Shown piece after piece: positions 1 through 64,000 of a DNA stretch of 64,000 bases. Source of the stretch: Alphaproteobacteria bacterium (GTDB lineage: Bacteria > Pseudomonadota > Alphaproteobacteria > Rhodospirillales > Casp-alpha2); NCBI GenBank assembly GCA_024279135.1, contig JAJRRU010000010.1:310001-374000 (forward strand), written 5' to 3'. The position numbers were made by a program, and so were the translations under genes. Positions within the stretch are counted from its first letter, which is position 1. Every line of letters begins with the position of its first letter. Under the pieces are notes generated by a model. That model did not search any database, was not told the DNA's origin, and saw nothing but the letters and a program-made list of their open reading frames with translations.

Positions 1-2146
1 CATTGTAATCGATGCCGACACGGATTTCCACTCGTCCATGCTGGTCTTTATGGGTCCAGTTTATGACCGACGTAGACAGAACCTCGGAGTTCGGAATGAT
101 CACCGATGCCCGTTGAAAAGTACGCAGTTCTGTGGAGCGCACATTGATACGGGTTACGGTGCCTTCCTGGGTACCGACCACAATCCAGTCGCCGGGTTTG
201 ATGGGACGCTCGAAAAGCAATATGAGGCCGGATATGAAATTGCCGACGATGGCCTGCAATCCAAAGCCGATACCAACCGACAGGGCACCTGCGACAAGAG
301 CGATGCTCGTGAGGTCAATGCCAAGTGTCGAAACAGCCACCATCAATCCCAAAATGACACCCAGATAGCCGACCACCAGACGGATGCTCTGGCGGATGCC
401 AAGGTCCAGCCGTTTGGGCAGCAGGCGGGTGTCAAAAAGCCACTGAATGGCGCGGGTTACCAACATGATGAAGGCGAACGCCGTTATGGCCAGAATAAAA
501 TCCGTGAGGGAGAATACGTATGAGCCGATGGCAATGCCGTTCATGGCACGGGCCAGCCAGTTCATGACCAATTCTGGCGGAAACCCCCAAATGCCCAGCA
601 GAATCAGCGCACTGAGCAAGAGCAGGATGCCATCGAGAATATTGAGGCCAACAGTCTGGACCGTATCGTGGTTATATCGCTGGATACCGGTCAGTTGGTT
701 GAGCCAGTGGCCCGGTTCCAGTGCGTCTTCCAGGCCCTTGTTTATGAGTTCCTGGACCAGGCTTCGGATCAGGGAAACCGCCCCCATCAGGATGCCACTC
801 AACAGCAGATTGCCAAGGACAAATTGTGTCAGGTTTATATAACCGAACAGCCCGGCAATGGCAGACAGGACAATGATAATGGTCAGGATGAAGCGAACCT
901 TTGCCCATCCCGTGGCGATTTTGCTGGCAGCCTCTGCGCGCATGACACTGGGTGGCGGGTCTTGTTCGTCGTCCTCTTTAGCGGCCCATTGCCAGGCTTT
1001 GTGTTGGAGCAGGGGCAGCATAAGGATGGCCAGTACGATGCCGGTCAACCCGGCGTAGAAAAAAGAAAGTGTTTCGGATATCTCCAGAGAATTTGTCATG
1101 TCGGCAAAGGCATTGAGGATGGAAAACCCGCCAACCAACAAGATTATACGGCGGTATAACAGGCGCGAGCTTCTGTCATCAAAGGGTGTCATGCGCCAGA
1201 CCGGGCGATTGGGGGCAAGGGCGGCGCGTGCGAGGGCCTCAATGGCAATAAAAAAGATCAGATAGATGGCCGGGGCCGTTACGATATCTCGAAATAGCCC
1301 GGTCAACAGTTCAAGCGAGTCGACCGATACCACGATAATCATGATTAAAAGGGCGGGCATCAGTCCACGGCCGATGGCCTCCACAAGGGTGGCAACAAGT
1401 TTGCGTGAGTAACTCGGATGCAGGTCAGCCTCTTCGCAGCCGTAACGCCGTAACAACCAGTTACGGAAGGTCCATGCGATGGCTATGGAGATAATCAGCC
1501 CGATAACAAATCGGGTAACCAGGGCTTGCCACAAATCTTCAAGTCGGACATCGGCAATCCAGTTTACCGGGGCAATAAGAAGGGTTGCCGTCAGGCTCAG
1601 AATTTCTGGAATGGCCGATACAATAATATTAGGTGATAAAGGTGGCGGGCCGCGTTCAATTAATTTTTGCCATTTGCTGCCTTCGGCCAGGACACCCATT
1701 TCTTCCAGGACCGTCTGGGCGCGTTGGGCGACAATACTTGCCTGCAAGAGCATTTGGGACAGCCCTTTACGTTGGTCAGCATCAAGAATTCTTGGTTCTA
1801 TATTATTGGGCTGGTCTTCGCTGGTTTTGGAGCTGGCTCCGGTTTCGGTCGTGCTGTCGGCTTCGGCAAAAAAGGTTTCCATCAACTCAACGGTTGCCTG
1901 GGCATCATCGTGAATGAAGGTAATGTTCCGGATGATGCGACTTTTTTGTGCTGGTGTCTGACCCGTTGTGTCTCGCAGCTCATCAGCCTGATCGAGAGTT
2001 TGCAGCCAATATACCAGTTTTGCCTTGAACTGAACTGGGTCCGGTAAGGGTTCAGCGGCGCGAACCGGGCCGGACCACAACACCAGAATACATAAAATCG
2101 TAAACAAATTTATTGTCGTCGATATGATAGACCGCACGCTCAACAT
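1..2146 (-). CDS. MscS-family mechanosensitive channel (3' end outside window)
   Basis: Translating the minus strand from ATG at 2146 gives about 715 residues that run off the window edge. An N-terminal signal or anchor segment is followed by a periplasmic helical region of about 160 residues with Gln/Ala-rich helices. Many hydrophobic segments follow, and then the MscS core. The core carries the small-residue pore helix (ALVAGALSVGIGFGLQ) followed by NFISGLILLFERPIKPGD and the beta domain (GTVTRINVRSTEL, IIPNSEVLS). This architecture matches the large DUF3772/MscS proteins of proteobacteria, which release solutes on hypo-osmotic shock from the inner membrane. The C-terminus is missing because the window starts here. 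Family assignment is firm; the gating role is inferred. Confidence 0.9.
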   Translation of the reverse strand, partial: MLSVRSIISTTINLFTILCILVLWSGPVRAAEPLPDPVQFKAKLVYWLQTLDQADELRDTTGQTPAQKSRIIRNITFIHDDAQATVELMETFFAEADSTTETGASSKTSEDQPNNIEPRILDADQRKGLSQMLLQASIVAQRAQTVLEEMGVLAEGSKWQKLIERGPPPLSPNIIVSAIPEILSLTATLLIAPVNWIADVRLEDLWQALVTRFVIGLIISIAIAWTFRNWLLRRYGCEEADLHPSYSRKLVATLVEAIGRGLMPALLIMIIVVSVDSLELLTGLFRDIVTAPAIYLIFFIAIEALARAALAPNRPVWRMTPFDDRSSRLLYRRIILLVGGFSILNAFADMTNSLEISETLSFFYAGLTGIVLAILMLPLLQHKAWQWAAKEDDEQDPPPSVMRAEAASKIATGWAKVRFILTIIIVLSAIAGLFGYINLTQFVLGNLLLSGILMGAVSLIRSLVQELINKGLEDALEPGHWLNQLTGIQRYNHDTVQTVGLNILDGILLLLSALILLGIWGFPPELVMNWLARAMNGIAIGSYVFSLTDFILAITAFAFIMLVTRAIQWLFDTRLLPKRLDLGIRQSIRLVVGYLGVILGLMVAVSTLGIDLTSIALVAGALSVGIGFGLQAIVGNFISGLILLFERPIKPGDWIVVGTQEGTVTRINVRSTELRTFQRASVIIPNSEVLSTSVINWTHKDQHGRVEIRVGIDYN

Positions 2147-2282
2147 GCCCCTTATTTAGTGTAATGCTAAGAATATACAGAACCCTACGGGTTGAAGATA
2201 GCTGAATATGGGCTTTTCCCCGGTTGTTATTGAGTGCACAATAATTTTTACGCCCCGATAACAGAAGCTTAGAGCCGCAATC

Positions 2283-2804
2283 ATGGAACCCGACAACCTC
2301 CAAAATCCCGCCAAAACCAAGCCGACCCCGCAGGATGTGGCGCGTGCCATGTATGCCAGGGATGGTCTGGCCCATTCGCTCAACATTACGGTTTCGGTGC
2401 TACAGGCCGGTCATTGCCGTGCCCGAATGGTTATTCGCGATGATATGGTTAATATTCACGGGCTCTGTCATGACGGCATGACATTCACCCTTGCCGGGAC
2501 GGCTTTTACCTATGCCAGTCATTCAGAAAACAATGCCGCGGTGACCTCGGCGGCGACGATTACTTTTCTCAGGCCTGCGCGGGTTGGCGAGACGCTGACC
2601 GCCGAATGTGTCGAACGGGCCCGGCAACATAAAACCGGGGTTTTTGACGTGAGCGTAACGGATGAGGGCGGTCAGGTCGTTGCCATATTCCAAGGCTTGT
2701 CCAAAACGATCACAGGCGAAGCCGTGCCCGGTTTGGACCCGTCGCGCGACGGGATGCGTGACATTCTGGAAACCGAAATTGTAACCTTGCCAGATATTTT
2801 CTGA
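2283..2804 (+). CDS. paaI: PaaI-like hotdog-fold acyl-CoA thioesterase with altered active-site motif
   Basis: A 173-residue hotdog-fold protein that aligns along its length with the hydroxyphenylacetyl-CoA thioesterase PaaI (NIHGLCHDG, TAFTYAS, FLRPARVGETLTAE, KTGVFDV). PaaI enzymes hydrolyse stalled CoA thioesters of the phenylacetate pathway. In the family the catalytic stretch reads CHGG...LAD, with the Asp (Asp61 in E. coli) as the catalytic acid/base. Here it reads CHDG...LAG, so the expected Asp is Gly72 and a new Asp sits at position 64. No other paa genes are in the window. It diverges from the MscS gene. Thioesterase activity is therefore uncertain, although the fold is clear. Confidence 0.8.
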   Translation: MEPDNLQNPAKTKPTPQDVARAMYARDGLAHSLNITVSVLQAGHCRARMVIRDDMVNIHGLCHDGMTFTLAGTAFTYASHSENNAAVTSAATITFLRPARVGETLTAECVERARQHKTGVFDVSVTDEGGQVVAIFQGLSKTITGEAVPGLDPSRDGMRDILETEIVTLPDIF

Positions 2805-2841
2805 TATCCGGCAAGGCGTTTTGTGTGGCGTCTTGTATGGT

Positions 2842-3054
2842 TTATTCTTCTTCTGTTTTCTTGCATGTCTGAATGCCAAAAATCCGGTAAACCGGGCAGA
2901 ATTTAAAGGCTGCCGTCAGGACCAGAATGACACCGAGCCAGCCGTAGCTGTTGTACCCGGTATCAGGAGAAATCATGTTTAAGGCGTAGGCAATAAATAC
3001 AGCGCCAATAACAAAACGCAGTACCCGGTCGATGGTTCCAACATTTTTTAGCAT
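2842..3054 (-). CDS. DUF2892-type small inner-membrane protein
   Basis: A 70-residue protein starting MLKNVGTIDRVLRFVIGA, with two hydrophobic segments (about residues 12-27 and 38-52) joined by a short polar loop. A Cys-containing tail (FCPVYRIFGIQTCKK) follows. This is the YgaP-like transmembrane family DUF2892, whose members often accompany rhodanese or sulfur genes; none are adjacent here. It is convergent with the PaaI-like gene, with 37 bases between the stops. The function is unknown. Confidence 0.8.
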   Translation of the reverse strand: MLKNVGTIDRVLRFVIGAVFIAYALNMISPDTGYNSYGWLGVILVLTAAFKFCPVYRIFGIQTCKKTEEE

Positions 3055-3229
3055 GGTGTCTTGCTCTCTCTATTCAGGGTGTAATGACAGTATCGTCTCA
3101 GGGTCTCAATAGGTGCACGAGTTCTGTAATAATTGTAGAATCTTTGCCGTGCGGGATTATACCATGGCCCGGGTATGTCGGGAACTGCTTATTGCCCGGT
3201 GAGAGGGCAGTCGTTGTGGTTACGGAGAA

Positions 3230-3306
3230 TGGCGCGCCCGGGAAGATTCGAACTCCCGACCTCTTGATTCGTAGTCAAACGCTCTATCCAGCTGAGCTAC
3301 GGGCGC
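3230..3306 (-). tRNA. tRNA-Arg (anticodon ACG)
   Basis: The minus strand folds into a 77-nt cloverleaf. The acceptor stem GCGCCCG/CGGGCGC (3300-3306 with 3234-3240) is followed by discriminator G and an encoded CCA (3230-3232). The anticodon loop is CTACGAA, so the anticodon is ACG, which in bacteria is read as ICG after A34 deamination by TadA. The T arm is GGGAG-TTCGAAT-CTTCC. Confidence 0.95.
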
Positions 3307-3680
3307 TTACCAGTTCTGATATCCGACAGAAATTTTTTTGATATTTTTCATGTTGCGGATGCGGGAAGCTACTCTAGGTTTTTCGTAAACGCAAGTCGCA
3401 TAATAATGGATTTTGGTATATTTTGCTTTTTTGATACTGGCACCGATATGTATGCCCGGTGCAAATAGGTTGTATTTTGCAAAAAATCCACGATAGTAAC
3501 CATGAACATCAGTGAAAATAGGAACTTGTGACTTCTAATTCCATTGTTTAGTATCCACAATGTGTTGAATAAGGTGCTAAAATTACGTATTGATAACGAC
3601 TTTTTATTACTTTTTGGGGTACGTTAGCTTAGATTGAGGATGACACGATAATTTTCGTGGGAATTAGGGACATAATATAA
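3307..3680. other. AT-rich intergenic region without a gene
   Basis: This 374-base stretch lies between the divergent tRNA-Arg and the OmpA-like lipoprotein gene. It is visibly more AT-rich than its surroundings. It should contain the promoters of both neighbours, but I find no pair of -35/-10 boxes that I would defend. Short frames here lack homology features and ribosome binding sites. I see no RNA gene or repeat. Confidence 0.6.
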
Positions 3681-4859
3681 ATGACGGCAACAAAGTATTT
3701 GACCACGATTGTAGGGGCTGCGCTATTTTTGAGCAGTTGTTCGTTTGCTGAAGAATCCTTGTGGCCTTCACTGTCAGGCGAGGATCCGGCAGGGGGAGAG
3801 ACCCAGGAAGTCGCCGTGGGTGGCCAAGGTGCCGTGGCAAACGAGGTGCCGCCGCAACCGGTTGCGACCGTGCAGATAAGTGCCCAGCCAACACTGGGCA
3901 GCAATTCCTTTGTTCCCCAAGGGGTTTCACCCGGACAGAATACGGGAACCTTTGTCGGCGAGAAAGTAGTTGAGCTGCGTGACGAACTGACCGGATTACA
4001 GACGTCTATCGTACAGCAAAATCAGGTTTTGCAGCAGGTTCGGGCGAAAATTATTAGCGATTCCATTAGTTATCATAACAACGTAGCGGCCATGAATGCC
4101 CGCTTGCAGGTTGGCACGACACCGGGCAATCCGATCATGGTGCAGCAGTATAACAATGCCCAGGCCGATCTTGATCAAATCGATAAAGACATTGGCGATA
4201 TGAATAAACTGGCGCAAGCCGTGGCGACGGCTTCTACCATGTCGGCATTTTTGGCAGAATCGGCTACGGCGGCCCTGAGTGTATCGGGTGCGGTTGATGA
4301 AGATCACCGCCAGTTGGCAATCTTGCAGGACGAGATCGGCCGCACGGTCGTCCTGATCGAACGCCTGCATAAAGAAGTATCGCGTGATGTGCGCAGACAG
4401 TCTGCTTATATCTCTACGGAACGCTCTAATCTGAACCTGCTTTCGTCGGGTATTCGCACAGGCGAAATTTATGGCATCAGCCTGGTCAACAAAGCCATGG
4501 CCTCGGCTGCCAATGTCAATACAGGTAATACGGCAGGCAATCCGCTCGATACCACCGGGCGTCGTCCGCTGGTTGTAATCCGGTTTGACCGGATCGATAT
4601 TCCTTACGAGCAGGCGCTTTATAATGCGGTGAAAAAAGTTCTGGAGCGCCGCCCAGATGCAACATTCGATCTTGTTGCTGTTGCCCCGTCGCTCGGTGAT
4701 GAAGCAACGGTAGCCTTGAATTCGTCGAAATCACGACGGAACGCCGAAAAAGTATTACGCTCTCTGGTTGATATGGGATTACCACCAGCCAGGGTCGCAG
4801 TTTCCGGCAAGACCGCGCCTAACACGGAAGTTAACGAGGTGCATCTGTACCTCCGTTAG
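3681..4859 (+). CDS. lipoprotein with coiled-coil region and OmpA-like C-terminus
   Basis: A 392-residue protein with a lipoprotein signal (hydrophobic residues 8-19, lipobox LSSC with Cys20). A Pro/Gln/Gly-rich low-complexity linker runs to about residue 95. A long alpha-helical, coiled-coil-like middle part follows (about 97-270). The last 95 residues resemble an OmpA/MotB peptidoglycan-binding fold: VVIRFDR, then SKSRRNAEKVLRSLVDMGLPPARVAVSG in place of the classical NxxLSxxRAxxV motif. It was probably exported and tethered to the envelope (inference). A terminator lies just downstream, so it is probably a single-gene unit. I do not recognise a named family. Confidence 0.75.
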   Translation: MTATKYLTTIVGAALFLSSCSFAEESLWPSLSGEDPAGGETQEVAVGGQGAVANEVPPQPVATVQISAQPTLGSNSFVPQGVSPGQNTGTFVGEKVVELRDELTGLQTSIVQQNQVLQQVRAKIISDSISYHNNVAAMNARLQVGTTPGNPIMVQQYNNAQADLDQIDKDIGDMNKLAQAVATASTMSAFLAESATAALSVSGAVDEDHRQLAILQDEIGRTVVLIERLHKEVSRDVRRQSAYISTERSNLNLLSSGIRTGEIYGISLVNKAMASAANVNTGNTAGNPLDTTGRRPLVVIRFDRIDIPYEQALYNAVKKVLERRPDATFDLVAVAPSLGDEATVALNSSKSRRNAEKVLRSLVDMGLPPARVAVSGKTAPNTEVNEVHLYLR

Positions 4860-4880
4860 GCCCAATATAATAAAATCAGG

Positions 4881-4905
4881 ACGGCACCCCATGGGGTGCC
4901 GTTTT
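4881..4905 (+). terminator. Rho-independent terminator
   Basis: A perfect GC-rich inverted repeat (acggcacccc / ggggtgccgt, 4881-4890 with 4893-4902) is followed by TTT and a T-rich stretch. It lies 21 bases past the stop of the OmpA-like lipoprotein gene and before gpt. Confidence 0.85.
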
Positions 4906-4932
4906 GTATTAGAACTGTAAAGAAAGAACATC

Positions 4933-5451
4933 ATGACCAGCTCTCAATCTGACCCCATTCGCCATGCCGTTACCTGGACGGAAGTCCACCGTGATGCCAG
5001 GCTGCTCGTTCGAAAATTGATGACCAAAGGTCCCTGGAAGGGTATTATCGCCCTGACCCGGGGTGGTTTGGTGCCCGCGGCCATTGTGGCGCGTGAAATG
5101 GGTATCTATGTGGTCGATACCTTATGTATTTCAACCTACGACGAACAGAAAATGGGTGTGGTCAAGGTTCTGAAATTGCCCCAGGCCGCCATGGAAGATG
5201 GTGGAAAAGGTTGGCTGCTGATCGATGATCTGGTCGATACCGGGATTACCGCCAAGGAAGCCCGGCGGCTTTTACCCAATGTTCTTTTTGCTACAGTTTA
5301 TGCAAAACCGGGTGGTCGCGACGAAACCGATGTGTTTGTCCATGAAATTGATCAAGATGTGTGGGTTGATTTCCCCTGGGATACGGCCCCGCAGTACGTT
5401 GCCCCGCTATCCACAGGCTCGCCTATAAAGATTGATGGCAGCGAAGCCTGA
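4933..5451 (+). CDS. gpt: xanthine-guanine phosphoribosyltransferase
   Basis: This 172-residue protein is of typical Gpt length. It has the type I phosphoribosyltransferase PRPP-binding motif LLIDDLVDTGITAKEA (about residues 96-111). The N-terminal GIIALTRGGLVPAAIVAREMG segment is the phosphate and pyrophosphate loop. It salvages xanthine and guanine (and hypoxanthine) with PRPP to give XMP and GMP at the inner face of the membrane. It sits alone between a terminator and convergent genes. Confidence 0.93.
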   Translation: MTSSQSDPIRHAVTWTEVHRDARLLVRKLMTKGPWKGIIALTRGGLVPAAIVAREMGIYVVDTLCISTYDEQKMGVVKVLKLPQAAMEDGGKGWLLIDDLVDTGITAKEARRLLPNVLFATVYAKPGGRDETDVFVHEIDQDVWVDFPWDTAPQYVAPLSTGSPIKIDGSEA

Positions 5452-5486
5452 GGTCACCTTGACTCCGGATTGTTCCTCGAAAGTTT

Positions 5487-5852
5487 TTAACCCGCCAGAA
5501 CTTCATTCACCTTATCCATCAGGTGCTCCAGCTTCAGGGGTTTCTGGATATAAGCCGCGCAACCTTCCCGGTAGGCCTCATCATAGTCTTCCGGGGTTTG
5601 ATGGGCGCTGAGGGCGATGACAGGGGTGGCGCTGGTTTGCGGACGGGATTTAAGGCTGCGTAACAATTCCCATCCGGTCATGTTGGGCATATTCATATCA
5701 CTGATGATCAGATCAAATTGTGAGGATTGTGCCGCGGCCAATCCATCTTTGCCATCACTGGCTTCCTCTACCGAGTGTTCCATGGCTTCCAGGGTGGTAC
5801 GAACCAGAACGCGCATATCAGCGTCGTCATCAATAATCAGGATGTGTGCCAT
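5487..5852 (-). CDS. single-domain response regulator (CheY-like)
   Basis: A 121-residue stand-alone receiver domain without an output domain. It has the acidic pair IDDDAD (residues 7-12), the phosphoacceptor Asp52 in IISDMNMP, Ser82 and Lys104 (IQKP). This is a complete set of receiver residues, so it should be phosphorylated. No histidine kinase is adjacent; the nearest is at 9452-10903 on the same strand, beyond pan genes and an opposing gene. It lies 19 bases downstream of panC and may share its transcript. The partner and process are unknown. Confidence 0.9.
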   Translation of the reverse strand: MAHILIIDDDADMRVLVRTTLEAMEHSVEEASDGKDGLAAAQSSQFDLIISDMNMPNMTGWELLRSLKSRPQTSATPVIALSAHQTPEDYDEAYREGCAAYIQKPLKLEHLMDKVNEVLAG

Positions 5853-5871
5853 TTCTGTTATCCAATTCAGA

Positions 5872-6738
5872 TCAAAGTTCTATATTATCAATCAGACGGG
5901 TCGTGCCAAGCCGCGCAGCGGCGAGAATTCTGCCTGGCCTGCCATGTAAATCGGCAAGGCTCATGATATCCGACATGGTCTCGGCGTCACAAGCAACAAG
6001 ATAATCAACCGAGCTGAACCCTGCATGGATCAGAAAAGCCTGGGCGGCCTGGGAACTGAGCAGGGCGGTGTCGCCGCTACGCATGGCATCCGCCATCTGG
6101 TTCATAGCTTTGTAGAGGGCCGGTGCTATAAGCCTCTCGTCCTTATCAAGGTAGATGTTGCGCGATGATAAAGCCAGTCCGTCATTTTCGCGGTAACACG
6201 CAACGCTTGCAATGCTCACCGGAATGGCAAGATCTTTGACCAGGCGTTTGATGACTTGTAATTGCTGGAAGTCCTTTTCCCCGAACAAGGCATAATCGGG
6301 CAGGCACTGGAGCAGTAATTTCGTTACAACCGTAGCCACGCCGGTAAAAAATCCGGGACGCGACAAGCCTTCCAGACTTTCACCCAGGCTTCCAACCGAT
6401 ACTCTGGTGGCATCGCCCGGGCCGTACATTTGTGTCACATCCGGAGCGTAAAGCAGGTCAACACCGGCGCCCGACAACAGGGCCAGATCGCTGGCTTCGT
6501 TACGCGGGTAGGTGCTCAGGTCCTCGTTTTTGCCAAACTGTGCCGGGTTGACAAACAGGGAGACACAAACCTTGCTGGCGATCTCGTGGGCCCGAAATAT
6601 CAGGGCCATGTGCCCCGCATGCAACGCACCCATGGTCGGCACCAGGGCAAGGGTCTCACCGGCAGCTCGCCAAACGGCAACCTGTGCCCGAAGTTCCGCT
6701 ACCGAACGTACAATGGTGACGGGGGGACTTGCGGTCAT
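5872..6738 (-). CDS. panC: pantothenate synthetase
   Basis: This 288-residue enzyme joins pantoate and beta-alanine using ATP, the last step of pantothenate synthesis. It has the nucleotidyl-transferase HIGH-like motif (VPTMGALHAGH, residues 34-44), FVNPAQFGKNEDLSTYPR and FGEKDFQQLQVIKRLV. A later SSRNIYL element is the KMSKS equivalent. It starts 4 bases after the panB stop, so the two form an operon. Confidence 0.96.
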   Translation of the reverse strand: MTASPPVTIVRSVAELRAQVAVWRAAGETLALVPTMGALHAGHMALIFRAHEIASKVCVSLFVNPAQFGKNEDLSTYPRNEASDLALLSGAGVDLLYAPDVTQMYGPGDATRVSVGSLGESLEGLSRPGFFTGVATVVTKLLLQCLPDYALFGEKDFQQLQVIKRLVKDLAIPVSIASVACYRENDGLALSSRNIYLDKDERLIAPALYKAMNQMADAMRSGDTALLSSQAAQAFLIHAGFSSVDYLVACDAETMSDIMSLADLHGRPGRILAAARLGTTRLIDNIEL

Positions 6739-6742
6739 AATT

Positions 6743-7573
6743 TCAGTCGACTTTTTTCATGCCAAACAGGTGTTCGTCACCGGGAAATTTTCCGGTTCGA
6801 ACATCTTCGGCATAGGCCTTGGCCGAGGCTTCGATCTGTTCGCCAAGCAGGGCATAGCGTTTGACAAACCGGGGGGTGAAATCGATGAACAGACCGACCA
6901 GGTCTTCGGTTACTAGAATCTGTCCGTCACAGGCTGCCGATGCCCCGATACCAATTGTGGGTATGGACACTGATTGAGTTATCTTGCGGGCAACCGGTTC
7001 AACGGTACCTTCAATGACCAGAGAAAACGCCCCGGCGGCTTCCACGGCCTTGGCATCTTCGAGGATTTGGCGGGCTTCATCATCGCTGCCGCCCTGGGCC
7101 TTGAAACCACCCATGGCCTGTACGGACTGGGGCATCAGGCCCACATGTCCCATGACCGGAATGCCCCGTTTGGTTAAATACTCGATGGTTTCTGCCATTT
7201 CCACTCCGCCTTCGATCTTGATGCCCGAGGCCCCCGACTGGCTGAGCAGACGGGCCGCGTTGCGAAATGCCTTTTTTGGGCTTTCTTCATAGGAACCAAA
7301 TGGCATATCGACAATAATACAACTTTTTCTGGAGCCTCGCATAACGGCCTGGGCATGGGCTATCATCATGTCCAGGGTCACTCCGAGGGTATTTTCCATG
7401 CCATAAATCACCATGCCAAGAGAGTCCCCGACCAGCAGCAAATCCGTGTGGTCATCTAGCCAGCGGGCCGTCAGGACCGTATAGGCGGTCAGGCAAACAA
7501 TGGGTTGTTTACCCTTGGCATTACGGATATCAGGGATAGTGATGCGTTTTGTTTTTTTGGTAACCGCGCTCAT
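6743..7573 (-). CDS. panB: 3-methyl-2-oxobutanoate hydroxymethyltransferase
   Basis: A 276-residue PanB, which transfers a hydroxymethyl group from 5,10-methylene-THF to ketoisovalerate to make ketopantoate. It has the signature [21 protein letters not shown] (metal-binding Asp in VGDS), the segment IKIEGG and [13 protein letters not shown]. Its length is slightly above the E. coli enzyme. It is first in the panB-panC operon, divergent from ggt across 126 bases that should hold both promoters. Confidence 0.96.
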
Positions 7574-7699
7574 AGACTCGCTCCCGGTTAAAATCGGTAG
7601 AAGATTTATAATATCTATACTATTAGACGATATGAGGAAAGTTTAAGGATTTTCAATGAAGTGTATTCCCAGAGCCGGATTCTCGGGCTAGCATGGCAC

Positions 7700-9448
7700 A
7701 TGGTAAATAAAAAGTCGTATATGGTGCTCCCGACGCCGTTCGTATGTTTTGTCTTGTTGCTTGGCTTGCTGATGGTGGCTGGGTGTAGCACCCGCCAGAT
7801 CAATATCGTGGATAAGGACCAACCTGTCACGGCCAGCAAGCATATGGTGGCGACCGCTAATTCATTCGCCAGCCAGGCCGCGCTGGAAGTCCTGCGTGAG
7901 GGTGGCAGCGCCATCGATGCGGCGATCACAGCCCAGATGGTTCTGACCCTGGTCGAACCCCAGTCTTCCGGCATCGGGGGTGGGGCTTTCATGATGTATT
8001 ATGATGCTGATACAGGTGATATTGGCGCCTATGACGGGCGCGAAACAGCACCGGCCTCGGCCACGGCAACAATGTTCACGGGTGATGGTGGCGAGCCCAT
8101 GAAATTTTATGAGGCCGTTGTCGGTGGCCTTTCGGTCGGTGTTCCCGGCGTCTTGCGAATGCTGGAAATGGTCCACGACAAATATGGCAAGCTGCCCTGG
8201 CAGCGCCTGTTTCAACCCGCTATCGATCTGGCACAGAACGGATTTGCCGTTTCTGAACGCATGAGCGAAATGATTGCCGGAGATAAATACCTCAAGACAT
8301 TCCCGCAAACCGAGGCCTATTTCTTCGATGACGATGGTGCGGCGCTGAAATCCGGATCGATCTTGAAAAACCCGGATCTGGCACGTACTTTCGAGGCCAT
8401 AGCCCAAGGCGGAGCCGATGCCCTGTATCAGGGTGATATTGCCGCCGACATTGCCCGAACCGTTCAGACTGCCGACCTCAACCCGGCTCAAATGCAGGTT
8501 TCTGACCTGGCCGCATACAAGGCCGTACTTCGTAATCCAGTGTGTATGCCCTACACCGAATATCTGATTTGTGGTATGCCGCCACCGTCTTCGGGCGGCA
8601 TCACTACGCTGCAAATCCTGGGTATCCTGCAAAATTTTGATGTGGCATCCCTGAAACCCGGATCCTTGATGTCGGTGCATTTAATGGCCGAAGCCGGTCG
8701 TCTGGCTTTCGCTGACCGCAACACCTATCTGGCTGATCCGGATTTCTTTATGCCGCCACCGGGCATGATTGACCCGGACTATCTGAAGCTCCGGGCTTCG
8801 GAAATATCACTCAAGCGGGCTATGGGGACATCGGTTCCCGGAATGCCCGGATTTGGCGCTAATAACCTGTGGGCGCCTGATGCTCAGGAAAAAGGTCTTT
8901 CAACGACCCACCTCAGTATCATTGACGCTCAGGGCAATGCGGTATCCATGACCTCGAGCATCGAAAACAAATTTGGCTCACGCATGATGGTGCGCGGGTT
9001 TCTGCTGAACAATCAATTGACGGATTTCTCCTTTGTGCCTGAGCGCGCCGGGGTGCCGGTTGCCAATCAGGTCGAACCCAACAAACGCCCGCGTAGCTCT
9101 ATGGCCCCCACACTGGTTTTCGATATGTCGGGTAATGTTGTGCTGGCCGTCGGATCACCTGGCGGATCGTCGATTATCGGTTACGTGGCCAAGACTCTCG
9201 TTGCCACCCTTGATTGGGATATGAATATTCAGCAGGCTATTAATCTGCCCCATTATCTGAATAAAAACGGCAAGACGTATCTCGAGGCAGGAACCCCGTT
9301 TATACGCTTTAAACCCGCCCTTGAGAAAATGGGTCATGAGGTGAACGTTCGTAATCTGACCAGCGGCCTGCAAGCTATTATGCGCAAGGACACAACCCTG
9401 TACGGCGGTGTGGATAAGCGTCGTGAAGGTGTCGCCGTCGGGGACTGA
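7700..9448 (+). CDS. ggt: gamma-glutamyltranspeptidase, lipoprotein form
   Basis: A Ntn-hydrolase proenzyme that transfers or hydrolyses the gamma-glutamyl group of glutathione in the periplasm. The ATG at 7700 is chosen because it gives a compact lipoprotein signal (MVNKKSYMVLP, a hydrophobic core, MVAGC with lipid-modified Cys29). A longer frame from ATG 7661 is open but puts 13 extra residues ahead of the signal. The autoprocessing and nucleophile Thr is in STTHLSII (Thr402). GSPGGSSIIG near the C-terminus forms the oxyanion and substrate loop. Most Ggt proteins have ordinary cleaved signals, so lipid anchoring is a variation. It is a single gene. Confidence 0.93.
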   Translation: MVNKKSYMVLPTPFVCFVLLLGLLMVAGCSTRQINIVDKDQPVTASKHMVATANSFASQAALEVLREGGSAIDAAITAQMVLTLVEPQSSGIGGGAFMMYYDADTGDIGAYDGRETAPASATATMFTGDGGEPMKFYEAVVGGLSVGVPGVLRMLEMVHDKYGKLPWQRLFQPAIDLAQNGFAVSERMSEMIAGDKYLKTFPQTEAYFFDDDGAALKSGSILKNPDLARTFEAIAQGGADALYQGDIAADIARTVQTADLNPAQMQVSDLAAYKAVLRNPVCMPYTEYLICGMPPPSSGGITTLQILGILQNFDVASLKPGSLMSVHLMAEAGRLAFADRNTYLADPDFFMPPPGMIDPDYLKLRASEISLKRAMGTSVPGMPGFGANNLWAPDAQEKGLSTTHLSIIDAQGNAVSMTSSIENKFGSRMMVRGFLLNNQLTDFSFVPERAGVPVANQVEPNKRPRSSMAPTLVFDMSGNVVLAVGSPGGSSIIGYVAKTLVATLDWDMNIQQAINLPHYLNKNGKTYLEAGTPFIRFKPALEKMGHEVNVRNLTSGLQAIMRKDTTLYGGVDKRREGVAVGD

Positions 9449-9451
9449 TAT

Positions 9452-10903
9452 TCAGCCGTCCTGCGGGGTATTACCGATTGGCAGGGTGATACGGAATGTG
9501 GTGCCGGTCTGCCCGGTATGCAGCAATTCCAGATTGCCTTCATGAATGCCGACAATATCGCGGGCAATGACCAGTCCCAGTCCCGTGCCGCCAGTACGCG
9601 ATGATCCGGCAAAGGATTCAAACAAATTCTCCTGGGCATTTTCCGGTAATCCGGGGCCATCGTCTATCAGGTCAATGCGCAAGATGTCGTCAATACAAAC
9701 GGCCCTGACCGTAAAATTCTCCGCGCCTGCCAGCTTGGCATTCAGGCTGATATTATGAAATACTCGAAATAACTGATGTCGATCAGCCATGATGCTGATG
9801 TCAAACGGTACCTCGTTATGCCAAATGATGGTGGGTCCAGTATCCTGATTCGATTCGGTGGCACTGAATAATCCGGTTTCACGCAAAGCCGCATTGACCT
9901 CGACGATCAGCTCATGGAGATGAAACAGCTCGCGGTTCAGCTTTAAATCACTGAAACTGACAAAATCAAGGGTCTGGCTGCACAACCGGATGGCCCGGTC
10001 AATGGCCGTGTATAAGCGGGGCATGACCTGCTGGACTTCGGGATCATCGACCAGCGCGAGCCGGTCTGAGGCCAGCACCGCGGTGGCCAGCGTGTTGCGC
10101 AGATCATGGTTCACCCGGGCTACGGCTGAGCCCAGCGTTGCCAACCGGGACTTTTGTTGCAGTGACCGGCGGATATCTTCCTGCATATAGCGCAGTTCGT
10201 TCTGGGCGATGCCCAGCTCATCTGTGCGGTCGTTCGAGGCGATGACACGGGATTTTTCTTCCGGTTGCTGGCGAAACGAGATCAGGCTCCGGGTGATACG
10301 TTTTATGGGCCGCACCATGAGCCATTGCAGGCTGAAAAATACCAGCCCGGCAGTAAACAGGGAAATGACGATGGAAAGCCCCATGATACGCCATGAGAAA
10401 TCAACCATTTGTTGCCGCATGGGGGCTTCGTCAATGATGATTTCAGCGATGATATCAGCGTTGTTCGGCGACATGCCGGTTACCCGCAACACCCGGTTTT
10501 CGCTCTGGGCAAGGGTGTCGAAGGCATCACTGATCCAGCCCATGAAGGTGTCATTGGACAAATCTATTTCCAGATCTATTTTGTCCGGCATTGTATCACC
10601 GACGATGATCAATCGCTGGCTCTTATCATTGATGGCGATACCGTAGGTGCCTGTATAAAACAGTAATTCCTGTTCCAGATTATCATCCACCAGACCGGGT
10701 TTCAGGGCGCTCACAGCGACCATAGCCAGATGTGCGCGCGATATGTGTTCGAGCAGATAGTCCCGGCGATACCGTGACACAGATGGCGTCCAGATTAAAA
10801 ATTCAGCCAGTAAAACAAAAACAATCGTCAATAAAACAAGCCGCCCGGATAACCCGGACAGGTGGGATGGCATTCGCCACTTTTTTTCAGCTGGTTGTTT
10901 CAT
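9452..10903 (-). CDS. membrane sensor histidine kinase
   Basis: A 483-residue kinase. TM1 is about residues 20-40, a sensor region of about 130 residues lies in the periplasm, and TM2 is about 173-193. A HAMP linker precedes a HisKA-like domain with the phosphoacceptor His266 in VNHDLRN. The ATPase domain has an N box (FHNISLNAKLAG), G1 (DDGPGLP) and G2 (GGTGLGLVIA). No response regulator is next to it. It is convergent with ggt (3 bases apart) and downstream of the flavoprotein and TVP38 genes on the same strand, but 104 bases separate it from them. The signal is unknown. Confidence 0.92.
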   Translation of the reverse strand: MKQPAEKKWRMPSHLSGLSGRLVLLTIVFVLLAEFLIWTPSVSRYRRDYLLEHISRAHLAMVAVSALKPGLVDDNLEQELLFYTGTYGIAINDKSQRLIIVGDTMPDKIDLEIDLSNDTFMGWISDAFDTLAQSENRVLRVTGMSPNNADIIAEIIIDEAPMRQQMVDFSWRIMGLSIVISLFTAGLVFFSLQWLMVRPIKRITRSLISFRQQPEEKSRVIASNDRTDELGIAQNELRYMQEDIRRSLQQKSRLATLGSAVARVNHDLRNTLATAVLASDRLALVDDPEVQQVMPRLYTAIDRAIRLCSQTLDFVSFSDLKLNRELFHLHELIVEVNAALRETGLFSATESNQDTGPTIIWHNEVPFDISIMADRHQLFRVFHNISLNAKLAGAENFTVRAVCIDDILRIDLIDDGPGLPENAQENLFESFAGSSRTGGTGLGLVIARDIVGIHEGNLELLHTGQTGTTFRITLPIGNTPQDG

Positions 10904-11007
10904 GGCCGTTTAGTCCCCAAAACGGTATTTTGAGGTTGGCCGGGAAAATGCAGGGCGTGATCAGTGTTCATGGTTATATGCTGGCATTGATTACGGCCAT
11001 GGGCAAG

Positions 11008-12435
11008 CTATCCAAAGATTGACAGAAACTTTACAATCATCCTGGTGCGTGGACTGAACAGGGACGGCGTGTAAAAACTGCCGGCTGCGCGCTTGCTGGC
11101 TTCGCCAAACGTGGGGTAGGGCGCAATCATGCTCGCCACGGTCCCGATTTTCAACTTGTTGGACATGGCAAGAACCCAGGTCTGGATCATTTCTCCGGCA
11201 CCCGGACCCACAATGGACGCCCCCAGGATGTGCCCCTTGGGTGTGACCATGACCTTGACCATACCGTGGGTCTGGTGTTCGGCCTGAGCGCGGTCATTTT
11301 CATGGAAAGGCCAGCGCAGGATACGGATATCGTCCCCGTGTTTCTTGCGTGCTTCGGCCTCGATCAGGCCCACCTGGGCCAGTTCTGGGCTGGTATAGGT
11401 GACCCACGGAACCGCATGATAACTGGCTTTTGCGGGTAATCTGAACAACGCGTTGCGAATAAAAATTCCGGCATGGTAGCCTGCAACGTGGGTGAACTGA
11501 AAACCCCCGGCGCAGTCGCCGATGGCGTAAACTTTTTTATTCGAGGTTCGCAGTCGGTTATCGACCTCGATGCCTGTGCGGGCATATTTGATGCCGCCAG
11601 CTTCAAGATCAAGACCATCCAGATTTGGTCGCCGCCCTGCCGCAATCAATAAATCAGAGCCGTCGATGGTGCTTGTAACATCGTCCTTTTTAATGGTGAC
11701 CCGCACCCCGTCCGGAGTCTTTTCAATGCTTTCCACGCCGACACCCTCGCGAATATCGACCCCTTCCCTGAGCAGGGACTGGCGAACCACGTCAACCAGC
11801 TCGGCGTCATCCTTGGGCATGATGGTGAACATTTCCAGCACGGTAACCTGGGCACCAAGCCGGGTGTGGGCCTGGGCCAGTTCACAACCGATAGGTCCGC
11901 CACCGATAATAATCAGGTGTTTTGGGAAAGCCCGCGGGCTGAAAATAGTCTCGTTGGTATAATAAGGTATGGTATCGATGCCGGGAATTGGTGGCACCGC
12001 AGCGCTTGAGCCCGTGGAGATGACAAATCGTCGGGCGGAAATCCGGGTCTCACCGACGACCACTTCCCGGCGGCCGGAAAACCGGGCGGCACCCTGGATT
12101 ACCTCAACGCCGAGGCCTTCAAACCGTTCGATGGAATCATTGGGGGCTATGGCATCGATGACACCTTGAACATGGTTATAGAGGGCGTTGTGGTCGATAT
12201 CCGGTTCACTGCCGGTTATGCCAAAAGGTTCGCCCGAACGGAAAGCCTGCGCCGCCTTGCCAGCCGCCAGCATGGCTTTGGAAGGGACGCACCCGAAATT
12301 CAGACAGTCCCCGCCCATTTTTGCCTTTTCGATCAGCACCGTTTTTGCACCCATTTGCGAGCAGCCTGCCGCCACAGACAAACCACCGGAACCGGCACCA
12401 ATAACACAAATATCAGCCTTTATGGATTGGGACAT
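11008..12435 (-). CDS. mercuric-reductase-like FAD/NAD(P)-disulfide oxidoreductase
   Basis: This 475-residue flavoprotein belongs to the dihydrolipoamide dehydrogenase/mercuric reductase family. The FAD Rossmann motif is GAGSGG (residues 13-18), the redox-active disulfide is Cys44/Cys49 (GGDCLNFGCVPSK), the NAD(P) motif is GGGPIGCE and the second FAD motif is YAIGDCAGG. The position of the catalytic His in lipoamide dehydrogenases is Tyr440 (PYPTFGE), as I recall for MerA. The N-terminal HMA domain and C-terminal Cys pair of true MerA are absent. Its start is 28 bases after the TVP38 gene, a pairing seen in many bacteria. The substrate is unknown. Confidence 0.88.
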   Translation of the reverse strand: MSQSIKADICVIGAGSGGLSVAAGCSQMGAKTVLIEKAKMGGDCLNFGCVPSKAMLAAGKAAQAFRSGEPFGITGSEPDIDHNALYNHVQGVIDAIAPNDSIERFEGLGVEVIQGAARFSGRREVVVGETRISARRFVISTGSSAAVPPIPGIDTIPYYTNETIFSPRAFPKHLIIIGGGPIGCELAQAHTRLGAQVTVLEMFTIMPKDDAELVDVVRQSLLREGVDIREGVGVESIEKTPDGVRVTIKKDDVTSTIDGSDLLIAAGRRPNLDGLDLEAGGIKYARTGIEVDNRLRTSNKKVYAIGDCAGGFQFTHVAGYHAGIFIRNALFRLPAKASYHAVPWVTYTSPELAQVGLIEAEARKKHGDDIRILRWPFHENDRAQAEHQTHGMVKVMVTPKGHILGASIVGPGAGEMIQTWVLAMSNKLKIGTVASMIAPYPTFGEASKRAAGSFYTPSLFSPRTRMIVKFLSIFG

Positions 12436-12463
12436 GCCGGGTCACTTTCGTAAGCTACAGAGG

Positions 12464-13201
12464 TTACAGATTTTCCGAATGGGACGCTCTGAAACGTTTA
12501 TACAATACCGGAGCTATGGATAACAGGGAAAGACCGATAATGGGGAATAACACAACCGGCTCAAAGATAATGCCGATATTGGGCATTTCTCCGCGGTCCA
12601 GTACGGCCCCTAAGCCACTGCCGACCCAGGTGAAAACCAGCGAGCCCGGAATAATGCCGAAGAACGTGCCTATAATATAGGTTCGCAATTGCACACCCAG
12701 TAATGCCGGGACCAGATTAACCAGCCAGAACGGGAAAACAGGCACCAGGCGCAGAAATAAAAGATACGATAGCGCATTTTTGCGAAAACCGTCCTCCATG
12801 CGGGTCACGGCAGGCCCCGCCTTGGCGTGGAAATAGTCGGCAAAGGCATACCGTGCGGCAAGGAATATCAGGACCGCACCACTGGTAGCCGCGATAACCA
12901 CATAAATAACGCCCTGCAAGAAACCAAAGATAAATCCACCGGACAGGGTAATCCAGACTGCGCCGGGGATGGAAAGGGCGGTGACTATGGTATAAACAAC
13001 AATGAACGTGAAAACGGCCAGCACCATGTTTGATTCACACCAGTTGAGGATTTCAACCCGATGCTCGCTCAATGTCTCAAAGGATAAGAAATCCAGCCCT
13101 CCTGAGAATATGAATGCTGAAAAACCGGTTATAATGACGATAATCGGGAGTAACTTCTGGATTGATAACGCCGATTTTGCACCATTTGTTTTATTGCTCA
13201 T
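12464..13201 (-). CDS. TVP38/TMEM64 (SNARE-associated, DedA-like) membrane protein
   Basis: ATG at 13201 (MSNKTNGAKSALSIQK) gives 245 residues; an upstream start at 13273 is open but adds an unlikely polar leader. There are about five or six hydrophobic segments. The VTT domain signature appears as IPGAVWITLSGGFIFG (about residues 88-103), then FRKNALSYLLFLRLVPVFPFWLVNLVPALLG further on. The family is thought to act as lipid scramblases or transporters. The operon with a mercuric-reductase-like flavoprotein suggests a joint membrane-redox function (inference). Confidence 0.88.
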   Translation of the reverse strand: MSNKTNGAKSALSIQKLLPIIVIITGFSAFIFSGGLDFLSFETLSEHRVEILNWCESNMVLAVFTFIVVYTIVTALSIPGAVWITLSGGFIFGFLQGVIYVVIAATSGAVLIFLAARYAFADYFHAKAGPAVTRMEDGFRKNALSYLLFLRLVPVFPFWLVNLVPALLGVQLRTYIIGTFFGIIPGSLVFTWVGSGLGAVLDRGEMPNIGIIFEPVVLFPIIGLSLLSIAPVLYKRFRASHSENL

Positions 13202-13408
13202 TGAAGGTCGTATCCTGATCGGGTAGCTATAAGATGGAGTTCTATATACAGGGAAGAATGACAGAATAACCAATGAAAACGGGTAAATTATCCGTGATTA
13301 GTCCCTCGAAATGGGTTCGTGATCGATTATGGCTGCTCTGGATTCAGTGAATTTCCCTGTGTTGTGAAAAAAATGCCGATATTTCACTGGAAAAAACGGT
13401 GGTGAGCG

Positions 13409-13437
13409 TTGACTTCCAACAGGCGACCCCGTATACA
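13409..13437 (+). promoter_or_regulatory. sigma70-type promoter of the rpmH operon
   Basis: The -35 box TTGACT (13409-13414) and -10 box TATACA (13432-13437) are 17 bases apart. The predicted start of transcription is near 13444, about 23 bases before the GTG of rpmH. Confidence 0.7.
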
Positions 13438-13466
13438 CCGTGGCCTATCAACGTCGGAGATGTCTC

Positions 13467-13601
13467 GTGAAACGCACCTATCAACCAAGCAAGCTCGTTC
13501 GCAAGCGCCGCCATGGCTTTCGTAGTCGTATGGCCACTGTTGGCGGACGCCGAGTGATTGCAAATCGCAGAGCAAAAGGCCGTAAGCGTCTTTCTGCCTG
13601 A
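13467..13601 (+). CDS. rpmH: 50S ribosomal protein L34
   Basis: A 44-residue, very basic protein beginning (GTG)[18 protein letters not shown] and ending GRKRLSA. It matches L34 throughout, including [18 protein letters not shown]. The GTG start is required, since no ATG precedes the conserved N-terminus. A promoter lies immediately upstream and rnpA starts 6 bases after the stop, the near-universal bacterial arrangement. Confidence 0.97.
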
Positions 13602-13607
13602 TCGCGC

Positions 13608-13967
13608 ATGCCTTCTAATGTCATACGTCTGCAAAACCGGCCACAATTTTTAAGAGTGGCTGGTTCGCGGCGCAAATGGGTAACGCCCGGCTTGATTCTT
13701 CAAGCCCGGTGCCGCACCGGTATTGACATGGATAGCGTATCGCCACAAACCGTCCGGATCGGATTTACCGTCAGTAAAAAAGTCGGAAATGCGGTCAAAC
13801 GCAACCGGGCCCGCCGTCGTTTACGCGCCATTGCCGATGATCTGGTCAGCGGCTATGCCCGGCCCGGATATGATTATGTTGTGATCGGGCGGGCTGTTAC
13901 TGTTAGACGACCGTTTGCAGAACTGGTAAATGATTTCCGAACCGCGCTACAGCGGCTCAAAGCCTAG
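13608..13967 (+). CDS. rnpA: ribonuclease P protein component
   Basis: This 119-residue basic protein cofactor of RNase P assists 5' maturation of tRNAs. The RNR signature appears as KKVGNAVKRNRARRRLRA (about residues 55-72), after the substrate-binding strand FTVSKK. It follows rpmH by 6 bases and precedes yidD. Confidence 0.95.
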   Translation: MPSNVIRLQNRPQFLRVAGSRRKWVTPGLILQARCRTGIDMDSVSPQTVRIGFTVSKKVGNAVKRNRARRRLRAIADDLVSGYARPGYDYVVIGRAVTVRRPFAELVNDFRTALQRLKA

Positions 13968-14015
13968 GTTCGATTAATCGGATCATGTCACAATGGCCAT
14001 AAGGGAATAACTGTA

Positions 14016-14312
14016 ATGATCGGGCTGAAAGACAAGTTATCAAAAATCCTTGCTTTCCTGCTTATCGGGATCGTTCAATTCTATCGGGCTGTTTATTCGT
14101 CAATCACACCGGGGACGTGCCGGTATAGCCCGACATGCTCGAGTTATACCATTGAAGCCCTTAAAAATCATGGTCTGTTGCGCGGTGGCTGGTTGGGCCT
14201 ATGTCGTATCGCCAGGTGTAATCCCTGGGGCGGCTGGGGAGATGATCCCGTACCGCCGCGCCCGAAACAAACCCATACAAAATCTAGCTTGAAGGTCCAG
14301 GAAAACCCGTAA
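14016..14312 (+). CDS. yidD: membrane protein insertion efficiency factor
   Basis: A 98-residue YidD. An amphipathic N-terminal helix is followed by the conserved Cys-rich core [19 protein letters not shown] (residues 29-47) and [18 protein letters not shown]. It supports YidC-dependent insertion of membrane proteins from the cytoplasmic face. Its TAA stop overlaps the yidC ATG by one base (TAATG at 14310-14314), so the two are translationally coupled. Confidence 0.95.
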
Positions 14313-16117
14313 TGTCTGATAACCGTAATATGATGCTGGCGATTTTTCTCTCAATCCTGATTTTGGTTGGGTATGAGCTGTTATTCAAACCAGCAGTTGT
14401 TCCTGTGGTGCAAACAGGCAATCAGCAGACCACCCAGACCCAAAACCAGCCCCAGAGCAGAGCAACACCGGCTGGCAGCGTCCCGGAGGCCACGTCAGAT
14501 GTGCCGAGTGCTTCGCCAGGCAGCAGTGCCTCACAGTCTACGGTGAGTATTCCCTCTGCCATCACACAAGCCCTTGACGCCGCCACGGACGGGATGTTTG
14601 ATCGCTCCGGTGATCTGGCGTCGGGCCAGCGCATTGCCATTGAAAGTGACCGCATCAGAGGTTCAATTTCCCTGACAGGTGGGCGGATCGATGATCTGGA
14701 ACTGATCGATTACCGTGAAGAGCTTGACCCAGAAAGTCACAATATCGTGGTTTTGCGGCCCAAGGGCCAGGATTTAGCCTATTATGCCGAGTTTGGCTGG
14801 GTGCCGTCATCGGGCAGCACCGATATCGCGCTACCCGGCGCGGACACCGTATGGCGGGCTGACAGTAAAACGTTGACGCAAGACCGCCCCTTGGTCCTGC
14901 GTTGGGACAATGGCCAGGGACAGGTCTTCAGCAAGATCATCTCGCTCGATGAGAATTACATGTTCACCATTGCACAAAGTGTGGATAACAGCTCTTCCAG
15001 GGCAGTCAGTCTGCACCCATACGGCCTTATTTCGCGCCGTACCACGCCAGAAACCACCGGGTTTTATATTCTCCATGAAGGGTTGCTCGGGGTGTTTGAT
15101 GAGACCCTCGAAGAAATCGACTATGATGATTTGCAGGAAGCCGGCACCATCAAGCAGTCCACCACTGGGGGCTGGCTCGGTATTACCGATAAATACTGGC
15201 TGGCTGCTCTGGTGCCCGATCAGGCTATCAGCATCGACTCGCGGTTTATTCATCGCATGGACAACGGTGCCGATAAATATCAGGTGGATTACCTGAGTGA
15301 GGCCGTGGTAGCGCCTGCCGGGGGTAGTGTCGAGGTCATCAATAACTTCTTTGCTGGTGCCAAGGAAGTCAAGTTGCTCGACGGATATGAAGAAGAACTT
15401 GGCGTCAAACGCTTCGACCTGGCCATTGATTTTGGCTGGTTCTACTTTTTGACCAAACCGATTTTCTATGCCCTGTTATGGCTGCACAGCCATGTTGGCA
15501 ATCTAGGTGTCTCGATCCTGTTGTTGACTGTTGGCATCAAAATATGTTTCTACCCGCTGGCCAACAAGTCCTACGTATCCATGAGCAAGATGAAAAAGCT
15601 GCAACCGAAAATGGTTGAACTGCGCGAAAGATATGGCGACGACAAGGTCAAGTTGAACGGGGAAATGATGGCCCTGTATAAACGGGAAAAAGCCAACCCG
15701 GCCGCCGGTTGCTTGCCAATTCTTATTCAAATTCCAGTGTTTTTCTCGCTCTACAAGGTGTTGTTCGTGACCATCGAGATGCGTCATGCACCATTTTTCG
15801 GCTGGATTCAGGACCTCTCGGCGCCCGATCCCACAACCGTATTTAATCTGTTTGGCATGATCCCCTGGACACCACCGGATTTCCTGATGATCGGAATCTG
15901 GCCGTTGATTATGGGCATCAGTATGTATTTGCAGCAGAAGCTCAACCCGCAACCGGCTGATCCCATGCAGGCGAAAATCTTCCTGTTCATGCCGATCATG
16001 TTTACCTTCCTGCTGGCTACCTTCCCGGCTGGTTTGGTGATTTACTGGGCCTGGAACAACTCCCTGTCCATCTTGCAACAATGGACCATCATGCGCCGTA
16101 TGGGCGTAAAGGTGTAA
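14312..16117 (+). CDS. yidC: membrane protein insertase YidC/Oxa1
   Basis: This 601-residue insertase has the Gram-negative layout. TM1 spans residues 6-21, then comes a Gln/Pro/Ser-rich linker (about 25-85). The large periplasmic beta domain covers about 90-350, and the five-helix Oxa1 core starts near 370. Core landmarks are the cytoplasmic hairpin (MSKMKKLQPKMVELRERYG), GCLPILIQIPVFFSLYKVL and the last helices (FMPIMFTFLLATFPAGLVIYWAWNN). It inserts inner-membrane proteins with or without SecYEG. Confidence 0.97.
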   Translation: MSDNRNMMLAIFLSILILVGYELLFKPAVVPVVQTGNQQTTQTQNQPQSRATPAGSVPEATSDVPSASPGSSASQSTVSIPSAITQALDAATDGMFDRSGDLASGQRIAIESDRIRGSISLTGGRIDDLELIDYREELDPESHNIVVLRPKGQDLAYYAEFGWVPSSGSTDIALPGADTVWRADSKTLTQDRPLVLRWDNGQGQVFSKIISLDENYMFTIAQSVDNSSSRAVSLHPYGLISRRTTPETTGFYILHEGLLGVFDETLEEIDYDDLQEAGTIKQSTTGGWLGITDKYWLAALVPDQAISIDSRFIHRMDNGADKYQVDYLSEAVVAPAGGSVEVINNFFAGAKEVKLLDGYEEELGVKRFDLAIDFGWFYFLTKPIFYALLWLHSHVGNLGVSILLLTVGIKICFYPLANKSYVSMSKMKKLQPKMVELRERYGDDKVKLNGEMMALYKREKANPAAGCLPILIQIPVFFSLYKVLFVTIEMRHAPFFGWIQDLSAPDPTTVFNLFGMIPWTPPDFLMIGIWPLIMGISMYLQQKLNPQPADPMQAKIFLFMPIMFTFLLATFPAGLVIYWAWNNSLSILQQWTIMRRMGVKV

Positions 16118-16126
16118 AACGGAATT

Positions 16127-16786
16127 ATGACCGCCGAAGACACCGCGTACACCGAACCCAGTCCCGAAGAACTGGAAATTGGCAGATTGTTATTTGCCAA
16201 GGAGTGCACTTTTGTTCTCGGGGCGGTCAAGATGGAGCATATCCCGACGACCTCATTACCCGAAATAGCCTTTGCCGGGCGTTCCAATGTAGGCAAGTCC
16301 AGCCTTATCAATGCCCTGACACGGCGCAAGGCGCTGGCACGAACCTCCAACACCCCGGGGCGGACCCAGGAGATTAATTTCTTCAACCTGGATGAGCGGC
16401 TGATGATCGCCGATTTGCCGGGCTTCGGGTATGCCAGGGTTTCAAAAAGCCGGGTGGTGGAATGGACAAAGCTGGTCAATGACTACCTGAGAGGCCGCCC
16501 CCAGTTGCGCCGTGTGTTGCTGCTGGTCGATGCTCGCCACGGCCTTAAAAGCAGCGACGAAGGGGTCATGAAAATGCTCAACGTGGCGGCTGTCAGTTAT
16601 CAGATCGTGCTGACCAAGTGCGACAAGATAGGTAAAGGTGCCCTGGACGGACTGATCGAAGGCATTGCTAAAATTGCCCCTCTCAATACGGCTTTGCATC
16701 CCGAGGTGATCGCCACCAGTTCACGCAAAGGTATGGGCATCGAGGTTTTGCGCGCACGGCTTGCACATTTGTCCGAAGACGCGTAA
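16127..16786 (+). CDS. engB: ribosome biogenesis GTPase YihA/EngB
   Basis: This 219-residue TRAFAC GTPase acts in assembly of the large ribosomal subunit. It has G1 GRSNVGKSSL (residues 51-60), G2 around RTSNTPGRT, G3 DLPGFGYA and G4 TKCDK. An N-terminal extension of about 25 residues is typical of alphaproteobacteria. It starts 9 bases after the yidC stop and is followed 38 bases later by argB, forming one transcription unit. Confidence 0.95.
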   Translation: MTAEDTAYTEPSPEELEIGRLLFAKECTFVLGAVKMEHIPTTSLPEIAFAGRSNVGKSSLINALTRRKALARTSNTPGRTQEINFFNLDERLMIADLPGFGYARVSKSRVVEWTKLVNDYLRGRPQLRRVLLLVDARHGLKSSDEGVMKMLNVAAVSYQIVLTKCDKIGKGALDGLIEGIAKIAPLNTALHPEVIATSSRKGMGIEVLRARLAHLSEDA

Positions 16787-16824
16787 AAATTCTGCTCCCC
16801 TTCCGTATGGTCAATATAACCTGA

Positions 16825-17763
16825 GTGGGCACAACAATGAACGACACCAACGATCAAATCGATATGTCGCAGACCGAAGGGCGCTGGATGGAACAGGCCA
16901 AGATTTTGTCTGAAGCCCTGCCTTTCATGAAGCGCAACGCCGGTCAGACCATCGTTATCAAATACGGTGGTCATGCCATGGGTGATCCGGCAATGGCCCG
17001 GTTGTTCGCCCGTGATATGGTGGTGTTGCGTCAGGTCGGCAGCAATCCGCTGGTCGTGCACGGTGGCGGGCCCCAGATCGGTGCCATGCTGGAACGGTTA
17101 AATATCAAATGCGAATTTGTTGATGGTTTGCGCATTACCGACCAGCAAACCGTCGATGTGGTTGAAATGGTGCTGTCGGGATCCATCAACAAAAAAATTG
17201 TTTCTAATATCAATGAAGCCGGTGGTTTTGCTGTGGGCCTGTCCGGCAAGGATGGAAATTTGATTCAGGCGGAAAAACTGACCCGCACCCGGCACAATAC
17301 GGATTCCAATATTGAAGAAATCCTCGACCTGGGCCTTGTCGGCCAACCGCGTGAAATACGCCCTCATATACTCGATTTTTTCAGAAAGTCAGATATTACC
17401 CCGGTTATTGCCCCGATCGGCAGCGGACCGGATGGTCAGACCCTGAACATCAATGCCGATACCGTGGCCGGGGCTATCGCCGGATCGTTGTCTGCGCGTC
17501 GTCTGCTGATGCTGACCGATGTGGAAGGCGTGCTCGACAGCAAGGGCAAGTTAATATCGGAGCTGACTGTCTCTCAGGCCCGCGAACGGATTGCTGATGG
17601 GACCATATCGGGTGGCATGATCCCGAAAATCGAGACCTGTATTGAAGCCGTGGAAGCCGGTGTGCGTGGCGCGGTTATCATTGATGGCCGGGTCGCCCAT
17701 GCGGTGTTGGTGGAACTCTATACCGAACACGGTGCCGGGACTCGGATTTCGCCCGACCCTTAA
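16825..17763 (+). CDS. argB: acetylglutamate kinase
   Basis: A 312-residue amino-acid kinase family enzyme that phosphorylates N-acetylglutamate, the second step of arginine synthesis. It has the nucleotide loop [10 protein letters not shown], the substrate loop [10 protein letters not shown] and the late motif [10 protein letters not shown]. The longer N-terminal extension (starting [12 protein letters not shown]) fits the arginine-inhibited hexameric class (inference). The start is either GTG 16825 or, more likely, ATG 16837. Its stop overlaps that of the convergent GNAT gene in the palindrome TTAA (17760-17763). Confidence 0.95.
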
Positions 17764-18269
17764 TCGTTGCCGCCGGTATTTTCCAATACAAAATATTCGC
17801 AATCAAAATCGTAGGCCCGTTTTATACCGCGATGGGTTAATCCTGTTTTGATCAGAACATTCCAGGATGGTTTATTGTCGGGGTGAGTTACGGCCACCAG
17901 TTTACCAAGTTTCAGGTTTTCCATGGCATACGCAGCCATACACCTTGCTGCCTCCGTTGCATACCCTTTGCCCCACATACCGCTCAGTAATCGATAACCA
18001 AGCTCGACCTCCGGTGTGTCATTGAGATAGATCAGGAATACCCAGCCCACAAAACGCTGGTCGCATGAGCGTTCTATGGCCCAGACACCGCCGCCCGCAG
18101 GTGCCCGTAAATTGTAGTAGCGCGACGCAGCAATAAATGCATCATCGTAAGGAATGGCCGGGCGAATGTATTCCATGACATCCCGATCGCTATCCATCTC
18201 CGCCAGGTAACACCGATCATCAATTCCCAGTGGCCGCAGAGTGAGCCGTTCTGTTTTATGCACGCTCAT
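17760..18269 (-). CDS. GNAT-family N-acetyltransferase (RimJ/RimL-like)
   Basis: A 169-residue acetyltransferase starting with the typical [13 protein letters not shown] strand. Motif A ([22 protein letters not shown]) holds the acetyl-CoA pyrophosphate loop. A late [18 protein letters not shown] motif is characteristic of the RimJ/RimL subgroup, which acetylates protein N-termini or small molecules. It ends against argB. The substrate cannot be told from the sequence. Confidence 0.88.
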
Positions 18270-18299
18270 GGTTCAAAATTTTCCTCAATCCTGTTTTTA

Positions 18300-18845
18300 T
18301 TAGCCATCAATAACCTGTCGGGCGATATCATAACTGTAACCGGCGCGTGCCAGTGCGGCCATGTGTTTATCCCGGTTTTGTTGCCGTTTTTCAAGATCGC
18401 CGTAGGGGCCGAGCCCTCGACGCCGGGCTAGCCTGATGGCGCCCTGGTGCTCTCTGGAGGTACCATCATCACAGTCTGCTTCGAGTTTTTGCAAGGCGGC
18501 CTCGATCAGTTCCCCGGAAACACCCTTTGCGCGTAATTTCAGGGTGATGACTTTTGCGCTGTTGCCGCGTTGGTGCAGGGTTCGCGCGCGGGCCTGTGCG
18601 AAGCTGGCATCATCGATCAGCCCGGCGGCTTGAAAACGTTCGACGATTTCAGCAACCCAGTCCAGGCCTTGTGGAATTTCTGTATGGTGATAATGGGCCG
18701 AACGATGGACCCGGCGGGTCAGGACATTGCGCAGGCTGTCAGCGGTACTGGAAAACCGTTCCACATAATATAGTGCGGCATTTTCCAGATGTGACTTGGT
18801 GGCTTTTTTCGGCAGTTTCTTGGTCTTGTCGGTTTCGTTTTTCAT
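18300..18845 (-). CDS. recX: RecX-like regulator of RecA
   Basis: A 181-residue protein with three-helix repeats typical of RecX (LENAALYYVERFSSTADSLRNVL; GLIDDASFAQARARTLHQRGNS; GYSYDIARQVID). RecX binds RecA filaments and inhibits their extension. recA is not in the window. The N-terminal tail is Lys/Thr-rich. It is divergent from the ABC-2 permease across 58 bases. Confidence 0.88.
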   Translation of the reverse strand: MKNETDKTKKLPKKATKSHLENAALYYVERFSSTADSLRNVLTRRVHRSAHYHHTEIPQGLDWVAEIVERFQAAGLIDDASFAQARARTLHQRGNSAKVITLKLRAKGVSGELIEAALQKLEADCDDGTSREHQGAIRLARRRGLGPYGDLEKRQQNRDKHMAALARAGYSYDIARQVIDG

Positions 18846-18903
18846 TTCCGGGGCTTTTGTCTATTGTGCGATCATAATCTTACACCAAGGTGAAGCGAGT
18901 GCA

Positions 18904-19704
18904 ATGAGTGCGACGAACCGGGACATGACGTCTCTAAAAACATATAACTGGATTGGCCTGTGGACGCTTTATATGCGCGAGGTGCGCCGCTTCATGAAGG
19001 TTTATACCCAGACCCTGGCAGCGCCTGCGGTGACGGCTTTGCTGTTTCTGGTGGTGTTTGCCCTGGCCCTCGGCGGGGCCGATCGCCAGATTTTGGGCAT
19101 TTCGTTTGTAACATTTCTGGCGCCCGGGTTGGTTATGATGGCCATTGCCCAGAATGCCTTCGCCAACACCTCGTCGTCCATGGTGGTGTCCAAGGTTCAG
19201 GGTAATATTGTCGATATTCTGTTGCCTCCGCTGAGTGCCCACGAATTGACCACAGGTATTGCGCTGGGTGGCATGACCCGGGGTGTGGTGGTTGGTAGTG
19301 TGGTCGGTATCGTTATGGCATTTTTTGTAGATTTGCAGATCAACCATCTTTTTTATGTGGTGTTCCACGGCTTTGCCGCTTCGTTGATGTTATCGTTGAT
19401 CGGCATCATGGCCGGGATATGGTCTGAAAAATTTGATCATATCGCCGCCGTTACCAATTTTATCGTTACCCCGTTATCCTTTCTGTCGGGGACTTTCTAT
19501 ACCATCAACCAGTTGCCGGAAACCGCCCAGATGCTGGCCCGACTCAACCCGTTTTTCTATATGATTGACGGCTTTCGATATGGTTTTATCGGCCATGCGG
19601 ATGCCGATCCTCTCTTTGGTGTCGCGGTGTTATGTGTGATCAACATATGCCTGTGGATGGGCTGTCACCGGATGTTTGCTTCCGGTTACAAGTTGAAAGA
19701 CTAA
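18904..19704 (+). CDS. ABC-2 type transporter permease
   Basis: The ATG at 18904 is preferred because AAGGTGA (18889) precedes it and the longer frame would overlap recX. The 266-residue product has six hydrophobic segments and the ABC-2 signature region near residues 185-215 (TPLSFLSGTFYTINQLPE). It resembles NodJ/YadH-type export permeases, which move polysaccharides or drugs out of the cell together with a separate ATPase. No ABC ATPase gene is adjacent, so it is an orphan in this window. Confidence 0.88.
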   Translation: MSATNRDMTSLKTYNWIGLWTLYMREVRRFMKVYTQTLAAPAVTALLFLVVFALALGGADRQILGISFVTFLAPGLVMMAIAQNAFANTSSSMVVSKVQGNIVDILLPPLSAHELTTGIALGGMTRGVVVGSVVGIVMAFFVDLQINHLFYVVFHGFAASLMLSLIGIMAGIWSEKFDHIAAVTNFIVTPLSFLSGTFYTINQLPETAQMLARLNPFFYMIDGFRYGFIGHADADPLFGVAVLCVINICLWMGCHRMFASGYKLKD

Positions 19705-19769
19705 ACCGGCGCACCTTAGTTCCTGCGCTTCGCATTTTCCCGGTTCCGGTCTTACCGGCAAACCAGTCA

Positions 19770-19798
19770 TTGACAGGCCCGGGGGCAATCCCGATAAT
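19770..19798 (+). promoter_or_regulatory. near-consensus sigma70 promoter of argD-argF-hslO
   Basis: The -35 box TTGACA (19770-19775) and -10 box GATAAT (19793-19798) are 17 bases apart, with transcription expected near 19805. The leader to the argD ATG is about 47 bases. I see no clear ARG-box palindrome. Confidence 0.75.
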
Positions 19799-19851
19799 CC
19801 CCGGCTTTTCGCCTTATTCGTCAATAGACTTATACAGAATTGGAGAAAACC

Positions 19852-21033
19852 ATGATCGACAGCATCATGCCGACCTATGCCAGAATCGATATTGCCTTTG
19901 ATCGCGGGGAAGGTGTCTACCTGTATGATACCAACGGGCGGCGATATCTGGATTTCCTGGCCGGTATTGCGGTCGATTGCCTGGGTCATTGCCACCCCCA
20001 TCTGGTGAAAGAGCTGACCAGCCAGGTTGGCAAACTGTGGCATACCTCTAATTTATACCGGGTTCCCGGGCAGGAAAAACTGGCCGATCGGCTGGTGGCA
20101 AACAGCTTTGCTGACTCAGTATTTTTTACCAATTCCGGGGCCGAAGCTATCGAATGTGGCTTGAAATCTATTCGCCGCTATCACTATCTCAATGGTGCAC
20201 CGGAACGCTACCGGGTAATCTGTGCCGCCAATGCTTTCCATGGCCGGACACTGGCAACCATTGCCGCAGGTGGCCAGGCCAAACACCTGGAGGGGTTCGG
20301 TCCTGCGGTGGATGGCTTCGATCATGTTGCCTTCGGTAATCTGAACGAAATGCGGGCCGCTATAACACCCCAGACCGCAGCCATTCTGGTCGAACCGGTT
20401 CAGGGCGAAGGCGGTGTAAACCCTGCTCCGCAAGGATATCTGGAAGAACTGCGCGCTATCGCCGATGAATTCGGTTTATTATTAATGTTCGATGAGGTGC
20501 AGTGCGGGATCGGGCGGACCGGAAGGTTGTTTGCCCACGAATGGGCTGGTATAGTGCCCGATGTTATGGCCATTGCGAAGGGTATTGGCGGCGGTTTCCC
20601 CGTTGGTGCCTGCCTTGCTGTTGAGAAGGTCGCTTCGGTTATGACGGCGGGAACCCATGGTACGACTTATGGTGGAAATCCGTTGGCTATGGCTGCGGCT
20701 AATGCGGTTCTCGACGTGATCCTTGAAGATGGATTTATCGCCAATGTTGAGCACACGGGCCGGTATTTCCGACAAAAACTTGAAGGGCTGGTCAGTAAAT
20801 ATCCCGCTGTTTTGGAAGCCGTCAGTGGCAAAGGCCTGATGCTTGGCCTGCGCGCAACGGCAGATGGCGGCAATAGTGCGCTGAATAATGAACTGTTCGG
20901 ACTGGGGCTGTTGACAGCTCTCGCCGGCAATAATGTGGTCCGGTTTGTGCCGCCCTTGATCGTGAACGAGCAACACATTGATGATGCAATTTCGATGATA
21001 GATCAGGCTTGTCAGAAACTGAGTGCTGCTTGA
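19852..21033 (+). CDS. argD: acetylornithine aminotransferase
   Basis: A class III aminotransferase of 393 residues from ATG 19852, which has GGAG at 19842; the upstream TTG 19840 lacks this spacing. The PLP lysine is in [15 protein letters not shown]. Other landmarks are [32 protein letters not shown] and [14 protein letters not shown]. It converts N-acetylglutamate semialdehyde to N-acetylornithine and may also serve in lysine synthesis. argF starts 16 bases after its stop. Confidence 0.95.
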
Positions 21034-21049
21034 TATAGAGGTTAATTTA

Positions 21050-21967
21050 ATGGATACGACGACTGAAACTCCGGTGCAACATTTTCTGGGATTGAACCAT
21101 GTGAGCCACGATGGCTTGCGTGACATTCTCAATACGGGTGTTGCTTTCAAGCATGAAAGCCATAATTCCCTACCTTTGCAGGGCAAGACACTGGCGATGA
21201 TTTTCGAGAAACCATCGACCCGGACACGAGTCTCCTTTCAGGTTGGAATGCAACAGCTTGGTGGCGATGTTGTCTTGCTTTCTGAAGCCGATTCGCAAAT
21301 CGGTCGCGGCGAAACCATTGCCGATACGGCCCGCGTGCTTTCACGCTATGTGGACGCCATCATGATCCGAACCGATGACCACGACAAGCTCCATGAACTG
21401 GCTGCCCATGCCACTGTTCCGGTCATCAATGGCCTGACTGATAATACTCATCCCTGTCAGTTGATGGCTGACATTATGACCTACGAGGAACATCGCGGTA
21501 CCATAACCGGGGCGACGGTTGCCTGGTGCGGCGATGGTAATAATGTGGCAGCAAGCTGGGTTCATGCCGCCGCTCGTTTCGGATTTACCTTAAAGCTGGC
21601 AACACCACCCGAACGCCGGGTCAATCCGGCCATGGTCGCGTGGGCAGAAAAAAATGGTGGTTTGATTATCCAGAGCGATGATGTCGATGCCATGGTCGAG
21701 GGCGCCGATGTGGTGGTCACTGATACCTGGATTTCCATGGGCGATGAGCTCAGCAATGCCCATAACCTGTTCAAGCCTTATCAGGTTAATGAGGCTTTGA
21801 TGGCGCGGGCCAAACCAGAAGCCCTGTTCATGCATTGCCTGCCAGCCCATCGCGGCGAGGAGGTCACCGATGGGGTCATCGATGGCCCGCAATCGGTTGT
21901 CTGGGATGAGGCAGAGAACCGCCTTCATGTCCAGAAAGGTATTCTGGTCTGGTCCATGATAGGTTAA
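21050..21967 (+). CDS. argF: ornithine carbamoyltransferase
   Basis: A 305-residue OTCase from ATG 21050, preceded by AGAGG. It has the carbamoyl-phosphate loop [11 protein letters not shown], the ornithine motif [12 protein letters not shown] and the catalytic [11 protein letters not shown]. It makes citrulline from ornithine and carbamoyl phosphate. It is second in the argD-argF-hslO operon, a standard alphaproteobacterial order. Confidence 0.96.
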
Positions 21968-21974
21968 AACCGGC

Positions 21975-22880
21975 ATGATCGAGGTTGCGGGTAACACCGA
22001 TTACATCCAGTCTTTTCAGGTCGAAGGCCAGGGCGGTGGCGCGGCTCTGCGCGGTCGTATGGTGCGTGTGGGGCCGGCTTTATGCCAGGCCCTTGGTCGG
22101 CATGACTATCCATCGGTAGTCTTTCAATTGTTGGCGGAAACCGTTGTTTTATCGCTCATTTTATCCAGCACGCTTAAGTACCAGGGGGTCTTTACCCTGC
22201 AAACCAAAAGCGAAGGGCCGATTAAGACCCTGATGGCCGATGTAACCCACAACCAGGGTTTTCGGTGTTATGCCAATGTAGATGAGGAAAAACTGGCGGC
22301 TGTCCTGAAAAACGATGCATCACCGTCCTTGATGGGATTGCTGGGGCCGGGTTATCTGTCGTTTAACGTTGACCAGGGCCCGGATATGGAACCCTATCAG
22401 GGAATAACAGAACTGAAGGGTTCCACGCTGGTTGATTGCGCCCATCACTATTTTCAGCAATCCGAACAACTCAGAACGGCCGTGGTTGCACTGGCTGAAA
22501 ACCGCGGTCAGGTCGCCGGTGCATTGATGATCCAGCAATTACCCCTGAACGAAAACCTGCCTGATCTTGTCAGCGATAGCGAGGAAAACTGGCGACGTGC
22601 GGTTACGTTGATGAGTACCGTTACGGCGCGTGAGCTGCTTGACGAGGGGTTGCCTGCCGAGGATTTGCTGTTCCGGTTGTTCCATGAGGATGGCGTTCGG
22701 TTGTTTGACCGGGAAACCATCAGCAATGTATGTCGCTGCTCGGAAGCCAAAATACGTCAAACCCTGTTATCTTTCGATCCACAAGAGCTTGAAGACCTGT
22801 ATGAAAATAATTCCATTGAGGTGGTCTGTGAATTTTGCAAAACACAGTATAATTTCAGTCATGAAGATATGGTGGTATAG
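21975..22880 (+). CDS. hslO: redox-regulated holdase chaperone Hsp33
   Basis: A 301-residue Hsp33. The C-terminal zinc switch is intact: CRC (about residues 255-257) and CEFC (about 288-291). On oxidation these four cysteines release zinc and the protein unfolds into an active holdase. It starts 7 bases after argF and is co-transcribed with it. Confidence 0.95.
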   Translation: MIEVAGNTDYIQSFQVEGQGGGAALRGRMVRVGPALCQALGRHDYPSVVFQLLAETVVLSLILSSTLKYQGVFTLQTKSEGPIKTLMADVTHNQGFRCYANVDEEKLAAVLKNDASPSLMGLLGPGYLSFNVDQGPDMEPYQGITELKGSTLVDCAHHYFQQSEQLRTAVVALAENRGQVAGALMIQQLPLNENLPDLVSDSEENWRRAVTLMSTVTARELLDEGLPAEDLLFRLFHEDGVRLFDRETISNVCRCSEAKIRQTLLSFDPQELEDLYENNSIEVVCEFCKTQYNFSHEDMVV

Positions 22881-22925
22881 TGACGTCAATGGTGACAGTT
22901 CTCTTGCAACGAGATAGGAAAATTC

Positions 22926-23510
22926 ATGATGGCTTTACGCAATAGCTTTGTTTTTATGATCTGCGCCGTGGTTCTGGCGGGGTGTGTCAAAACCACGTCG
23001 GTGGTCATGCCGGAAATTACCTTTACCCACATGAAACCCTATTCCCTGGCGGTTGGCGAACTGCGTGTTGAGCAAACTTTCGAAGCCTCGCAAACCGCGC
23101 CACGGATTGAATTGCGTATGAAACAACCGCCTGTCCAGACCTTGCGCCGCTGGGCTGCCGATCGGTTGACGGCGGTTGGCGGCAAGGCCTTCGCCCGGTT
23201 TGTTGTTGTCGATGCCAGCGTCATCGAACAGGCCCTGGCGACCGATGGCAGCTTTACGGCCTATTTTACCAATGAACAGGCCGCCCGGTATGAAGCGACT
23301 GTTGAGGCTTTTCTGGAAATACAATCCGATGACGGCCTGAAAAAAGCCAGTGCGGTGACACGGGTCAAACACGCCGTGACAATCGCGGAGAAGTCATCCC
23401 TCAATGATCGTGAGCAGGCCTTGTTTGATCTGGTTGAAGGTTTGATGAAAGAATTTAACGCCCGCATGGAAAAAAGTATGGTGGAACATTTATCACCGTG
23501 GATGCGTTAG
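22926..23510 (+). CDS. lipoprotein of unknown function
   Basis: A 194-residue protein with a clear lipoprotein signal: MMALRNSF, a hydrophobic core and VLAGC (Cys20). The mature part is a mixed alpha/beta domain with QTLRRWAADRLTAVGGKAFARFVVVDASVIEQ (in two pieces) and a Lys-rich C-terminal helix. It lies 45 bases after hslO and 35 before the radical SAM gene on the same strand, so it may share a transcript with either. I recognise no named family. Confidence 0.75.
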   Translation: MMALRNSFVFMICAVVLAGCVKTTSVVMPEITFTHMKPYSLAVGELRVEQTFEASQTAPRIELRMKQPPVQTLRRWAADRLTAVGGKAFARFVVVDASVIEQALATDGSFTAYFTNEQAARYEATVEAFLEIQSDDGLKKASAVTRVKHAVTIAEKSSLNDREQALFDLVEGLMKEFNARMEKSMVEHLSPWMR

Positions 23511-23545
23511 GCTTAACAATCAGGTCGTTATCGATTGTATGAAAA

Positions 23546-24973
23546 ATGTATGATTCGGAACTCGATAAGCAACTTAGACGGGTCGCTAACGAAGCTATTT
23601 CTGAATATGAAGCCAAAAACGATGACGCGGCGAGGCGTGCGATTATCCGGACCATCGATATGTTGTCGGGTTTTGAGGAACACCTGTTTCATAGCGAAGA
23701 AATAATATTACCGTTGATGCAGATTATGCGGTCGCTTGGTGATCAGGATAACTGTAACCGGCTGGACGAGTTGCTGAGCGCCATGATGGGCGAAGGGCGT
23801 ATCCAGCGAAATCAAGCCAGCACAGACAAACTGTCAGCCACAATGCAGCAGATAAAAGCCCGGTTACAGTCGGGCGTGAGTGCGACTGAAATATCATGGC
23901 TGCAAAAAACAATCGTCGAGCTGATTGCGCATCATGCATGGCATTTTGATGAATATCAGATGGTTTGCGAGCTTGTTCATATTGCGCAGAAACATGGTCT
24001 TGATGGCCAGATTCACGGCCTGCAATCATTGCGGGGCAACTTGCGGGCACAACAGATAAAGGGCGATATTTATGGTAGCGAAGCAAATAAACTTTATCTG
24101 GACTGGATCGATTATCCGGCCATCATAACCATTGAAACATTCATGAAATGTAATGCCCGGTGTTCTTTTTGCCCCTATCCAATGATGGAGGAACAAGGCA
24201 TTCGGGCGGATCAAAAATTAAGCAAACAGTTGTTTGAAAAAATTATCAATGATTTGAAAGACATTCCACCGGAAAGCAGTTTCACCATCAATCTGTCCCG
24301 CGTTAACGAACCGCTGCTCGATACGCGGATTTATGGATTTATGAAAATCATCGATGATCAGCTGCAAAACTGTGATATCTGGCTGCCGTCAAATGGCTCC
24401 ACATTGACGGAAAAAAATATTCGCAAATTAAATGACATCAACTGTTTCACGACCCTTGGAATTTCCATAAACAGCAACAATCCCGAAGATTATGAACGCA
24501 TTATGGGGCTGCCGTTTGAGCGAACAGTAAAAAATATTGATCGTTTGCATGAAATGAAATGCGCCGGCAAGATAAACTTTAATGTGCGGCTGACTCATGT
24601 GACAAATTCGCGGCAGAAAAGCGTGGAAATCAATAATTGGCTGGTTGAGCGATGGCCGGAGTTCAATCCATGTTCCTACCGTGCCATGGACTGGTTGGGA
24701 CTGATGCCAGATGAAACCCGCGGTCAGGAGCCGTCTGACGTACCGGCTTTACCCTGCCTCGACTGGCATCAGGTTCACATTCTGGCTGACGGCAGCGAGG
24801 CGTTGTGTTGTTTTGATGCTCTGGGAAAATTTGCCTCGGGCAACGTCAACGATCAGCACATCCTGGAAATGTATAATGTGGACTGGCAGCGCAAGGCGCG
24901 CAGGTTGCTGGTTTCCCGGCGCTCAGATATTGTTCCGAAAATATGCCACGGTTGCCCCAGTCCGTTTGTCTGA
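23546..24973 (+). CDS. radical SAM/SPASM-like protein with helical N-terminal domain
   Basis: A 475-residue protein. Residues 1-185 form an all-helical, His/Cys-containing domain that I do not recognise. The radical SAM core starts near 190, with the 4Fe-4S motif KCNARCSFC (Cys202, 206, 209) and a substrate and SAM region (SFTINLSRVNEPLLD, WLPSNGSTLT). The C-terminal part has the SPASM-type spacing Cys404, Cys421/422, and CHGC (467/470), predicting a second Fe-S cluster. SPASM proteins mature peptides or carry out difficult radical chemistry. No precursor peptide is evident nearby. The substrate is unknown. Confidence 0.85.
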   Translation: MYDSELDKQLRRVANEAISEYEAKNDDAARRAIIRTIDMLSGFEEHLFHSEEIILPLMQIMRSLGDQDNCNRLDELLSAMMGEGRIQRNQASTDKLSATMQQIKARLQSGVSATEISWLQKTIVELIAHHAWHFDEYQMVCELVHIAQKHGLDGQIHGLQSLRGNLRAQQIKGDIYGSEANKLYLDWIDYPAIITIETFMKCNARCSFCPYPMMEEQGIRADQKLSKQLFEKIINDLKDIPPESSFTINLSRVNEPLLDTRIYGFMKIIDDQLQNCDIWLPSNGSTLTEKNIRKLNDINCFTTLGISINSNNPEDYERIMGLPFERTVKNIDRLHEMKCAGKINFNVRLTHVTNSRQKSVEINNWLVERWPEFNPCSYRAMDWLGLMPDETRGQEPSDVPALPCLDWHQVHILADGSEALCCFDALGKFASGNVNDQHILEMYNVDWQRKARRLLVSRRSDIVPKICHGCPSPFV

Positions 24974-25004
24974 TTGTCTGTGTATTAAATTGTCTGTGCA
25001 TTAA
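24973..25004. repeat. imperfect 16-bp tandem repeat
   Basis: Two copies of a 16-mer (attgtctgtgtattaa and attgtctgtgcattaa, one mismatch) stand head to tail, immediately after the radical SAM stop and before the convergent trkH stop. There is no obvious function. Confidence 0.8.
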
Positions 25005-25007
25005 ACG

Positions 25008-26462
25008 CTAACCGCGCCAGAACGAGCGGGTAAACAGGATCAGGACCGTAAACAGCTCCAGCCGTCCCAACAGCATTCCCCAGCACAAAAGCCATTTTGC
25101 GGCGTCCGGTAAGGACTGGAAATTTCCACCGGGGCCGACGATGGGGCCCAACGCCGGGCCAACATTGGAGATCGATGTGGCCGCACTGGAAATAGCCGAC
25201 AGGAAATCAAGCCCCAGCATGCCGAGCCCCAGGGCCAGCAGGGCGTAACAAACACCAAAAACGAAGAAAAAACTCAGCACCGATGTCATGACCTCATCGG
25301 AAATGGGCCGATTGTTATATTGTGCTATGAAGATGCCATGGGGTTGCAGGAGATGGCGCATCTGGGTCCGGGCGCCGGAATACAGGACCTGAAACCGGAA
25401 AACCTTGATGCCACAGGTGGTCGAACCGGCACAACCGCCAATGAACATGATGAAAAAGAACAGCGGCGTGGCGAAAGCCCCCCACATGGTGTAATCCTCG
25501 CTGGCATAACCTGTGCCGGTGATGATGGAAACCACGTTGAAGGCAGCATATCGGAAGGCACTGGTCAGGTCGCGCCCCTGGTCCAGCCACAACCAGCCGG
25601 TCGCGACCATAATAGCCATCGCCACGGCGACCATGAACACCTGAACCTGGCTGTCGCGGAACAGCGTGCCCCAACTGCCTTGCAGGGTTTTCATATAATG
25701 CAGGAATGGCAAGGCTCCCAGCAACATGCCAAGGGTCGCGATCATATCGATAGACATACTGTCGAAATAACCAAAGGATCGATCCGATGTGGAAAACCCG
25801 CCTGTGGCAATGGTTGTCATGGCATGGGTGATGGCCTCAAATCCGGTCATGCCGGCACCCCAGTACGCGCCGGAAAAAATGATGGTCAGGATCAGGTAAA
25901 TGACGCCGATCATGGCCGCGGCCTGTGCCGCACGGGGCAGGGCTTTTTCGCTCTGGTCGGAAGATTCCATGCGGAAAAGTTGCATTCCGCCAACCCTCAA
26001 CATGGGCATGATGGCAATGGCCATGACAATAATACCGATGCCGCCGACCCATTGCAGCAGGGCTCGCCAGAGTAAAATTCCCGGTGGCGCATAATCCAGT
26101 CCGTTGATCACCGTGGAACCGGTTGTGGTCAGGCCAGACATGGCTTCAAAAAACGAATCCGTGTAGCTGAGTCCCATATTGCTGAAATACAGGGGAAAAG
26201 CGGCGAAGGTTGTCAGGAAGATCCAGGACAAGGTGGTGATAATGAAAGCCTGTCGAACGTTAAGCTGTGTGCCACCGGAACGGGACGCCAGTGCCATGGC
26301 CGCCCCGACAAACAGGGTGACACCAGCCGAGGTCATGAATATCTGCCAGTCGGAATTGTCTTCCGCATAGTCGACAATTGCAGGAATACACATGAAGATC
26401 GCCAGCGTGATCAGCAAGATGCCAATAACTAGAAATACCGGGCGAAAATCAATCGAGCTCAT
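25008..26462 (-). CDS. trkH: Trk-type potassium transporter membrane subunit
   Basis: This 484-residue polytopic protein has the four pore-loop repeats of the Trk/Ktr/HKT family. These include EAMSGLTTTGSTVI (first selectivity filter), FEAITHAMTTIATGGFST (second), IITGTGYASEDY (third) and SSAATSISNVGPALG (fourth). It takes up K+ with a cytoplasmic TrkA/KtrA NAD-binding subunit that is not in this window. It ends 34 bases from the convergent radical SAM gene and lies 22 bases downstream of folE. Confidence 0.93.
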   Translation of the reverse strand: MSSIDFRPVFLVIGILLITLAIFMCIPAIVDYAEDNSDWQIFMTSAGVTLFVGAAMALASRSGGTQLNVRQAFIITTLSWIFLTTFAAFPLYFSNMGLSYTDSFFEAMSGLTTTGSTVINGLDYAPPGILLWRALLQWVGGIGIIVMAIAIMPMLRVGGMQLFRMESSDQSEKALPRAAQAAAMIGVIYLILTIIFSGAYWGAGMTGFEAITHAMTTIATGGFSTSDRSFGYFDSMSIDMIATLGMLLGALPFLHYMKTLQGSWGTLFRDSQVQVFMVAVAMAIMVATGWLWLDQGRDLTSAFRYAAFNVVSIITGTGYASEDYTMWGAFATPLFFFIMFIGGCAGSTTCGIKVFRFQVLYSGARTQMRHLLQPHGIFIAQYNNRPISDEVMTSVLSFFFVFGVCYALLALGLGMLGLDFLSAISSAATSISNVGPALGPIVGPGGNFQSLPDAAKWLLCWGMLLGRLELFTVLILFTRSFWRG

Positions 26463-26484
26463 GGATTAAGGGCCCTGCCAACCA

Positions 26485-27126
26485 TCAAAGATGCCCGGAT
26501 TCGATGGTCGTCGGGCTGCCGATCATGGCGAGCAACTCGCGACGTGTGGTGGGATCACTTCGAAAGGCTCCCAACATGCGGCTGGTGACCATGGTAACAC
26601 CGGGTTTATGGATGCCGCGGGTGGTCATGCATTGATGGGCGGCTTCCATAATGACGGCTGTGCCAAAGGGTTGCAGCACTTCATCGATTGTGTTGGCAAT
26701 CTGGGCCGTCATTTTTTCCTGAATTTGCAGGCGTTTTGAGAACGTGTCTACCAGTCGGGCTAATTTGGATATACCGACCACCCGGGTTCGCGGCAGGTAG
26801 GCGATATGGACTTTGCCGATAATCGGTGCCATGTGATGTTCACAATGGGACTCGAAACGAATATTACGCAACAGGACTATTTCATCATATCCTTCGGTTT
26901 CTTCAAAGGTGCGTTCCAGATAAGCCCTCGGATCGATGTTGTATCCGGAATAAAATTCTTCATAGGATCGAACGACCCTTGACGGGGTGTCGTATAATCC
27001 TTCTCGTTCAGGATCATCGCCAGCCCAGCGTAACAATGTCCGCACGGCGTCTTCGGCCTGTTCACGGCTGGGGCGGGTTTTGGTATCTGTGGTATCCGGG
27101 GCGGCTGTTTTTGAAGTTCTGGACAT
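26485..27126 (-). CDS. folE: GTP cyclohydrolase I
   Basis: A FolE that turns GTP into dihydroneopterin triphosphate, the first step of folate synthesis. The zinc and catalytic residues are seen in [20 protein letters not shown] (Cys and two His) and in the later HQCMTTRG Cys. ATG at 27126 ([10 protein letters not shown]) gives 213 residues; an open upstream start at 27180 adds 18 residues without conserved features. The early helix with [18 protein letters not shown] is standard. Confidence 0.95.
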
Positions 27127-27207
27127 AATCTGGCCTGTGCCAATAGGGGTTAACGTATTGCACCGTACTCTAGAACACAAAAGACCGGGGGTAAATTGCC
27201 GGAATGA

Positions 27208-28089
27208 CTACCAGACAAAAAAATCAGAATTTAATTCATGGCCGCGGCGGTTCCGCTCGACCTGCGGCAAGACGTCCATATTGGGCCAAATTCCGGAGAT
27301 CAGGGATTGCGCATAACTATCAGCCAGCCCGGCGGCCACCATGGCAGTGGAGCTTTGGACATGGGCATAGCCGAAGGCTTCGGTCGTCAGCCTGAAAGTA
27401 TTATCTTGTGGTTCCAGCATGGCGAACCAGCCTCTTGTGGTGCCATCATTGGCTGGCATCCCGATGACCCCGGCATTGGCCCACACCCGACCATCATCCA
27501 ATGGCGAGATAAATGGCAGACCAGAATGTCCGGCGATCACCACATCACTGCCCAAAGTGCCTAGGTGGCGGGCTTTTTCTTCATCAGGGGTGGAAGCGAA
27601 TATCCAGCCGCTGAGGGACGTGGTAGAGCCGTGAATAAAGCTGAACCGGCGTGATTTCCCCGGTGTCTCCATGGTCGCTACAATATGGCGCGGCAGGCCT
27701 CGCATCCAGGCCAGGGCGCTTGCGTCCAGGTGTTTGCTGGCATACTCAAACCATTGTCGCGACAAGGTGTCACAGGCGCTGTCCTGGGTGAAGCCACAGC
27801 CACAGTCTTCAAACTGGAAACCGAGGGATTCTTCGCAATTGCCCATCACCACATGAATGCCGGCCTGACGGATCAGATCGACGCAGGCTTGCGGCTCAGC
27901 ACAGTATGCCACAACATCGCCGGTACAGATAATCCGGTTTTTCGCAACCCCGCGCCGGGCGGCCAGATCCAGCATGCTTTCGGTGGCTTGCCGGTTGGAA
28001 TAGGGTCCGCCGAAGACAAGCATCGGATCGCTTACGGTGCCCAGATCCAGAATACTGTCGCCCAGAACCTCGTTTAGATCGCGCTGCAT
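27208..28089 (-). CDS. atypical metallophosphatase paired with a radical SAM gene
   Basis: From ATG 28089 the product has 293 residues. It resembles calcineurin-like phosphoesterases: GD at 57-58 (CTGDVVAYC), GNCEE at 83-87, IHG at 152-154, GHSG at 187-190, and the late block NAGVIGMPAND. The usual first motif DxHGN is replaced by GGPYSN (27-32), so the canonical Asp and His ligands are missing. There is also a DCGCGF cysteine cluster. Its start lies inside the end of the radical SAM gene (16-base overlap), which argues for coupled translation and joint function. The substrate is unknown. Confidence 0.8.
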   Translation of the reverse strand: MQRDLNEVLGDSILDLGTVSDPMLVFGGPYSNRQATESMLDLAARRGVAKNRIICTGDVVAYCAEPQACVDLIRQAGIHVVMGNCEESLGFQFEDCGCGFTQDSACDTLSRQWFEYASKHLDASALAWMRGLPRHIVATMETPGKSRRFSFIHGSTTSLSGWIFASTPDEEKARHLGTLGSDVVIAGHSGLPFISPLDDGRVWANAGVIGMPANDGTTRGWFAMLEPQDNTFRLTTEAFGYAHVQSSTAMVAAGLADSYAQSLISGIWPNMDVLPQVERNRRGHELNSDFFVW

Positions 28090-29057
28090 GACGCGCCACC
28101 GAGCACACAAAACCGTGCACAGTGCGGGTGATTGAGCTTGACCACCCGGCTGCATTGCGAAAGTTTGCTGCCCAGTTCAAACTGGGGGTCATGGGGTAAC
28201 AAGGTACATGGTGTGACCACCGGGGACGACGCCCCTTTGCGCTTGATGACCATGCGCGAGGTCGAACACATGATGGAGGTTGGTGCCACACCCAGGATAT
28301 CCCAGCAATGAATGGTGATCTCCGGCACGTCCTTCGTCACATCCATTTCGGGGAAAATTACCATGGATGCCATATTGTGCGCATCGACGGGAATTCTTTC
28401 GGCCTTGAACAGGGTCTGGTACCCACGGCGGGCTGTTTCGTCGCTTTCATCCCATACCGAACGCCCGGCGACCGACAGGTTAAATCCGTTTTCCGCCAGC
28501 CAGCGGAGGTTTTCGATCATGGGTGCCCAGGTGTTTTCACCTCGAATGTATTCATGTTTGGCCTGGCTATAATGATCGATGGAAATCCGCAGTGTAAGAG
28601 CGTCACCGAAACGCTCTTTAATGGCCAACAGGTTCGGGCGTTTGTGGTGCAACGGTTTTAGGGCATTGGTCAACACCAGGACACGGTAACCGCGGGCCAG
28701 GGCGTCTTCGATCATGGCGGGCAGGTCGTTGTTCATGAACGGCTCGCCGCCGGTAAAGGCAATTTCTTCCACCCGCCAGTCCCCGGTGGATATTTCGTCC
28801 AGGTAGTCGCCGACCTCCCTGGCGCTCAGATAGGCCAGCTCGTCATTGGTCGGGCTGGATTCCATATAACAATTCTTGCAGGTGATATTGCACAGACTGC
28901 CGGTATTGAACCACAAGGTCCGTAACTGCGTCAGGGCGACCACGGCGCGCTGTTCGCCCTTGGCCGTGATATCGGGATTGCTGAATTTTATGTGCTTGAG
29001 GCTATGGGCCTCATGTTGGGCGTCCCGGGCGGTGGTTTGTGGTTTTGTATTTAACAT
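28074..29057 (-). CDS. radical SAM protein with Cys-rich C-terminus
   Basis: A 327-residue radical SAM enzyme. The 4Fe-4S motif is Cys56-x3-Cys60-x2-Cys63 (CNITCKNCYMES), followed by the SAM-binding GGEPF and VLTNAL. The second half holds seven more cysteines (251, 264, 284, 302, 313, 317, 324), ending CARFCVLGGASCSAI, which suggests one or two auxiliary Fe-S clusters. Its stop overlaps the start of the metallophosphatase gene. I cannot assign a substrate; the resemblance to SPASM-type maturases is partial. Confidence 0.85.
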   Translation of the reverse strand: MLNTKPQTTARDAQHEAHSLKHIKFSNPDITAKGEQRAVVALTQLRTLWFNTGSLCNITCKNCYMESSPTNDELAYLSAREVGDYLDEISTGDWRVEEIAFTGGEPFMNNDLPAMIEDALARGYRVLVLTNALKPLHHKRPNLLAIKERFGDALTLRISIDHYSQAKHEYIRGENTWAPMIENLRWLAENGFNLSVAGRSVWDESDETARRGYQTLFKAERIPVDAHNMASMVIFPEMDVTKDVPEITIHCWDILGVAPTSIMCSTSRMVIKRKGASSPVVTPCTLLPHDPQFELGSKLSQCSRVVKLNHPHCARFCVLGGASCSAI

Positions 29058-29190
29058 TATAATACCATGTGGTTATTCTATGAGTTTCTTTTTAAGGGGT
29101 ATTGTCGGTAAGGTTAAATCAAATCTTCGTAATCGGTTGTGATGGCCGGTTTAAATTATCTATATCATGCGACCATGGGCGACGACTATA

Positions 29191-29556
29191 TTAATCTGGC
29201 AGCGGTGAATGGACGGGTTTGGCGGCGTGTTTGCTGCGGATCTGTTCAATTTGGGCCCAGATAAGCTCAAGTTCCCGTTCAGCCGCATCATCCATATCTA
29301 TCTCCTGTGCCAGGCACAGGGCGGCCAAGGTTATCATTACACCACCGACCTCCTGTTGCCTACCGCCAACCGGGCGGCCATAGACATAATCGACCATTTG
29401 GTGGCACTCGCTGGCCGTCGCACCACAGGCCTGGACCAGTTCCAGCGCCTCTTCAATAAAGCGGTGATTTCGTTCGTTCTTATCCGATGCGATGTCTTTT
29501 CCAAAACAAGCCTCCAGCCATGGTTGAACGCGGTGTTGCAGGTTTTTATGGATCAT
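29191..29556 (-). CDS. MazG-like nucleotide pyrophosphohydrolase
   Basis: A 121-residue all-alpha protein with the all-alpha NTP pyrophosphatase motif: FIEEALELVQACG (EExxE-like, about residues 33-45) and a second acidic motif QEVGGVMITLAAL (about 67-79) with the metal-binding Glu. These proteins cleave non-canonical (d)NTPs to monophosphates. Its promoter-distal end is 121 bases from tRNA-Gly on the opposite side. It may follow or precede other genes only loosely. Confidence 0.8.
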   Translation of the reverse strand: MIHKNLQHRVQPWLEACFGKDIASDKNERNHRFIEEALELVQACGATASECHQMVDYVYGRPVGGRQQEVGGVMITLAALCLAQEIDMDDAAERELELIWAQIEQIRSKHAAKPVHSPLPD

Positions 29557-29677
29557 CTGTTATTCCTTGGATTTTGAGGCTGCCCTTGGAAGTCGGGTAA
29601 CTGTACCGGATAGTCTGAAGTTTCCCATGGTTATTTATGTGCGTAACGTCTATAAAACCTTAGAAAATAAGCCATTC

Positions 29678-29751
29678 GCGGGTGTAGCTCAATGGTAGAG
29701 CAGCAGCTTCCCAAGCTGAATACGAGGGTTCGATTCCCTTCACCCGCTCCA
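29678..29751 (+). tRNA. tRNA-Gly (anticodon CCC)
   Basis: A 74-nt cloverleaf with acceptor stem GCGGGTG/CACCCGC, D arm GCTC-AATGGTA-GAGC, anticodon loop TTCCCAA (anticodon CCC) and T arm GAGGG-TTCGATT-CCCTT. CCA is encoded at 29749-29751. A TATAAA at 29651-29656 is a plausible -10 box, without a clear -35. Confidence 0.95.
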
Positions 29752-29766
29752 ATTTCAGCCCCCACA

Positions 29767-30153
29767 TCAGCAATCGTGTTCTGACCATATTTTCAGAATT
29801 TGCTCACTCAAAGTCATGGGGTCAAATGGCTTGGCGATGACGTCCATAGCACCGGCCTCGATATAGCGTTCCAGATCAGCCGTCATGGCGTTGGCGGTCA
29901 GGAACAATGCCGGGGTTTCCTTCAGGCTGTCGATCTGGCGAAGTTTGTTCAGGGTTTCAGGTCCATCCAGATCGGGCATCATGACATCCAGCAATAACAG
30001 GTCCGGGTTTACCTCGGATGCAATTTCGATGGCTTCGCGACCCGAACTGCATATCACAACATCAAAGTTGCCAATGGTTCCCAGGGCCAGTTTCGCAATG
30101 GCCTGAATGTCTGGCTCGTCCTCGACGTATAATATTTTTTTCAAGGTTGTCAT
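29767..30153 (-). CDS. single-domain response regulator
   Basis: This 128-residue stand-alone receiver has the acidic pair (EDEP, residues 11-14), phosphoacceptor Asp56 in LLLDVMMP, the Thr of FLTANA and Lys in IAKPFDP. There is no output domain. No kinase is adjacent. It is convergent with tRNA-Gly. It is distinct in sequence from the receiver at 5487-5852. Confidence 0.9.
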   Translation of the reverse strand: MTTLKKILYVEDEPDIQAIAKLALGTIGNFDVVICSSGREAIEIASEVNPDLLLLDVMMPDLDGPETLNKLRQIDSLKETPALFLTANAMTADLERYIEAGAMDVIAKPFDPMTLSEQILKIWSEHDC

Positions 30154-30246
30154 GATATATCCTGATTTGCCGTATCAAGGTCATGAAACACGAAAGCCAG
30201 ATCATGCCTGAGACACAAATTATTGACCAGTATAGATTGTAAATAA

Positions 30247-31089
30247 TCAGCCATACAATGCCTTTGCGTGATGTTCCATATGCTGGCCCATAAACGAGGC
30301 AATGAAATAATAGGAATGATCATAGTCCGGCTGCAAGCTGAGTGTCAGGGGTTGGTCAACATCCTTGCAAACTGTTTCGAACAGGGCGGGTTTAAGCTGT
30401 TCGGTCAGAAAATTATCGGCCTGGCCCTGATGGATCAGGATGTTGCCGTCAAACCGGGCGCCGGATTTAACCAGTTCTGTGGCATCATAGGCTTTCCAGG
30501 TCTCGCGGTCATCGCCGAGGTATCGTGAAAAGGCTTTTTCACCCCAGGGGCATTGCATGGGGGCAACGATGGGGGCAAACGCCGAAAGCGAGCCATAGAC
30601 GCCGGGATTTTTCAGGGCAATGCTGAGGGCTCCGTGGCCACCCATTGAATGACCAAAGATGCCTTGCGCGTCGGCCCGCGCCGGGAAATTCCTGAAAATC
30701 AGGGCGGGTAGTTCGCCGGTAATATAATCATACATCCGGTAGTGCTTGGCCCACGGCATTTGTGTGGCGTTCAGGTAGAAACCGGCACCCTTGCCGAAAT
30801 CATAGGCCTTATCGTCGGGCACATGGTCCCCGCGTGGGCTGGTGTCGGGGGCAACCACCACCAGACCATACTGGGCGGCATAACGCTGGGCGCCTGCCTT
30901 GGAGGTAAAGTTTTCTTCCGTACAGGTTAACCCCGATAACCAGAATACCACCGGACAGGGTTCGGTGCGGGCCTGCTCGGGGACAAAAACAGAAAACTGC
31001 ATTGTACAGTCCAGTTGCTGGGAACGGTGGCTGTAAAAGCCTTGTACGCCACCGAAACAGTGGGTTTCAGATCGTGTGGTCAGGGACAA
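30247..31089 (-). CDS. fghA: S-formylglutathione hydrolase
   Basis: An esterase-D type serine hydrolase of about 280 residues that hydrolyses S-formylglutathione in formaldehyde detoxification. It has the nucleophile elbow GHSMGGHGAL, the oxyanion region LSGLTCTEENF and CFGGVQGFYSH at the N-terminus. The start is uncertain: ATG 31110 is open, but TTG 31089 is preceded by GGAG at ideal spacing and matches the usual N-terminal length, so I use it. The matching glutathione-dependent formaldehyde dehydrogenase is not in the window. Confidence 0.9.
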   Translation of the reverse strand: MSLTTRSETHCFGGVQGFYSHRSQQLDCTMQFSVFVPEQARTEPCPVVFWLSGLTCTEENFTSKAGAQRYAAQYGLVVVAPDTSPRGDHVPDDKAYDFGKGAGFYLNATQMPWAKHYRMYDYITGELPALIFRNFPARADAQGIFGHSMGGHGALSIALKNPGVYGSLSAFAPIVAPMQCPWGEKAFSRYLGDDRETWKAYDATELVKSGARFDGNILIHQGQADNFLTEQLKPALFETVCKDVDQPLTLSLQPDYDHSYYFIASFMGQHMEHHAKALYG

Positions 31090-31279
31090 GGAGTTTCTCC
31101 AATAAAACATTTAAAAGGGTTGTTAGGTATATTGATTCAGGGTGTCTTTATTCAAGGATATAAAATTTACATAAAAGAGTAGCATATGATTAATTTACTT
31201 GATAAACGATGATAATCAAAGTCACGCTTCGGGGTGAATGTCTAATTCTAATTTCTGTTTTAATGTATAGGGTTGAGCG

Positions 31280-32467
31280 ATGAAATATGCGGATCGGGTA
31301 GACAGTTTTTGCGGCGAAGCGACAGACGCCTGGGATATTCATGTCACCGCCGCACAAAGGAAATCGGAGGGTCAGGACATAATTCTGTTATCGGTGGGAA
31401 ATACCGATTTTGAAACCCCAGAACCGGTTGTCGAAGCGGCCTATAACAGCTTGCTGCGCGGACGGACAAATTATCCTACCATATCGGGAGAGCTGGATCT
31501 GCGTCAGGTCATCGCCGAGCGCCATAGCCGTAAAACCGGCCTTCAGGTATCACCCGATCAGGTACTGGTGACCCTGGGTGCCCAACATGCGCTTTATAAT
31601 GTGGCCCAGTGTCTGCTCGATCCGGGTTGCGAGGCTATCGTGCCCGAACCTATGTACCTGACCTATCCGGCGACCATAAATGCGGCGGGCGGTGATATTG
31701 TCCGGGTTGCCTCGAGGGCTGAAAATGATTTTCATCCGACCGTCGAGGATATTGCCAGCGCTATTACGGACAAAACACGGGCTATATTCTTTGCCACTCC
31801 CAATAATCCCACCGGCGCGGTTTATCCGCGAAAATTGCTGGAAGGTATCGCCGAGCTATGTTGCGAGCATGATCTCTGGCTGGTTTCAGACGAAGTATAC
31901 GGCGATATTACCTATGGGTATGAACATATATCGCCGGCGATCTTACCGGGCATGGACAGCCGCGCCGTGACCATCAGCAGCCTGTCAAAATCCCATGCCA
32001 TGGCAGGTTGGCGTTTGGGCTGGGCAATTGTTCCCATGGAACTGGCGGGTCATCTGGGTCGGCTTATTCTGTGCGGGACCTACGGTTCGCCGACATTTAT
32101 TCAGGACGCCGCCATAGTGGCCTTGCAGGAAAACCCCGATGGTCTGGCCGATATGAAACCAACATACGAAGACCGCCGCCTGCGGGTCTGTGGTTTCCTT
32201 GATAAATTGCCGGGCCTGTCCTGTAAACCGCCACAGGGCGGCATGTTCGCCATGCTGGATGTTCGTGGCACCGGGCTGAGTGCGCAGGAATATGCCACCC
32301 GGTTGCTCGATGATCAGGGCGTTGCAACCCTGCCAACGACACCTTTTGGTCCCAGTGCCACCGGGTTCCTGCGGTTAAATCTTGGTGTGGAAGATGTCCT
32401 GCTCGATGATGCCATTGAACGTATCGCGGCGTTTAACGGGACACTGAATTTTTTTACCGCTAAATAG
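31280..32467 (+). CDS. class I/II pyridoxal-phosphate aminotransferase
   Basis: A 395-residue fold-type I aminotransferase. It has the N-terminal region LSVGNTDFETPEPV, the coenzyme-contact NNPTG (ATPNNPTGAVY), SDEVYGD and the PLP lysine in SSLSKSHAMAGWRLG. It groups generally with aspartate/aromatic aminotransferases; the amino acid substrate cannot be read from the sequence. It is a single gene, divergent from fghA across a 190-base AT-rich gap. Confidence 0.9.
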   Translation: MKYADRVDSFCGEATDAWDIHVTAAQRKSEGQDIILLSVGNTDFETPEPVVEAAYNSLLRGRTNYPTISGELDLRQVIAERHSRKTGLQVSPDQVLVTLGAQHALYNVAQCLLDPGCEAIVPEPMYLTYPATINAAGGDIVRVASRAENDFHPTVEDIASAITDKTRAIFFATPNNPTGAVYPRKLLEGIAELCCEHDLWLVSDEVYGDITYGYEHISPAILPGMDSRAVTISSLSKSHAMAGWRLGWAIVPMELAGHLGRLILCGTYGSPTFIQDAAIVALQENPDGLADMKPTYEDRRLRVCGFLDKLPGLSCKPPQGGMFAMLDVRGTGLSAQEYATRLLDDQGVATLPTTPFGPSATGFLRLNLGVEDVLLDDAIERIAAFNGTLNFFTAK

Positions 32468-32492
32468 TCCTCAGCATTTTAATCCCGTTACT

Positions 32493-33521
32493 TTATTGTG
32501 CAGACTTGGATTTACCCATGTTCTTGAGTTGTTCGGCATATTTATCGCACGGGTCGCCCAGTTCGATACGTGGCGTAAACCACAGATAGTCAAATGGCGG
32601 ATTTATGTTATCCCAGTCATGGCCGTAATCCCCGACAGAGATAGCCCCCTCGTCGACTTCTAACATGACCAGACTGATGACCGATGCGTTAACGCTGCGC
32701 CGTTGATCCAGGTACCACGGCACGCCCCAGTCGTTACGGGCATGACCGCCGCCGGTAATCAGGATGGCCCCGTCCAGGCCTTCCGTATCTGCGGCACCGA
32801 TCATGACATGGGCCATCATGGCGTCTTTGGTGGTCTGGGCGCGTAACATGGGTTCGACCATGTTTTCGGGCATCATGCTGCAATGGCTGCGGACCAGATC
32901 CATGGTCTGGGATGCGGTCATGGCCTCGGGGAAAGCCCGGTCGAGGCCCATTGTGCTGATGGTTTGTTTGTCCAGGAAGGTTTCATTGTGACGAACCATG
33001 GCCATGGCCTGGGCGCGGGTCATGTTGGTCGCCAGGATAGGCACCCCGGCATCCATAGCATGCTGGGCAATGGGCAGGTAGTGTTTCCAGTCCGGCCAGC
33101 CACTGTTTTTCCAGTCGGTCAACTCGGCGATGTCCGCCGCATCATTAGACCCGGACGCCAGAAAGGTTTCTAAAATTTGTTTCTTGTCCATGGCGAACAT
33201 TTCAAATGCCACGGCAAGCTTGCGATGGTTATCCAACAGGTTCCCCACCAGCCAGGCCTGGATAGAGTGGTGATCCGGGTTGTCGTGTTTTTCGCCAAGT
33301 AATATATAATTTGCCTGTCCCAGGGCCGCCACCAGTTCGTCTGGCCCGATAAATTCGTTGGATTTTGTGGACCAGATTTTACCAACCAACGCATGGTCCT
33401 GCATGTATTCTGCGCGCCACGGCGATCCCGGTTGCCAGTCATGGGCGACCATATCATCACTCCTCAGGGTTGTTGGGGCGAAAAAAACGAAACCGATCAA
33501 AAACAGGATTATATATTTCAT
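32493..33521 (-). CDS. ChaN-like (TraB/ChaN-superfamily) exported protein
   Basis: A 342-residue protein with a signal sequence (MKYIILFLIGFVFFAPTT). The erythromycin esterase/ChaN-type motif is ILLGEKHDNPDHH (Glu77, His79, His84/85). Late HARNDWGVPWYL matches the DUF399 domain of ChaN, an iron-regulated haem-binding lipoprotein in Campylobacter. No lipobox Cys is seen. Its ATG overlaps the stop of the TlpA-like gene (TAATG), so the two are translationally coupled. A haem-related role is inferred. Confidence 0.82.
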   Translation of the reverse strand: MKYIILFLIGFVFFAPTTLRSDDMVAHDWQPGSPWRAEYMQDHALVGKIWSTKSNEFIGPDELVAALGQANYILLGEKHDNPDHHSIQAWLVGNLLDNHRKLAVAFEMFAMDKKQILETFLASGSNDAADIAELTDWKNSGWPDWKHYLPIAQHAMDAGVPILATNMTRAQAMAMVRHNETFLDKQTISTMGLDRAFPEAMTASQTMDLVRSHCSMMPENMVEPMLRAQTTKDAMMAHVMIGAADTEGLDGAILITGGGHARNDWGVPWYLDQRRSVNASVISLVMLEVDEGAISVGDYGHDWDNINPPFDYLWFTPRIELGDPCDKYAEQLKNMGKSKSAQ

Positions 33522-34114
33522 TATTCAACCATTAATTCACGTAAAGAATTGTAAGCCTGATCGGAGTCCCAATCACGCACGCCCACGATTCTTTCCATTA
33601 AACATCCATCAGGGGCAAAAATAAATGTTTCCGGCAAACTGGATACTTTCCACTTTCGCCCGATCAGGGCTTTTTTGGGGTCGAGAAAGGTGGGGAAGGT
33701 CACCCCGGTTTCTTCAAGAAATGCCTGTACGTTTTTTTCAGGCGCGCGGTCTATGGAAATGCCGAGCACAACAGCCTTGTCCGGGTCAAGACGGTCACTC
33801 AGGATCTGTAAGGCAGGCATTTCACGGCGGCACGGTGCGCACCACGTGGCCCAGATATTGACCACCACCACCTTGCCATCATAGATGCTCATAGGGATCA
33901 TCTCGCCATCCAGACGTTCCAGGGTATGGGGGCTCAGCCTGATTTGTGTGTTGGGATTGTCGGCGTTATCGTTGCAGGCCTGTGGGTTTGCCGGGTTCTC
34001 CGGATCGCTCTGATCGCAGGCCGCGACCAGCAATCCCAGGCCTAATCCCAACCCCAGGGCAAGGAAGCGACGTCGATTGTGCAAGGAGGGATAGTTGAGG
34101 TGTTGTTTGTTCAT
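33521..34114 (-). CDS. TlpA-like thioredoxin-fold lipoprotein with Tat signal
   Basis: ATG 34114 is preceded by GGAA and gives a 197-residue protein whose N-terminus is a textbook exported lipoprotein. It has NRRRFLAL (twin-arginine motif, residues 13-20), a Gly/Leu hydrophobic core and VAAC (Cys33). The redox motif is WATWCAPC (Cys92, Cys95), followed by the TlpA/ResA-type insertion. It should keep periplasmic thiols reduced, for example for haproteins or cytochrome c. A longer frame from 34285 would run into the divergent pabB gene and adds no features. Confidence 0.88.
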   Translation of the reverse strand: MNKQHLNYPSLHNRRRFLALGLGLGLGLLVAACDQSDPENPANPQACNDNADNPNTQIRLSPHTLERLDGEMIPMSIYDGKVVVVNIWATWCAPCRREMPALQILSDRLDPDKAVVLGISIDRAPEKNVQAFLEETGVTFPTFLDPKKALIGRKWKVSSLPETFIFAPDGCLMERIVGVRDWDSDQAYNSLRELMVE

Positions 34115-34252
34115 AATTTTCCGTGTCATAAAATCATTGAATGTCATATAGCAATGTGTGACATAAATCCAAGAATATTGTCCTTCGCCATGCTTGACCA
34201 GCATGTTTGAACATTTCAATAATGTCAGCCTGTCGTGACGGACCGGAGATTG

Positions 34253-36097
34253 ATGGTGAATAACCGGAATAATGACTTCCAACATGAAACTTTTGTTCTG
34301 CTGGATGACCGATCCACGCCGCAGAGTGATTGTGTGCTGTATCGTGATCCTGTTGAGATAATTCAGGTCTTTACCCCTGATCAGGTTGAGGCCGGGCTTG
34401 CGGTACTACAGGGAGCCGCCGGGCGGGGGCTTCATGGTGCGGGTTATCTGTCCTATGAACTGGGTTACCTGCTGGAACCATCCTTGTCGGCGCTTTTTGC
34501 CGAGCGGAAAAGCGGGCTGGCGAGCGGGGGTATGCCCCTGATGTGGATCGGATTGTTTGCCAGTCGCCAGTCGTTCCCGTCGCGTGAGTTTGAAGAATTT
34601 TTTGCTATCGATGATGATGCGCACTACCGGGTCGGTGAGGTGAGCCCGTCTATCGGGCGTGAGCGATATCTTGATGATGTGGCCCGCATCAAGGAATACC
34701 TCATAGCTGGTGACGTTTATCAGGTGAACTACACCTTTGACCTGCATTTTGACTTTACCGGTGACGGGCTGGCGTTTTACCGGGATTTACGCCGTAAACA
34801 GAAGGCCGCCCATGGTGCTATTATCTGGACACCGGATTTCAAAGTGCTGTCGGCCTCGCCGGAAATGTTTGTGCACATTGATGAGCGCCATATCAAAGCC
34901 AGACCCATGAAGGGAACCCTGCCCCGTTCGGTTGATTTAAAGCAGGATCAGATTGCCAAGCTTGAATTTCGTAAAGATAGCAAGACCCAGGCCGAGAATC
35001 TGATGATCGTAGATTTGTTACGCAATGATATTGGACGGATTGCCGAGATAGGCAGCGTCAAGGTTACCGACCTGTTTCAGATAGAGACCTATCCGACCCT
35101 GCACCAGATGACCTCGACCATTGAAGCCACCTTGCGTGATGATATCACCGTACGCGATGTGATCGCCCAGACATTCCCTTGTGGTTCGGTAACCGGTGCG
35201 CCCAAGGTTCGGGCCATGGAAATTATCCATGAACTGGAAGCCCGCCAACGTGGCGTCTATACCGGTTCCATCGGTGCGTTTGATGCCGATGGAGCCGTGC
35301 ATTTTAATGTAGCTATTCGCACAGTGTGCCTGCAAGGAGAAGGATTTCGGGAAGGTGTGATGGGGATCGGCAGTGCGATTATTTACGACTCGGACAATCA
35401 GGCAGAATATGAGGAATGCCTGTTAAAGGCTAAATTCCTTCACGATCCCGCGCGCCGTTTTCGCCTGCTGGAAACCCTGTTATGGCACCACGAAGACGGT
35501 TTGGTGCTGCTCTACTATCACCTCAAACGGTTGAGCAACTCGGCCCGGTATTTCGGATTTGTCTGCCAGCGCGATGCGGTGGAAGAGGCCTTGCACGGCG
35601 TTGAAAAACCAGTCGGTCATGATTTGCGCATACGGTTGCTGCTGGATGAATACGGCGAAATTGAGGTTCAGGCCTTCGCGCTGGAACCCACTGAGCCGGA
35701 AAGTGTGTTACGGTGCGTCTTGTGGGCGGACCCGGTAGACAGCGCAAACGTATTTCTCTACCACAAGACAACCGAACGCCAGATGTTTGAGGACGCCCTG
35801 AGCCATGTGCAGCAATATCTTGATGCACAGGAAGTGCTGTTCATCAACCAGCGCGGGGAACTGACGGAAGCCAGTCGGTCAAATATTTTCATCGAGCGCG
35901 GTAATATAATTTTAACGCCACCCGTTTCTTGCGGTTTACTCGACGGCACGTTGCGCCAGAAATTACTGGCCGATGGCCTGTACGACGGTATGCCGGTTCG
36001 CCAGTCCGTGCTGTATCCTGATGACCTTATTAGCTGTGACGCTATCTATCTGGGTAATTCCGTGCGCGGTATGCAGCGCGTCAGTTTCGCGGGCTAA
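34253..36097 (+). CDS. pabB: fused aminodeoxychorismate synthase I / aminodeoxychorismate lyase (PabB-PabC)
   Basis: A fusion of about 614 residues. The first 400 or so are the chorismate-utilising domain (KARPMKGTLPRS, FPCGSVTGAPKVRAMEII, YTGSIGA), which with glutamine amidotransferase makes aminodeoxychorismate. The last 200 or so form a class IV PLP aminotransferase fold (FRLLETLLWHH, LLLDEYG, NQRGELTEASRSNIF) that lyses it to 4-aminobenzoate. The start is ATG 34253, 7 bases after GGAG. PabA is not in the window. The end overlaps the convergent mcd gene by 17 bases. Confidence 0.93.
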   Translation: MVNNRNNDFQHETFVLLDDRSTPQSDCVLYRDPVEIIQVFTPDQVEAGLAVLQGAAGRGLHGAGYLSYELGYLLEPSLSALFAERKSGLASGGMPLMWIGLFASRQSFPSREFEEFFAIDDDAHYRVGEVSPSIGRERYLDDVARIKEYLIAGDVYQVNYTFDLHFDFTGDGLAFYRDLRRKQKAAHGAIIWTPDFKVLSASPEMFVHIDERHIKARPMKGTLPRSVDLKQDQIAKLEFRKDSKTQAENLMIVDLLRNDIGRIAEIGSVKVTDLFQIETYPTLHQMTSTIEATLRDDITVRDVIAQTFPCGSVTGAPKVRAMEIIHELEARQRGVYTGSIGAFDADGAVHFNVAIRTVCLQGEGFREGVMGIGSAIIYDSDNQAEYEECLLKAKFLHDPARRFRLLETLLWHHEDGLVLLYYHLKRLSNSARYFGFVCQRDAVEEALHGVEKPVGHDLRIRLLLDEYGEIEVQAFALEPTEPESVLRCVLWADPVDSANVFLYHKTTERQMFEDALSHVQQYLDAQEVLFINQRGELTEASRSNIFIERGNIILTPPVSCGLLDGTLRQKLLADGLYDGMPVRQSVLYPDDLISCDAIYLGNSVRGMQRVSFAG

Positions 36098-37760
36098 GTA
36101 ACCCTCGGGCAATAACGTTGCTCTGGATTTCGGCAGCCCCCTCGAAGATATTGAGGATGCGGGCGTCGCATAGTACCCGCGATATGGGAAATTCCAGCGC
36201 GTAACCGTTGCCGCCATGAATTTGCAGGGCATTGTCGGCGTTGGACCAGGCCACGCGGGCGGCCAGAAGTTTTGCCATGCCGGCCTGGATGTCACACCGG
36301 CGGTCCTGATCGCGTTCGCGGGCGGCAAAATAACTCAATTGACGGGCCATCATTGTTTCAACCGCCATCCAGGCGATCTTGCCGCCGATGCGCGGGAATT
36401 CATAGATCGGTTTGCCAAACTGGATACGTTCACGGGCGTATGTATGGCCCAGTTCCATGGCGTTCTGGGCCACACCAACGGCGCGTGCGGCGGTCTGGAT
36501 GCGGGCCGACTCGAAGGTTGCCATAAGTTGTTTGAAACCCTGGCCCTCGACCTGGCCCAGCAAATTTTCGCTCGGCACCTGGAAATCATCGAAACGCAGT
36601 TCATATTCTTTCATGCCGCGATAGCCGAGCACGCCAATCTCGCCACCACTCATGCCCTGGGCGGGAAAATCATCACCTTCGGTGCCGCGTGGTTTGCTGG
36701 CGAGCAGCATGGACAGCCCCTTGTAACCCGGCTCGTCGCGATCGGTGCGCACCAGCAGGGTCATCAAATCTGAGCGCGCGGCATGGGTGATCCATGTTTT
36801 GTTGCCGGTCACCCGGTAGCTGTCACCACGGCGTTCGGCGCGGGTTTGGAGGCTGCCCAGATCGGAGCCCGTGTTGGGTTCGGTGAAGACCGCCGTGGGC
36901 AATATCTCGCCGCTGGCAAGTTTCGGCAGGTAGTGTTCTTTCTGGGCGTCCGTGCCGCCCAGACGGATCAATTCGGCGGCGATTTCTGATCGGGTGCCTA
37001 ATGAACCCACACCGATATAGCCGCGCGACAGTTCCTCTGTCACCACGCACATGGCGGTTTTGCTCATGCCAAGCCCGCCCCATTGTTCCGGCACGGTCAG
37101 GCCAAACACCCCCAGTTCGGCCATCTGATCGATCACCGTCATGGGGATCAGTTCGTCATTCAGGTGCCACTGGTGGCAATGGGGGTCGATCTGTTCGCGG
37201 GTAAACCGGCGGAACTGATCGCGCACCATGTCCAGCATGTCGTCATCGAAACCCAGCGCACCGTAATCGCCTGTTTCGTTGGCATCTTCCAGCGCGCGCG
37301 CGAGGGCCATGCGGGCCGCGGCGGTATTACCCTCGGTGACCAGCCGTTTGACGCCTCCCTTAAAAAACCCGTGAGTCTGCTGTGAGGTCAAGCCCATATC
37401 GCGGGGCCGGATGATCTCGACCTGGCTAAGCGGGATGCCACCGCATATCTGGCTGCAATATTCGCCGAAGCCGATTTGCAGAATCAGTTTTTCGACAGTT
37501 CCAAACCTGTCGCTGGCTGCCAATCGTTCGGCCCAGCCATGGAGTTGGCGCAGGCTTTCGGTGTAGGTGGCCAGCCAGGCAAATCCGTGAGCGGCCAGTT
37601 GTTCAGCTTCCAGCAAACCACTGTCCACCCGGCCATTTTTGGTTACCTGCCCCAGCACATGATCGTGGGCCTGGGATAACAATGTCTCGGTTGAACGAAC
37701 CGCATCACCGGTCAGCTCAAGCAGATCGTCGAGGGGCGGCGTTGGGTCTTGGGTGGTCAT
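36081..37760 (-). CDS. mcd: methylsuccinyl-CoA dehydrogenase
   Basis: A 559-residue acyl-CoA dehydrogenase. Its first 150 or so residues are an added N-terminal domain, as in methylsuccinyl-CoA dehydrogenase of the ethylmalonyl-CoA pathway. Flavin and active-site motifs are seen in VFTEPNTGSDLGSLQT and TGNKTWITHAARSDL, and in the C-terminal QIHGGNGYALEFPISR. ATG 37760 is chosen; the open upstream start at 37802 would overlap ccr. The gene follows ccr by 26 bases, the arrangement in Rhodobacter-type organisms. It oxidises methylsuccinyl-CoA to mesaconyl-CoA. Confidence 0.88.
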   Translation of the reverse strand: MTTQDPTPPLDDLLELTGDAVRSTETLLSQAHDHVLGQVTKNGRVDSGLLEAEQLAAHGFAWLATYTESLRQLHGWAERLAASDRFGTVEKLILQIGFGEYCSQICGGIPLSQVEIIRPRDMGLTSQQTHGFFKGGVKRLVTEGNTAAARMALARALEDANETGDYGALGFDDDMLDMVRDQFRRFTREQIDPHCHQWHLNDELIPMTVIDQMAELGVFGLTVPEQWGGLGMSKTAMCVVTEELSRGYIGVGSLGTRSEIAAELIRLGGTDAQKEHYLPKLASGEILPTAVFTEPNTGSDLGSLQTRAERRGDSYRVTGNKTWITHAARSDLMTLLVRTDRDEPGYKGLSMLLASKPRGTEGDDFPAQGMSGGEIGVLGYRGMKEYELRFDDFQVPSENLLGQVEGQGFKQLMATFESARIQTAARAVGVAQNAMELGHTYARERIQFGKPIYEFPRIGGKIAWMAVETMMARQLSYFAARERDQDRRCDIQAGMAKLLAARVAWSNADNALQIHGGNGYALEFPISRVLCDARILNIFEGAAEIQSNVIARGLLSPRN

Positions 37761-37786
37761 GGGTATTCTCGTGCCGTGATCAGGAG

Positions 37787-39067
37787 TTATTCTTCGATGC
37801 AATCTTCCATGGTGCGCCGTCCGGGTTTTTTGGCCTGGATCAGTACGGCCATATTACCGGGTTTGTGTTCGTTATTCATCATTTTCATGTGGGCTTCGGG
37901 GATATCGTCCCATGAGAACACCTCTGACATGGACGGATCGATGCGCCGTTCGATCATCAACTGGTTGGCTTGCGCGGCCTGTTTCAGGTTGGCGAAATGG
38001 CTGCCTTGAATGCGTTTCTGGCGCATCCAGACAAATCGCGCGTCCATGGTCAGGTTAAACCCGGTGGTCCCGGCACAAAATACCACCATGCCGCCGCGCC
38101 GCACTACGTTACAGCTCACGGGAAAGGTCGATTCGCCGGGATGCTCAAAAACAAAATCAACATCGTTTCCCTTGCCGGTGATGTCCCAGATCGCCTTGCC
38201 AAACTTGCGGGTCTCTTTCATGTAGACGCCAAATCCCTCACCGTTGACCTCGGGCAATTGTCCCCAACAATTAAATTCCTTGCGGTTGATAACACCCTTG
38301 GCGCCCAGCGACATGACAAATTCACGTTTTGCTTCGTCGGATATTACGCCGATGGCGTTGGCGCCTGCCGTGGCGCAAAGTTGGATGGCCATGGAGCCCA
38401 GTCCGCCGGACGCACCCCAGATCAATACATTATGGCCCGGTCGCAGGATATGCGGGCGGTGACCAAACAACATGCGGTAGGCCGTCGCCAGGGTCAGCAC
38501 ATAACAGGCGCTTTCTTCCCAGGTCAGGTGTTTGGGGCGTGGCATACATTGCTGGACCTGGACACGGGTAAACTGGGCGAAGGAGCCGTCGGGGGTCTCA
38601 TATCCCCAGATCCGCTGGCTGGTTGAAAACATCGGGTCGCCGCCGTTGCATTCCTCGTCGTCGCCGTCGTCCTGGTTACAGTGCACCACCACCTCGTCAC
38701 CGACCTTGAAGCGGGTTACTTTGGAGCCCACGGCCCAGACCATACCGGAAGCATCAGACCCGGCAATGTGGTATTCGTCCTTGTGCACATCAAACACGCT
38801 GATGGGGGTGCCCAGAGCAGCCCAAACGCCGTTGTAGTTGACCCCGGCGGCCATGACCATGATCAGAACCTCGTGACTGTCCAGCTTGGGGGTGTCCACC
38901 ACTTCAACCTGCATGGCCGTATCGGGGTTGCCATGACGTTCGCGACGGATAGCCCAAGCATACATCTTAGACGGTACATGACCCAGCGGTGGAATTTCGC
39001 CCAATTCGTACAGGTCTTTTTTAGTTTGTCCGTCAAACAGGTTGATGACTTCGGCAGTATCACTCAT
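37787..39067 (-). CDS. ccr: crotonyl-CoA carboxylase/reductase
   Basis: A 426-residue zinc-independent MDR-family enzyme from ATG 39067 (MSDTAEVINLF), preceded by GGAG. It has the NADPH motif WGASGGLGSMAIQLC (about residues 219-233), AMVNYNGVWAALG-like substrate strands and the late EHPGESTFPVS. It reductively carboxylates crotonyl-CoA to ethylmalonyl-CoA, the defining step of the ethylmalonyl-CoA pathway. With mcd it forms an operon, divergent from ecm. Confidence 0.93.
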   Translation of the reverse strand: MSDTAEVINLFDGQTKKDLYELGEIPPLGHVPSKMYAWAIRRERHGNPDTAMQVEVVDTPKLDSHEVLIMVMAAGVNYNGVWAALGTPISVFDVHKDEYHIAGSDASGMVWAVGSKVTRFKVGDEVVVHCNQDDGDDEECNGGDPMFSTSQRIWGYETPDGSFAQFTRVQVQQCMPRPKHLTWEESACYVLTLATAYRMLFGHRPHILRPGHNVLIWGASGGLGSMAIQLCATAGANAIGVISDEAKREFVMSLGAKGVINRKEFNCWGQLPEVNGEGFGVYMKETRKFGKAIWDITGKGNDVDFVFEHPGESTFPVSCNVVRRGGMVVFCAGTTGFNLTMDARFVWMRQKRIQGSHFANLKQAAQANQLMIERRIDPSMSEVFSWDDIPEAHMKMMNNEHKPGNMAVLIQAKKPGRRTMEDCIEE

Positions 39068-39144
39068 GGTAGAGGCTCCAGGCAAAATAAGGGTTAAAAA
39101 TTTCGCAATGCACAACAACATGTAAAGTTATATTGGAATGTTAT

Positions 39145-39178
39145 TTGCCCTGCAAGCGTAATTTTATTGCGTATTTTA
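39145..39178. promoter_or_regulatory. candidate operator in the divergent ccr/ecm promoter region
   Basis: The 160-base gap holds the short palindrome TTGC-CCT-GCAA (39145-39155) and two direct copies of GCGTA(A)TTTTA (39156-39166 and 39169-39178). A TATACT at 39188-39193 is a plausible ecm -10 box. A regulator binding here is an inference only. Confidence 0.35.
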
Positions 39179-39227
39179 CTTTGTATGTATACTAATTGGG
39201 AATAATTCTGGCTTTTGGAGATTTTGG

Positions 39228-41303
39228 ATGGTTGATATGTTAGCGAGTGCAAAAGAAAATACCGCAGCGCAACCAAAGGGGCATGATGAGACGCACAATA
39301 AAGCGCATAAGCAGGGGCTTAAAGACCGTCCGTGGCTGATCCGCACCTATTCCGGTCATTCTTCCGCCCAGCAATCCAATGCCTTGTATCGCAAGAACCT
39401 GTCCAAGGGTCAGACCGGTTTGTCTATTGCCTTCGATCTGCCGACCCAGACGGGTTACGATTCCGACCACCCCCTGGCCCGCGGCGAGGTTGGCAAGGTT
39501 GGCGTGCCGATCTGCCATCTGGGTGATATGGAGGCCCTGTTCGAGGGTATCCCCATGGATCAGATGAATACATCCATGACCATTAATGCCCCGGCGGCCT
39601 GGCAACTGGCGCTTTATATTGCGGCTGCCGAACGCCAGGGCGTGGCGCGTGACAAATTGAGCGGTACGGTACAAAACGATATCATCAAGGAATATCTCAG
39701 CCGGGGAACCTATATTTTCCCGCCCGAACCGAGCCTTAAACTGATCGCTGATACGGTGGCTTTTACCTATACGGAAGTGCCCCGGTGGAACCCAATCAAT
39801 ATCTGTTCCTATCATTTGCAGGAAGCCGGGGCTACCCCGGTTCAGGAACTGGCCTTTGCCATGGCCACCGCGACTGCCGTGCTTGATGCGGTAAAGGCTT
39901 CCGGGCAGGTGCCTGATGCCGATTTCCCGGCGGTGGTTGGCCGCATCAGTTTTTTTGTTAATGCGGGCATCCGGTTTATTACCGAAATGTGCAAGATGCG
40001 CGCCTTTGCCCGGTTGTGGGACCAGATCACCGCCGAACGCTATGGCGTGGATGATCCCAGGATGCGGCGCTTTCGCTACGGGGTACAGGTCAACTCACTG
40101 GGGCTGACCGAACCACAGCCGGAAAACAATGTTTACCGGATATTGCTGGAAATGCTCGCCGTGGTGCTGTCCAAAGATGCCCGCGCGCGGGCCGTACAAT
40201 TACCGGCCTGGAACGAGGCCCTGGGCTTGCCACGCCCATGGGACCAGCAATGGTCTCTGCGCCTGCAACAGATCATGGCTTACGAGACTGACCTGCTGGA
40301 ATATGCCGATATTTTTAATGGCTCCCACGTGATCGATGAAAAAGTCGAGCAACTGGTGGCGCAAGCGCTGGAAGAACTGGCCCGTATTGATGGCCTGGGT
40401 GGGGCCATTGTGGCGGTGGAACAAAGTTATATGAAGCGCCAGTTGGTACAATCCAACGCCGACCGTGTACGGGCCATTGAAAGCGGCGAACAGGTGGTGG
40501 TCGGACTGAATAAATTTATTGAGACAGAAGAAAGCCCGTTGACCAGTCAGGGTACGGATGGGGACGCGATCATGACCGTGGACCCCCGCGCCGAAGCCGA
40601 GCAGATCGAGCGATTGCAGGCCTGGCGTGCGGCTCGCGACCAGACAGCCACCGATGCGGCGCTGGCTGGGTTGCGTTCGGCGGCTGTTGAGAGGCGCAAT
40701 ATCATGGAGCCGTCCATAACCTGTGCACACGCAGGTGTGACCACCGGAGAATGGGCTCAGGTACTGCGAGAGGTCTATGGTGAATACCGCGCCCCCACTG
40801 GAATTTCAGGGGGTATCTCGGGTGGTGGCGTTAGCTCGGCCAGCAGTATCCAAGCTGCACGAAATGGCGTTGAAGCCGCCTCAAAAAAGCTCGGTCGACG
40901 GCTGAAAATACTGGTCGGCAAGCCGGGTCTGGATGGTCATTCAAACGGTGCTGAACAGATCGCCGTGCGGGCACGGGACGCCGGTATGGAGGTGGTTTAC
41001 GAAGGCATCCGCCTGACCCCCGATGAAATTGTCGAGGCCGCCTTGCAGGAAAACGTCCACATCATCGGCCTGTCCATCCTGTCGGGTTCCCACATTTCGC
41101 TGGTCGGTGATATTCTGGCGCGCATGAAAACCAGAGGTATTGATGACGTGCCCGTGGTGGTCGGCGGCATCATCCCCGAGGTTGATGCCAATACCTTGCT
41201 GGTCGCCGGTGTGACGCGGGTCTACACGCCCAAGGATTTCGACCTCAATACTATCATTGAAGACATCGCCAGCATCGCCGTGGATCTGCCGGAGGCGGTT
41301 TAA
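39228..41303 (+). CDS. ecm: ethylmalonyl-CoA mutase
   Basis: A 691-residue B12-dependent acyl-CoA mutase. Its catalytic TIM barrel includes RTYSGHSSAQQSNALYRKNL near the N-terminus, TGYDSDHPLARGEVGKVG, and NDIIKEYLSRGTYIFPP. The cobalamin-binding domain has DGHSNG (DxHxxG, His base-off ligand) near residue 570. The adjacency to ccr and mcd, and the extended C-terminal B12 domain in one chain, favour ethylmalonyl-CoA over methylmalonyl-CoA mutase. It converts ethylmalonyl-CoA to methylsuccinyl-CoA. Confidence 0.9.
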   Translation: MVDMLASAKENTAAQPKGHDETHNKAHKQGLKDRPWLIRTYSGHSSAQQSNALYRKNLSKGQTGLSIAFDLPTQTGYDSDHPLARGEVGKVGVPICHLGDMEALFEGIPMDQMNTSMTINAPAAWQLALYIAAAERQGVARDKLSGTVQNDIIKEYLSRGTYIFPPEPSLKLIADTVAFTYTEVPRWNPINICSYHLQEAGATPVQELAFAMATATAVLDAVKASGQVPDADFPAVVGRISFFVNAGIRFITEMCKMRAFARLWDQITAERYGVDDPRMRRFRYGVQVNSLGLTEPQPENNVYRILLEMLAVVLSKDARARAVQLPAWNEALGLPRPWDQQWSLRLQQIMAYETDLLEYADIFNGSHVIDEKVEQLVAQALEELARIDGLGGAIVAVEQSYMKRQLVQSNADRVRAIESGEQVVVGLNKFIETEESPLTSQGTDGDAIMTVDPRAEAEQIERLQAWRAARDQTATDAALAGLRSAAVERRNIMEPSITCAHAGVTTGEWAQVLREVYGEYRAPTGISGGISGGGVSSASSIQAARNGVEAASKKLGRRLKILVGKPGLDGHSNGAEQIAVRARDAGMEVVYEGIRLTPDEIVEAALQENVHIIGLSILSGSHISLVGDILARMKTRGIDDVPVVVGGIIPEVDANTLLVAGVTRVYTPKDFDLNTIIEDIASIAVDLPEAV

Positions 41304-41330
41304 TGGTTCTATAGCAGGGGGAATTACTTG

Positions 41331-41702
41331 ATGTACGAATATCATAAATTATGTGGAAAACTTAAACCTTCAGAAATTTGTTTAGTAGTCGAGAAATATT
41401 TTGAGGGAGAAATAGTTAGAAAATTTCACATGCATGTCCCAAAATCACGATTGAATAATGATGCGCGTATCAATTTGTTGCGTACATTATGCATATATTT
41501 TTCGAATGTTGGTGCAGAAACTATAGTGCGTAGACATTTGAATAAGAGAGGAAAGACACCGGTATCTGAAACTTTACCTATCAGAACTACTTACTCGGAA
41601 TCAGGTGTGTTACGGGATTATTGTGGAACAAATACGATAGCTTGGGCCGATTGGGTCTTTGCACCAGAGAAGTTCCGGGTTCCGGGGGAAAAGAAGATTT
41701 AA
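41331..41702 (+). CDS. AT-rich orphan gene, hypothetical
   Basis: A 123-residue product starting MYEYHKLCGKLKPSEICLV, with AGGGGGA eleven bases before ATG 41331. It has no signal or transmembrane segment and no domain I recognise. It is basic, with 4 Cys. The codon and base use is clearly AT-richer than the adjacent ecm and amidohydrolase genes, which suggests acquisition. Its stop codon lies within the left arm of the inverted-repeat element at 41699-41803, so the gene and the element may have arrived together or the element may have truncated the gene. Confidence 0.55.
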   Translation: MYEYHKLCGKLKPSEICLVVEKYFEGEIVRKFHMHVPKSRLNNDARINLLRTLCIYFSNVGAETIVRRHLNKRGKTPVSETLPIRTTYSESGVLRDYCGTNTIAWADWVFAPEKFRVPGEKKI

Positions 41703-41803
41703 CCACAGAGATCACAGAGCAAGATGAGGGCGCTTCGCGCAAGAGAGGTTTCTTTTCTTCTTCTCCGTGATTTCTGTGAACCCTCTGTGTACTCTGTGTT
41801 AAA
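41699..41803. repeat. 105-bp element with CACAGAG inverted-repeat ends
   Basis: The left end TTAACCACAGAGATCACAGAG (41699-41719) is the imperfect inverse of the right end CTCTGTGTACTCTGTGTTAA (41784-41803). Between them are further CACAGAG/CTCTGTG-like words on both strands and a CT-rich tract. It overlaps the stop of the orphan gene and precedes the convergent amidohydrolase. It has no coding content and resembles short non-autonomous intergenic elements (inference). Confidence 0.75.
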
Positions 41804-41810
41804 CCCTTCT

Positions 41811-42980
41811 TTACCGAGGCAGAGACTGCTCGACAATGGCCGCCCAGTAGCTGGCGCCGGTGGTCAGTACCTTGTCGTTGAAATCATAAGCCGGGTTATG
41901 CAGGCCGGAGGTGTGGTCTTCGTCGCTTTGGCCGATCCAGATATAGGCGCCGGGTTTTTCTTCCAGCATAAAGGCGAAGTCTTCGCTGCCCATGACATAA
42001 TCGGCGTCGCGTTCCACGTTGTCCTCACCGACGATGCTGGCCGCCACGTCGGCGGCGATCTCGGTGTGTTTCGGATCATTCACCAAGACAGGGTAGCCGT
42101 CCTGGTAGTCGACCTGGATCTGGATGCCATTGGCTTGGGCCAGACCTTCGCTGATCTGGAAAATTCTTTGCCGAATCATGGCGCGGGTTTCTCCATCCAG
42201 TGCGCGGATTGTCATGCCCAGGGATGCGGTATCAGAAATCACGTTGGATGCCGTTCCGCTGTTGAACATGGTGACGCTGAGCACTGCCTTGTCCAACGGG
42301 TTGGTATTGCGGCTGATGATGGTTTGCAGGGCTGTATGGAGTTGTACGCCCGTGGCGATGGGGTCGATACACCGATCAGGCCACGCCGCATGTCCTCCCT
42401 TGCCCGTAATGGTGATCATGGCGGTGTCTGCTGCGGCGAAAAAAGCGTTTGCTTTGATGGTAAATGTGCCCACCGGAGCGCCTGCGTGATTGTGCATGCC
42501 ATAGACATAGTCACAGGGAAATTTTTCAAACAGGCCCTCGTCCATCATGACCTTGGCACCGCCGCCGCCTTCCTCGGCGGGTTGAAAGATAAAATATACC
42601 GTGCCATCAAAATTCCGTGTTTCGGCCAGATACCGCGCCGCACCCAGCAACATGGCCGTATGACCATCGTGACCACAGGCATGCATCTTGCCATCATGGC
42701 GTGACATGTAGGACCGCTGGGCAGTTTCCTGCAAAGGAAGTGCGTCCATGTCGGCGCGCAGGGCTATGGACCGTGTGCCATCGCCGCGCCCTCGCAATGT
42801 GGCGACAACGCCGGTTCTGGCCAGACCGGTATGAACCTCCATTCCCCAGCCCCGGAGCTTTTCAGCGACAATGGCGCTGGTGCGAACCTCTTCGAAACAC
42901 AGTTCCGGGTGGGCGTGAATATCTTGTCGCCATGTGGTCATATCCTGGTGAAATTCAGCGATCCTGGTGTAGACGGACAT
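41811..42980 (-). CDS. M20-family amidohydrolase (hippurate hydrolase-like)
   Basis: A 389-residue M20D metallopeptidase of the N-acyl-amino-acid amidohydrolase/hippurate hydrolase group. It has HAHPELCFEE, the metal site MHACGHDGHTAML (Cys102, His104) and FQPAEEGGGGAK. Others in the group cleave acyl, aryl or indole-amino acid conjugates. It is in tandem with the aminopeptidase P gene on the same strand, with 24 bases between. The substrate is unknown. Confidence 0.92.
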   Translation of the reverse strand: MSVYTRIAEFHQDMTTWRQDIHAHPELCFEEVRTSAIVAEKLRGWGMEVHTGLARTGVVATLRGRGDGTRSIALRADMDALPLQETAQRSYMSRHDGKMHACGHDGHTAMLLGAARYLAETRNFDGTVYFIFQPAEEGGGGAKVMMDEGLFEKFPCDYVYGMHNHAGAPVGTFTIKANAFFAAADTAMITITGKGGHAAWPDRCIDPIATGVQLHTALQTIISRNTNPLDKAVLSVTMFNSGTASNVISDTASLGMTIRALDGETRAMIRQRIFQISEGLAQANGIQIQVDYQDGYPVLVNDPKHTEIAADVAASIVGEDNVERDADYVMGSEDFAFMLEEKPGAYIWIGQSDEDHTSGLHNPAYDFNDKVLTTGASYWAAIVEQSLPR

Positions 42981-43004
42981 AATGGTCTCCGAATGCTATT
43001 GGGT

Positions 43005-44792
43005 TCAATATACCGCCTGGGTTTCGGTTTTCAGCCACTTGGCCGTTTCATCATCAAGTTCATGGCGCAGGTCGTGATAGACGGTTGTATGATAATCGTT
43101 CAGCCAGCCCAGTTCCACATCCGTCATCATGGCAGGATTGACCAGTGCCAGATCGATGGGTGCCCTGGTCAGGGTTTCAAAGCCGAGAACACTCGCATTA
43201 CTGGGGTTGGGGAAATCGATGTTGCAAACCGCAACCAGATTTTCCATGCGGATGCCATAATGTCCGGATTTGTAGAAACCCGGTTCATTGGAAATAATCA
43301 TACCCGGTTCCAGGGCGATAGTGCTGTGGGACTTTGAGATGCGTTGCGGCCCTTCGTGCACGTTCAGATAGCTGCCCACGCCGTGCCCCGTGCCGTGATC
43401 GTAATCCAGTCCAACCCGCCACAGGGCTTGTCGGGCAAACGGGTCCAGTTGCGAGCCCGTGGTTCCCTCCGGGAAGCGGGCCATGGTCAGGGCTATATGG
43501 CCTTGTAAGACACGGGTGAAATTATCACGCATCTCATCGTCTGGCTGACCGATGGAAATTGTTCGTGTGACATCTGTGGTGCCATCCAGATACTGGGCGC
43601 CGGAGTCCACCAGAAACAGAGAATTTCGAACCAGTATCTGGTTGGAACGCTCATTGACCCGGTAGTGAACGATAGCCCCGTTGGGCCCCGACCCGACGAT
43701 TGTATCGAAGCTCAAACTTTTAAACAGGTCGCCTTCGCGGCGTAAATCAGCCAGATGGTCGGCGGCTTCCATTTCGGTGATATCGCGGTGGGCGGTCTCA
43801 ACATCAAGCCAACACAGAAACCGGGTCAGGGCAATGCCGTCGCGGTGGTGGGCGTCACGCGCACCGCTTAATTCCTGCTGGTTCTTTCGCGCCCTGGGTA
43901 ATTCGCATGGGTCGCTGTCGTAGATAACCTGAGCGCCGCCGGTTTTTAATGTATTGGCGATCCAGAAAGGTGTGTCGGTCGCACTCAGGCGCACGGTCCT
44001 GGTATTTTTAGACAAGACGTCCAAGGAGGCTGCCAGTGCTTCGGGTTGTGCCACGGTGACGCTGTCATCCAGATGATCGCGCAGGGTGGTTGATAGTTTA
44101 GCCTCATCCACGAACCATTCTACCTTGCCCGTATCATGGATAATTGCAAGCGACAGGGGCAGGGGTGAATGGTCCAGATCATCGCCGCGCACATTGAGCA
44201 GCCAGGCGATGGTTTCAGGTTTAATTAAAACCGCGCTGTGTTGCTGATTGTCGCCAAGCAAGGCGGCAATCTCGCTACATTTATCCAGGCTGGATCGTCC
44301 GCTGTAGCACAACGGGTGGGCCACAATGGCACCTTGTGGTGCGGCCGGGCGATCACCCCAGATGGCATCGATGGGGTTTTGATCGAGGCTGACCAGTTCG
44401 CCACCGGCCTCGCGGACAGTTTTTTCAAAGGCCTCGATTTGCTTGGGTGTCATCAGCCACGGATCATAAGCCAGTTTCTGGCCTTCTAGTAACTGTGTGC
44501 CGACCCAGTCTGCCGGGCGATCATCGATCAGGTGCAAAAATGTATAGAGGCTCTCCGGCACTTCGGACCTGACCTGCAGGGTATAACGGCCGTCCACGAA
44601 GATGGCGGCTGTTTGCTTGAGGATTATGGCCAGACCGGCTGATCCGGTAAACCCGGTCAGCCATGCCAGACGTTCGGCATCCGGCGGGATGTATTCACCT
44701 TGATAGCGATCGGTACGCGGGACAATAAAGCCATCCACACCCAGATCGGTCAGTTCCTTGCGCAGGTTACTCAGGCGATCTTGCTGGCTCAT
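43005..44792 (-). CDS. pepP: aminopeptidase P family (Xaa-Pro aminopeptidase)
   Basis: A 595-residue M24B enzyme, long because it has two N-terminal creatinase-like domains before the pita-bread catalytic domain. The metal ligands are visible: DSGAQYLDGTTDVTRT (two Asp), HGTGHGVGSYLNVHEGP (His) and NEPGFYKSGHYGIRMENL (two Glu). It removes an N-terminal residue preceding proline. It follows a small lipoprotein gene by 2 bases. Confidence 0.93.
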   Translation of the reverse strand: MSQQDRLSNLRKELTDLGVDGFIVPRTDRYQGEYIPPDAERLAWLTGFTGSAGLAIILKQTAAIFVDGRYTLQVRSEVPESLYTFLHLIDDRPADWVGTQLLEGQKLAYDPWLMTPKQIEAFEKTVREAGGELVSLDQNPIDAIWGDRPAAPQGAIVAHPLCYSGRSSLDKCSEIAALLGDNQQHSAVLIKPETIAWLLNVRGDDLDHSPLPLSLAIIHDTGKVEWFVDEAKLSTTLRDHLDDSVTVAQPEALAASLDVLSKNTRTVRLSATDTPFWIANTLKTGGAQVIYDSDPCELPRARKNQQELSGARDAHHRDGIALTRFLCWLDVETAHRDITEMEAADHLADLRREGDLFKSLSFDTIVGSGPNGAIVHYRVNERSNQILVRNSLFLVDSGAQYLDGTTDVTRTISIGQPDDEMRDNFTRVLQGHIALTMARFPEGTTGSQLDPFARQALWRVGLDYDHGTGHGVGSYLNVHEGPQRISKSHSTIALEPGMIISNEPGFYKSGHYGIRMENLVAVCNIDFPNPSNASVLGFETLTRAPIDLALVNPAMMTDVELGWLNDYHTTVYHDLRHELDDETAKWLKTETQAVY

Positions 44793-44794
44793 GT

Positions 44795-45157
44795 TTATGG
44801 ATTACCCTGATCGTCAGCCGCTTCAACGTAGCCCAGGTCGGCCATACAACGTGAAAACAGGGTTATGGCGGTTTTGTTGATATCGCTTGCGGCGAACATG
44901 GCATCAATGGACTGGGTGTTCTTGTAACTTCTTTGCTGGGTCAGGGCAGCGCGATCCCGATAGTCCCTGTCGGCCTTTTGTTTGGCTTCCCATTTGCATT
45001 GCGCCGCGTCTACATCCCAGTCGGCCCGCGCAATTGAGGGGTGTTCCCATTGTGTGTTTTCTGACACACAACCCTGCAAAGTCACCACCAGAACGAGGGG
45101 TAAAAAGACCGCACGGGAAAATACTTTAAGCGTGTCTGTACGTATCATGACGGGCAC
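44795..45157 (-). CDS. small lipoprotein of unknown function
   Basis: A 120-residue protein with a lipoprotein signal (hydrophobic core, LQGC with Cys30) and a mature part rich in charged residues (KWEAKQKADRDYRDRAALTQQ). A pair of cysteines (CKWEAK, FSRCMADLG) could form a disulfide. Its stop is 2 bases from the pepP start, so the two are co-transcribed. I recognise no family. Confidence 0.75.
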   Translation of the reverse strand: MPVMIRTDTLKVFSRAVFLPLVLVVTLQGCVSENTQWEHPSIARADWDVDAAQCKWEAKQKADRDYRDRAALTQQRSYKNTQSIDAMFAASDINKTAITLFSRCMADLGYVEAADDQGNP

Positions 45158-45335
45158 CAGAATTAGAGTTGAATTGGAAGCTGCCTTTATGCCAGAATCC
45201 TATCGTGTCGCATGGTTTTGCACAAGAATAGCTTTGAATTTTTCGATCAAATGTTTTCAAGGCTTGCAACGTATGAAATTATGACCAAAATCCACGGCGT
45301 GTAACATTTATAACCATATTGACCAGGATACGATC

Positions 45336-46745
45336 ATGGCCGATGATAATTCCCAGACTAAAACATCTGTCAGCACCATGTGGGGTGGCCGGTTCGCGGG
45401 CGGACCTGACGCCCTGATGGAAGCCATCAACGCCTCGATCAGTTTCGACAAGCGCCTGTATGCCCAGGATATCGCAGGCTCTAAAGCCCATGCGGCCATG
45501 TTGGTTGCCTGTGACATTATCGCAGCCAAAGACGGAGAGGAAATCCAACGCGGGCTGGATCAGATACGGGACGAAATCGAAGCAGGAAATTTTAATTTCA
45601 AGGCCGCCCTGGAAGATATTCACATGAATGTGGAATCCCGGTTGGCAGAACTGATCGGCGAGGCGGCGGGCCGGTTGCATACGGCGCGTTCGCGCAACGA
45701 TCAGGTCGCGACCGATTTCAAGCTCTGGGTACGTGATACCCTCGATGGCATCGATGGTGCCTTGCAGAGTTTTCAGGGTGTCATGATTGATCTGGCCAAG
45801 CACCATGCCGCAACTGTGATGCCGGGATTTACCCATTTGCAAACCGCCCAGCCGGTAACTTTCGGCCATCACATGCTGGCTTATGTGGAAATGATTGGCC
45901 GCGACCGGGGGCGCTTTGCCGACTGTCGTGCGCGGCTGAACGAATGCCCGCTTGGTTCGGCGGCGCTGGCCGGCACGTCGTTTCCCATTGATCGCCAGAT
46001 GACCAGCCAGGCCCTCGGTTTTGCGCGGCCCACGGCCAATTCGCTGGATGGTGTATCGGACCGGGATTTCGCCCTGGAATTTCTTTCTGCCGCGTCAATA
46101 GCGGCCATGCACCTGTCCCGTCTGGCCGAGGAAATCGTCATCTGGACGTCTTCCCAGTTCGACTTCATCAGGCTTTCCGACGGGTTTTCCACCGGCAGCT
46201 CTATCATGCCGCAAAAACGCAACCCCGATGCCGCCGAACTGGTGCGCGCCAAGATCGGCCGCATCGTCGGGGCCATGAACGCGCTTTTGATGGTCATGAA
46301 GGGTTTGCCGTTGGCCTATGGCAAGGATATGCAGGAAGACAAGGAACCCGTCTTCGATGCCGCTCAGTCACTGGAATTGTGCATTGCTGCCATGACCGGC
46401 ATGATGGACCAGGTTGAGGTCAATGGTGATACCATGGCCGCCGCAGCCGGGACCGGGTATGCTACGGCAACCGATCTGGCTGACTGGCTGGTGCGTGAAT
46501 TGGGTTTACCGTTTCGCAATGCCCATCATGTCACCGGGGCTTTGGTCAAGCTGGCTGAAAACAAGGGACTGGGCCTTGAGGCGTTGTCTCTGACAGAAAT
46601 GCAGGGCGTTGAAAGTGGTATTACCGAGGCGGTGTTTTCCGTGCTTGGAGTGGAAAACTCGGTAGCCTCACGGCGCAGTTTCGGCGGCACGGCACCGGAA
46701 AATGTTATGGCAGCCGCCAAGTTGGCGGCCGAACGGTTTTTATAA
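45336..46745 (+). CDS. argH: argininosuccinate lyase
   Basis: A 469-residue member of the fumarase/aspartase superfamily. It has the signature [18 protein letters not shown] (about residues 287-304), the early [11 protein letters not shown], the [10 protein letters not shown] motif and [16 protein letters not shown]. It splits argininosuccinate to arginine and fumarate, the last step of arginine synthesis. It is separated from argB and argD-argF by many kilobases. The lptM gene follows within 15 bases. Confidence 0.96.
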
Positions 46746-46760
46746 TTACAGGATCGCTCT

Positions 46761-46913
46761 ATGGGATATTTATTGAAGGGTTTGTGCAGCATCGGCCGGA
46801 ACATGCCGGTGATTGTGGTTATTCTGGCTTTGGCTCTGAGCGCGTGTGGTCGGAAAAATTCGCCCATACCGCCCGAAGGGTCAAATTATCCAAAGGACTA
46901 CCCGACGAACTAG
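46761..46913 (+). CDS. lptM: small LptM-type lipoprotein
   Basis: A 50-residue protein from ATG 46761 with a lipoprotein signal, ending in LSACGRKNSPIPPEG (Cys29), then a short Pro-rich tail. A Cys-Gly-Arg-Lys lipobox followed by a Pro tail is the pattern of LptM (YifL), which helps LptD mature. A gene of this kind downstream of argH is common in proteobacteria, where lysA follows; here lysA is absent and the next gene is convergent. Confidence 0.8.
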   Translation: MGYLLKGLCSIGRNMPVIVVILALALSACGRKNSPIPPEGSNYPKDYPTN

Positions 46914-46941
46914 GGTCTGGACCCTAAGCGGATAAAACAAA

Positions 46942-46971
46942 AAGGCCGCACCCGGTCTGGGGTACGGCCTT
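46942..46971 (-). terminator. hairpin terminator between lptM and grxD
   Basis: A GC-rich stem with one mismatch (aaggccgcaccc 46942-46953 with gggtacggcctt 46960-46971) and loop GGTCTG. On the minus strand it is followed by TTTGTTTTAT, fitting termination after grxD. It may also act for lptM on the plus strand, where the tail is weaker. Confidence 0.7.
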
Positions 46972-47002
46972 GAATGTTTGTGTTTTTCCGGGTGTTCGAT
47001 GT

Positions 47003-47338
47003 TCAGGCGGCAAATTCCACTTGTTTGTCTTTCAACAGTTGTTCCAGTTCACCGTTTTCATACATTTCACGGATAATGTCACAACCACCGACAAACTCGC
47101 CCTTGACGTAGAGCTGGGGAATGGTCGGCCAGTTTGAGAACGCCTTGACGCCATCCCTGATCTCGCCGTCTTGCAGCACGTCGATACCTTTAAATTTAAC
47201 CTGAAGATTGGTCAGCAAGGTACTGACCGCAGCCGAAAATCCGCACTGTGGCATCATGGGGCTGCCCTTCATGAACAGCACTATCTGGTTTTCATCAATT
47301 TCGCTCTGGATACGATCGAATACAGGGTTATCAGTCAT
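47003..47338 (-). CDS. grxD: monothiol glutaredoxin (Grx4 type)
   Basis: A 111-residue glutaredoxin with the monothiol active-site motif QCGFS (Cys32) and the GSH-binding TIPQLYVKGEFVGGCDI. It carries 2Fe-2S clusters with BolA proteins. It lies 29 bases downstream of the bolA-type gene and is the last gene of purL-bolA-grxD. Confidence 0.95.
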   Translation of the reverse strand: MTDNPVFDRIQSEIDENQIVLFMKGSPMMPQCGFSAAVSTLLTNLQVKFKGIDVLQDGEIRDGVKAFSNWPTIPQLYVKGEFVGGCDIIREMYENGELEQLLKDKQVEFAA

Positions 47339-47367
47339 TTCAGTTGGTCCTTATGTCACAGTTTTGC

Positions 47368-47610
47368 TTAAGTGTCGTTATTGGGTACGCTGGTTTGCAG
47401 GGCAAGGGCGTGAAGTTCGCCGCCCATTCGGCCTTGCAATGCATTGTAGACAAGCTGGTGTTGCTGGACGCGGTTCATACCTTCAAATGTCTGGGAGATG
47501 ACATGGGCCGAATAATGATCGCCATCGCCGGCCAGGTCTTCGATGCTGACTTGCGCATCAGGCAAGGCTTCTTTAATCAGGCGTTCAATATCAGTCGCTT
47601 CCATAGCCAT
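47368..47610 (-). CDS. bolA: BolA-family protein
   Basis: An 80-residue BolA/IbaG protein. It has helix 1 around IERLIKEALPDAQVSIEDLAG, the family motif HQLVYNALQGRMGGELHALAL with the invariant His-rich segment and a conserved His in DHYSAHVIS. It pairs with the adjacent glutaredoxin in Fe-S and redox sensing. Its ATG (47610) has AGGA eight bases upstream. A duplicated 22-bp block, including that ribosome binding site, lies in its leader. Confidence 0.93.
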   Translation of the reverse strand: MAMEATDIERLIKEALPDAQVSIEDLAGDGDHYSAHVISQTFEGMNRVQQHQLVYNALQGRMGGELHALALQTSVPNNDT

Positions 47611-47614
47611 GGTT

Positions 47615-47658
47615 TATGTCCTTTGCATAGATTTGTTATGTCCTTTGCATAGATTTGT
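47615..47658. repeat. 22-bp tandem direct repeat in the bolA leader
   Basis: Two exact copies of tatgtcctttgcatagatttgt (first at 47615-47636, second at 47637-47658). Read on the minus strand each copy contains ATGCAAAGGACATAA, a 4-codon mini-frame ending in TAA, and the AGGA that serves bolA. The ribosome binding region of bolA is thus duplicated. Confidence 0.9.
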
Positions 47659-47746
47659 TATATCTATAGTCACGATATGGTCCGTAATGGCATCACGTCA
47701 ACCATAAGAAAAATATGGGTATTACGTAATGCTCCTTCGCGCCTGA

Positions 47747-49960
47747 TCAGATCGCCATATATTCCGGCATCCAGCCCTCGTGGCAGGCACGTAAATCTTG
47801 CAAGGCAACCTGTCCGTGCTGGTCAATACTAATGGTTTCGCCGCCCGTTGTGCCCAGACACATCGCCCTGACCCCGGCGCTTTGCGCGGCCTGTAACAAG
47901 GCTTGTGAATTATCGGGGCCGGTGGTCAACAGATATCGGGCCTGATCCTCACCAAACATCCAGTCATTGATGGAACCATCTTCGGTGAACGCCGGATCAA
48001 GCTGGACGCCTATATTTCCGGCCATGGCCATTTCCGCAACCGCTATCAGCAATCCGCCGCCTGAAATATCATGACAGGCCGTGACCGTACCGGCAAGGAT
48101 CTGCTGGCGGACAAAGTCACCGTTGGTACGTTCACTCTCAAGATCGACCAAAGGCGGGGCGTAAGTGGTCTTATTATCCGGTTCAGCCAGTTTCATGTAC
48201 AGCGACTGACCCACATGGCCCAGCGTATCACCGATCACGATCAGAATATGATCGCTATCCTTAAAGGCAATGGTCGCACATTTCGATATATCGTCAATAA
48301 TACCGACCCCGCCAATCACCGGTGTGGGCAGGATAGCCTTGCCCTCGGTTTCGTTGTAGAGCGATACATTGCCCGATACGATGGGGAAATCCAGTGCGAT
48401 GCAGGCTTGCCCCATGCCGTCGATACAGCCCACAAACTGGCCCATAATCTCAGGTTTCTGGGGGTTGCCAAAATTCATATTGTCGGTGCACGCCAATGGT
48501 GTGGCCCCGGTCGCGGTGATGTTGCGCCAGGCTTCGGCAACGGCCTGTTTGCCGCCCTGGATGGGATCGGCGAAACAGTATCGCGGCGTGCAATCGCTGG
48601 TCGATGCCAGACCTTTGTTGGTACCAAAGACACGGACCATTGCCGCATCGCCACCCGGGCGGACCACCGTATCGGCCATAACCATGTGATCGTACTGTTC
48701 CCATATCCAGCGTTTGCTTGCCAGATCGGGTGTGGCGAGCAGGGCCTTGAGAACCTCGAGGGGCTGTTGCCGGGCAACAGTACCGGTAACGGTTGCCGCT
48801 GTTTTGGCAGCAACTGTCTTGACCCAGGGCCGGTCATATTCGGGCGATGCCTCGGCCAGCGGATCGATGGGCAGATCGGCAACCACCTGACCCTTGTGAC
48901 GCAGAACCATGTGGCCGGTGTCGGTTAACCTGCCGACCACGGAGAAATCCAGCTCCCATTTATCGAAAATGGCCTTTGCTGCTTCTTCACAGTCGGGTTT
49001 CAGGACCATGAGCATACGTTCCTGGCTTTCCGACAGCATCATTTCATAGGCCGTCATGTCGGGTTCGCGCTGGGGTACCATATCCAGATCCAGCTCCACA
49101 CCCATGCCGCCTTTGGACGCCATCTCAAAAGACGAAGAGGTCAGTCCGGCGGCCCCCATGTCCTGGATGCCGACGATCATATCGGTCGCCATCAGTTCCA
49201 TGCAGGCTTCCAGCAACAGTTTTTCGGTAAACGGATCGCCAACCTGTACGGTGGGTCGTTTTTCCTCGGTGTCGGCATTAAATTCGGTCGAAGCCATGGT
49301 CGCACCGTGGATGCCGTCGCGCCCTGTCTTGGCACCCACATAAACGATTGGGTTGCCGATGCCGCTGGCCGCCGAATAGAAAATCCGGTCCGTCTCGGCC
49401 AGACCGATGGTCATGGCATTGACCAGAATATTACCGTTATAGGCCGCATCAAATTCACATTCGCCGCCCACGGTGGGAACCCCCATACAGTTGCCATAGC
49501 CGCCGATGCCCGATACCACTCCGGCCACCAGATGGCGGGTTTTGGGATGCTCAATACTGCCGAAGCGCAGGGCGTTCAGGTTGGCAATGGGGCGCGCGCC
49601 CATGGTGAAAACATCACGCATGATACCGCCGACCCCGGTCGCTGCACCCTGATAGGGCTCAATATAACTGGGGTGATTGTGACTTTCCATTTTGAAGATG
49701 ACGGCCTTGCCATCGCCGATGTCGATGACCCCGGCGTTTTCGCCGGGACCACAGATCACCCAGGGTGCCGTGGTGGGCAGGGTCTTGAGCCATTTTTTCG
49801 AAGACTTGTACGAGCAGTGCTCAGACCACATGACCGAAAAAATACCCAGTTCTGTATGGTTGGGTTCGCGGCCCATAATGTCGAGTATAAGCGCGTATTC
49901 CTCGGCATTCAGGCCATGTTCGGCGATGATATTGGGGGTGATTTTTATTGAATTATCCAT
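47747..49960 (-). CDS. purL: phosphoribosylformylglycinamidine synthase subunit PurL
   Basis: A 737-residue small-type PurL. It has the N-terminal region [59 protein letters not shown] (catalytic His in the HNHPS context) and the ATP motif GGxGD-like [10 protein letters not shown]. With PurQ and PurS it makes FGAM from FGAR, ATP and glutamine. It precedes the bolA-grxD genes. Between it and purQ lie the ompA-like and rhomboid genes on the same strand. Confidence 0.95.
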
Positions 49961-50035
49961 GATGGCATGTACATAGCAGATCGTGTCCGATAAGCAATGT
50001 CTTTAACCCCTTATCAACCCTGTTTTATCCCGCGT

Positions 50036-50821
50036 TTACCCCCAGGGTTTACCCGGACCGGGCGGTTTTTTAGCCCCCCGGTCAATGCGTCGGATGGTGA
50101 TGCCGCGTGGCAGCGGGCGCACCGGTTGATCTGGTGTGCCCGTCATGCCCTGTAACAGCTCAACATCCTTGTGCTTGAAAAACGGGATCAGGATCAATCC
50201 TGCTACCAGCCCGCCAATGTGTGCCCACCACGCAACATTGCCGCCACCGCCCTGGAAGATGCTGAAAACCTGGATGCCGATCCACAGGCCGAGCACAATC
50301 CAGGCCGGGATAGCGATGACAAAATAGAATATCAGGGTGTGGATCGATGCCTTGGGGTGGAGCAGCAAATAGGCCCCGATAACACCGGAAATAGCACCTG
50401 ACGCGCCGATCATGGGCACCTCGGAGGTCGGCTCGATGATGCCGTGGGTCAGAGCCGCAGCCATGCCGCACAGAATATAGAAAACCGTGAAGCGGGTGTG
50501 ACCCATTGCATCTTCGATGTTATCGCCCAGCACCCAAAGGAACAGCATATTGCCGATCAGGTGCATCCAGCCTGCGTGCAGGAACATGCTGGTGAACAAC
50601 GTGATATCAGCGGGAACCATGAACAGTTCCGGGGGCAGCTCCGCATAGCCAAAGATCACCGCAGGAATGGCTCCGAGGCCAAGAACCAGAAGATGCCCAT
50701 CCTCTTCGCTTAGGGCTTGCTGCCCCAGGAAGGCAAGCACACACAGCGCGATTATTGTGACGGTGACGTACTGAAACCGGATGCGTGTTTTCGGGTTATC
50801 ATCGTAAAGGGGCAGTAGCAT
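50036..50821 (-). CDS. rhomboid-family intramembrane serine protease
   Basis: ATG 50821 (MLLPLYDDNPKTRIRF) gives a 261-residue rhomboid; an upstream TTG frame to 50872 is open but weaker. The catalytic Ser is in GASGAISGVIGA, and the His partner in AHIGGLVAGL near the C-terminus. Six transmembrane helices and the WxxxLF-type region (LHAGWMHLIGNMLFLWVLGD) are seen. It cleaves transmembrane helices in the inner membrane. It lies between the OmpA-family gene and purL on the same strand. Substrates are unknown. Confidence 0.9.
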   Translation of the reverse strand: MLLPLYDDNPKTRIRFQYVTVTIIALCVLAFLGQQALSEEDGHLLVLGLGAIPAVIFGYAELPPELFMVPADITLFTSMFLHAGWMHLIGNMLFLWVLGDNIEDAMGHTRFTVFYILCGMAAALTHGIIEPTSEVPMIGASGAISGVIGAYLLLHPKASIHTLIFYFVIAIPAWIVLGLWIGIQVFSIFQGGGGNVAWWAHIGGLVAGLILIPFFKHKDVELLQGMTGTPDQPVRPLPRGITIRRIDRGAKKPPGPGKPWG

Positions 50822-50877
50822 GAGAAGTCCGGATTGTTGTCGTATAAAGCCATTAACATTTTTTATCGGCAACTGGT

Positions 50878-52029
50878 TTAAGGCTTGAAGATAATTTCGA
50901 CGCGCCTGTTCTGGGCTGCGCGGACCCCGTCTTTTGTCTCAAGTACCGGCTGGTCTTCACCGAACCATTCAGTGGTGATCCAGGGGCTTGCCACGCCGCG
51001 GGCAACCAGGGCATCGCGGACTTTCTCGGCGCGTATTTTTGACAGCTTGGTGTTGTTTTTCATGGTCCCGGAGCGATCGGCATGTCCGCTGACAAGAATA
51101 CGGATGACTTTACCGTCCTCGATTTTCAGGGCGTTGTGAGCCGCCAGTTGAATAACCGCCATGCCTTGGTCATTAAGCGCCGCACTGTTCCAGTCAAATA
51201 ATAACCTGTAGGCAGTGGGATAGGTCGGCAGGCTCGGTGCGACCGTTTGCTGTGTGTTATCGACAGCGGCGGTCAGGATTTCAGGTTTTGGTTTGGCCGG
51301 TAATGTGACGGCTGGAGGGGGTGCGGCAGGCATGACAGCGGCTGCCTGGCTGACCGGCTCACTTGCCGATCCACTTGTCTGGCCACCAAAATTGAAGGTG
51401 ATACCCAGCATCAGGGCATGGTTGGCGTATTGCTGGCTGACTGCGGTGCCGTTGCCCGTGTTGAAATCCAGATCCCGTGTCGAGAAATATCGGTAATCGG
51501 CATTAAACGCCATACCTTGGGACACTTGATAGGACATACCCACGATCCCCTGATAGGCCAGGGCCGTGTCGGTATCGTTGATGGAGGTCGCAGCTACAGG
51601 CGACAGGCTGTTTGCCTTGACTTTGGCGGCCCCCAGACCGAGGCCCACATAGGGCGAAAAAGGCCCGTCTGTGGATAGATCATAATAGCCATTCAGCATG
51701 GCGCTGAGGGCCCGTACATCACCGGATGCCGCGCTATTGCTGATGCTGTCCGCATCGCTCCATCGGCTGCCCAGTTCGATTTCGTTGCGCCAACCGCTGT
51801 CATACTCATAGCCCACGGAAATAGATGCCACCGCGCCGGTCTCGAATTCTGCACTTGAATTGATGCCAGTCCCGCTGATGTCTGAATCGGACGTTTGCCC
51901 TACGCCGCCGGAAAAACCGGCATAAAAGCCGCCCGAGAGAGCCGGAGAGGCAGAACTCAGAACGAATAGAAGTGAGATAGCAGTTAAAAAATTCCGAAAA
52001 CCGAATGGGGTATAAATTGCAGACGCCAT
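50878..52029 (-). CDS. outer membrane protein: beta-barrel plus OmpA-like domain
   Basis: A 383-residue protein with a signal peptide (about residues 1-32, ending ASPALSG), followed by a Gly-rich OmpA-type beta-barrel (YAGFSGGVGQ, GYEYDSGWRNEIELG, PYVGLGLGAAKV). A Pro/Ala linker (about 215-270) leads to the peptidoglycan-binding OmpA domain. It has GHADRSGTMKNNTKLSKIRAEKVRDALV (given in parts: GHADRSG and the LSKIRAEKVRDAL helix) and NRRVEIIF. It links the outer membrane to the wall. A stem-loop lies in its leader. Confidence 0.92.
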   Translation of the reverse strand: MASAIYTPFGFRNFLTAISLLFVLSSASPALSGGFYAGFSGGVGQTSDSDISGTGINSSAEFETGAVASISVGYEYDSGWRNEIELGSRWSDADSISNSAASGDVRALSAMLNGYYDLSTDGPFSPYVGLGLGAAKVKANSLSPVAATSINDTDTALAYQGIVGMSYQVSQGMAFNADYRYFSTRDLDFNTGNGTAVSQQYANHALMLGITFNFGGQTSGSASEPVSQAAAVMPAAPPPAVTLPAKPKPEILTAAVDNTQQTVAPSLPTYPTAYRLLFDWNSAALNDQGMAVIQLAAHNALKIEDGKVIRILVSGHADRSGTMKNNTKLSKIRAEKVRDALVARGVASPWITTEWFGEDQPVLETKDGVRAAQNRRVEIIFKP

Positions 52030-52058
52030 TTACTATGTTCCCGTACCACTGAATTGCC

Positions 52059-52079
52059 TTCGCACCACGAAGGTGCGAA
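52059..52079 (-). promoter_or_regulatory. stem-loop in the 5' leader of the OmpA-family gene
   Basis: A perfect 8-bp stem (ttcgcacc / ggtgcgaa) with a 5-base loop, 30 bases before the start codon. Upstream, TATAGT at 52093-52098 (minus strand) is a plausible -10. The hairpin lacks a T tail, so it could stabilise the mRNA or act as a weak stop after purQ. Confidence 0.5.
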
Positions 52080-52110
52080 TCGGATTGGGAAAACTATACT
52101 ATATGTTGTC

Positions 52111-52803
52111 TCAGGCCGCGAGTACTTCCACAAGACCTTGGAACATTGGCCGTCCATCCGTGCCACCAAGCTCGGCCTCCATCAGCCGTTCGGGGTGGGG
52201 CATCATGCCGAGAACATTGAGGTTTTTATTGTAAATACCGGCAATATTTTCAAGCGATCCGTTTGGATTTGCGCCATCCGTGACATTACCGCCTTCGTCG
52301 CAATAGCGAAATGCCACCAGATTATCCTGGTTGAGGCCAGCCAGGGTATCATCATCGGCGAAATAGTTGCCGTCATGGTTGGCAATGGGGATGCGAATGG
52401 CACTGTTTTGGGTATAAAGGGCGGTAAACGCCGTATCATTGCGCTCCACACGCAACCACACATCGCGACAGATAAATTTCAGGTTGGCATTGCGCATCAG
52501 CACGCCGGGCAGCAAGCCCGCTTCGCTCAGTATCTGGAAACCGTTGCAGATGCCGAGAACCCGAACCCCACGATTGGCTTGGGTGACCACCTCGCGCATG
52601 ATCGGAGAATTGGCCGCCATGGCACCGGAGCGCAAATAATCGCCATAGGAGAACCCGCCCGGAATAACAATCAAATCCACCGCAGGCATAGTCGCATCAC
52701 CGTGCCAGACCATAATCGGTTCGCTGCCAAAGGTGTTGCGCAGGGCGACCTGGGCGTCACGGTCACAGTTCGAGGCCGGAAAAACGATGACAGCGGTTTT
52801 CAT
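52111..52803 (-). CDS. purQ: phosphoribosylformylglycinamidine synthase subunit PurQ
   Basis: A 230-residue class I glutamine amidotransferase. It has the nucleophile Cys86 in [13 protein letters not shown], an oxyanion-type GGFSYGDYL (residues 49-57) and the His-Glu pair in [12 protein letters not shown] near the C-terminus. It supplies ammonia to PurL for FGAM synthesis. It lies 3 bases after purS. Confidence 0.95.
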
Positions 52804-52806
52804 GGC

Positions 52807-53049
52807 TCAGCTTTCCAGCTCGATGGTGTAGTTTTCAATAACCATGTTGGCGAGCAATTTGCGGCACATTTCATCGACGCTGGATCGGGCTGCCTCGGTG
52901 TCGGTTTCGGCCAGCTCCAGTTCAATGATCTTGCCCTGGCGGACCTCATTGACACCATCAAACCCGAGGGAACCCAGGGCGTGCTGAACCGCCTTGCCCT
53001 GAGGGTCAAGAACGCCGTTTTTCAACATGACATGAATACGCGCTTTCAC
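52807..53049 (-). CDS. purS: phosphoribosylformylglycinamidine synthase subunit PurS
   Basis: An 80-residue PurS with the N-terminal strand KARIHVMLKNGVLDPQGKAV and the LGFDGVNEVRQGKIIEL region. It starts at GTG 53049, with AAGGAG nine bases upstream. PurS bridges PurL and PurQ in bacteria that have the small PurL. It is followed directly by purQ. Confidence 0.93.
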   Translation of the reverse strand: MKARIHVMLKNGVLDPQGKAVQHALGSLGFDGVNEVRQGKIIELELAETDTEAARSSVDEMCRKLLANMVIENYTIELES

Positions 53050-53087
53050 TTTTATCGCTCCTTGGTATTTCCCTGGTATGACAGGGT

Positions 53088-53852
53088 CTATTGAATGGTG
53101 TCGGGACCGGGCATGTCACGCGGTCCGCTTTCAGGCATAATGCCCAGACGCCGGGCGACTTCCTGATAGGCTTCTTCCACACCGCCGAGATCACGGCGGA
53201 AGCGGTCCTTGTCCATCTTTTCATTGGTTTTGACATCCCACAAGCGACACGAGTCGGGGCTGATCTCATCGGCCAGCAGGATTCTCATCTGGTCATCATC
53301 CCAGACTCGGCCAAATTCCAGTTTGAAATCGATCAGCCGCAGTCCGATACCGTAAAACAGGCCACCCAGAAAATCGTTGATACGCAGGGACATGGCCATA
53401 ATCTCATCCAGATCCTGACTGGTTGCCCAGCCGAAAGCGGTGATGTGCTCCTCGGTAATCAGGGGGTCGTTCAGCTCATCGGATTTATAGCAAAATTCAA
53501 TGATGGAGCGGGGCAGTGCAGTGCCTTCTTCCATGTCGAAACGTTTGGCAAGTGAGCCGGCGACTACATTGCGCACGATAACTTCCAGCGGAATGATCTC
53601 AACCTGACGGATCAGTTGCTCGCGCATGTTCAATCGACGGATAAAATGAGTCGGTATACCGATGTCACCCAAACGGTTCATCAGGTATTCTGATATGCGG
53701 TTGTTGATGACACCCTTGCCTGTAATGGTGCCTTTTTTCTTGTTGTTGAACGCCGTGGCGTCGTCCTTGAAATATTGTACCAGGGTGCCCGGCTCGGGGC
53801 CTTCAAAAAGGACCTTTGCCTTGCCTTCATAAATCTGTCTGCGTCTGGCCAT
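53088..53852 (-). CDS. purC: phosphoribosylaminoimidazole-succinocarboxamide synthase
   Basis: ATG 53852 ([18 protein letters not shown]) gives 254 residues, the usual SAICAR synthetase length; a frame from 53951 is open but adds no features. Motifs include [36 protein letters not shown] and [10 protein letters not shown]. It joins CAIR and aspartate with ATP. It is the first gene of purC-purS-purQ and is followed 38 bases later by purS. The 220 bases upstream should hold the promoter. Confidence 0.96.
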
Positions 53853-54072
53853 GTGCGGTATTCCGGTGAGAAGTGAGGCCCCGGCACCATGACCCGATAT
53901 TTCTATGGGGTGATGTATGCTGGCCTGGAAAATTCCATTTGCTAAAGTCACTGGTCAATGGTTCTTTAACCAATATTAGCACCCTATAGCAGGTGACATG
54001 GTCAATGACAACGCAATACCCTGTTAGAAATCGGGTATTGTCTGCTGTGTCCGTTACAATTAAATGCCCGGG

Positions 54073-54873
54073 TTATAATACCACATCCTGCCATGGGGTA
54101 ATGCCCGGCGCGCCGGGGGTGAATATCCAGCGCGCTTTCACAGCCCTTCCCATAATAGCCAGGGCGGGCTGGTGGCGGGGCAGGGCAATCAACGACGATG
54201 AAATGGTTGCAAAGTTGCTGCCGGGCACGGCATCGATCAACAGGGCTGCGCTGCGGTTATCATTATTATCCCTGTTATTTGCCCGCGTCCGGTCAGCCAT
54301 CAGATCCTGCCAGGCGGTCCAGTCGTTATCGTCCGGTTGGGGTGGTGGGCTCTGGTGAAAGCGCGGCAGGTGGCGGGCCGAACGGGCACAGAGGGGGCGG
54401 TCACTGTAATGGCTCAAACCATGGGCCGTGACCATTGAAAGCCCGGGTTTGATGGGCTGTTTGAGAATGTGCGGGGTCTCGCCATCGTTGATCAGCAACC
54501 AGCCCCCCAGGGCATCGGCGATAACCAGATTGAAGGGACGCCAGGCCGCCGGATCAAGGTTGCTCAGGGCCTCGGCAGCGGTCTCGGCATCGCCGTGGTC
54601 GAGCGCGTCCAGAGGCAGTTCACCGCGGCTGCGTTTGTCGACTGCGGGGCCAAGGCTGTTTATGCGGTTGAGGATACCGGCCACAACACCATCATCGTTC
54701 ACTGCGAGCCAGGTACCACCGCCCAGATCGTCATGCCCGGCCGTGACGTGGTGGCGATCTGGCCAGTGGCGAGCCGGGGGTTGACACGGCCGGTCCCGCA
54801 TTTCGTCTCGATTGGACGCGATGATAACCGGCCAGTCATGCCCGGCCCGGATCAGGATAATCAGTGTGCACAT
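54073..54873 (-). CDS. NRDE-family (TANGO2-like) protein
   Basis: A 266-residue protein beginning MCTLIILIRAG, with the conserved IIASNRDE motif (residues 18-25). The N-terminal Cys2 fits the Ntn-hydrolase-like fold of the NRDE/TANGO2 family. It has GTWLAVNDDGVVAGILNRI, another hallmark. The eukaryotic relative is linked to haem and lipid handling, but the bacterial role is not established. It is a stand-alone gene at the upstream end of the purine block. Confidence 0.88.
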   Translation of the reverse strand: MCTLIILIRAGHDWPVIIASNRDEMRDRPCQPPARHWPDRHHVTAGHDDLGGGTWLAVNDDGVVAGILNRINSLGPAVDKRSRGELPLDALDHGDAETAAEALSNLDPAAWRPFNLVIADALGGWLLINDGETPHILKQPIKPGLSMVTAHGLSHYSDRPLCARSARHLPRFHQSPPPQPDDNDWTAWQDLMADRTRANNRDNNDNRSAALLIDAVPGSNFATISSSLIALPRHQPALAIMGRAVKARWIFTPGAPGITPWQDVVL

Positions 54874-54942
54874 GCCTTGGGGTTACGCTGTTGTGGCAAA
54901 CAGGTCAACCGGTGTTTGACTATGCGTTGGTGTGTTCGGGGA

Positions 54943-55332
54943 TTACATACCTCTGGCCACGGCGCGGACATAAACCATTATACCGGCGCCAATAACCAGG
55001 GTAAGAGTCAGGATTATCAAAGTCCTGGTGATCGGGGCGTTCAGAAAGTCGAACAGGTGAGCATCGCCATCGAGACGCTCGGGTTCAGCCGTTTTGTCCT
55101 GGGCAGTCTTTTTTATTTCTGTTTTCTTGATTTTTTGAAAGATGGTTTTGGACTGGGCCTTGCCATCAGTATCGGCGTGCCCCTCCCGGATAACTCTAAC
55201 GCCGGTATAAACAGCTTCATCAAACATCATACGGGCTTCGGATAGGGCCTGATTTTCTTCAGGGAAAGAAGATTCAACATCCCAGTGGTTTTGTTTGTAT
55301 GTATAGACGACGTAAGAAGCTTCGGCATGCAT
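54943..55332 (-). CDS. tail-anchored small membrane protein, hypothetical
   Basis: A 129-residue protein. Residues 1-55 form a small alpha/beta domain (SYVVYTYKQNHWDVESSFPEE), a Lys/Thr/Glu-rich linker follows and a single hydrophobic helix (about 102-123, TRTLIILTLTLVIGAGIMVYV) ends the chain. The topology suggests a cytoplasmic domain anchored at the inner membrane. It lies 69 bases upstream of the NRDE gene on the same strand. I recognise no family. Confidence 0.65.
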   Translation of the reverse strand: MHAEASYVVYTYKQNHWDVESSFPEENQALSEARMMFDEAVYTGVRVIREGHADTDGKAQSKTIFQKIKKTEIKKTAQDKTAEPERLDGDAHLFDFLNAPITRTLIILTLTLVIGAGIMVYVRAVARGM

Positions 55333-55550
55333 CGAGATTTTCCTCCTTCAGGATATTTAGCAATCAACGCGGGTATTATAATCATGGCACTCCATGAAAA
55401 TAGGTAATAAATCAGTTTCCCAATTATGCCAAAAATTTTGCCGTGGCAAAACCCTAATTCAGGATTATTTAAGCAATTTAGTGTATATTAGCGGCTTTTT
55501 TTTGCGTATTTTCACATCGTGGAATAGCTTTGTGCCTTTTTGGAACGATT

Positions 55551-56510
55551 TTATTGAGCTTTGTACCGGTTTGTAGCACCGATCAATTCGTGAACGATGC
55601 CCGATTCGCTGCCGGCGTGTCCGGCGTCAACGATCACCCGGAAGTCTGCTTCCGGCCAGGCTTTGTGAATATCCCAGGCCGTTCGCATAGGCGTGCACAT
55701 GTCATAGCGACCCTGGACCAGAACAGCCGGAATATGCCGGATTTTATGAAGGTCACGGATAATCTGATCATCGGTCTCAAAAAATCCCCGGTTGATGAAA
55801 AAGTGGCATTCTATACGGGCGAACGCCAAGGCGAACTCGTCCCCGCCAAACGCCGCCTGTCGCTCCAGGTCGGGCCACAGTGACAAGGTGGAGCCTTCCC
55901 AGACAGACCAGGCCCGCGCGCATTCCAGACGAACTGCGTGGTCATCGCCGGTCAGGCGTTTGTAATAGGCGGCCATCAGGTCGCCGTGCTCGTCGACCGG
56001 GATGGGGGCCAGAAATGTTTCCCAGATATCGGGATATACATGGCTCGCCCCGTCCTGATAAAACCACAGTAATTCAGAACGGCGCAGGGTAAACAGACCA
56101 CGCAAGACCAGTTCCGTAACCTGTTGGGTATGGCTCTGGGCATAGGCCAGGGCCAGACAACTGCCCCATGAACCGCCGAAAACTTGCCATTTTTCGATAC
56201 CCAGATGGCCGCGTAATGCTTCAATGTCGGCCACCGAATGCCAGGTCGTGTTATCGTCAAGACAGGCATGAGGTTTGGACCGCCCGCAACCGCGCTGGTC
56301 GAACAACACAATACGGTAAGCCTGGGGATCAAAATAACGCCTGAAGTTTTCATTACACCCGCCACCGGGTCCGCCATGCAGGAAAACTACCGGCTTGCCA
56401 TCCGGGTTGCCACATTCTTCATAATAAAGTTCGTGGATGTCAGAAACACGGAGCATTCCAGTATTGTACGGACTGATTTTTGGATACAGGATACGGTCAT
56501 AATGGGTCAC
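55551..56510 (-). CDS. pip: prolyl iminopeptidase
   Basis: A 319-residue alpha/beta hydrolase of the S33 family. The oxyanion loop is HGGPGGG (about residues 45-51), the nucleophile is Ser114 in GGSWGSCLALAYA, and DQRGCGRSKPHA is the family hallmark. It removes N-terminal proline from peptides. It fits with the aminopeptidase P at 43-45 kb in proline-peptide recycling (inference). It follows the methyltransferase gene by about 41 bases on the same strand. Confidence 0.94.
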   Translation of the reverse strand: MTHYDRILYPKISPYNTGMLRVSDIHELYYEECGNPDGKPVVFLHGGPGGGCNENFRRYFDPQAYRIVLFDQRGCGRSKPHACLDDNTTWHSVADIEALRGHLGIEKWQVFGGSWGSCLALAYAQSHTQQVTELVLRGLFTLRRSELLWFYQDGASHVYPDIWETFLAPIPVDEHGDLMAAYYKRLTGDDHAVRLECARAWSVWEGSTLSLWPDLERQAAFGGDEFALAFARIECHFFINRGFFETDDQIIRDLHKIRHIPAVLVQGRYDMCTPMRTAWDIHKAWPEADFRVIVDAGHAGSESGIVHELIGATNRYKAQ

Positions 56511-56551
56511 GGGCAGAACCTCACTCTTGGGTTATATCGGGATATATGATG

Positions 56552-57247
56552 TCAGGGTTTGGTGAAAATATTGATACGCATGGGCTGGTCGAAACGATAT
56601 CCTTTATCCTCAAGCACCCCGAGTTTGTCAAAGGTTTCGCGTAAACGACCGTCGTATTTATCAAACAATGATTGACGGGTTGGTTCGATGCGGATGCTGT
56701 CGTCACGAAAATCTTCATAGTCATCATAGAAAAAAGCAGTCGCATAGGTAATCTCGCAGGCACTTTCCATGCGCGGGCTTATGTCCTGTAAGGCCTGGAT
56801 GGCAGACGCACGAACCTCGGTTTCATCGTCGATGGGCTCGTGCAGTTCAAATCCGCTGCCCCCGGCCAGGGGTTCGGCGCAATAGATGATACCGTGCGGG
56901 CGAACGACCCGAAATGCCTCGCTCAAAGCCTCAGCCATTTGCTGGTGTGGAATATGGTGCAATGAATTAAAAAATATGGCGGCATCGAATAGACCGTCAT
57001 GGAATGGCAAAGCCTGACCGACGCCCTTTACATAGATTTCATCATCTTGTTTTTCAGTTGCCCGGGCTTTTGCCAGTTGGGCCTCGCCGCATTCAAGCCC
57101 GACGACTTTGGCCCCATAGCGGGTCATGTAGCGGGCGAGTTTTCCGGCACCACTGCCTATGTCGATAATATAACATTGATCGAGTTCCAGATTTTCTCTG
57201 AGCACCGAACCATTGGTTCGAAATTCCAGTGTCTGCGACGTGTCCAT
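56552..57247 (-). CDS. class I SAM-dependent methyltransferase
   Basis: A 231-residue methyltransferase. Motif I is IIDIGSGAGKLARYM (about residues 28-42), motif II is VVGLECG, and FNSLHHIPHQQMAEALSEAFRVV follows as motifs III-IV, in the UbiE/methyltransf_11 style. It methylates an unknown substrate. A universal stress gene diverges across about 114 bases. Confidence 0.9.
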   Translation of the reverse strand: MDTSQTLEFRTNGSVLRENLELDQCYIIDIGSGAGKLARYMTRYGAKVVGLECGEAQLAKARATEKQDDEIYVKGVGQALPFHDGLFDAAIFFNSLHHIPHQQMAEALSEAFRVVRPHGIIYCAEPLAGGSGFELHEPIDDETEVRASAIQALQDISPRMESACEITYATAFFYDDYEDFRDDSIRIEPTRQSLFDKYDGRLRETFDKLGVLEDKGYRFDQPMRINIFTKP

Positions 57248-57291
57248 GGCAATTACTTTCAGGAGATTGTTTTACAAGATGGTGATCATTC

Positions 57292-57297
57292 TATAAT
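57292..57297 (+). promoter_or_regulatory. candidate -10 box for the universal stress gene
   Basis: A perfect TATAAT (57292-57297), with TTGTTT 19 bases upstream (57267-57272). The AT-rich leader continues to the GGAG of the universal stress protein gene. Confidence 0.45.
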
Positions 57298-57361
57298 TTT
57301 AAAAAATAATTTCCAGATGATAATCAAATAATTCTAATCTATTAAAAGTGGGAGAATGTTT

Positions 57362-57877
57362 ATGTTATCCAGTATCATCGCCGCAACCGATGGTTCGGCT
57401 CACGCTCAGAATGCCCAGAAACTTGCCATTGATATGGCGGTTAAATACGGTGCAAAGATCACCTTTGTTCATGTTCTGACACATGATCATCCCTCTGAAG
57501 AATTAAAGCGAATGGTTTCGGTTGAACATCTTTCCGGAACCAAAGAAAAAACACATACGGCCATTCCGCTGATTATGGAAGAACGGTATGCATTTTCGCG
57601 TCCCGATACGTCCGAGGCACGTGTTATCGTGGTACTGGGTGAGCGAATTCTTAAAAGTGCAAAAGACAGCGCCAAGAAAGCAGGCATCAAGGATGTTGCC
57701 GTTGAAATTCGTTCCGGTGACTATGCAAACTGCATTCTCGAGGCCGCAGACAAAGCCGGGGCGGACCTGATTATTCTGGGTCGTCGCGGGCTGAGCACAT
57801 TAAAAGGTTTCGTGACGGGCAGTGTATCGCACAAGGTGTCGCAACGTGCCAGTTGTTCTGTCATGACCGTAAGATGA
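57362..57877 (+). CDS. universal stress protein (UspA family)
   Basis: ATG 57362 fits GGAG at seven bases' distance; ATG 57356 is too near. The product is 171 residues. The ATP-binding motif G-x2-G-x9-G-S is complete (GRRGLSTLKGFVTGS), so it should bind ATP. UspA proteins support survival in stress or stationary phase. The CaiB-type CoA-transferase gene starts 10 bases downstream, so they are probably co-transcribed. Confidence 0.92.
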   Translation: MLSSIIAATDGSAHAQNAQKLAIDMAVKYGAKITFVHVLTHDHPSEELKRMVSVEHLSGTKEKTHTAIPLIMEERYAFSRPDTSEARVIVVLGERILKSAKDSAKKAGIKDVAVEIRSGDYANCILEAADKAGADLIILGRRGLSTLKGFVTGSVSHKVSQRASCSVMTVR

Positions 57878-57887
57878 ATAAAGAGCC

Positions 57888-59105
57888 ATGGCAGAGGCAT
57901 CCGTAAAAAACCTGCCGCTCCACGGTATTCGTGTTCTCGATGTAGCGACATTTATCGCCGCACCCTATAGTGCTGCCATCCTTGGTGAATTCGGCGCCGA
58001 GATTATCAAGATAGAAGCGCCGGACAAGGGCGATCCATTGCGGGCTTTTGGGACACCCACACAGCGCCACGACAGTACTTTGATGTGGTTGTCGGAAGCT
58101 CGCAACAAACAATCTCTCACCTTGAACCTGAAGACGCCGGAAGGCGTGGATATCTTCAAAAAGCTGGTTGCCAGGACCGATGTGGTCTGTGAAAACTTCA
58201 GGCCCGGAACCCTGGAGAAATGGGGGCTCGGCTGGGACGTTCTGCATTCGATAAACCCGGCGCTGGTTATGTTGCGGGTCTCTGGATATGGCCAGAGCGG
58301 TCCCTATCGCGACAGGCCGGGGTTCGCACGGATCGCTCATGCAATGAGTGGACTGGCGGCTTTGTCTGGCATGCCCGGCGAAACACCCGTGACGCCGGGA
58401 TCAACCTCGCTTGGTGATTATATCTCCGGATTGTATGGCGCCGTCGGCGTCCTTCTGGCCTTGCGTCACCGCGATCAAACCGGGGTTGGGCAGATGATTG
58501 ATGTGGGGCTGTATGAATCCGTCTTTCGGGTTCTCGATGAACTGGCACCGGCCTTCGCGCGCAACGGGACGGTTCGTCAACCGGAAGGCAGCGGCACCCG
58601 CAATGCCTGTCCCCACGGACATTTCCCGACCCGCGATGACAAATGGATCGCGCTGGCATGCACAACAGACAAGATGTTCGCCCGCCTGGCACACGCCATG
58701 GGCAAACCGGAACTTTGCGCAACGCAGAACTATGGCCAACTCCGCATCCGGCTGGCCGCCCATGAAAAAATTGACAAACTGGTTGCAGCCTGGACCGGGT
58801 CAAAAACCCGCGACGAGATCATGGCGCTGTGTCTGGACCATGAGGTGCCTGCCGGGCCGCTTAATACCATTGAGGATATCTTTGATGATGAACAGTTTGC
58901 CGCCCGTGGCAACCTGTTGTCGTTCGAGCATCCCGAACTGGGAGAGATCGTCGTCCCCAACGTATTTCCCAACCTGTCGGAAACACCGGGCCAGATAAAC
59001 TCTTTGGGGCCGGGTCTGGGACAGGACAGCCAAAGCATCCTTGAAAACCTGATCGGTCTCAGCGAACAGGAAATCAAGGCCTTGCGCGATAAAGGTGTTA
59101 TCTAG
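57888..59105 (+). CDS. CaiB/BaiF-type (class III) CoA-transferase
   Basis: A 405-residue family III CoA-transferase. The catalytic Asp177 is in STSLGDYISGLYGA, equivalent to Asp169 of formyl-CoA transferase. The N-terminal GIRVLDVATFIAAPYSAAIL and IKIEAPDKGDPLRA are typical. Such enzymes move CoA between organic acids, for example in carnitine, mesaconate or itaconate use. The substrate is unknown; a link to C4/C5 acid metabolism of the ethylmalonyl pathway is speculative. It ends 4 bases from the convergent ABC permease gene. Confidence 0.92.
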   Translation: MAEASVKNLPLHGIRVLDVATFIAAPYSAAILGEFGAEIIKIEAPDKGDPLRAFGTPTQRHDSTLMWLSEARNKQSLTLNLKTPEGVDIFKKLVARTDVVCENFRPGTLEKWGLGWDVLHSINPALVMLRVSGYGQSGPYRDRPGFARIAHAMSGLAALSGMPGETPVTPGSTSLGDYISGLYGAVGVLLALRHRDQTGVGQMIDVGLYESVFRVLDELAPAFARNGTVRQPEGSGTRNACPHGHFPTRDDKWIALACTTDKMFARLAHAMGKPELCATQNYGQLRIRLAAHEKIDKLVAAWTGSKTRDEIMALCLDHEVPAGPLNTIEDIFDDEQFAARGNLLSFEHPELGEIVVPNVFPNLSETPGQINSLGPGLGQDSQSILENLIGLSEQEIKALRDKGVI

Positions 59106-59108
59106 GAT

Positions 59109-59963
59109 CTATTGTGGCGATAAGCCACGCAACCGTTCGGAGCGGCGGCGCAACAGCTCAAGCACCGTTAACAGGCAGATCGACAGGAATACCAGCAAGG
59201 TGGCTACCGCCAGAATGGTCGGGCTGATCTGTTCACGCAGGCCGGACCACATCTGGCGCGGAATGGTCCGTTGTTCGAAACTTGCCAGGAACAACACCAT
59301 GACCACTTCATCAAACGAGGTGATAAAGGCAAACAACGCCCCGGAGATGACACCGGGCAGAATAAGCGGCAATGTCACCGTGAAAAATGTTCGTGTCGGC
59401 GCACTGCCCAGACTGGCAGCAGCCCGGATCAGGCTTTGATCGAAACTCGACAGGGTTGCGGTTACGGTTATCACCACGAAAGGGGTTCCCAGTACGGCGT
59501 GGGACAGGATTATACCCAAATAAGTTCCGGTCAGGTTTACCTTTGAATAGAAGAAGAACATGGCTGCTGCGGAAATAATAATCGGAACAATCATCGGTGA
59601 AATCAGCAGCATCATAATGATATTACGATAGGGCATGAAAGGACGGCTCAGGCCCAGCGCAGCCATAGTGCCGAGTACGGTAGCAACAATGGTGGCAAAA
59701 AACCCGATAATGAAACTGTTTTTCATGGAGTGCAGCCATTGATCATTATCAATGATATCGCGATACCAACGCAGGGAAAAAGCTTCCGGGTCTAAAGAGA
59801 GCATACCCTGGGTGAACGTAAAATACGGTTCGGAATTGAAGGACAGTGGGATAATGACCAGGATCGGCAGGATCAGGAACAGGAATACCAGCCCGCAGAA
59901 TACGCGGAAGCCGTAATACCACGTCCGTTCCAAAGCTCCAGCATAGGGGGGAATGCCTGACAT
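59109..59963 (-). CDS. ABC permease, PotC-like
   Basis: A 284-residue permease with six transmembrane helices. The EAA loop with a conserved Gly is in AAASLGSAPTRTFFTVTLPLILPGVISG (shown as LGSAPTRTFFTV). It fits the PotC/inner-membrane subunit of spermidine/putrescine-type importers. It is the last gene of the importer operon, 5 bases after the PotB-like permease gene. Confidence 0.92.
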   Translation of the reverse strand: MSGIPPYAGALERTWYYGFRVFCGLVFLFLILPILVIIPLSFNSEPYFTFTQGMLSLDPEAFSLRWYRDIIDNDQWLHSMKNSFIIGFFATIVATVLGTMAALGLSRPFMPYRNIIMMLLISPMIVPIIISAAAMFFFYSKVNLTGTYLGIILSHAVLGTPFVVITVTATLSSFDQSLIRAAASLGSAPTRTFFTVTLPLILPGVISGALFAFITSFDEVVMVLFLASFEQRTIPRQMWSGLREQISPTILAVATLLVFLSICLLTVLELLRRRSERLRGLSPQ

Positions 59964-59968
59964 ATTTG

Positions 59969-61240
59969 TTATCCCATCTTCATCTTATCGATGCCAATTA
60001 TCCGGTTATAAGCCAGATAAATCAGCAATATAGCGGCGAGAAGAACCCCGCCCAAAGCCGCCGCAAGACCCCAGTTCAGGGATTTCTGCATGTGGAAGGC
60101 AATGAAATTGGAAATCAGCTGGCCGGTGCGTCCGCCGACCAGTGCCGGGGTTATGTAATATCCGACCGACAGGATAAACACCAGGATCGAGCCAGCCGCC
60201 ACGCCCGGAATGGTCAGCGGTAGATAGATCTTGTAAAAGGCATAGGCCTGGTTGGCACCGAGCGAACGCGCCGCCCGCATATAGCTGGGCGGTATGGTCT
60301 TCATGACGCTGTACAGCGGCAAGACCATAAACGGCAACAGAATATGTGACATGGCGACGATGGTTCCGGTCATGTTATAGATCATCTGAATGCGGTTTTC
60401 GTCATCTATAAAGCCGAAATAAACCATCAGATCGTTCAGGGTTCCCTGGGTTTGCAACAGTACGATCCACGAGGTGGTTCGTACCAGCAGCGAGGTCCAG
60501 AATGGCAGCAGCACCAATATCATCAACATGTTGCTGGTTCGAACCGGCAATGTGGCCATCAAAAAAGAGATCGGGTAGGCCAGGAACACACAAATCAGAG
60601 TGATGGCAATACTGATGTAGAAGGTGCGCCAGAACAGGGTCAAATAAATCTGGCGTTCTTCCGGTTGGGCGACGATCTTGCCGGTTTCACTGTAGCGCAT
60701 GTCGATACTGTTAAGATAAAAGCTTGCAGTATATTTCTGTGAGGCTTTTTTCAGGGCGACCCAGGTTCGCATTTCACCCCATTTTTCGTTGAGCCCGATG
60801 AACCAGTCCTTATAGGGGCCTTCGGTTTTCTTTTTGAGCTTGCGGGCCGTCTGGGTGATCATGGAACGCGACCCGGTTATATCGTAATTCAGGCGGGTCG
60901 CAACTTTACCCTGGTTTTTCAGCTTTCCCGCGGCGCGTAAATCATCGGCCAGGATTGCAAACAATGCCTCGTCCGGTATAGCCCTCTCGTCCCAGTCCTG
61001 AATTTCACGGCTCAGGTTCGGGATATTATCGTGAATGGCCGGGTTGTCGATGCTGCGAAACAGCATTTGAATAATTGGGAAAATAAAAGAAACAAGGATA
61101 AAGGCCAGCAAGGGAAGCGCCATAATGAGGGCTTTCCTGCGCTTGTTGCGCTCCGCGATTGCCAGCGCCTGTTTCAGCGGCATACCGGACGCATCCAGCA
61201 TGATGTCATCTGCAGTTGGCGTTGTCGCTGTTACAGCCAT
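59969..61240 (-). CDS. ABC permease, PotB-like with a large periplasmic insert
   Basis: A 423-residue permease. The first transmembrane helix is about residues 38-60. Then comes a hydrophilic segment of about 145 residues (62-205, e.g. DDLRAAGKLKNQGKV, YKDWFIGLNEKWGEM), after which the five other helices follow. The EAA loop is RAARSLGANQAYAFYKIYLPL. Usual PotB proteins have about 285 residues, so the insert is extra and may contact the binding protein. It follows a stem-loop that separates it from the solute-binding gene. Confidence 0.92.
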   Translation of the reverse strand: MAVTATTPTADDIMLDASGMPLKQALAIAERNKRRKALIMALPLLAFILVSFIFPIIQMLFRSIDNPAIHDNIPNLSREIQDWDERAIPDEALFAILADDLRAAGKLKNQGKVATRLNYDITGSRSMITQTARKLKKKTEGPYKDWFIGLNEKWGEMRTWVALKKASQKYTASFYLNSIDMRYSETGKIVAQPEERQIYLTLFWRTFYISIAITLICVFLAYPISFLMATLPVRTSNMLMILVLLPFWTSLLVRTTSWIVLLQTQGTLNDLMVYFGFIDDENRIQMIYNMTGTIVAMSHILLPFMVLPLYSVMKTIPPSYMRAARSLGANQAYAFYKIYLPLTIPGVAAGSILVFILSVGYYITPALVGGRTGQLISNFIAFHMQKSLNWGLAAALGGVLLAAILLIYLAYNRIIGIDKMKMG

Positions 61241-61293
61241 TGTTAATCTGCCTTCAAATATTGAAGATATAAATCATATTTGGGTAAATGGCC

Positions 61294-61328
61294 GGGGGTG
61301 TCCGTATATAATTTCACGGCACACCCCC
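61294..61328 (-). promoter_or_regulatory. intercistronic stem-loop of the importer operon
   Basis: GGGGGTGT (61294-61301) pairs with ACACCCCC (61321-61328), extended by CCG/CGG with one bulge and a 12-base loop. It lies between the stop of the solute-binding gene and the PotB-like permease. No T tail follows on the minus strand. Such hairpins can stabilise binding-protein mRNA and reduce permease transcription (inference). Confidence 0.65.
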
Positions 61329-61340
61329 AAACCAGATTTT

Positions 61341-62432
61341 TTATTTAGCAAGCCAGGCGGCGAAACGTTCGTTCATTTCGTCGGCGTGATCTGCCCACCA
61401 TTCAAAGTCGTTCAGAATGGCGGTTTTCATGTTTTCGGGCGCAGTTGGCATATGCGGCAGCATGGCGATGCCTGCTGTGGCATGGTTGCCAATCATCCCG
61501 GAAGACGATTTACGGGCCGGGCCATAGGAAATGTACTTGGCCTGGTCAGCAAGACGCTGGGTGTCGGTAGAGTACTTGATGAAATCAAGTGCCGCTGCTT
61601 TGTTTTTGGAACCTTTTGGAATAACCCACAGGTCAAGGTCAAGAATCTGACCGTCCCAAACGATTTCAAAAGGTTTGTTTTCGGCGACCTGGGCGTTAAA
61701 GATACGTCCATTATATGCCGTTGCCATAACAACTTCACCATCGGCCAGCATCTGCGGAGGCTGTGCGCCGGCTTCCCACCAGATCACATCGTCTTTGATC
61801 TTGTCGAGTACGGCGAAGGCGCGATCAACACCGGCTGATGTGCTCAGTACATCATAGATGTCAGCCGCTTTAACGCCATCGGCGATCAGAGCGAACTCAA
61901 GGTTTGGTTTTGCACCTTTACGCAAACCACGCTTGCCGGGGAATTTGCTGGTATCGAAGAAATCGGCCATGCTTTTTGGGCCGCCAGCGGGGAATTTAGT
62001 TGTGTCATAGGCATATACCGTTGACCATACGATGGTTGCAACAGCACAATCGGTCAGCGCACCATCGATGAAGTCATCGGTGGCAGGCGTGCCATCGGGA
62101 GCCGCCGGAAGCATGCTCGCATCAATAGTCTCCAGAATGCCTTCATCACACCCGCGAACCGCGTCTGATAATTCAACATCGAGCAGATCCCAGGTCACGT
62201 TGCCAGCTTCCACCTGGGCACGAACCTCGGCCAGGCCACCGGAATAATCTTCTGAATTGATCTTGGTTCCGGTCATTTTGGTATAAGGCTTGTGATAAGC
62301 TTCAACCTGACTGTGCGTGTAGGCACCGCCCCATGAAACGATCGTTAGAGCATCAGCCATGGCTGCGCTTGTCATACCGCCGATTAGTGCTGCAACAGCA
62401 GCAAATGTTGAAAATTTTAGTATTTTATTCAT
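61341..62432 (-). CDS. polyamine-type extracellular solute-binding protein
   Basis: ATG 62432 (MNKILKFSTFAAVAALIGG) is preceded by CAGGGAGAA and gives 363 residues with a cleavable signal ending SAAMADA. The mature protein follows the PotD/PotF fold: LTIVSWGGAYTHSQVEAYHKP, SGGLAEVRAQVEAGNVTWDLL. It captures its ligand in the periplasm. The ligand (polyamine, or a related small cation) is inferred from the family. Confidence 0.9.
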   Translation of the reverse strand: MNKILKFSTFAAVAALIGGMTSAAMADALTIVSWGGAYTHSQVEAYHKPYTKMTGTKINSEDYSGGLAEVRAQVEAGNVTWDLLDVELSDAVRGCDEGILETIDASMLPAAPDGTPATDDFIDGALTDCAVATIVWSTVYAYDTTKFPAGGPKSMADFFDTSKFPGKRGLRKGAKPNLEFALIADGVKAADIYDVLSTSAGVDRAFAVLDKIKDDVIWWEAGAQPPQMLADGEVVMATAYNGRIFNAQVAENKPFEIVWDGQILDLDLWVIPKGSKNKAAALDFIKYSTDTQRLADQAKYISYGPARKSSSGMIGNHATAGIAMLPHMPTAPENMKTAILNDFEWWADHADEMNERFAAWLAK

Positions 62433-62513
62433 TCGGTTTCTCCCTGTAATTTGGTTGCTTTGCCGAGGCAACCTTGTTTGCCACTTTTTATTATTTTGGC
62501 GCGGCAGCAAAAA

Positions 62514-62542
62514 ATAACATCATTGGCTCTATGGCATGTCAA
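62514..62542 (-). promoter_or_regulatory. internal sigma70 promoter before the solute-binding gene
   Basis: On the minus strand the -35 TTGACA (62537-62542) and -10 TGTTAT (62514-62519) are 17 bases apart. The solute-binding gene starts about 75 bases after the predicted transcription start, so it can be expressed separately from the ATPase gene upstream. Confidence 0.65.
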
Positions 62543-62581
62543 CCATGAATTAACTACAAATCTCCTGTGTGATTATGCCAA

Positions 62582-63685
62582 TTATAACCCTTCATAGAAG
62601 TCCAATGCACGGCAATCATTCGTTTTCCAACCAATCTTGATGGTTTCTCCTTCGCTCATGTGCGCGACGTTGCTGGAATTGGGCACTTTGATGATAAATT
62701 CATCATTGCCACACACATTGACCCGGGTGCGGATGTGATCACCCAGATAGATAAGCTCCCTGACGGTGGCATCAAAAATATTGTTGAAATCCGTACTATC
62801 TGCATTGACCTGAACACGTTCGGGGCGCAAGGAAAGTGTCGAGCGTTCGCCGACTTGCGATACATTAATTCGCACAGCCGTTACCATGTCACCGGAGTCC
62901 AGTTCCACCGTAGCTGTGTCGTCTGAAATTTCTTTTACAATGCCGTTTAGGCGATTGTTTTCACCGATAAACTGGGCAACAAAGGCGTTGTCTGGCTTTT
63001 CATACAGGTCCGCAGGAGCGGCCAGTTGCTGGACAATTCCGTCTTCGAACACGGCGATGCGATTGGACATGGTCAGGGCTTCGGACTGGTCATGGGTCAC
63101 ATAGACCACGGTCACGCCCAGCCGTTCATGAATATGCTTGATCTCATACTGCATTTGCTCACGCAGTTGTTTGTCCAGCGCGCCCAGGGGCTCATCCATC
63201 AAAACGAGCTGCGGATCAAAAACCAGAGCGCGGGCCACGGCAACACGTTGCTGTTGGCCGCCGGATAACTGGGCTGGCCTGCGGTGGCCGAAGCCTCCCA
63301 GTTGGACCATATCCAGTGCCCGGTTGACTTTTTCTTCGGTCTCGGCCTTGCCCATACCACGGACCTCCAGCGGAAATGCCAGATTTTCGGCCACGCTCAT
63401 ATGGGGGAACAGGGCATAGTTCTGAAACACCATGCCGATGCCGCGTTTGTGGGGGGCCACGTTATTGATCGGTTTGCCGTCGAGCATGATGTCGCCATGG
63501 GTGGTCGGTTCGAAACCGGCCAGCATCATCAGACACGTGGTTTTGCCGGAGCCAGATGGGCCAAGCATGGTGAGAAACTCACCGCGAGCAATATCCAGGT
63601 TAAAATCTTTTACGACGAGTATCTCGCCATCGTAACTTTTCTGGACCCCGATGAAACGTACGAGTGGATCATTAGTATCAATCAT
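62582..63685 (-). CDS. ABC transporter ATP-binding subunit (PotA-like)
   Basis: ATG 63685 (MIDTNDPLVRFIGVQKSYDG) gives 367 residues; an upstream open stretch is not protein-like. It has Walker A GPSGSGKTT, a Q loop, signature LSGGQQQR, Walker B LVLMDEP and the H-loop His in VTHDQSEA. A C-terminal TOBE domain follows (about residues 245-367). It powers the polyamine-type importer. A TATAAT at 63707-63712 is a plausible -10 box. Confidence 0.94.
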   Translation of the reverse strand: MIDTNDPLVRFIGVQKSYDGEILVVKDFNLDIARGEFLTMLGPSGSGKTTCLMMLAGFEPTTHGDIMLDGKPINNVAPHKRGIGMVFQNYALFPHMSVAENLAFPLEVRGMGKAETEEKVNRALDMVQLGGFGHRRPAQLSGGQQQRVAVARALVFDPQLVLMDEPLGALDKQLREQMQYEIKHIHERLGVTVVYVTHDQSEALTMSNRIAVFEDGIVQQLAAPADLYEKPDNAFVAQFIGENNRLNGIVKEISDDTATVELDSGDMVTAVRINVSQVGERSTLSLRPERVQVNADSTDFNNIFDATVRELIYLGDHIRTRVNVCGNDEFIIKVPNSSNVAHMSEGETIKIGWKTNDCRALDFYEGL

Positions 63686-63767
63686 GCGCCAAGATTCCGC
63701 CCTGTTATTATATAGTTGTATGTGTTTTTTTTTATTTAAAAAGTAACACTGTAAACACAATACACAA

Positions 63768-63786
63768 ACTTGTCCCAAGGGCAAGT
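63768..63786 (-). terminator. candidate terminator between a partial gene and the ATPase gene
   Basis: An 8-bp stem (acttgtcc / gggcaagt with one G-T pair) and a CAA loop, 60 bases after the stop of the partial gene at 63846. On the minus strand it is followed by the T-rich run TTTGTGTATTGTGTTT. Confidence 0.45.
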
Positions 63787-63845
63787 GATACGAAGGTGGG
63801 GTAAAGTTGTCTGGTGTGGCGTTAAGGATCAGGAATAGCGGTGCG

Positions 63846-64000
63846 TTATTCTGCAGGTTTTATACTGAATCTCTTGCGCCATTTATCCAGGTCGTTGCGG
63901 TGGCGGCCCGCTAATTGGCTTTTTTCTTTTGCCAGCAGGTCCTTGATGTTCTGCATTTCTTTTGCGGCTTTTCGAATTCGATTAATCTGGGCCGACAGGG
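63846..64000 (-). CDS. hypothetical protein (C-terminal 50 residues; start outside window)
   Basis: The minus strand is open from the window end to the stop TAA at 63846-63848. The visible sequence is basic, charged and helix-prone (INRIRKAAKEMQNIKDLLAKEK, shown as IKDLLAKEK; ending RFSIKPAE). It ends 60 bases before a candidate terminator. The family cannot be told from this fragment. Confidence 0.5.
   Translation of the reverse strand, partial: LSAQINRIRKAAKEMQNIKDLLAKEKSQLAGRHRNDLDKWRKRFSIKPAE

Follow-up and report, generated by a model that had tools for sequence, protein, structure and literature searches.

An unnamed radical SAM protein at the ArsS position of an arsenosugar-type gene set, with a rebuilt phosphatase-like partner

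Why should a radical SAM gene run into the gene for a phosphatase-like protein whose first metal-binding motif is replaced? The question arises in a window of 64,000 nucleotides of alphaproteobacterial DNA, where two minus-strand genes overlap. One (28074..29057) encodes A2, our working label for an unnamed radical SAM family; its 327-residue product has a CxxxCxxC core and six conserved C-terminal cysteines. The other (27208..28089) encodes PP, a metallophosphatase-like protein of 293 residues with the calcineurin fold. The arsenosugar-type gene set in which we place this pair is already known. New here are the two elements of the pair itself: an unnamed radical SAM protein at the ArsS position, and a rebuilt phosphatase as its partner. 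A literature search that left out most subscription journals found no paper describing them together.

The PP reading frame spans 27208-28155 (minus strand) and contains an internal ATG at 28089. With that start the two genes overlap by 16 bases, the figure given in a first-pass annotation of this DNA and matched by the reading-frame coordinates; with the upstream ATG at 28155 they overlap by 82. The 28089 start is preferred, though not proven, because similarity to relatives sets in past this ATG among the matches listed. Elsewhere the window encodes another radical SAM/SPASM protein (23546-24973, plus strand), whose N-terminal region is weakly hemerythrin-like (E 0.038, below cut-off).

Association and fusion of the two genes

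A scan of a genome collection yielded 476 pattern-matched stretches encoding PP relatives, and we retained the 80 best loci among them. The radical SAM gene is present in 55 of them, in three arrangements: as a separate gene ahead of PP (39 loci); as a separate gene behind it (2 loci); and in a single PP-radical SAM reading frame (14 loci, for example in Bradyrhizobium sp. BTAi1 and Acidiphilium rubrum). Several of the loci that lack it are short contigs. Among 100 related genomes, which overlap with the 80 loci and so do not form an independent set, PP occurs in 45 and the radical SAM gene in 76; 44 of the 45 PP genomes have both, with a few of the matches being fragments. The PP loci come from several families of Alphaproteobacteria, from Gammaproteobacteria, and from two records outside Pseudomonadota. 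A phylum-wide sample found PP in 5 of 249 genomes, all five from the window's class.

Adjacency, both gene orders and fusion together show that the radical SAM protein and PP are functionally linked; the earlier suggestion that the two genes belong together was sound. The fused state requires three changes on a PP tree of 79 rows, which includes 11 of the 14 fusions and nine of the ten listed ArsS-linked rows (L160 lies outside it). Four of the 80 PP rows (L054, L089, L100 and L105) had been removed by a length and stop filter before this tree and the alignment A4, considered below, were made. Related genomes do have gene order in common, and the window pair adjoins FolE, with a FolE-like cluster near PP elsewhere too, yet the fusions and both orders rule out coincidental adjacency, and with three tree changes to fusion (11 of 14 fusions) and the taxonomic spread just given, chance neighbours within one lineage have a negligible probability. 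Counts of other neighbouring genes are rough, as clustering merged the radical SAM protein and PP, probably because of the fusions.

A2 in the position of ArsS

A2 belongs to the radical SAM superfamily (PF04055, 60.7 bits against a cut-off of 29.5). In an alignment of the window's protein with 13 relatives, the three core cysteines (C56, C60 and C63) are invariant. The first-pass annotation had counted seven additional cysteines, and all are there (251, 264, 284, 302, 313, 317 and 324); six are invariant in the 14 sequences, and C302 is variable. Among the best 25 of 59 NCBIfam models, none reaches its cut-off with A2. The top score comes from the Rv1681-family radical SAM protein (NF049973), with 78.7 bits against a cut-off of 380 and a match confined to residues 47-222. 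A2 has no match to Pfam SPASM (PF13186), and the radical SAM half of a fusion model finds its best solved matches in SuiB, SkfB and BlsE.

The ArsS model (TIGR04167) gives A2 60.6 bits against a cut-off of 300, over residues 43-193 only, a score that rules out A2 as a plain ArsS member. The two do share a homologous radical SAM core: when its profile was compared with that of 12 ArsS rows, this core alone was aligned (hhalign probability 97.8). The C-terminal part stayed unaligned; judged by eye, its MC...C...HCxx(x)C...SC pattern is similar in the two. A2 has GGEPF in place of GGAPE.

The two are also alike in their neighbourhoods. In BTAi1 (L102), on Roseomonas haemaphysalidis plasmid p546-1 (L188) and at other loci, the neighbours are TIGR04282 and TIGR04283, both named by NCBI as arsenosugar biosynthesis glycosyltransferases; an FAD oxidoreductase; and a TVP38/VTT protein. 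Some loci also hold PhnD-, PhnE- and PhnC-like transporter genes and an Nterm_to_SelD-like gene. Across all these neighbours, some matches fall below curated cut-offs. In three loci (L056, L159 and L160) PP has an MTAP-like gene about 2 kb away or closer; none was matched in the remaining PP loci (flanks of up to 10 kb).

The association extends beyond close neighbours. We sampled 192 genomes, requested at completeness of at least 90%, from the class to which the window belongs, Alphaproteobacteria as judged from its nearest named relatives (Rhodospirillales). The radical SAM gene was found in 62, TIGR04283 in 82, TIGR04282 in 79, PP in 15, and ArsS in 2. The glycosyltransferase counts used E limits of 1e-20 and 1e-15 and include matches below cut-off; above the curated cut-offs they are 70 for TIGR04283 and 59 for TIGR04282. 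Both glycosyltransferases occur in 60 of the 62 A2 genomes, versus 16 of the 130 without A2 (Fisher p 4e-32, uncorrected for relatedness). At 8 of the 63 A2 places TIGR04283 is no more than 10 kb away, where about 0.35 would be expected by chance. Fourteen of the 192 genomes (G122, G143 and G144 among them) have both glycosyltransferases and neither A2 nor ArsS; perhaps these use a third radical SAM type.

The radical SAM protein and PP are thus part of a larger set that includes TIGR04282, TIGR04283, a MerA-like FAD oxidoreductase and TVP38. In the window's own genome the two glycosyltransferase genes lie on another contig (149.5 bits against 134 for TIGR04282; 220.2 against 182 for TIGR04283). 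The window itself holds a MerA-like FAD-dependent oxidoreductase gene (11008..12435, minus strand), 48% identical to the BTAi1 cluster copy, and an adjoining gene for a TVP38/VTT-family membrane protein (12464..13273, minus strand), 32% identical to its BTAi1 counterpart. Both are 14 kb from the pair. Relatives of the oxidoreductase gene lie beside the A2 gene or within about 2 kb of it at five loci (L036, L101, L105, L138 and L147), and the TVP38 gene is close to the radical SAM gene or to ArsS in other loci. Each is a probable module member; the oxidoreductase family is large, and its membership is judged from these relatives.

Several further genes were seen at these loci. The A2 gene of plasmid p546-1 overlaps by 4 bases a second radical SAM gene (L188, 7441-8820, plus strand), whose product is TrsS-like (100 of 490 bits). 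An AhpD/YciW-like protein is encoded near module genes on the plus strand at two loci (L036, 15163-15708, 146.6 bits; L101, 11354-11920, 141.2 bits; cut-off 310).

ArsS and A2 exchange places in this set. Both ArsS genomes of the class sample carry PP and neither has A2. Their clusters (L159 and L160) hold TIGR04282, TVP38, FAD oxidoreductase, ArsS, an MTAP-like gene, TIGR04283, PP on the opposite strand, and PhnD-, PhnE- and PhnC-like and Nterm_to_SelD-like genes; neither of the two glycosyltransferase matches in L159 reaches its cut-off. The BTAi1 locus has the same set minus the MTAP-like gene and plus the PP-A2 fusion, and ArsS is absent from it. A2 thereby takes the slot of ArsS next to TIGR04282, TIGR04283, TVP38, the FAD oxidoreductase and PP. 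A search of the window genome with TIGR04167 gave no match at 1e-40.

The 27 of the 80 PP-locus genomes that have no close A2 copy in the locus were then checked for either enzyme. Seventeen have an A2-type protein, elsewhere or divergent (six are divergent, E 1e-46 to 1e-56); nine have ArsS above cut-off; and the remaining one, assembled from a metagenome, has neither. No genome has both, whether among these 27 or among the 192 of the class. The well-supported branches of the PP tree require four or more partner changes, with divergent A2 counted as A2 and with L055, which has neither radical SAM protein, excluded. From the two kinds of cluster, the 17/9/0 split and these partner changes, we conclude that PP belongs to the pathway, not to one particular radical SAM protein, and that A2 takes the ArsS slot. 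That A2 is a member of this module and replaces ArsS there is likely.

These results revise the first-pass annotation, which had proposed a two-protein system. A2 occurs without PP in 49 of the 62 A2 genomes of the class, so PP is dispensable for the gene set, and in other PP genomes ArsS replaces A2. Separation of the two families, which the annotation held would speak against it, is accordingly frequent for A2 without PP and is hardly seen for PP without a radical SAM partner.

On balance we favour an explanation in which A2 replaces ArsS in an arsenosugar-type gene set, with PP as an accessory partner. ArsS is found in only 2 of the 76 class genomes with both glycosyltransferases, so the pathway mostly lacks an assigned first enzyme; A2, present in 60 of the 76, is a concrete candidate for that step.

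Arsenic or another element

By its position, A2 should catalyze a step equivalent to that of ArsS. The available text of one report describes a radical SAM enzyme that adenosylates arsenic in oxo-arsenosugar biosynthesis (PMC12159101), and that of another has ArsS working together with ArsM in Synechocystis (PMC8552651). On the model of ArsS, A2 would generate a 5'-deoxyadenosyl radical and attach it to arsenic(III), or to some other soft heteroatom, to form a 5'-substituted adenosine. The adenine would next be cleaved off, in some genomes by an MTAP-like phosphorylase, and the sugar would go on to be elaborated by TIGR04282 and TIGR04283. The arsinothricin system offers a partial parallel: there the radical SAM protein ArsL, with ArsM, forms a carbon-arsenic bond, according to the accessible part of PMC8552651. 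ArsL differs in transferring a 3-amino-3-carboxypropyl group, as the accessible part of PMC12159101 has it, and the available text on the ArsL/ArsM system mentions neither PP nor the glycosyltransferase pair.

Evidence on arsenic as the element comes from the distribution of ArsM. ArsM-like matches occur in 15 of the 62 A2 genomes of the class versus 4 of the 130 others; of these 19 genomes, six have matches above cut-off, and some matches cover only about 100 residues. At two loci an ArsM-like methyltransferase gene is close at hand: in L168 it adjoins the radical SAM gene (203 of 263 bits), and in L169 a divergent radical SAM gene lies no more than about 1 kb from it (164 of 263 bits). Both scores are below cut-off. 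The window genome has no NF008823 (ArsM) match at E 1e-30. Of the 80 PP-locus genomes, 49 were searched for ArsM (L078 is not among them), and 8 have it, 5 above cut-off, which rules out ArsM as an obligatory companion. Divided by partner, ArsM is found in 1 of 9 genomes with ArsS, 7 of 39 with an A2-type protein, and 0 of 1 with neither. Absence of ArsM therefore fails to separate A2 from ArsS, as the PP genomes with true ArsS are equally ArsM-poor.

Most of the PP genomes searched thus lack the usual supply of methylated arsenic and need another source of substrate. They may import it, or use something other than methylated arsenic. PhnCDE-like, sodium/solute symporter-like or MFS genes adjoin PP in many loci and could encode the importers. 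In Pelagibacter, phnD expression rises twofold with dimethylarsinate, according to the available text of PMC6426599. A symporter-like cluster occurs in 18 loci at a median distance of 0 from PP (the L101 gene, 4567-6006 on the minus strand, scores 32 of 184 bits); elsewhere an MFS or PhnCDE-like gene adjoins PP.

A competing explanation puts a different element, selenium, phosphorus or sulfur, into the sugar product and treats the arsenosugar label as no more than inherited annotation. ArsM is scarce in PP genomes (8 of 49), the Nterm_to_SelD name suggests selenium, and the PhnD-like protein passes the cut-off of the phosphate/phosphite/phosphonate subfamily (170 bits against 112). However, ArsS, for which the accessible text reports arsenic adenosylation (PMC12159101), fills the same cluster slot, and ArsM-like matches are commoner with A2 than without it. 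We regard this explanation as a genuine contender, though one with the balance against it, and put arsenic or a close analogue as the substrate at about an even chance. If the substrate is arsenic, counts of ArsS would greatly understate how widely bacteria make organoarsenic compounds.

The rebuilt phosphatase

PP is a member of the calcineurin-like family (PF12850, 34 bits against a cut-off of 27), and has no match to NCBIfam models. Its structure model is confident (pLDDT 93.6). The closest fold is that of SapH, the streptococcal asymmetric Ap4A hydrolase (3qfm; Z 26.9, rmsd 2.7, 245 residues aligned), nearly tied with 2gju, 1nnw and 3rqz (Z 25.9-26.2; for 3rqz, rmsd 2.7 over 216 residues). 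SapH and the metallophosphoesterase 3rqz have the whole-domain fold in common with PP; they differ from it in that PP has a Cys-rich loop. Vps29 chains also occur among the Foldseek matches (E about 1e-6).

The metal site is another matter. Against 3rqz, the nearest solved sequence, GGPYSN of PP occupies the position of SDVHAN, so the first-pass annotation rightly saw it standing in place of an expected DxHGN. That annotation also listed GD, GNCEE, HG and GHSG as kept. GD and HG are; the other two had been under-called, as PP has GNCE where 3rqz has GNHD, and GHSG where it has GHTH. PP thus retains GD, GN, H and GH motifs and lacks three parts of the two-metal set, all of which 3rqz has: DxH; the His of GNH; and the final His. 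In terms of this fold, we take the GGPYSN, GNC and GHSG changes to mean loss of the metal-1 ligands and of the catalytic His, and D58, N84, H153 and H188 to be the retained metal-2 set. The alignment agrees with the altered metal binding that had been predicted.

Is this remodelling peculiar to one gene? We gathered 46 PP rows by BLAST or profile, without a motif pattern. They represent 44 distinct genes (L139 repeats L008, and L141 repeats L006) and include one partial sequence (L152) and one 32% identical paralogue (L186). G28, D58, N84, C96 and C98 are present in all 45 covering rows, and H153 and H188 in all 46; none of the covering rows has the catalytic His, the site-1 Asp or the site-1 His. 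The 77-row alignment A4 agrees (all 77 rows match PF12850 at E 0.001), but its rows came from peptide patterns containing FGGPY and GNCEE, so the invariance of these motifs there is partly by selection. Since the residue pattern is constant across the 46 rows found without motif patterns, the changes read as a family trait rather than as sequencing error. PP is a family with coherent site remodelling, not a decayed gene.

The cysteines are less uniform. PP keeps a CxC motif (C96/C98), with further cysteines close by in sequence. C85 is Val in L159 and L160, from the ArsS clusters, and in the paralogue L186; C55 is replaced in L173 and L186, and C106 in L186 alone. This variation weakens the idea of an invariant four-Cys cluster.

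What, then, does PP do? Because the second metal site alone is kept and conserved cysteines are gained, an ordinary two-metal phosphatase is unlikely, as far as residues can tell. The first-pass idea that PP acts on the radical SAM product is possible but unproven. We rank three roles, with delivery favoured, a one-metal hydrolase as its main rival, and a pure scaffold as a weaker one. For delivery, our tentative proposal is that PP, as an accessory partner that in some genomes is fused N-terminally to the radical SAM protein, would bind a thiol-reactive and often imported substrate at a thiolate/metal site and hand it over to that protein.

Alternatively, PP could still hydrolyse a substrate, with a site that is rebuilt or uses one metal, and act later in the pathway, for example on a sugar-1-phosphate that would come from an MTAP-like enzyme. 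The four presumed metal-2 residues are present in each covering row, the closest folds (Z 25.9-26.9) include the Ap4A hydrolase, and the three loci with an MTAP-like gene have it near PP. Nevertheless, no covering row has the site-1 Asp and His or the catalytic His, the other PP loci have no matching MTAP-like gene within flanks of up to 10 kb, and the fusion partner of PP is the radical SAM protein. We consider this role doubtful.

More improbable still is a pseudo-enzyme that solely stabilizes or regulates the radical SAM protein. Vps29 uses the calcineurin fold without ordinary phosphatase function and is regarded as such a scaffold. Its presence among the structural matches, the loss of key catalytic residues and the 14 fusion loci all fit. 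Yet PP, unlike Vps29, retains CxC together with the site-2 ligands and has a radical SAM enzyme as its partner; these residues are constant over divergent rows, beyond what a scaffold needs, and PP also accompanies a distinct radical SAM protein, ArsS.

A bolder reading, which we hold to be less likely than not, is that the widespread A2 family forms carbon-arsenic (or other soft-element) bonds in place of ArsS, and that PP is a metalloid-loading module. A former two-metal phosphatase would have become a thiolate/one-metal module for an imported substrate, sometimes in one polypeptide with the radical SAM protein. With its fusions at some loci, PP lends itself to testing whether an enzyme fold has become the partner of a radical enzyme.

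Two observations concern PP copies apart from the A2-linked family or from A2 itself. The paralogue L186 (734-1366, minus strand), from a Hyphomicrobiales genome, carries GGLYGN, GNVE and THTC and keeps CxC; it lies beside ArsS, so phosphatases of the GGxYxN type extend beyond the A2-linked family. One genome (G049) has two divergent PP copies (L144 and L145), about 40% identical and on separate contigs (C27 and C84), and its single A2 gene lies on a different contig from both.
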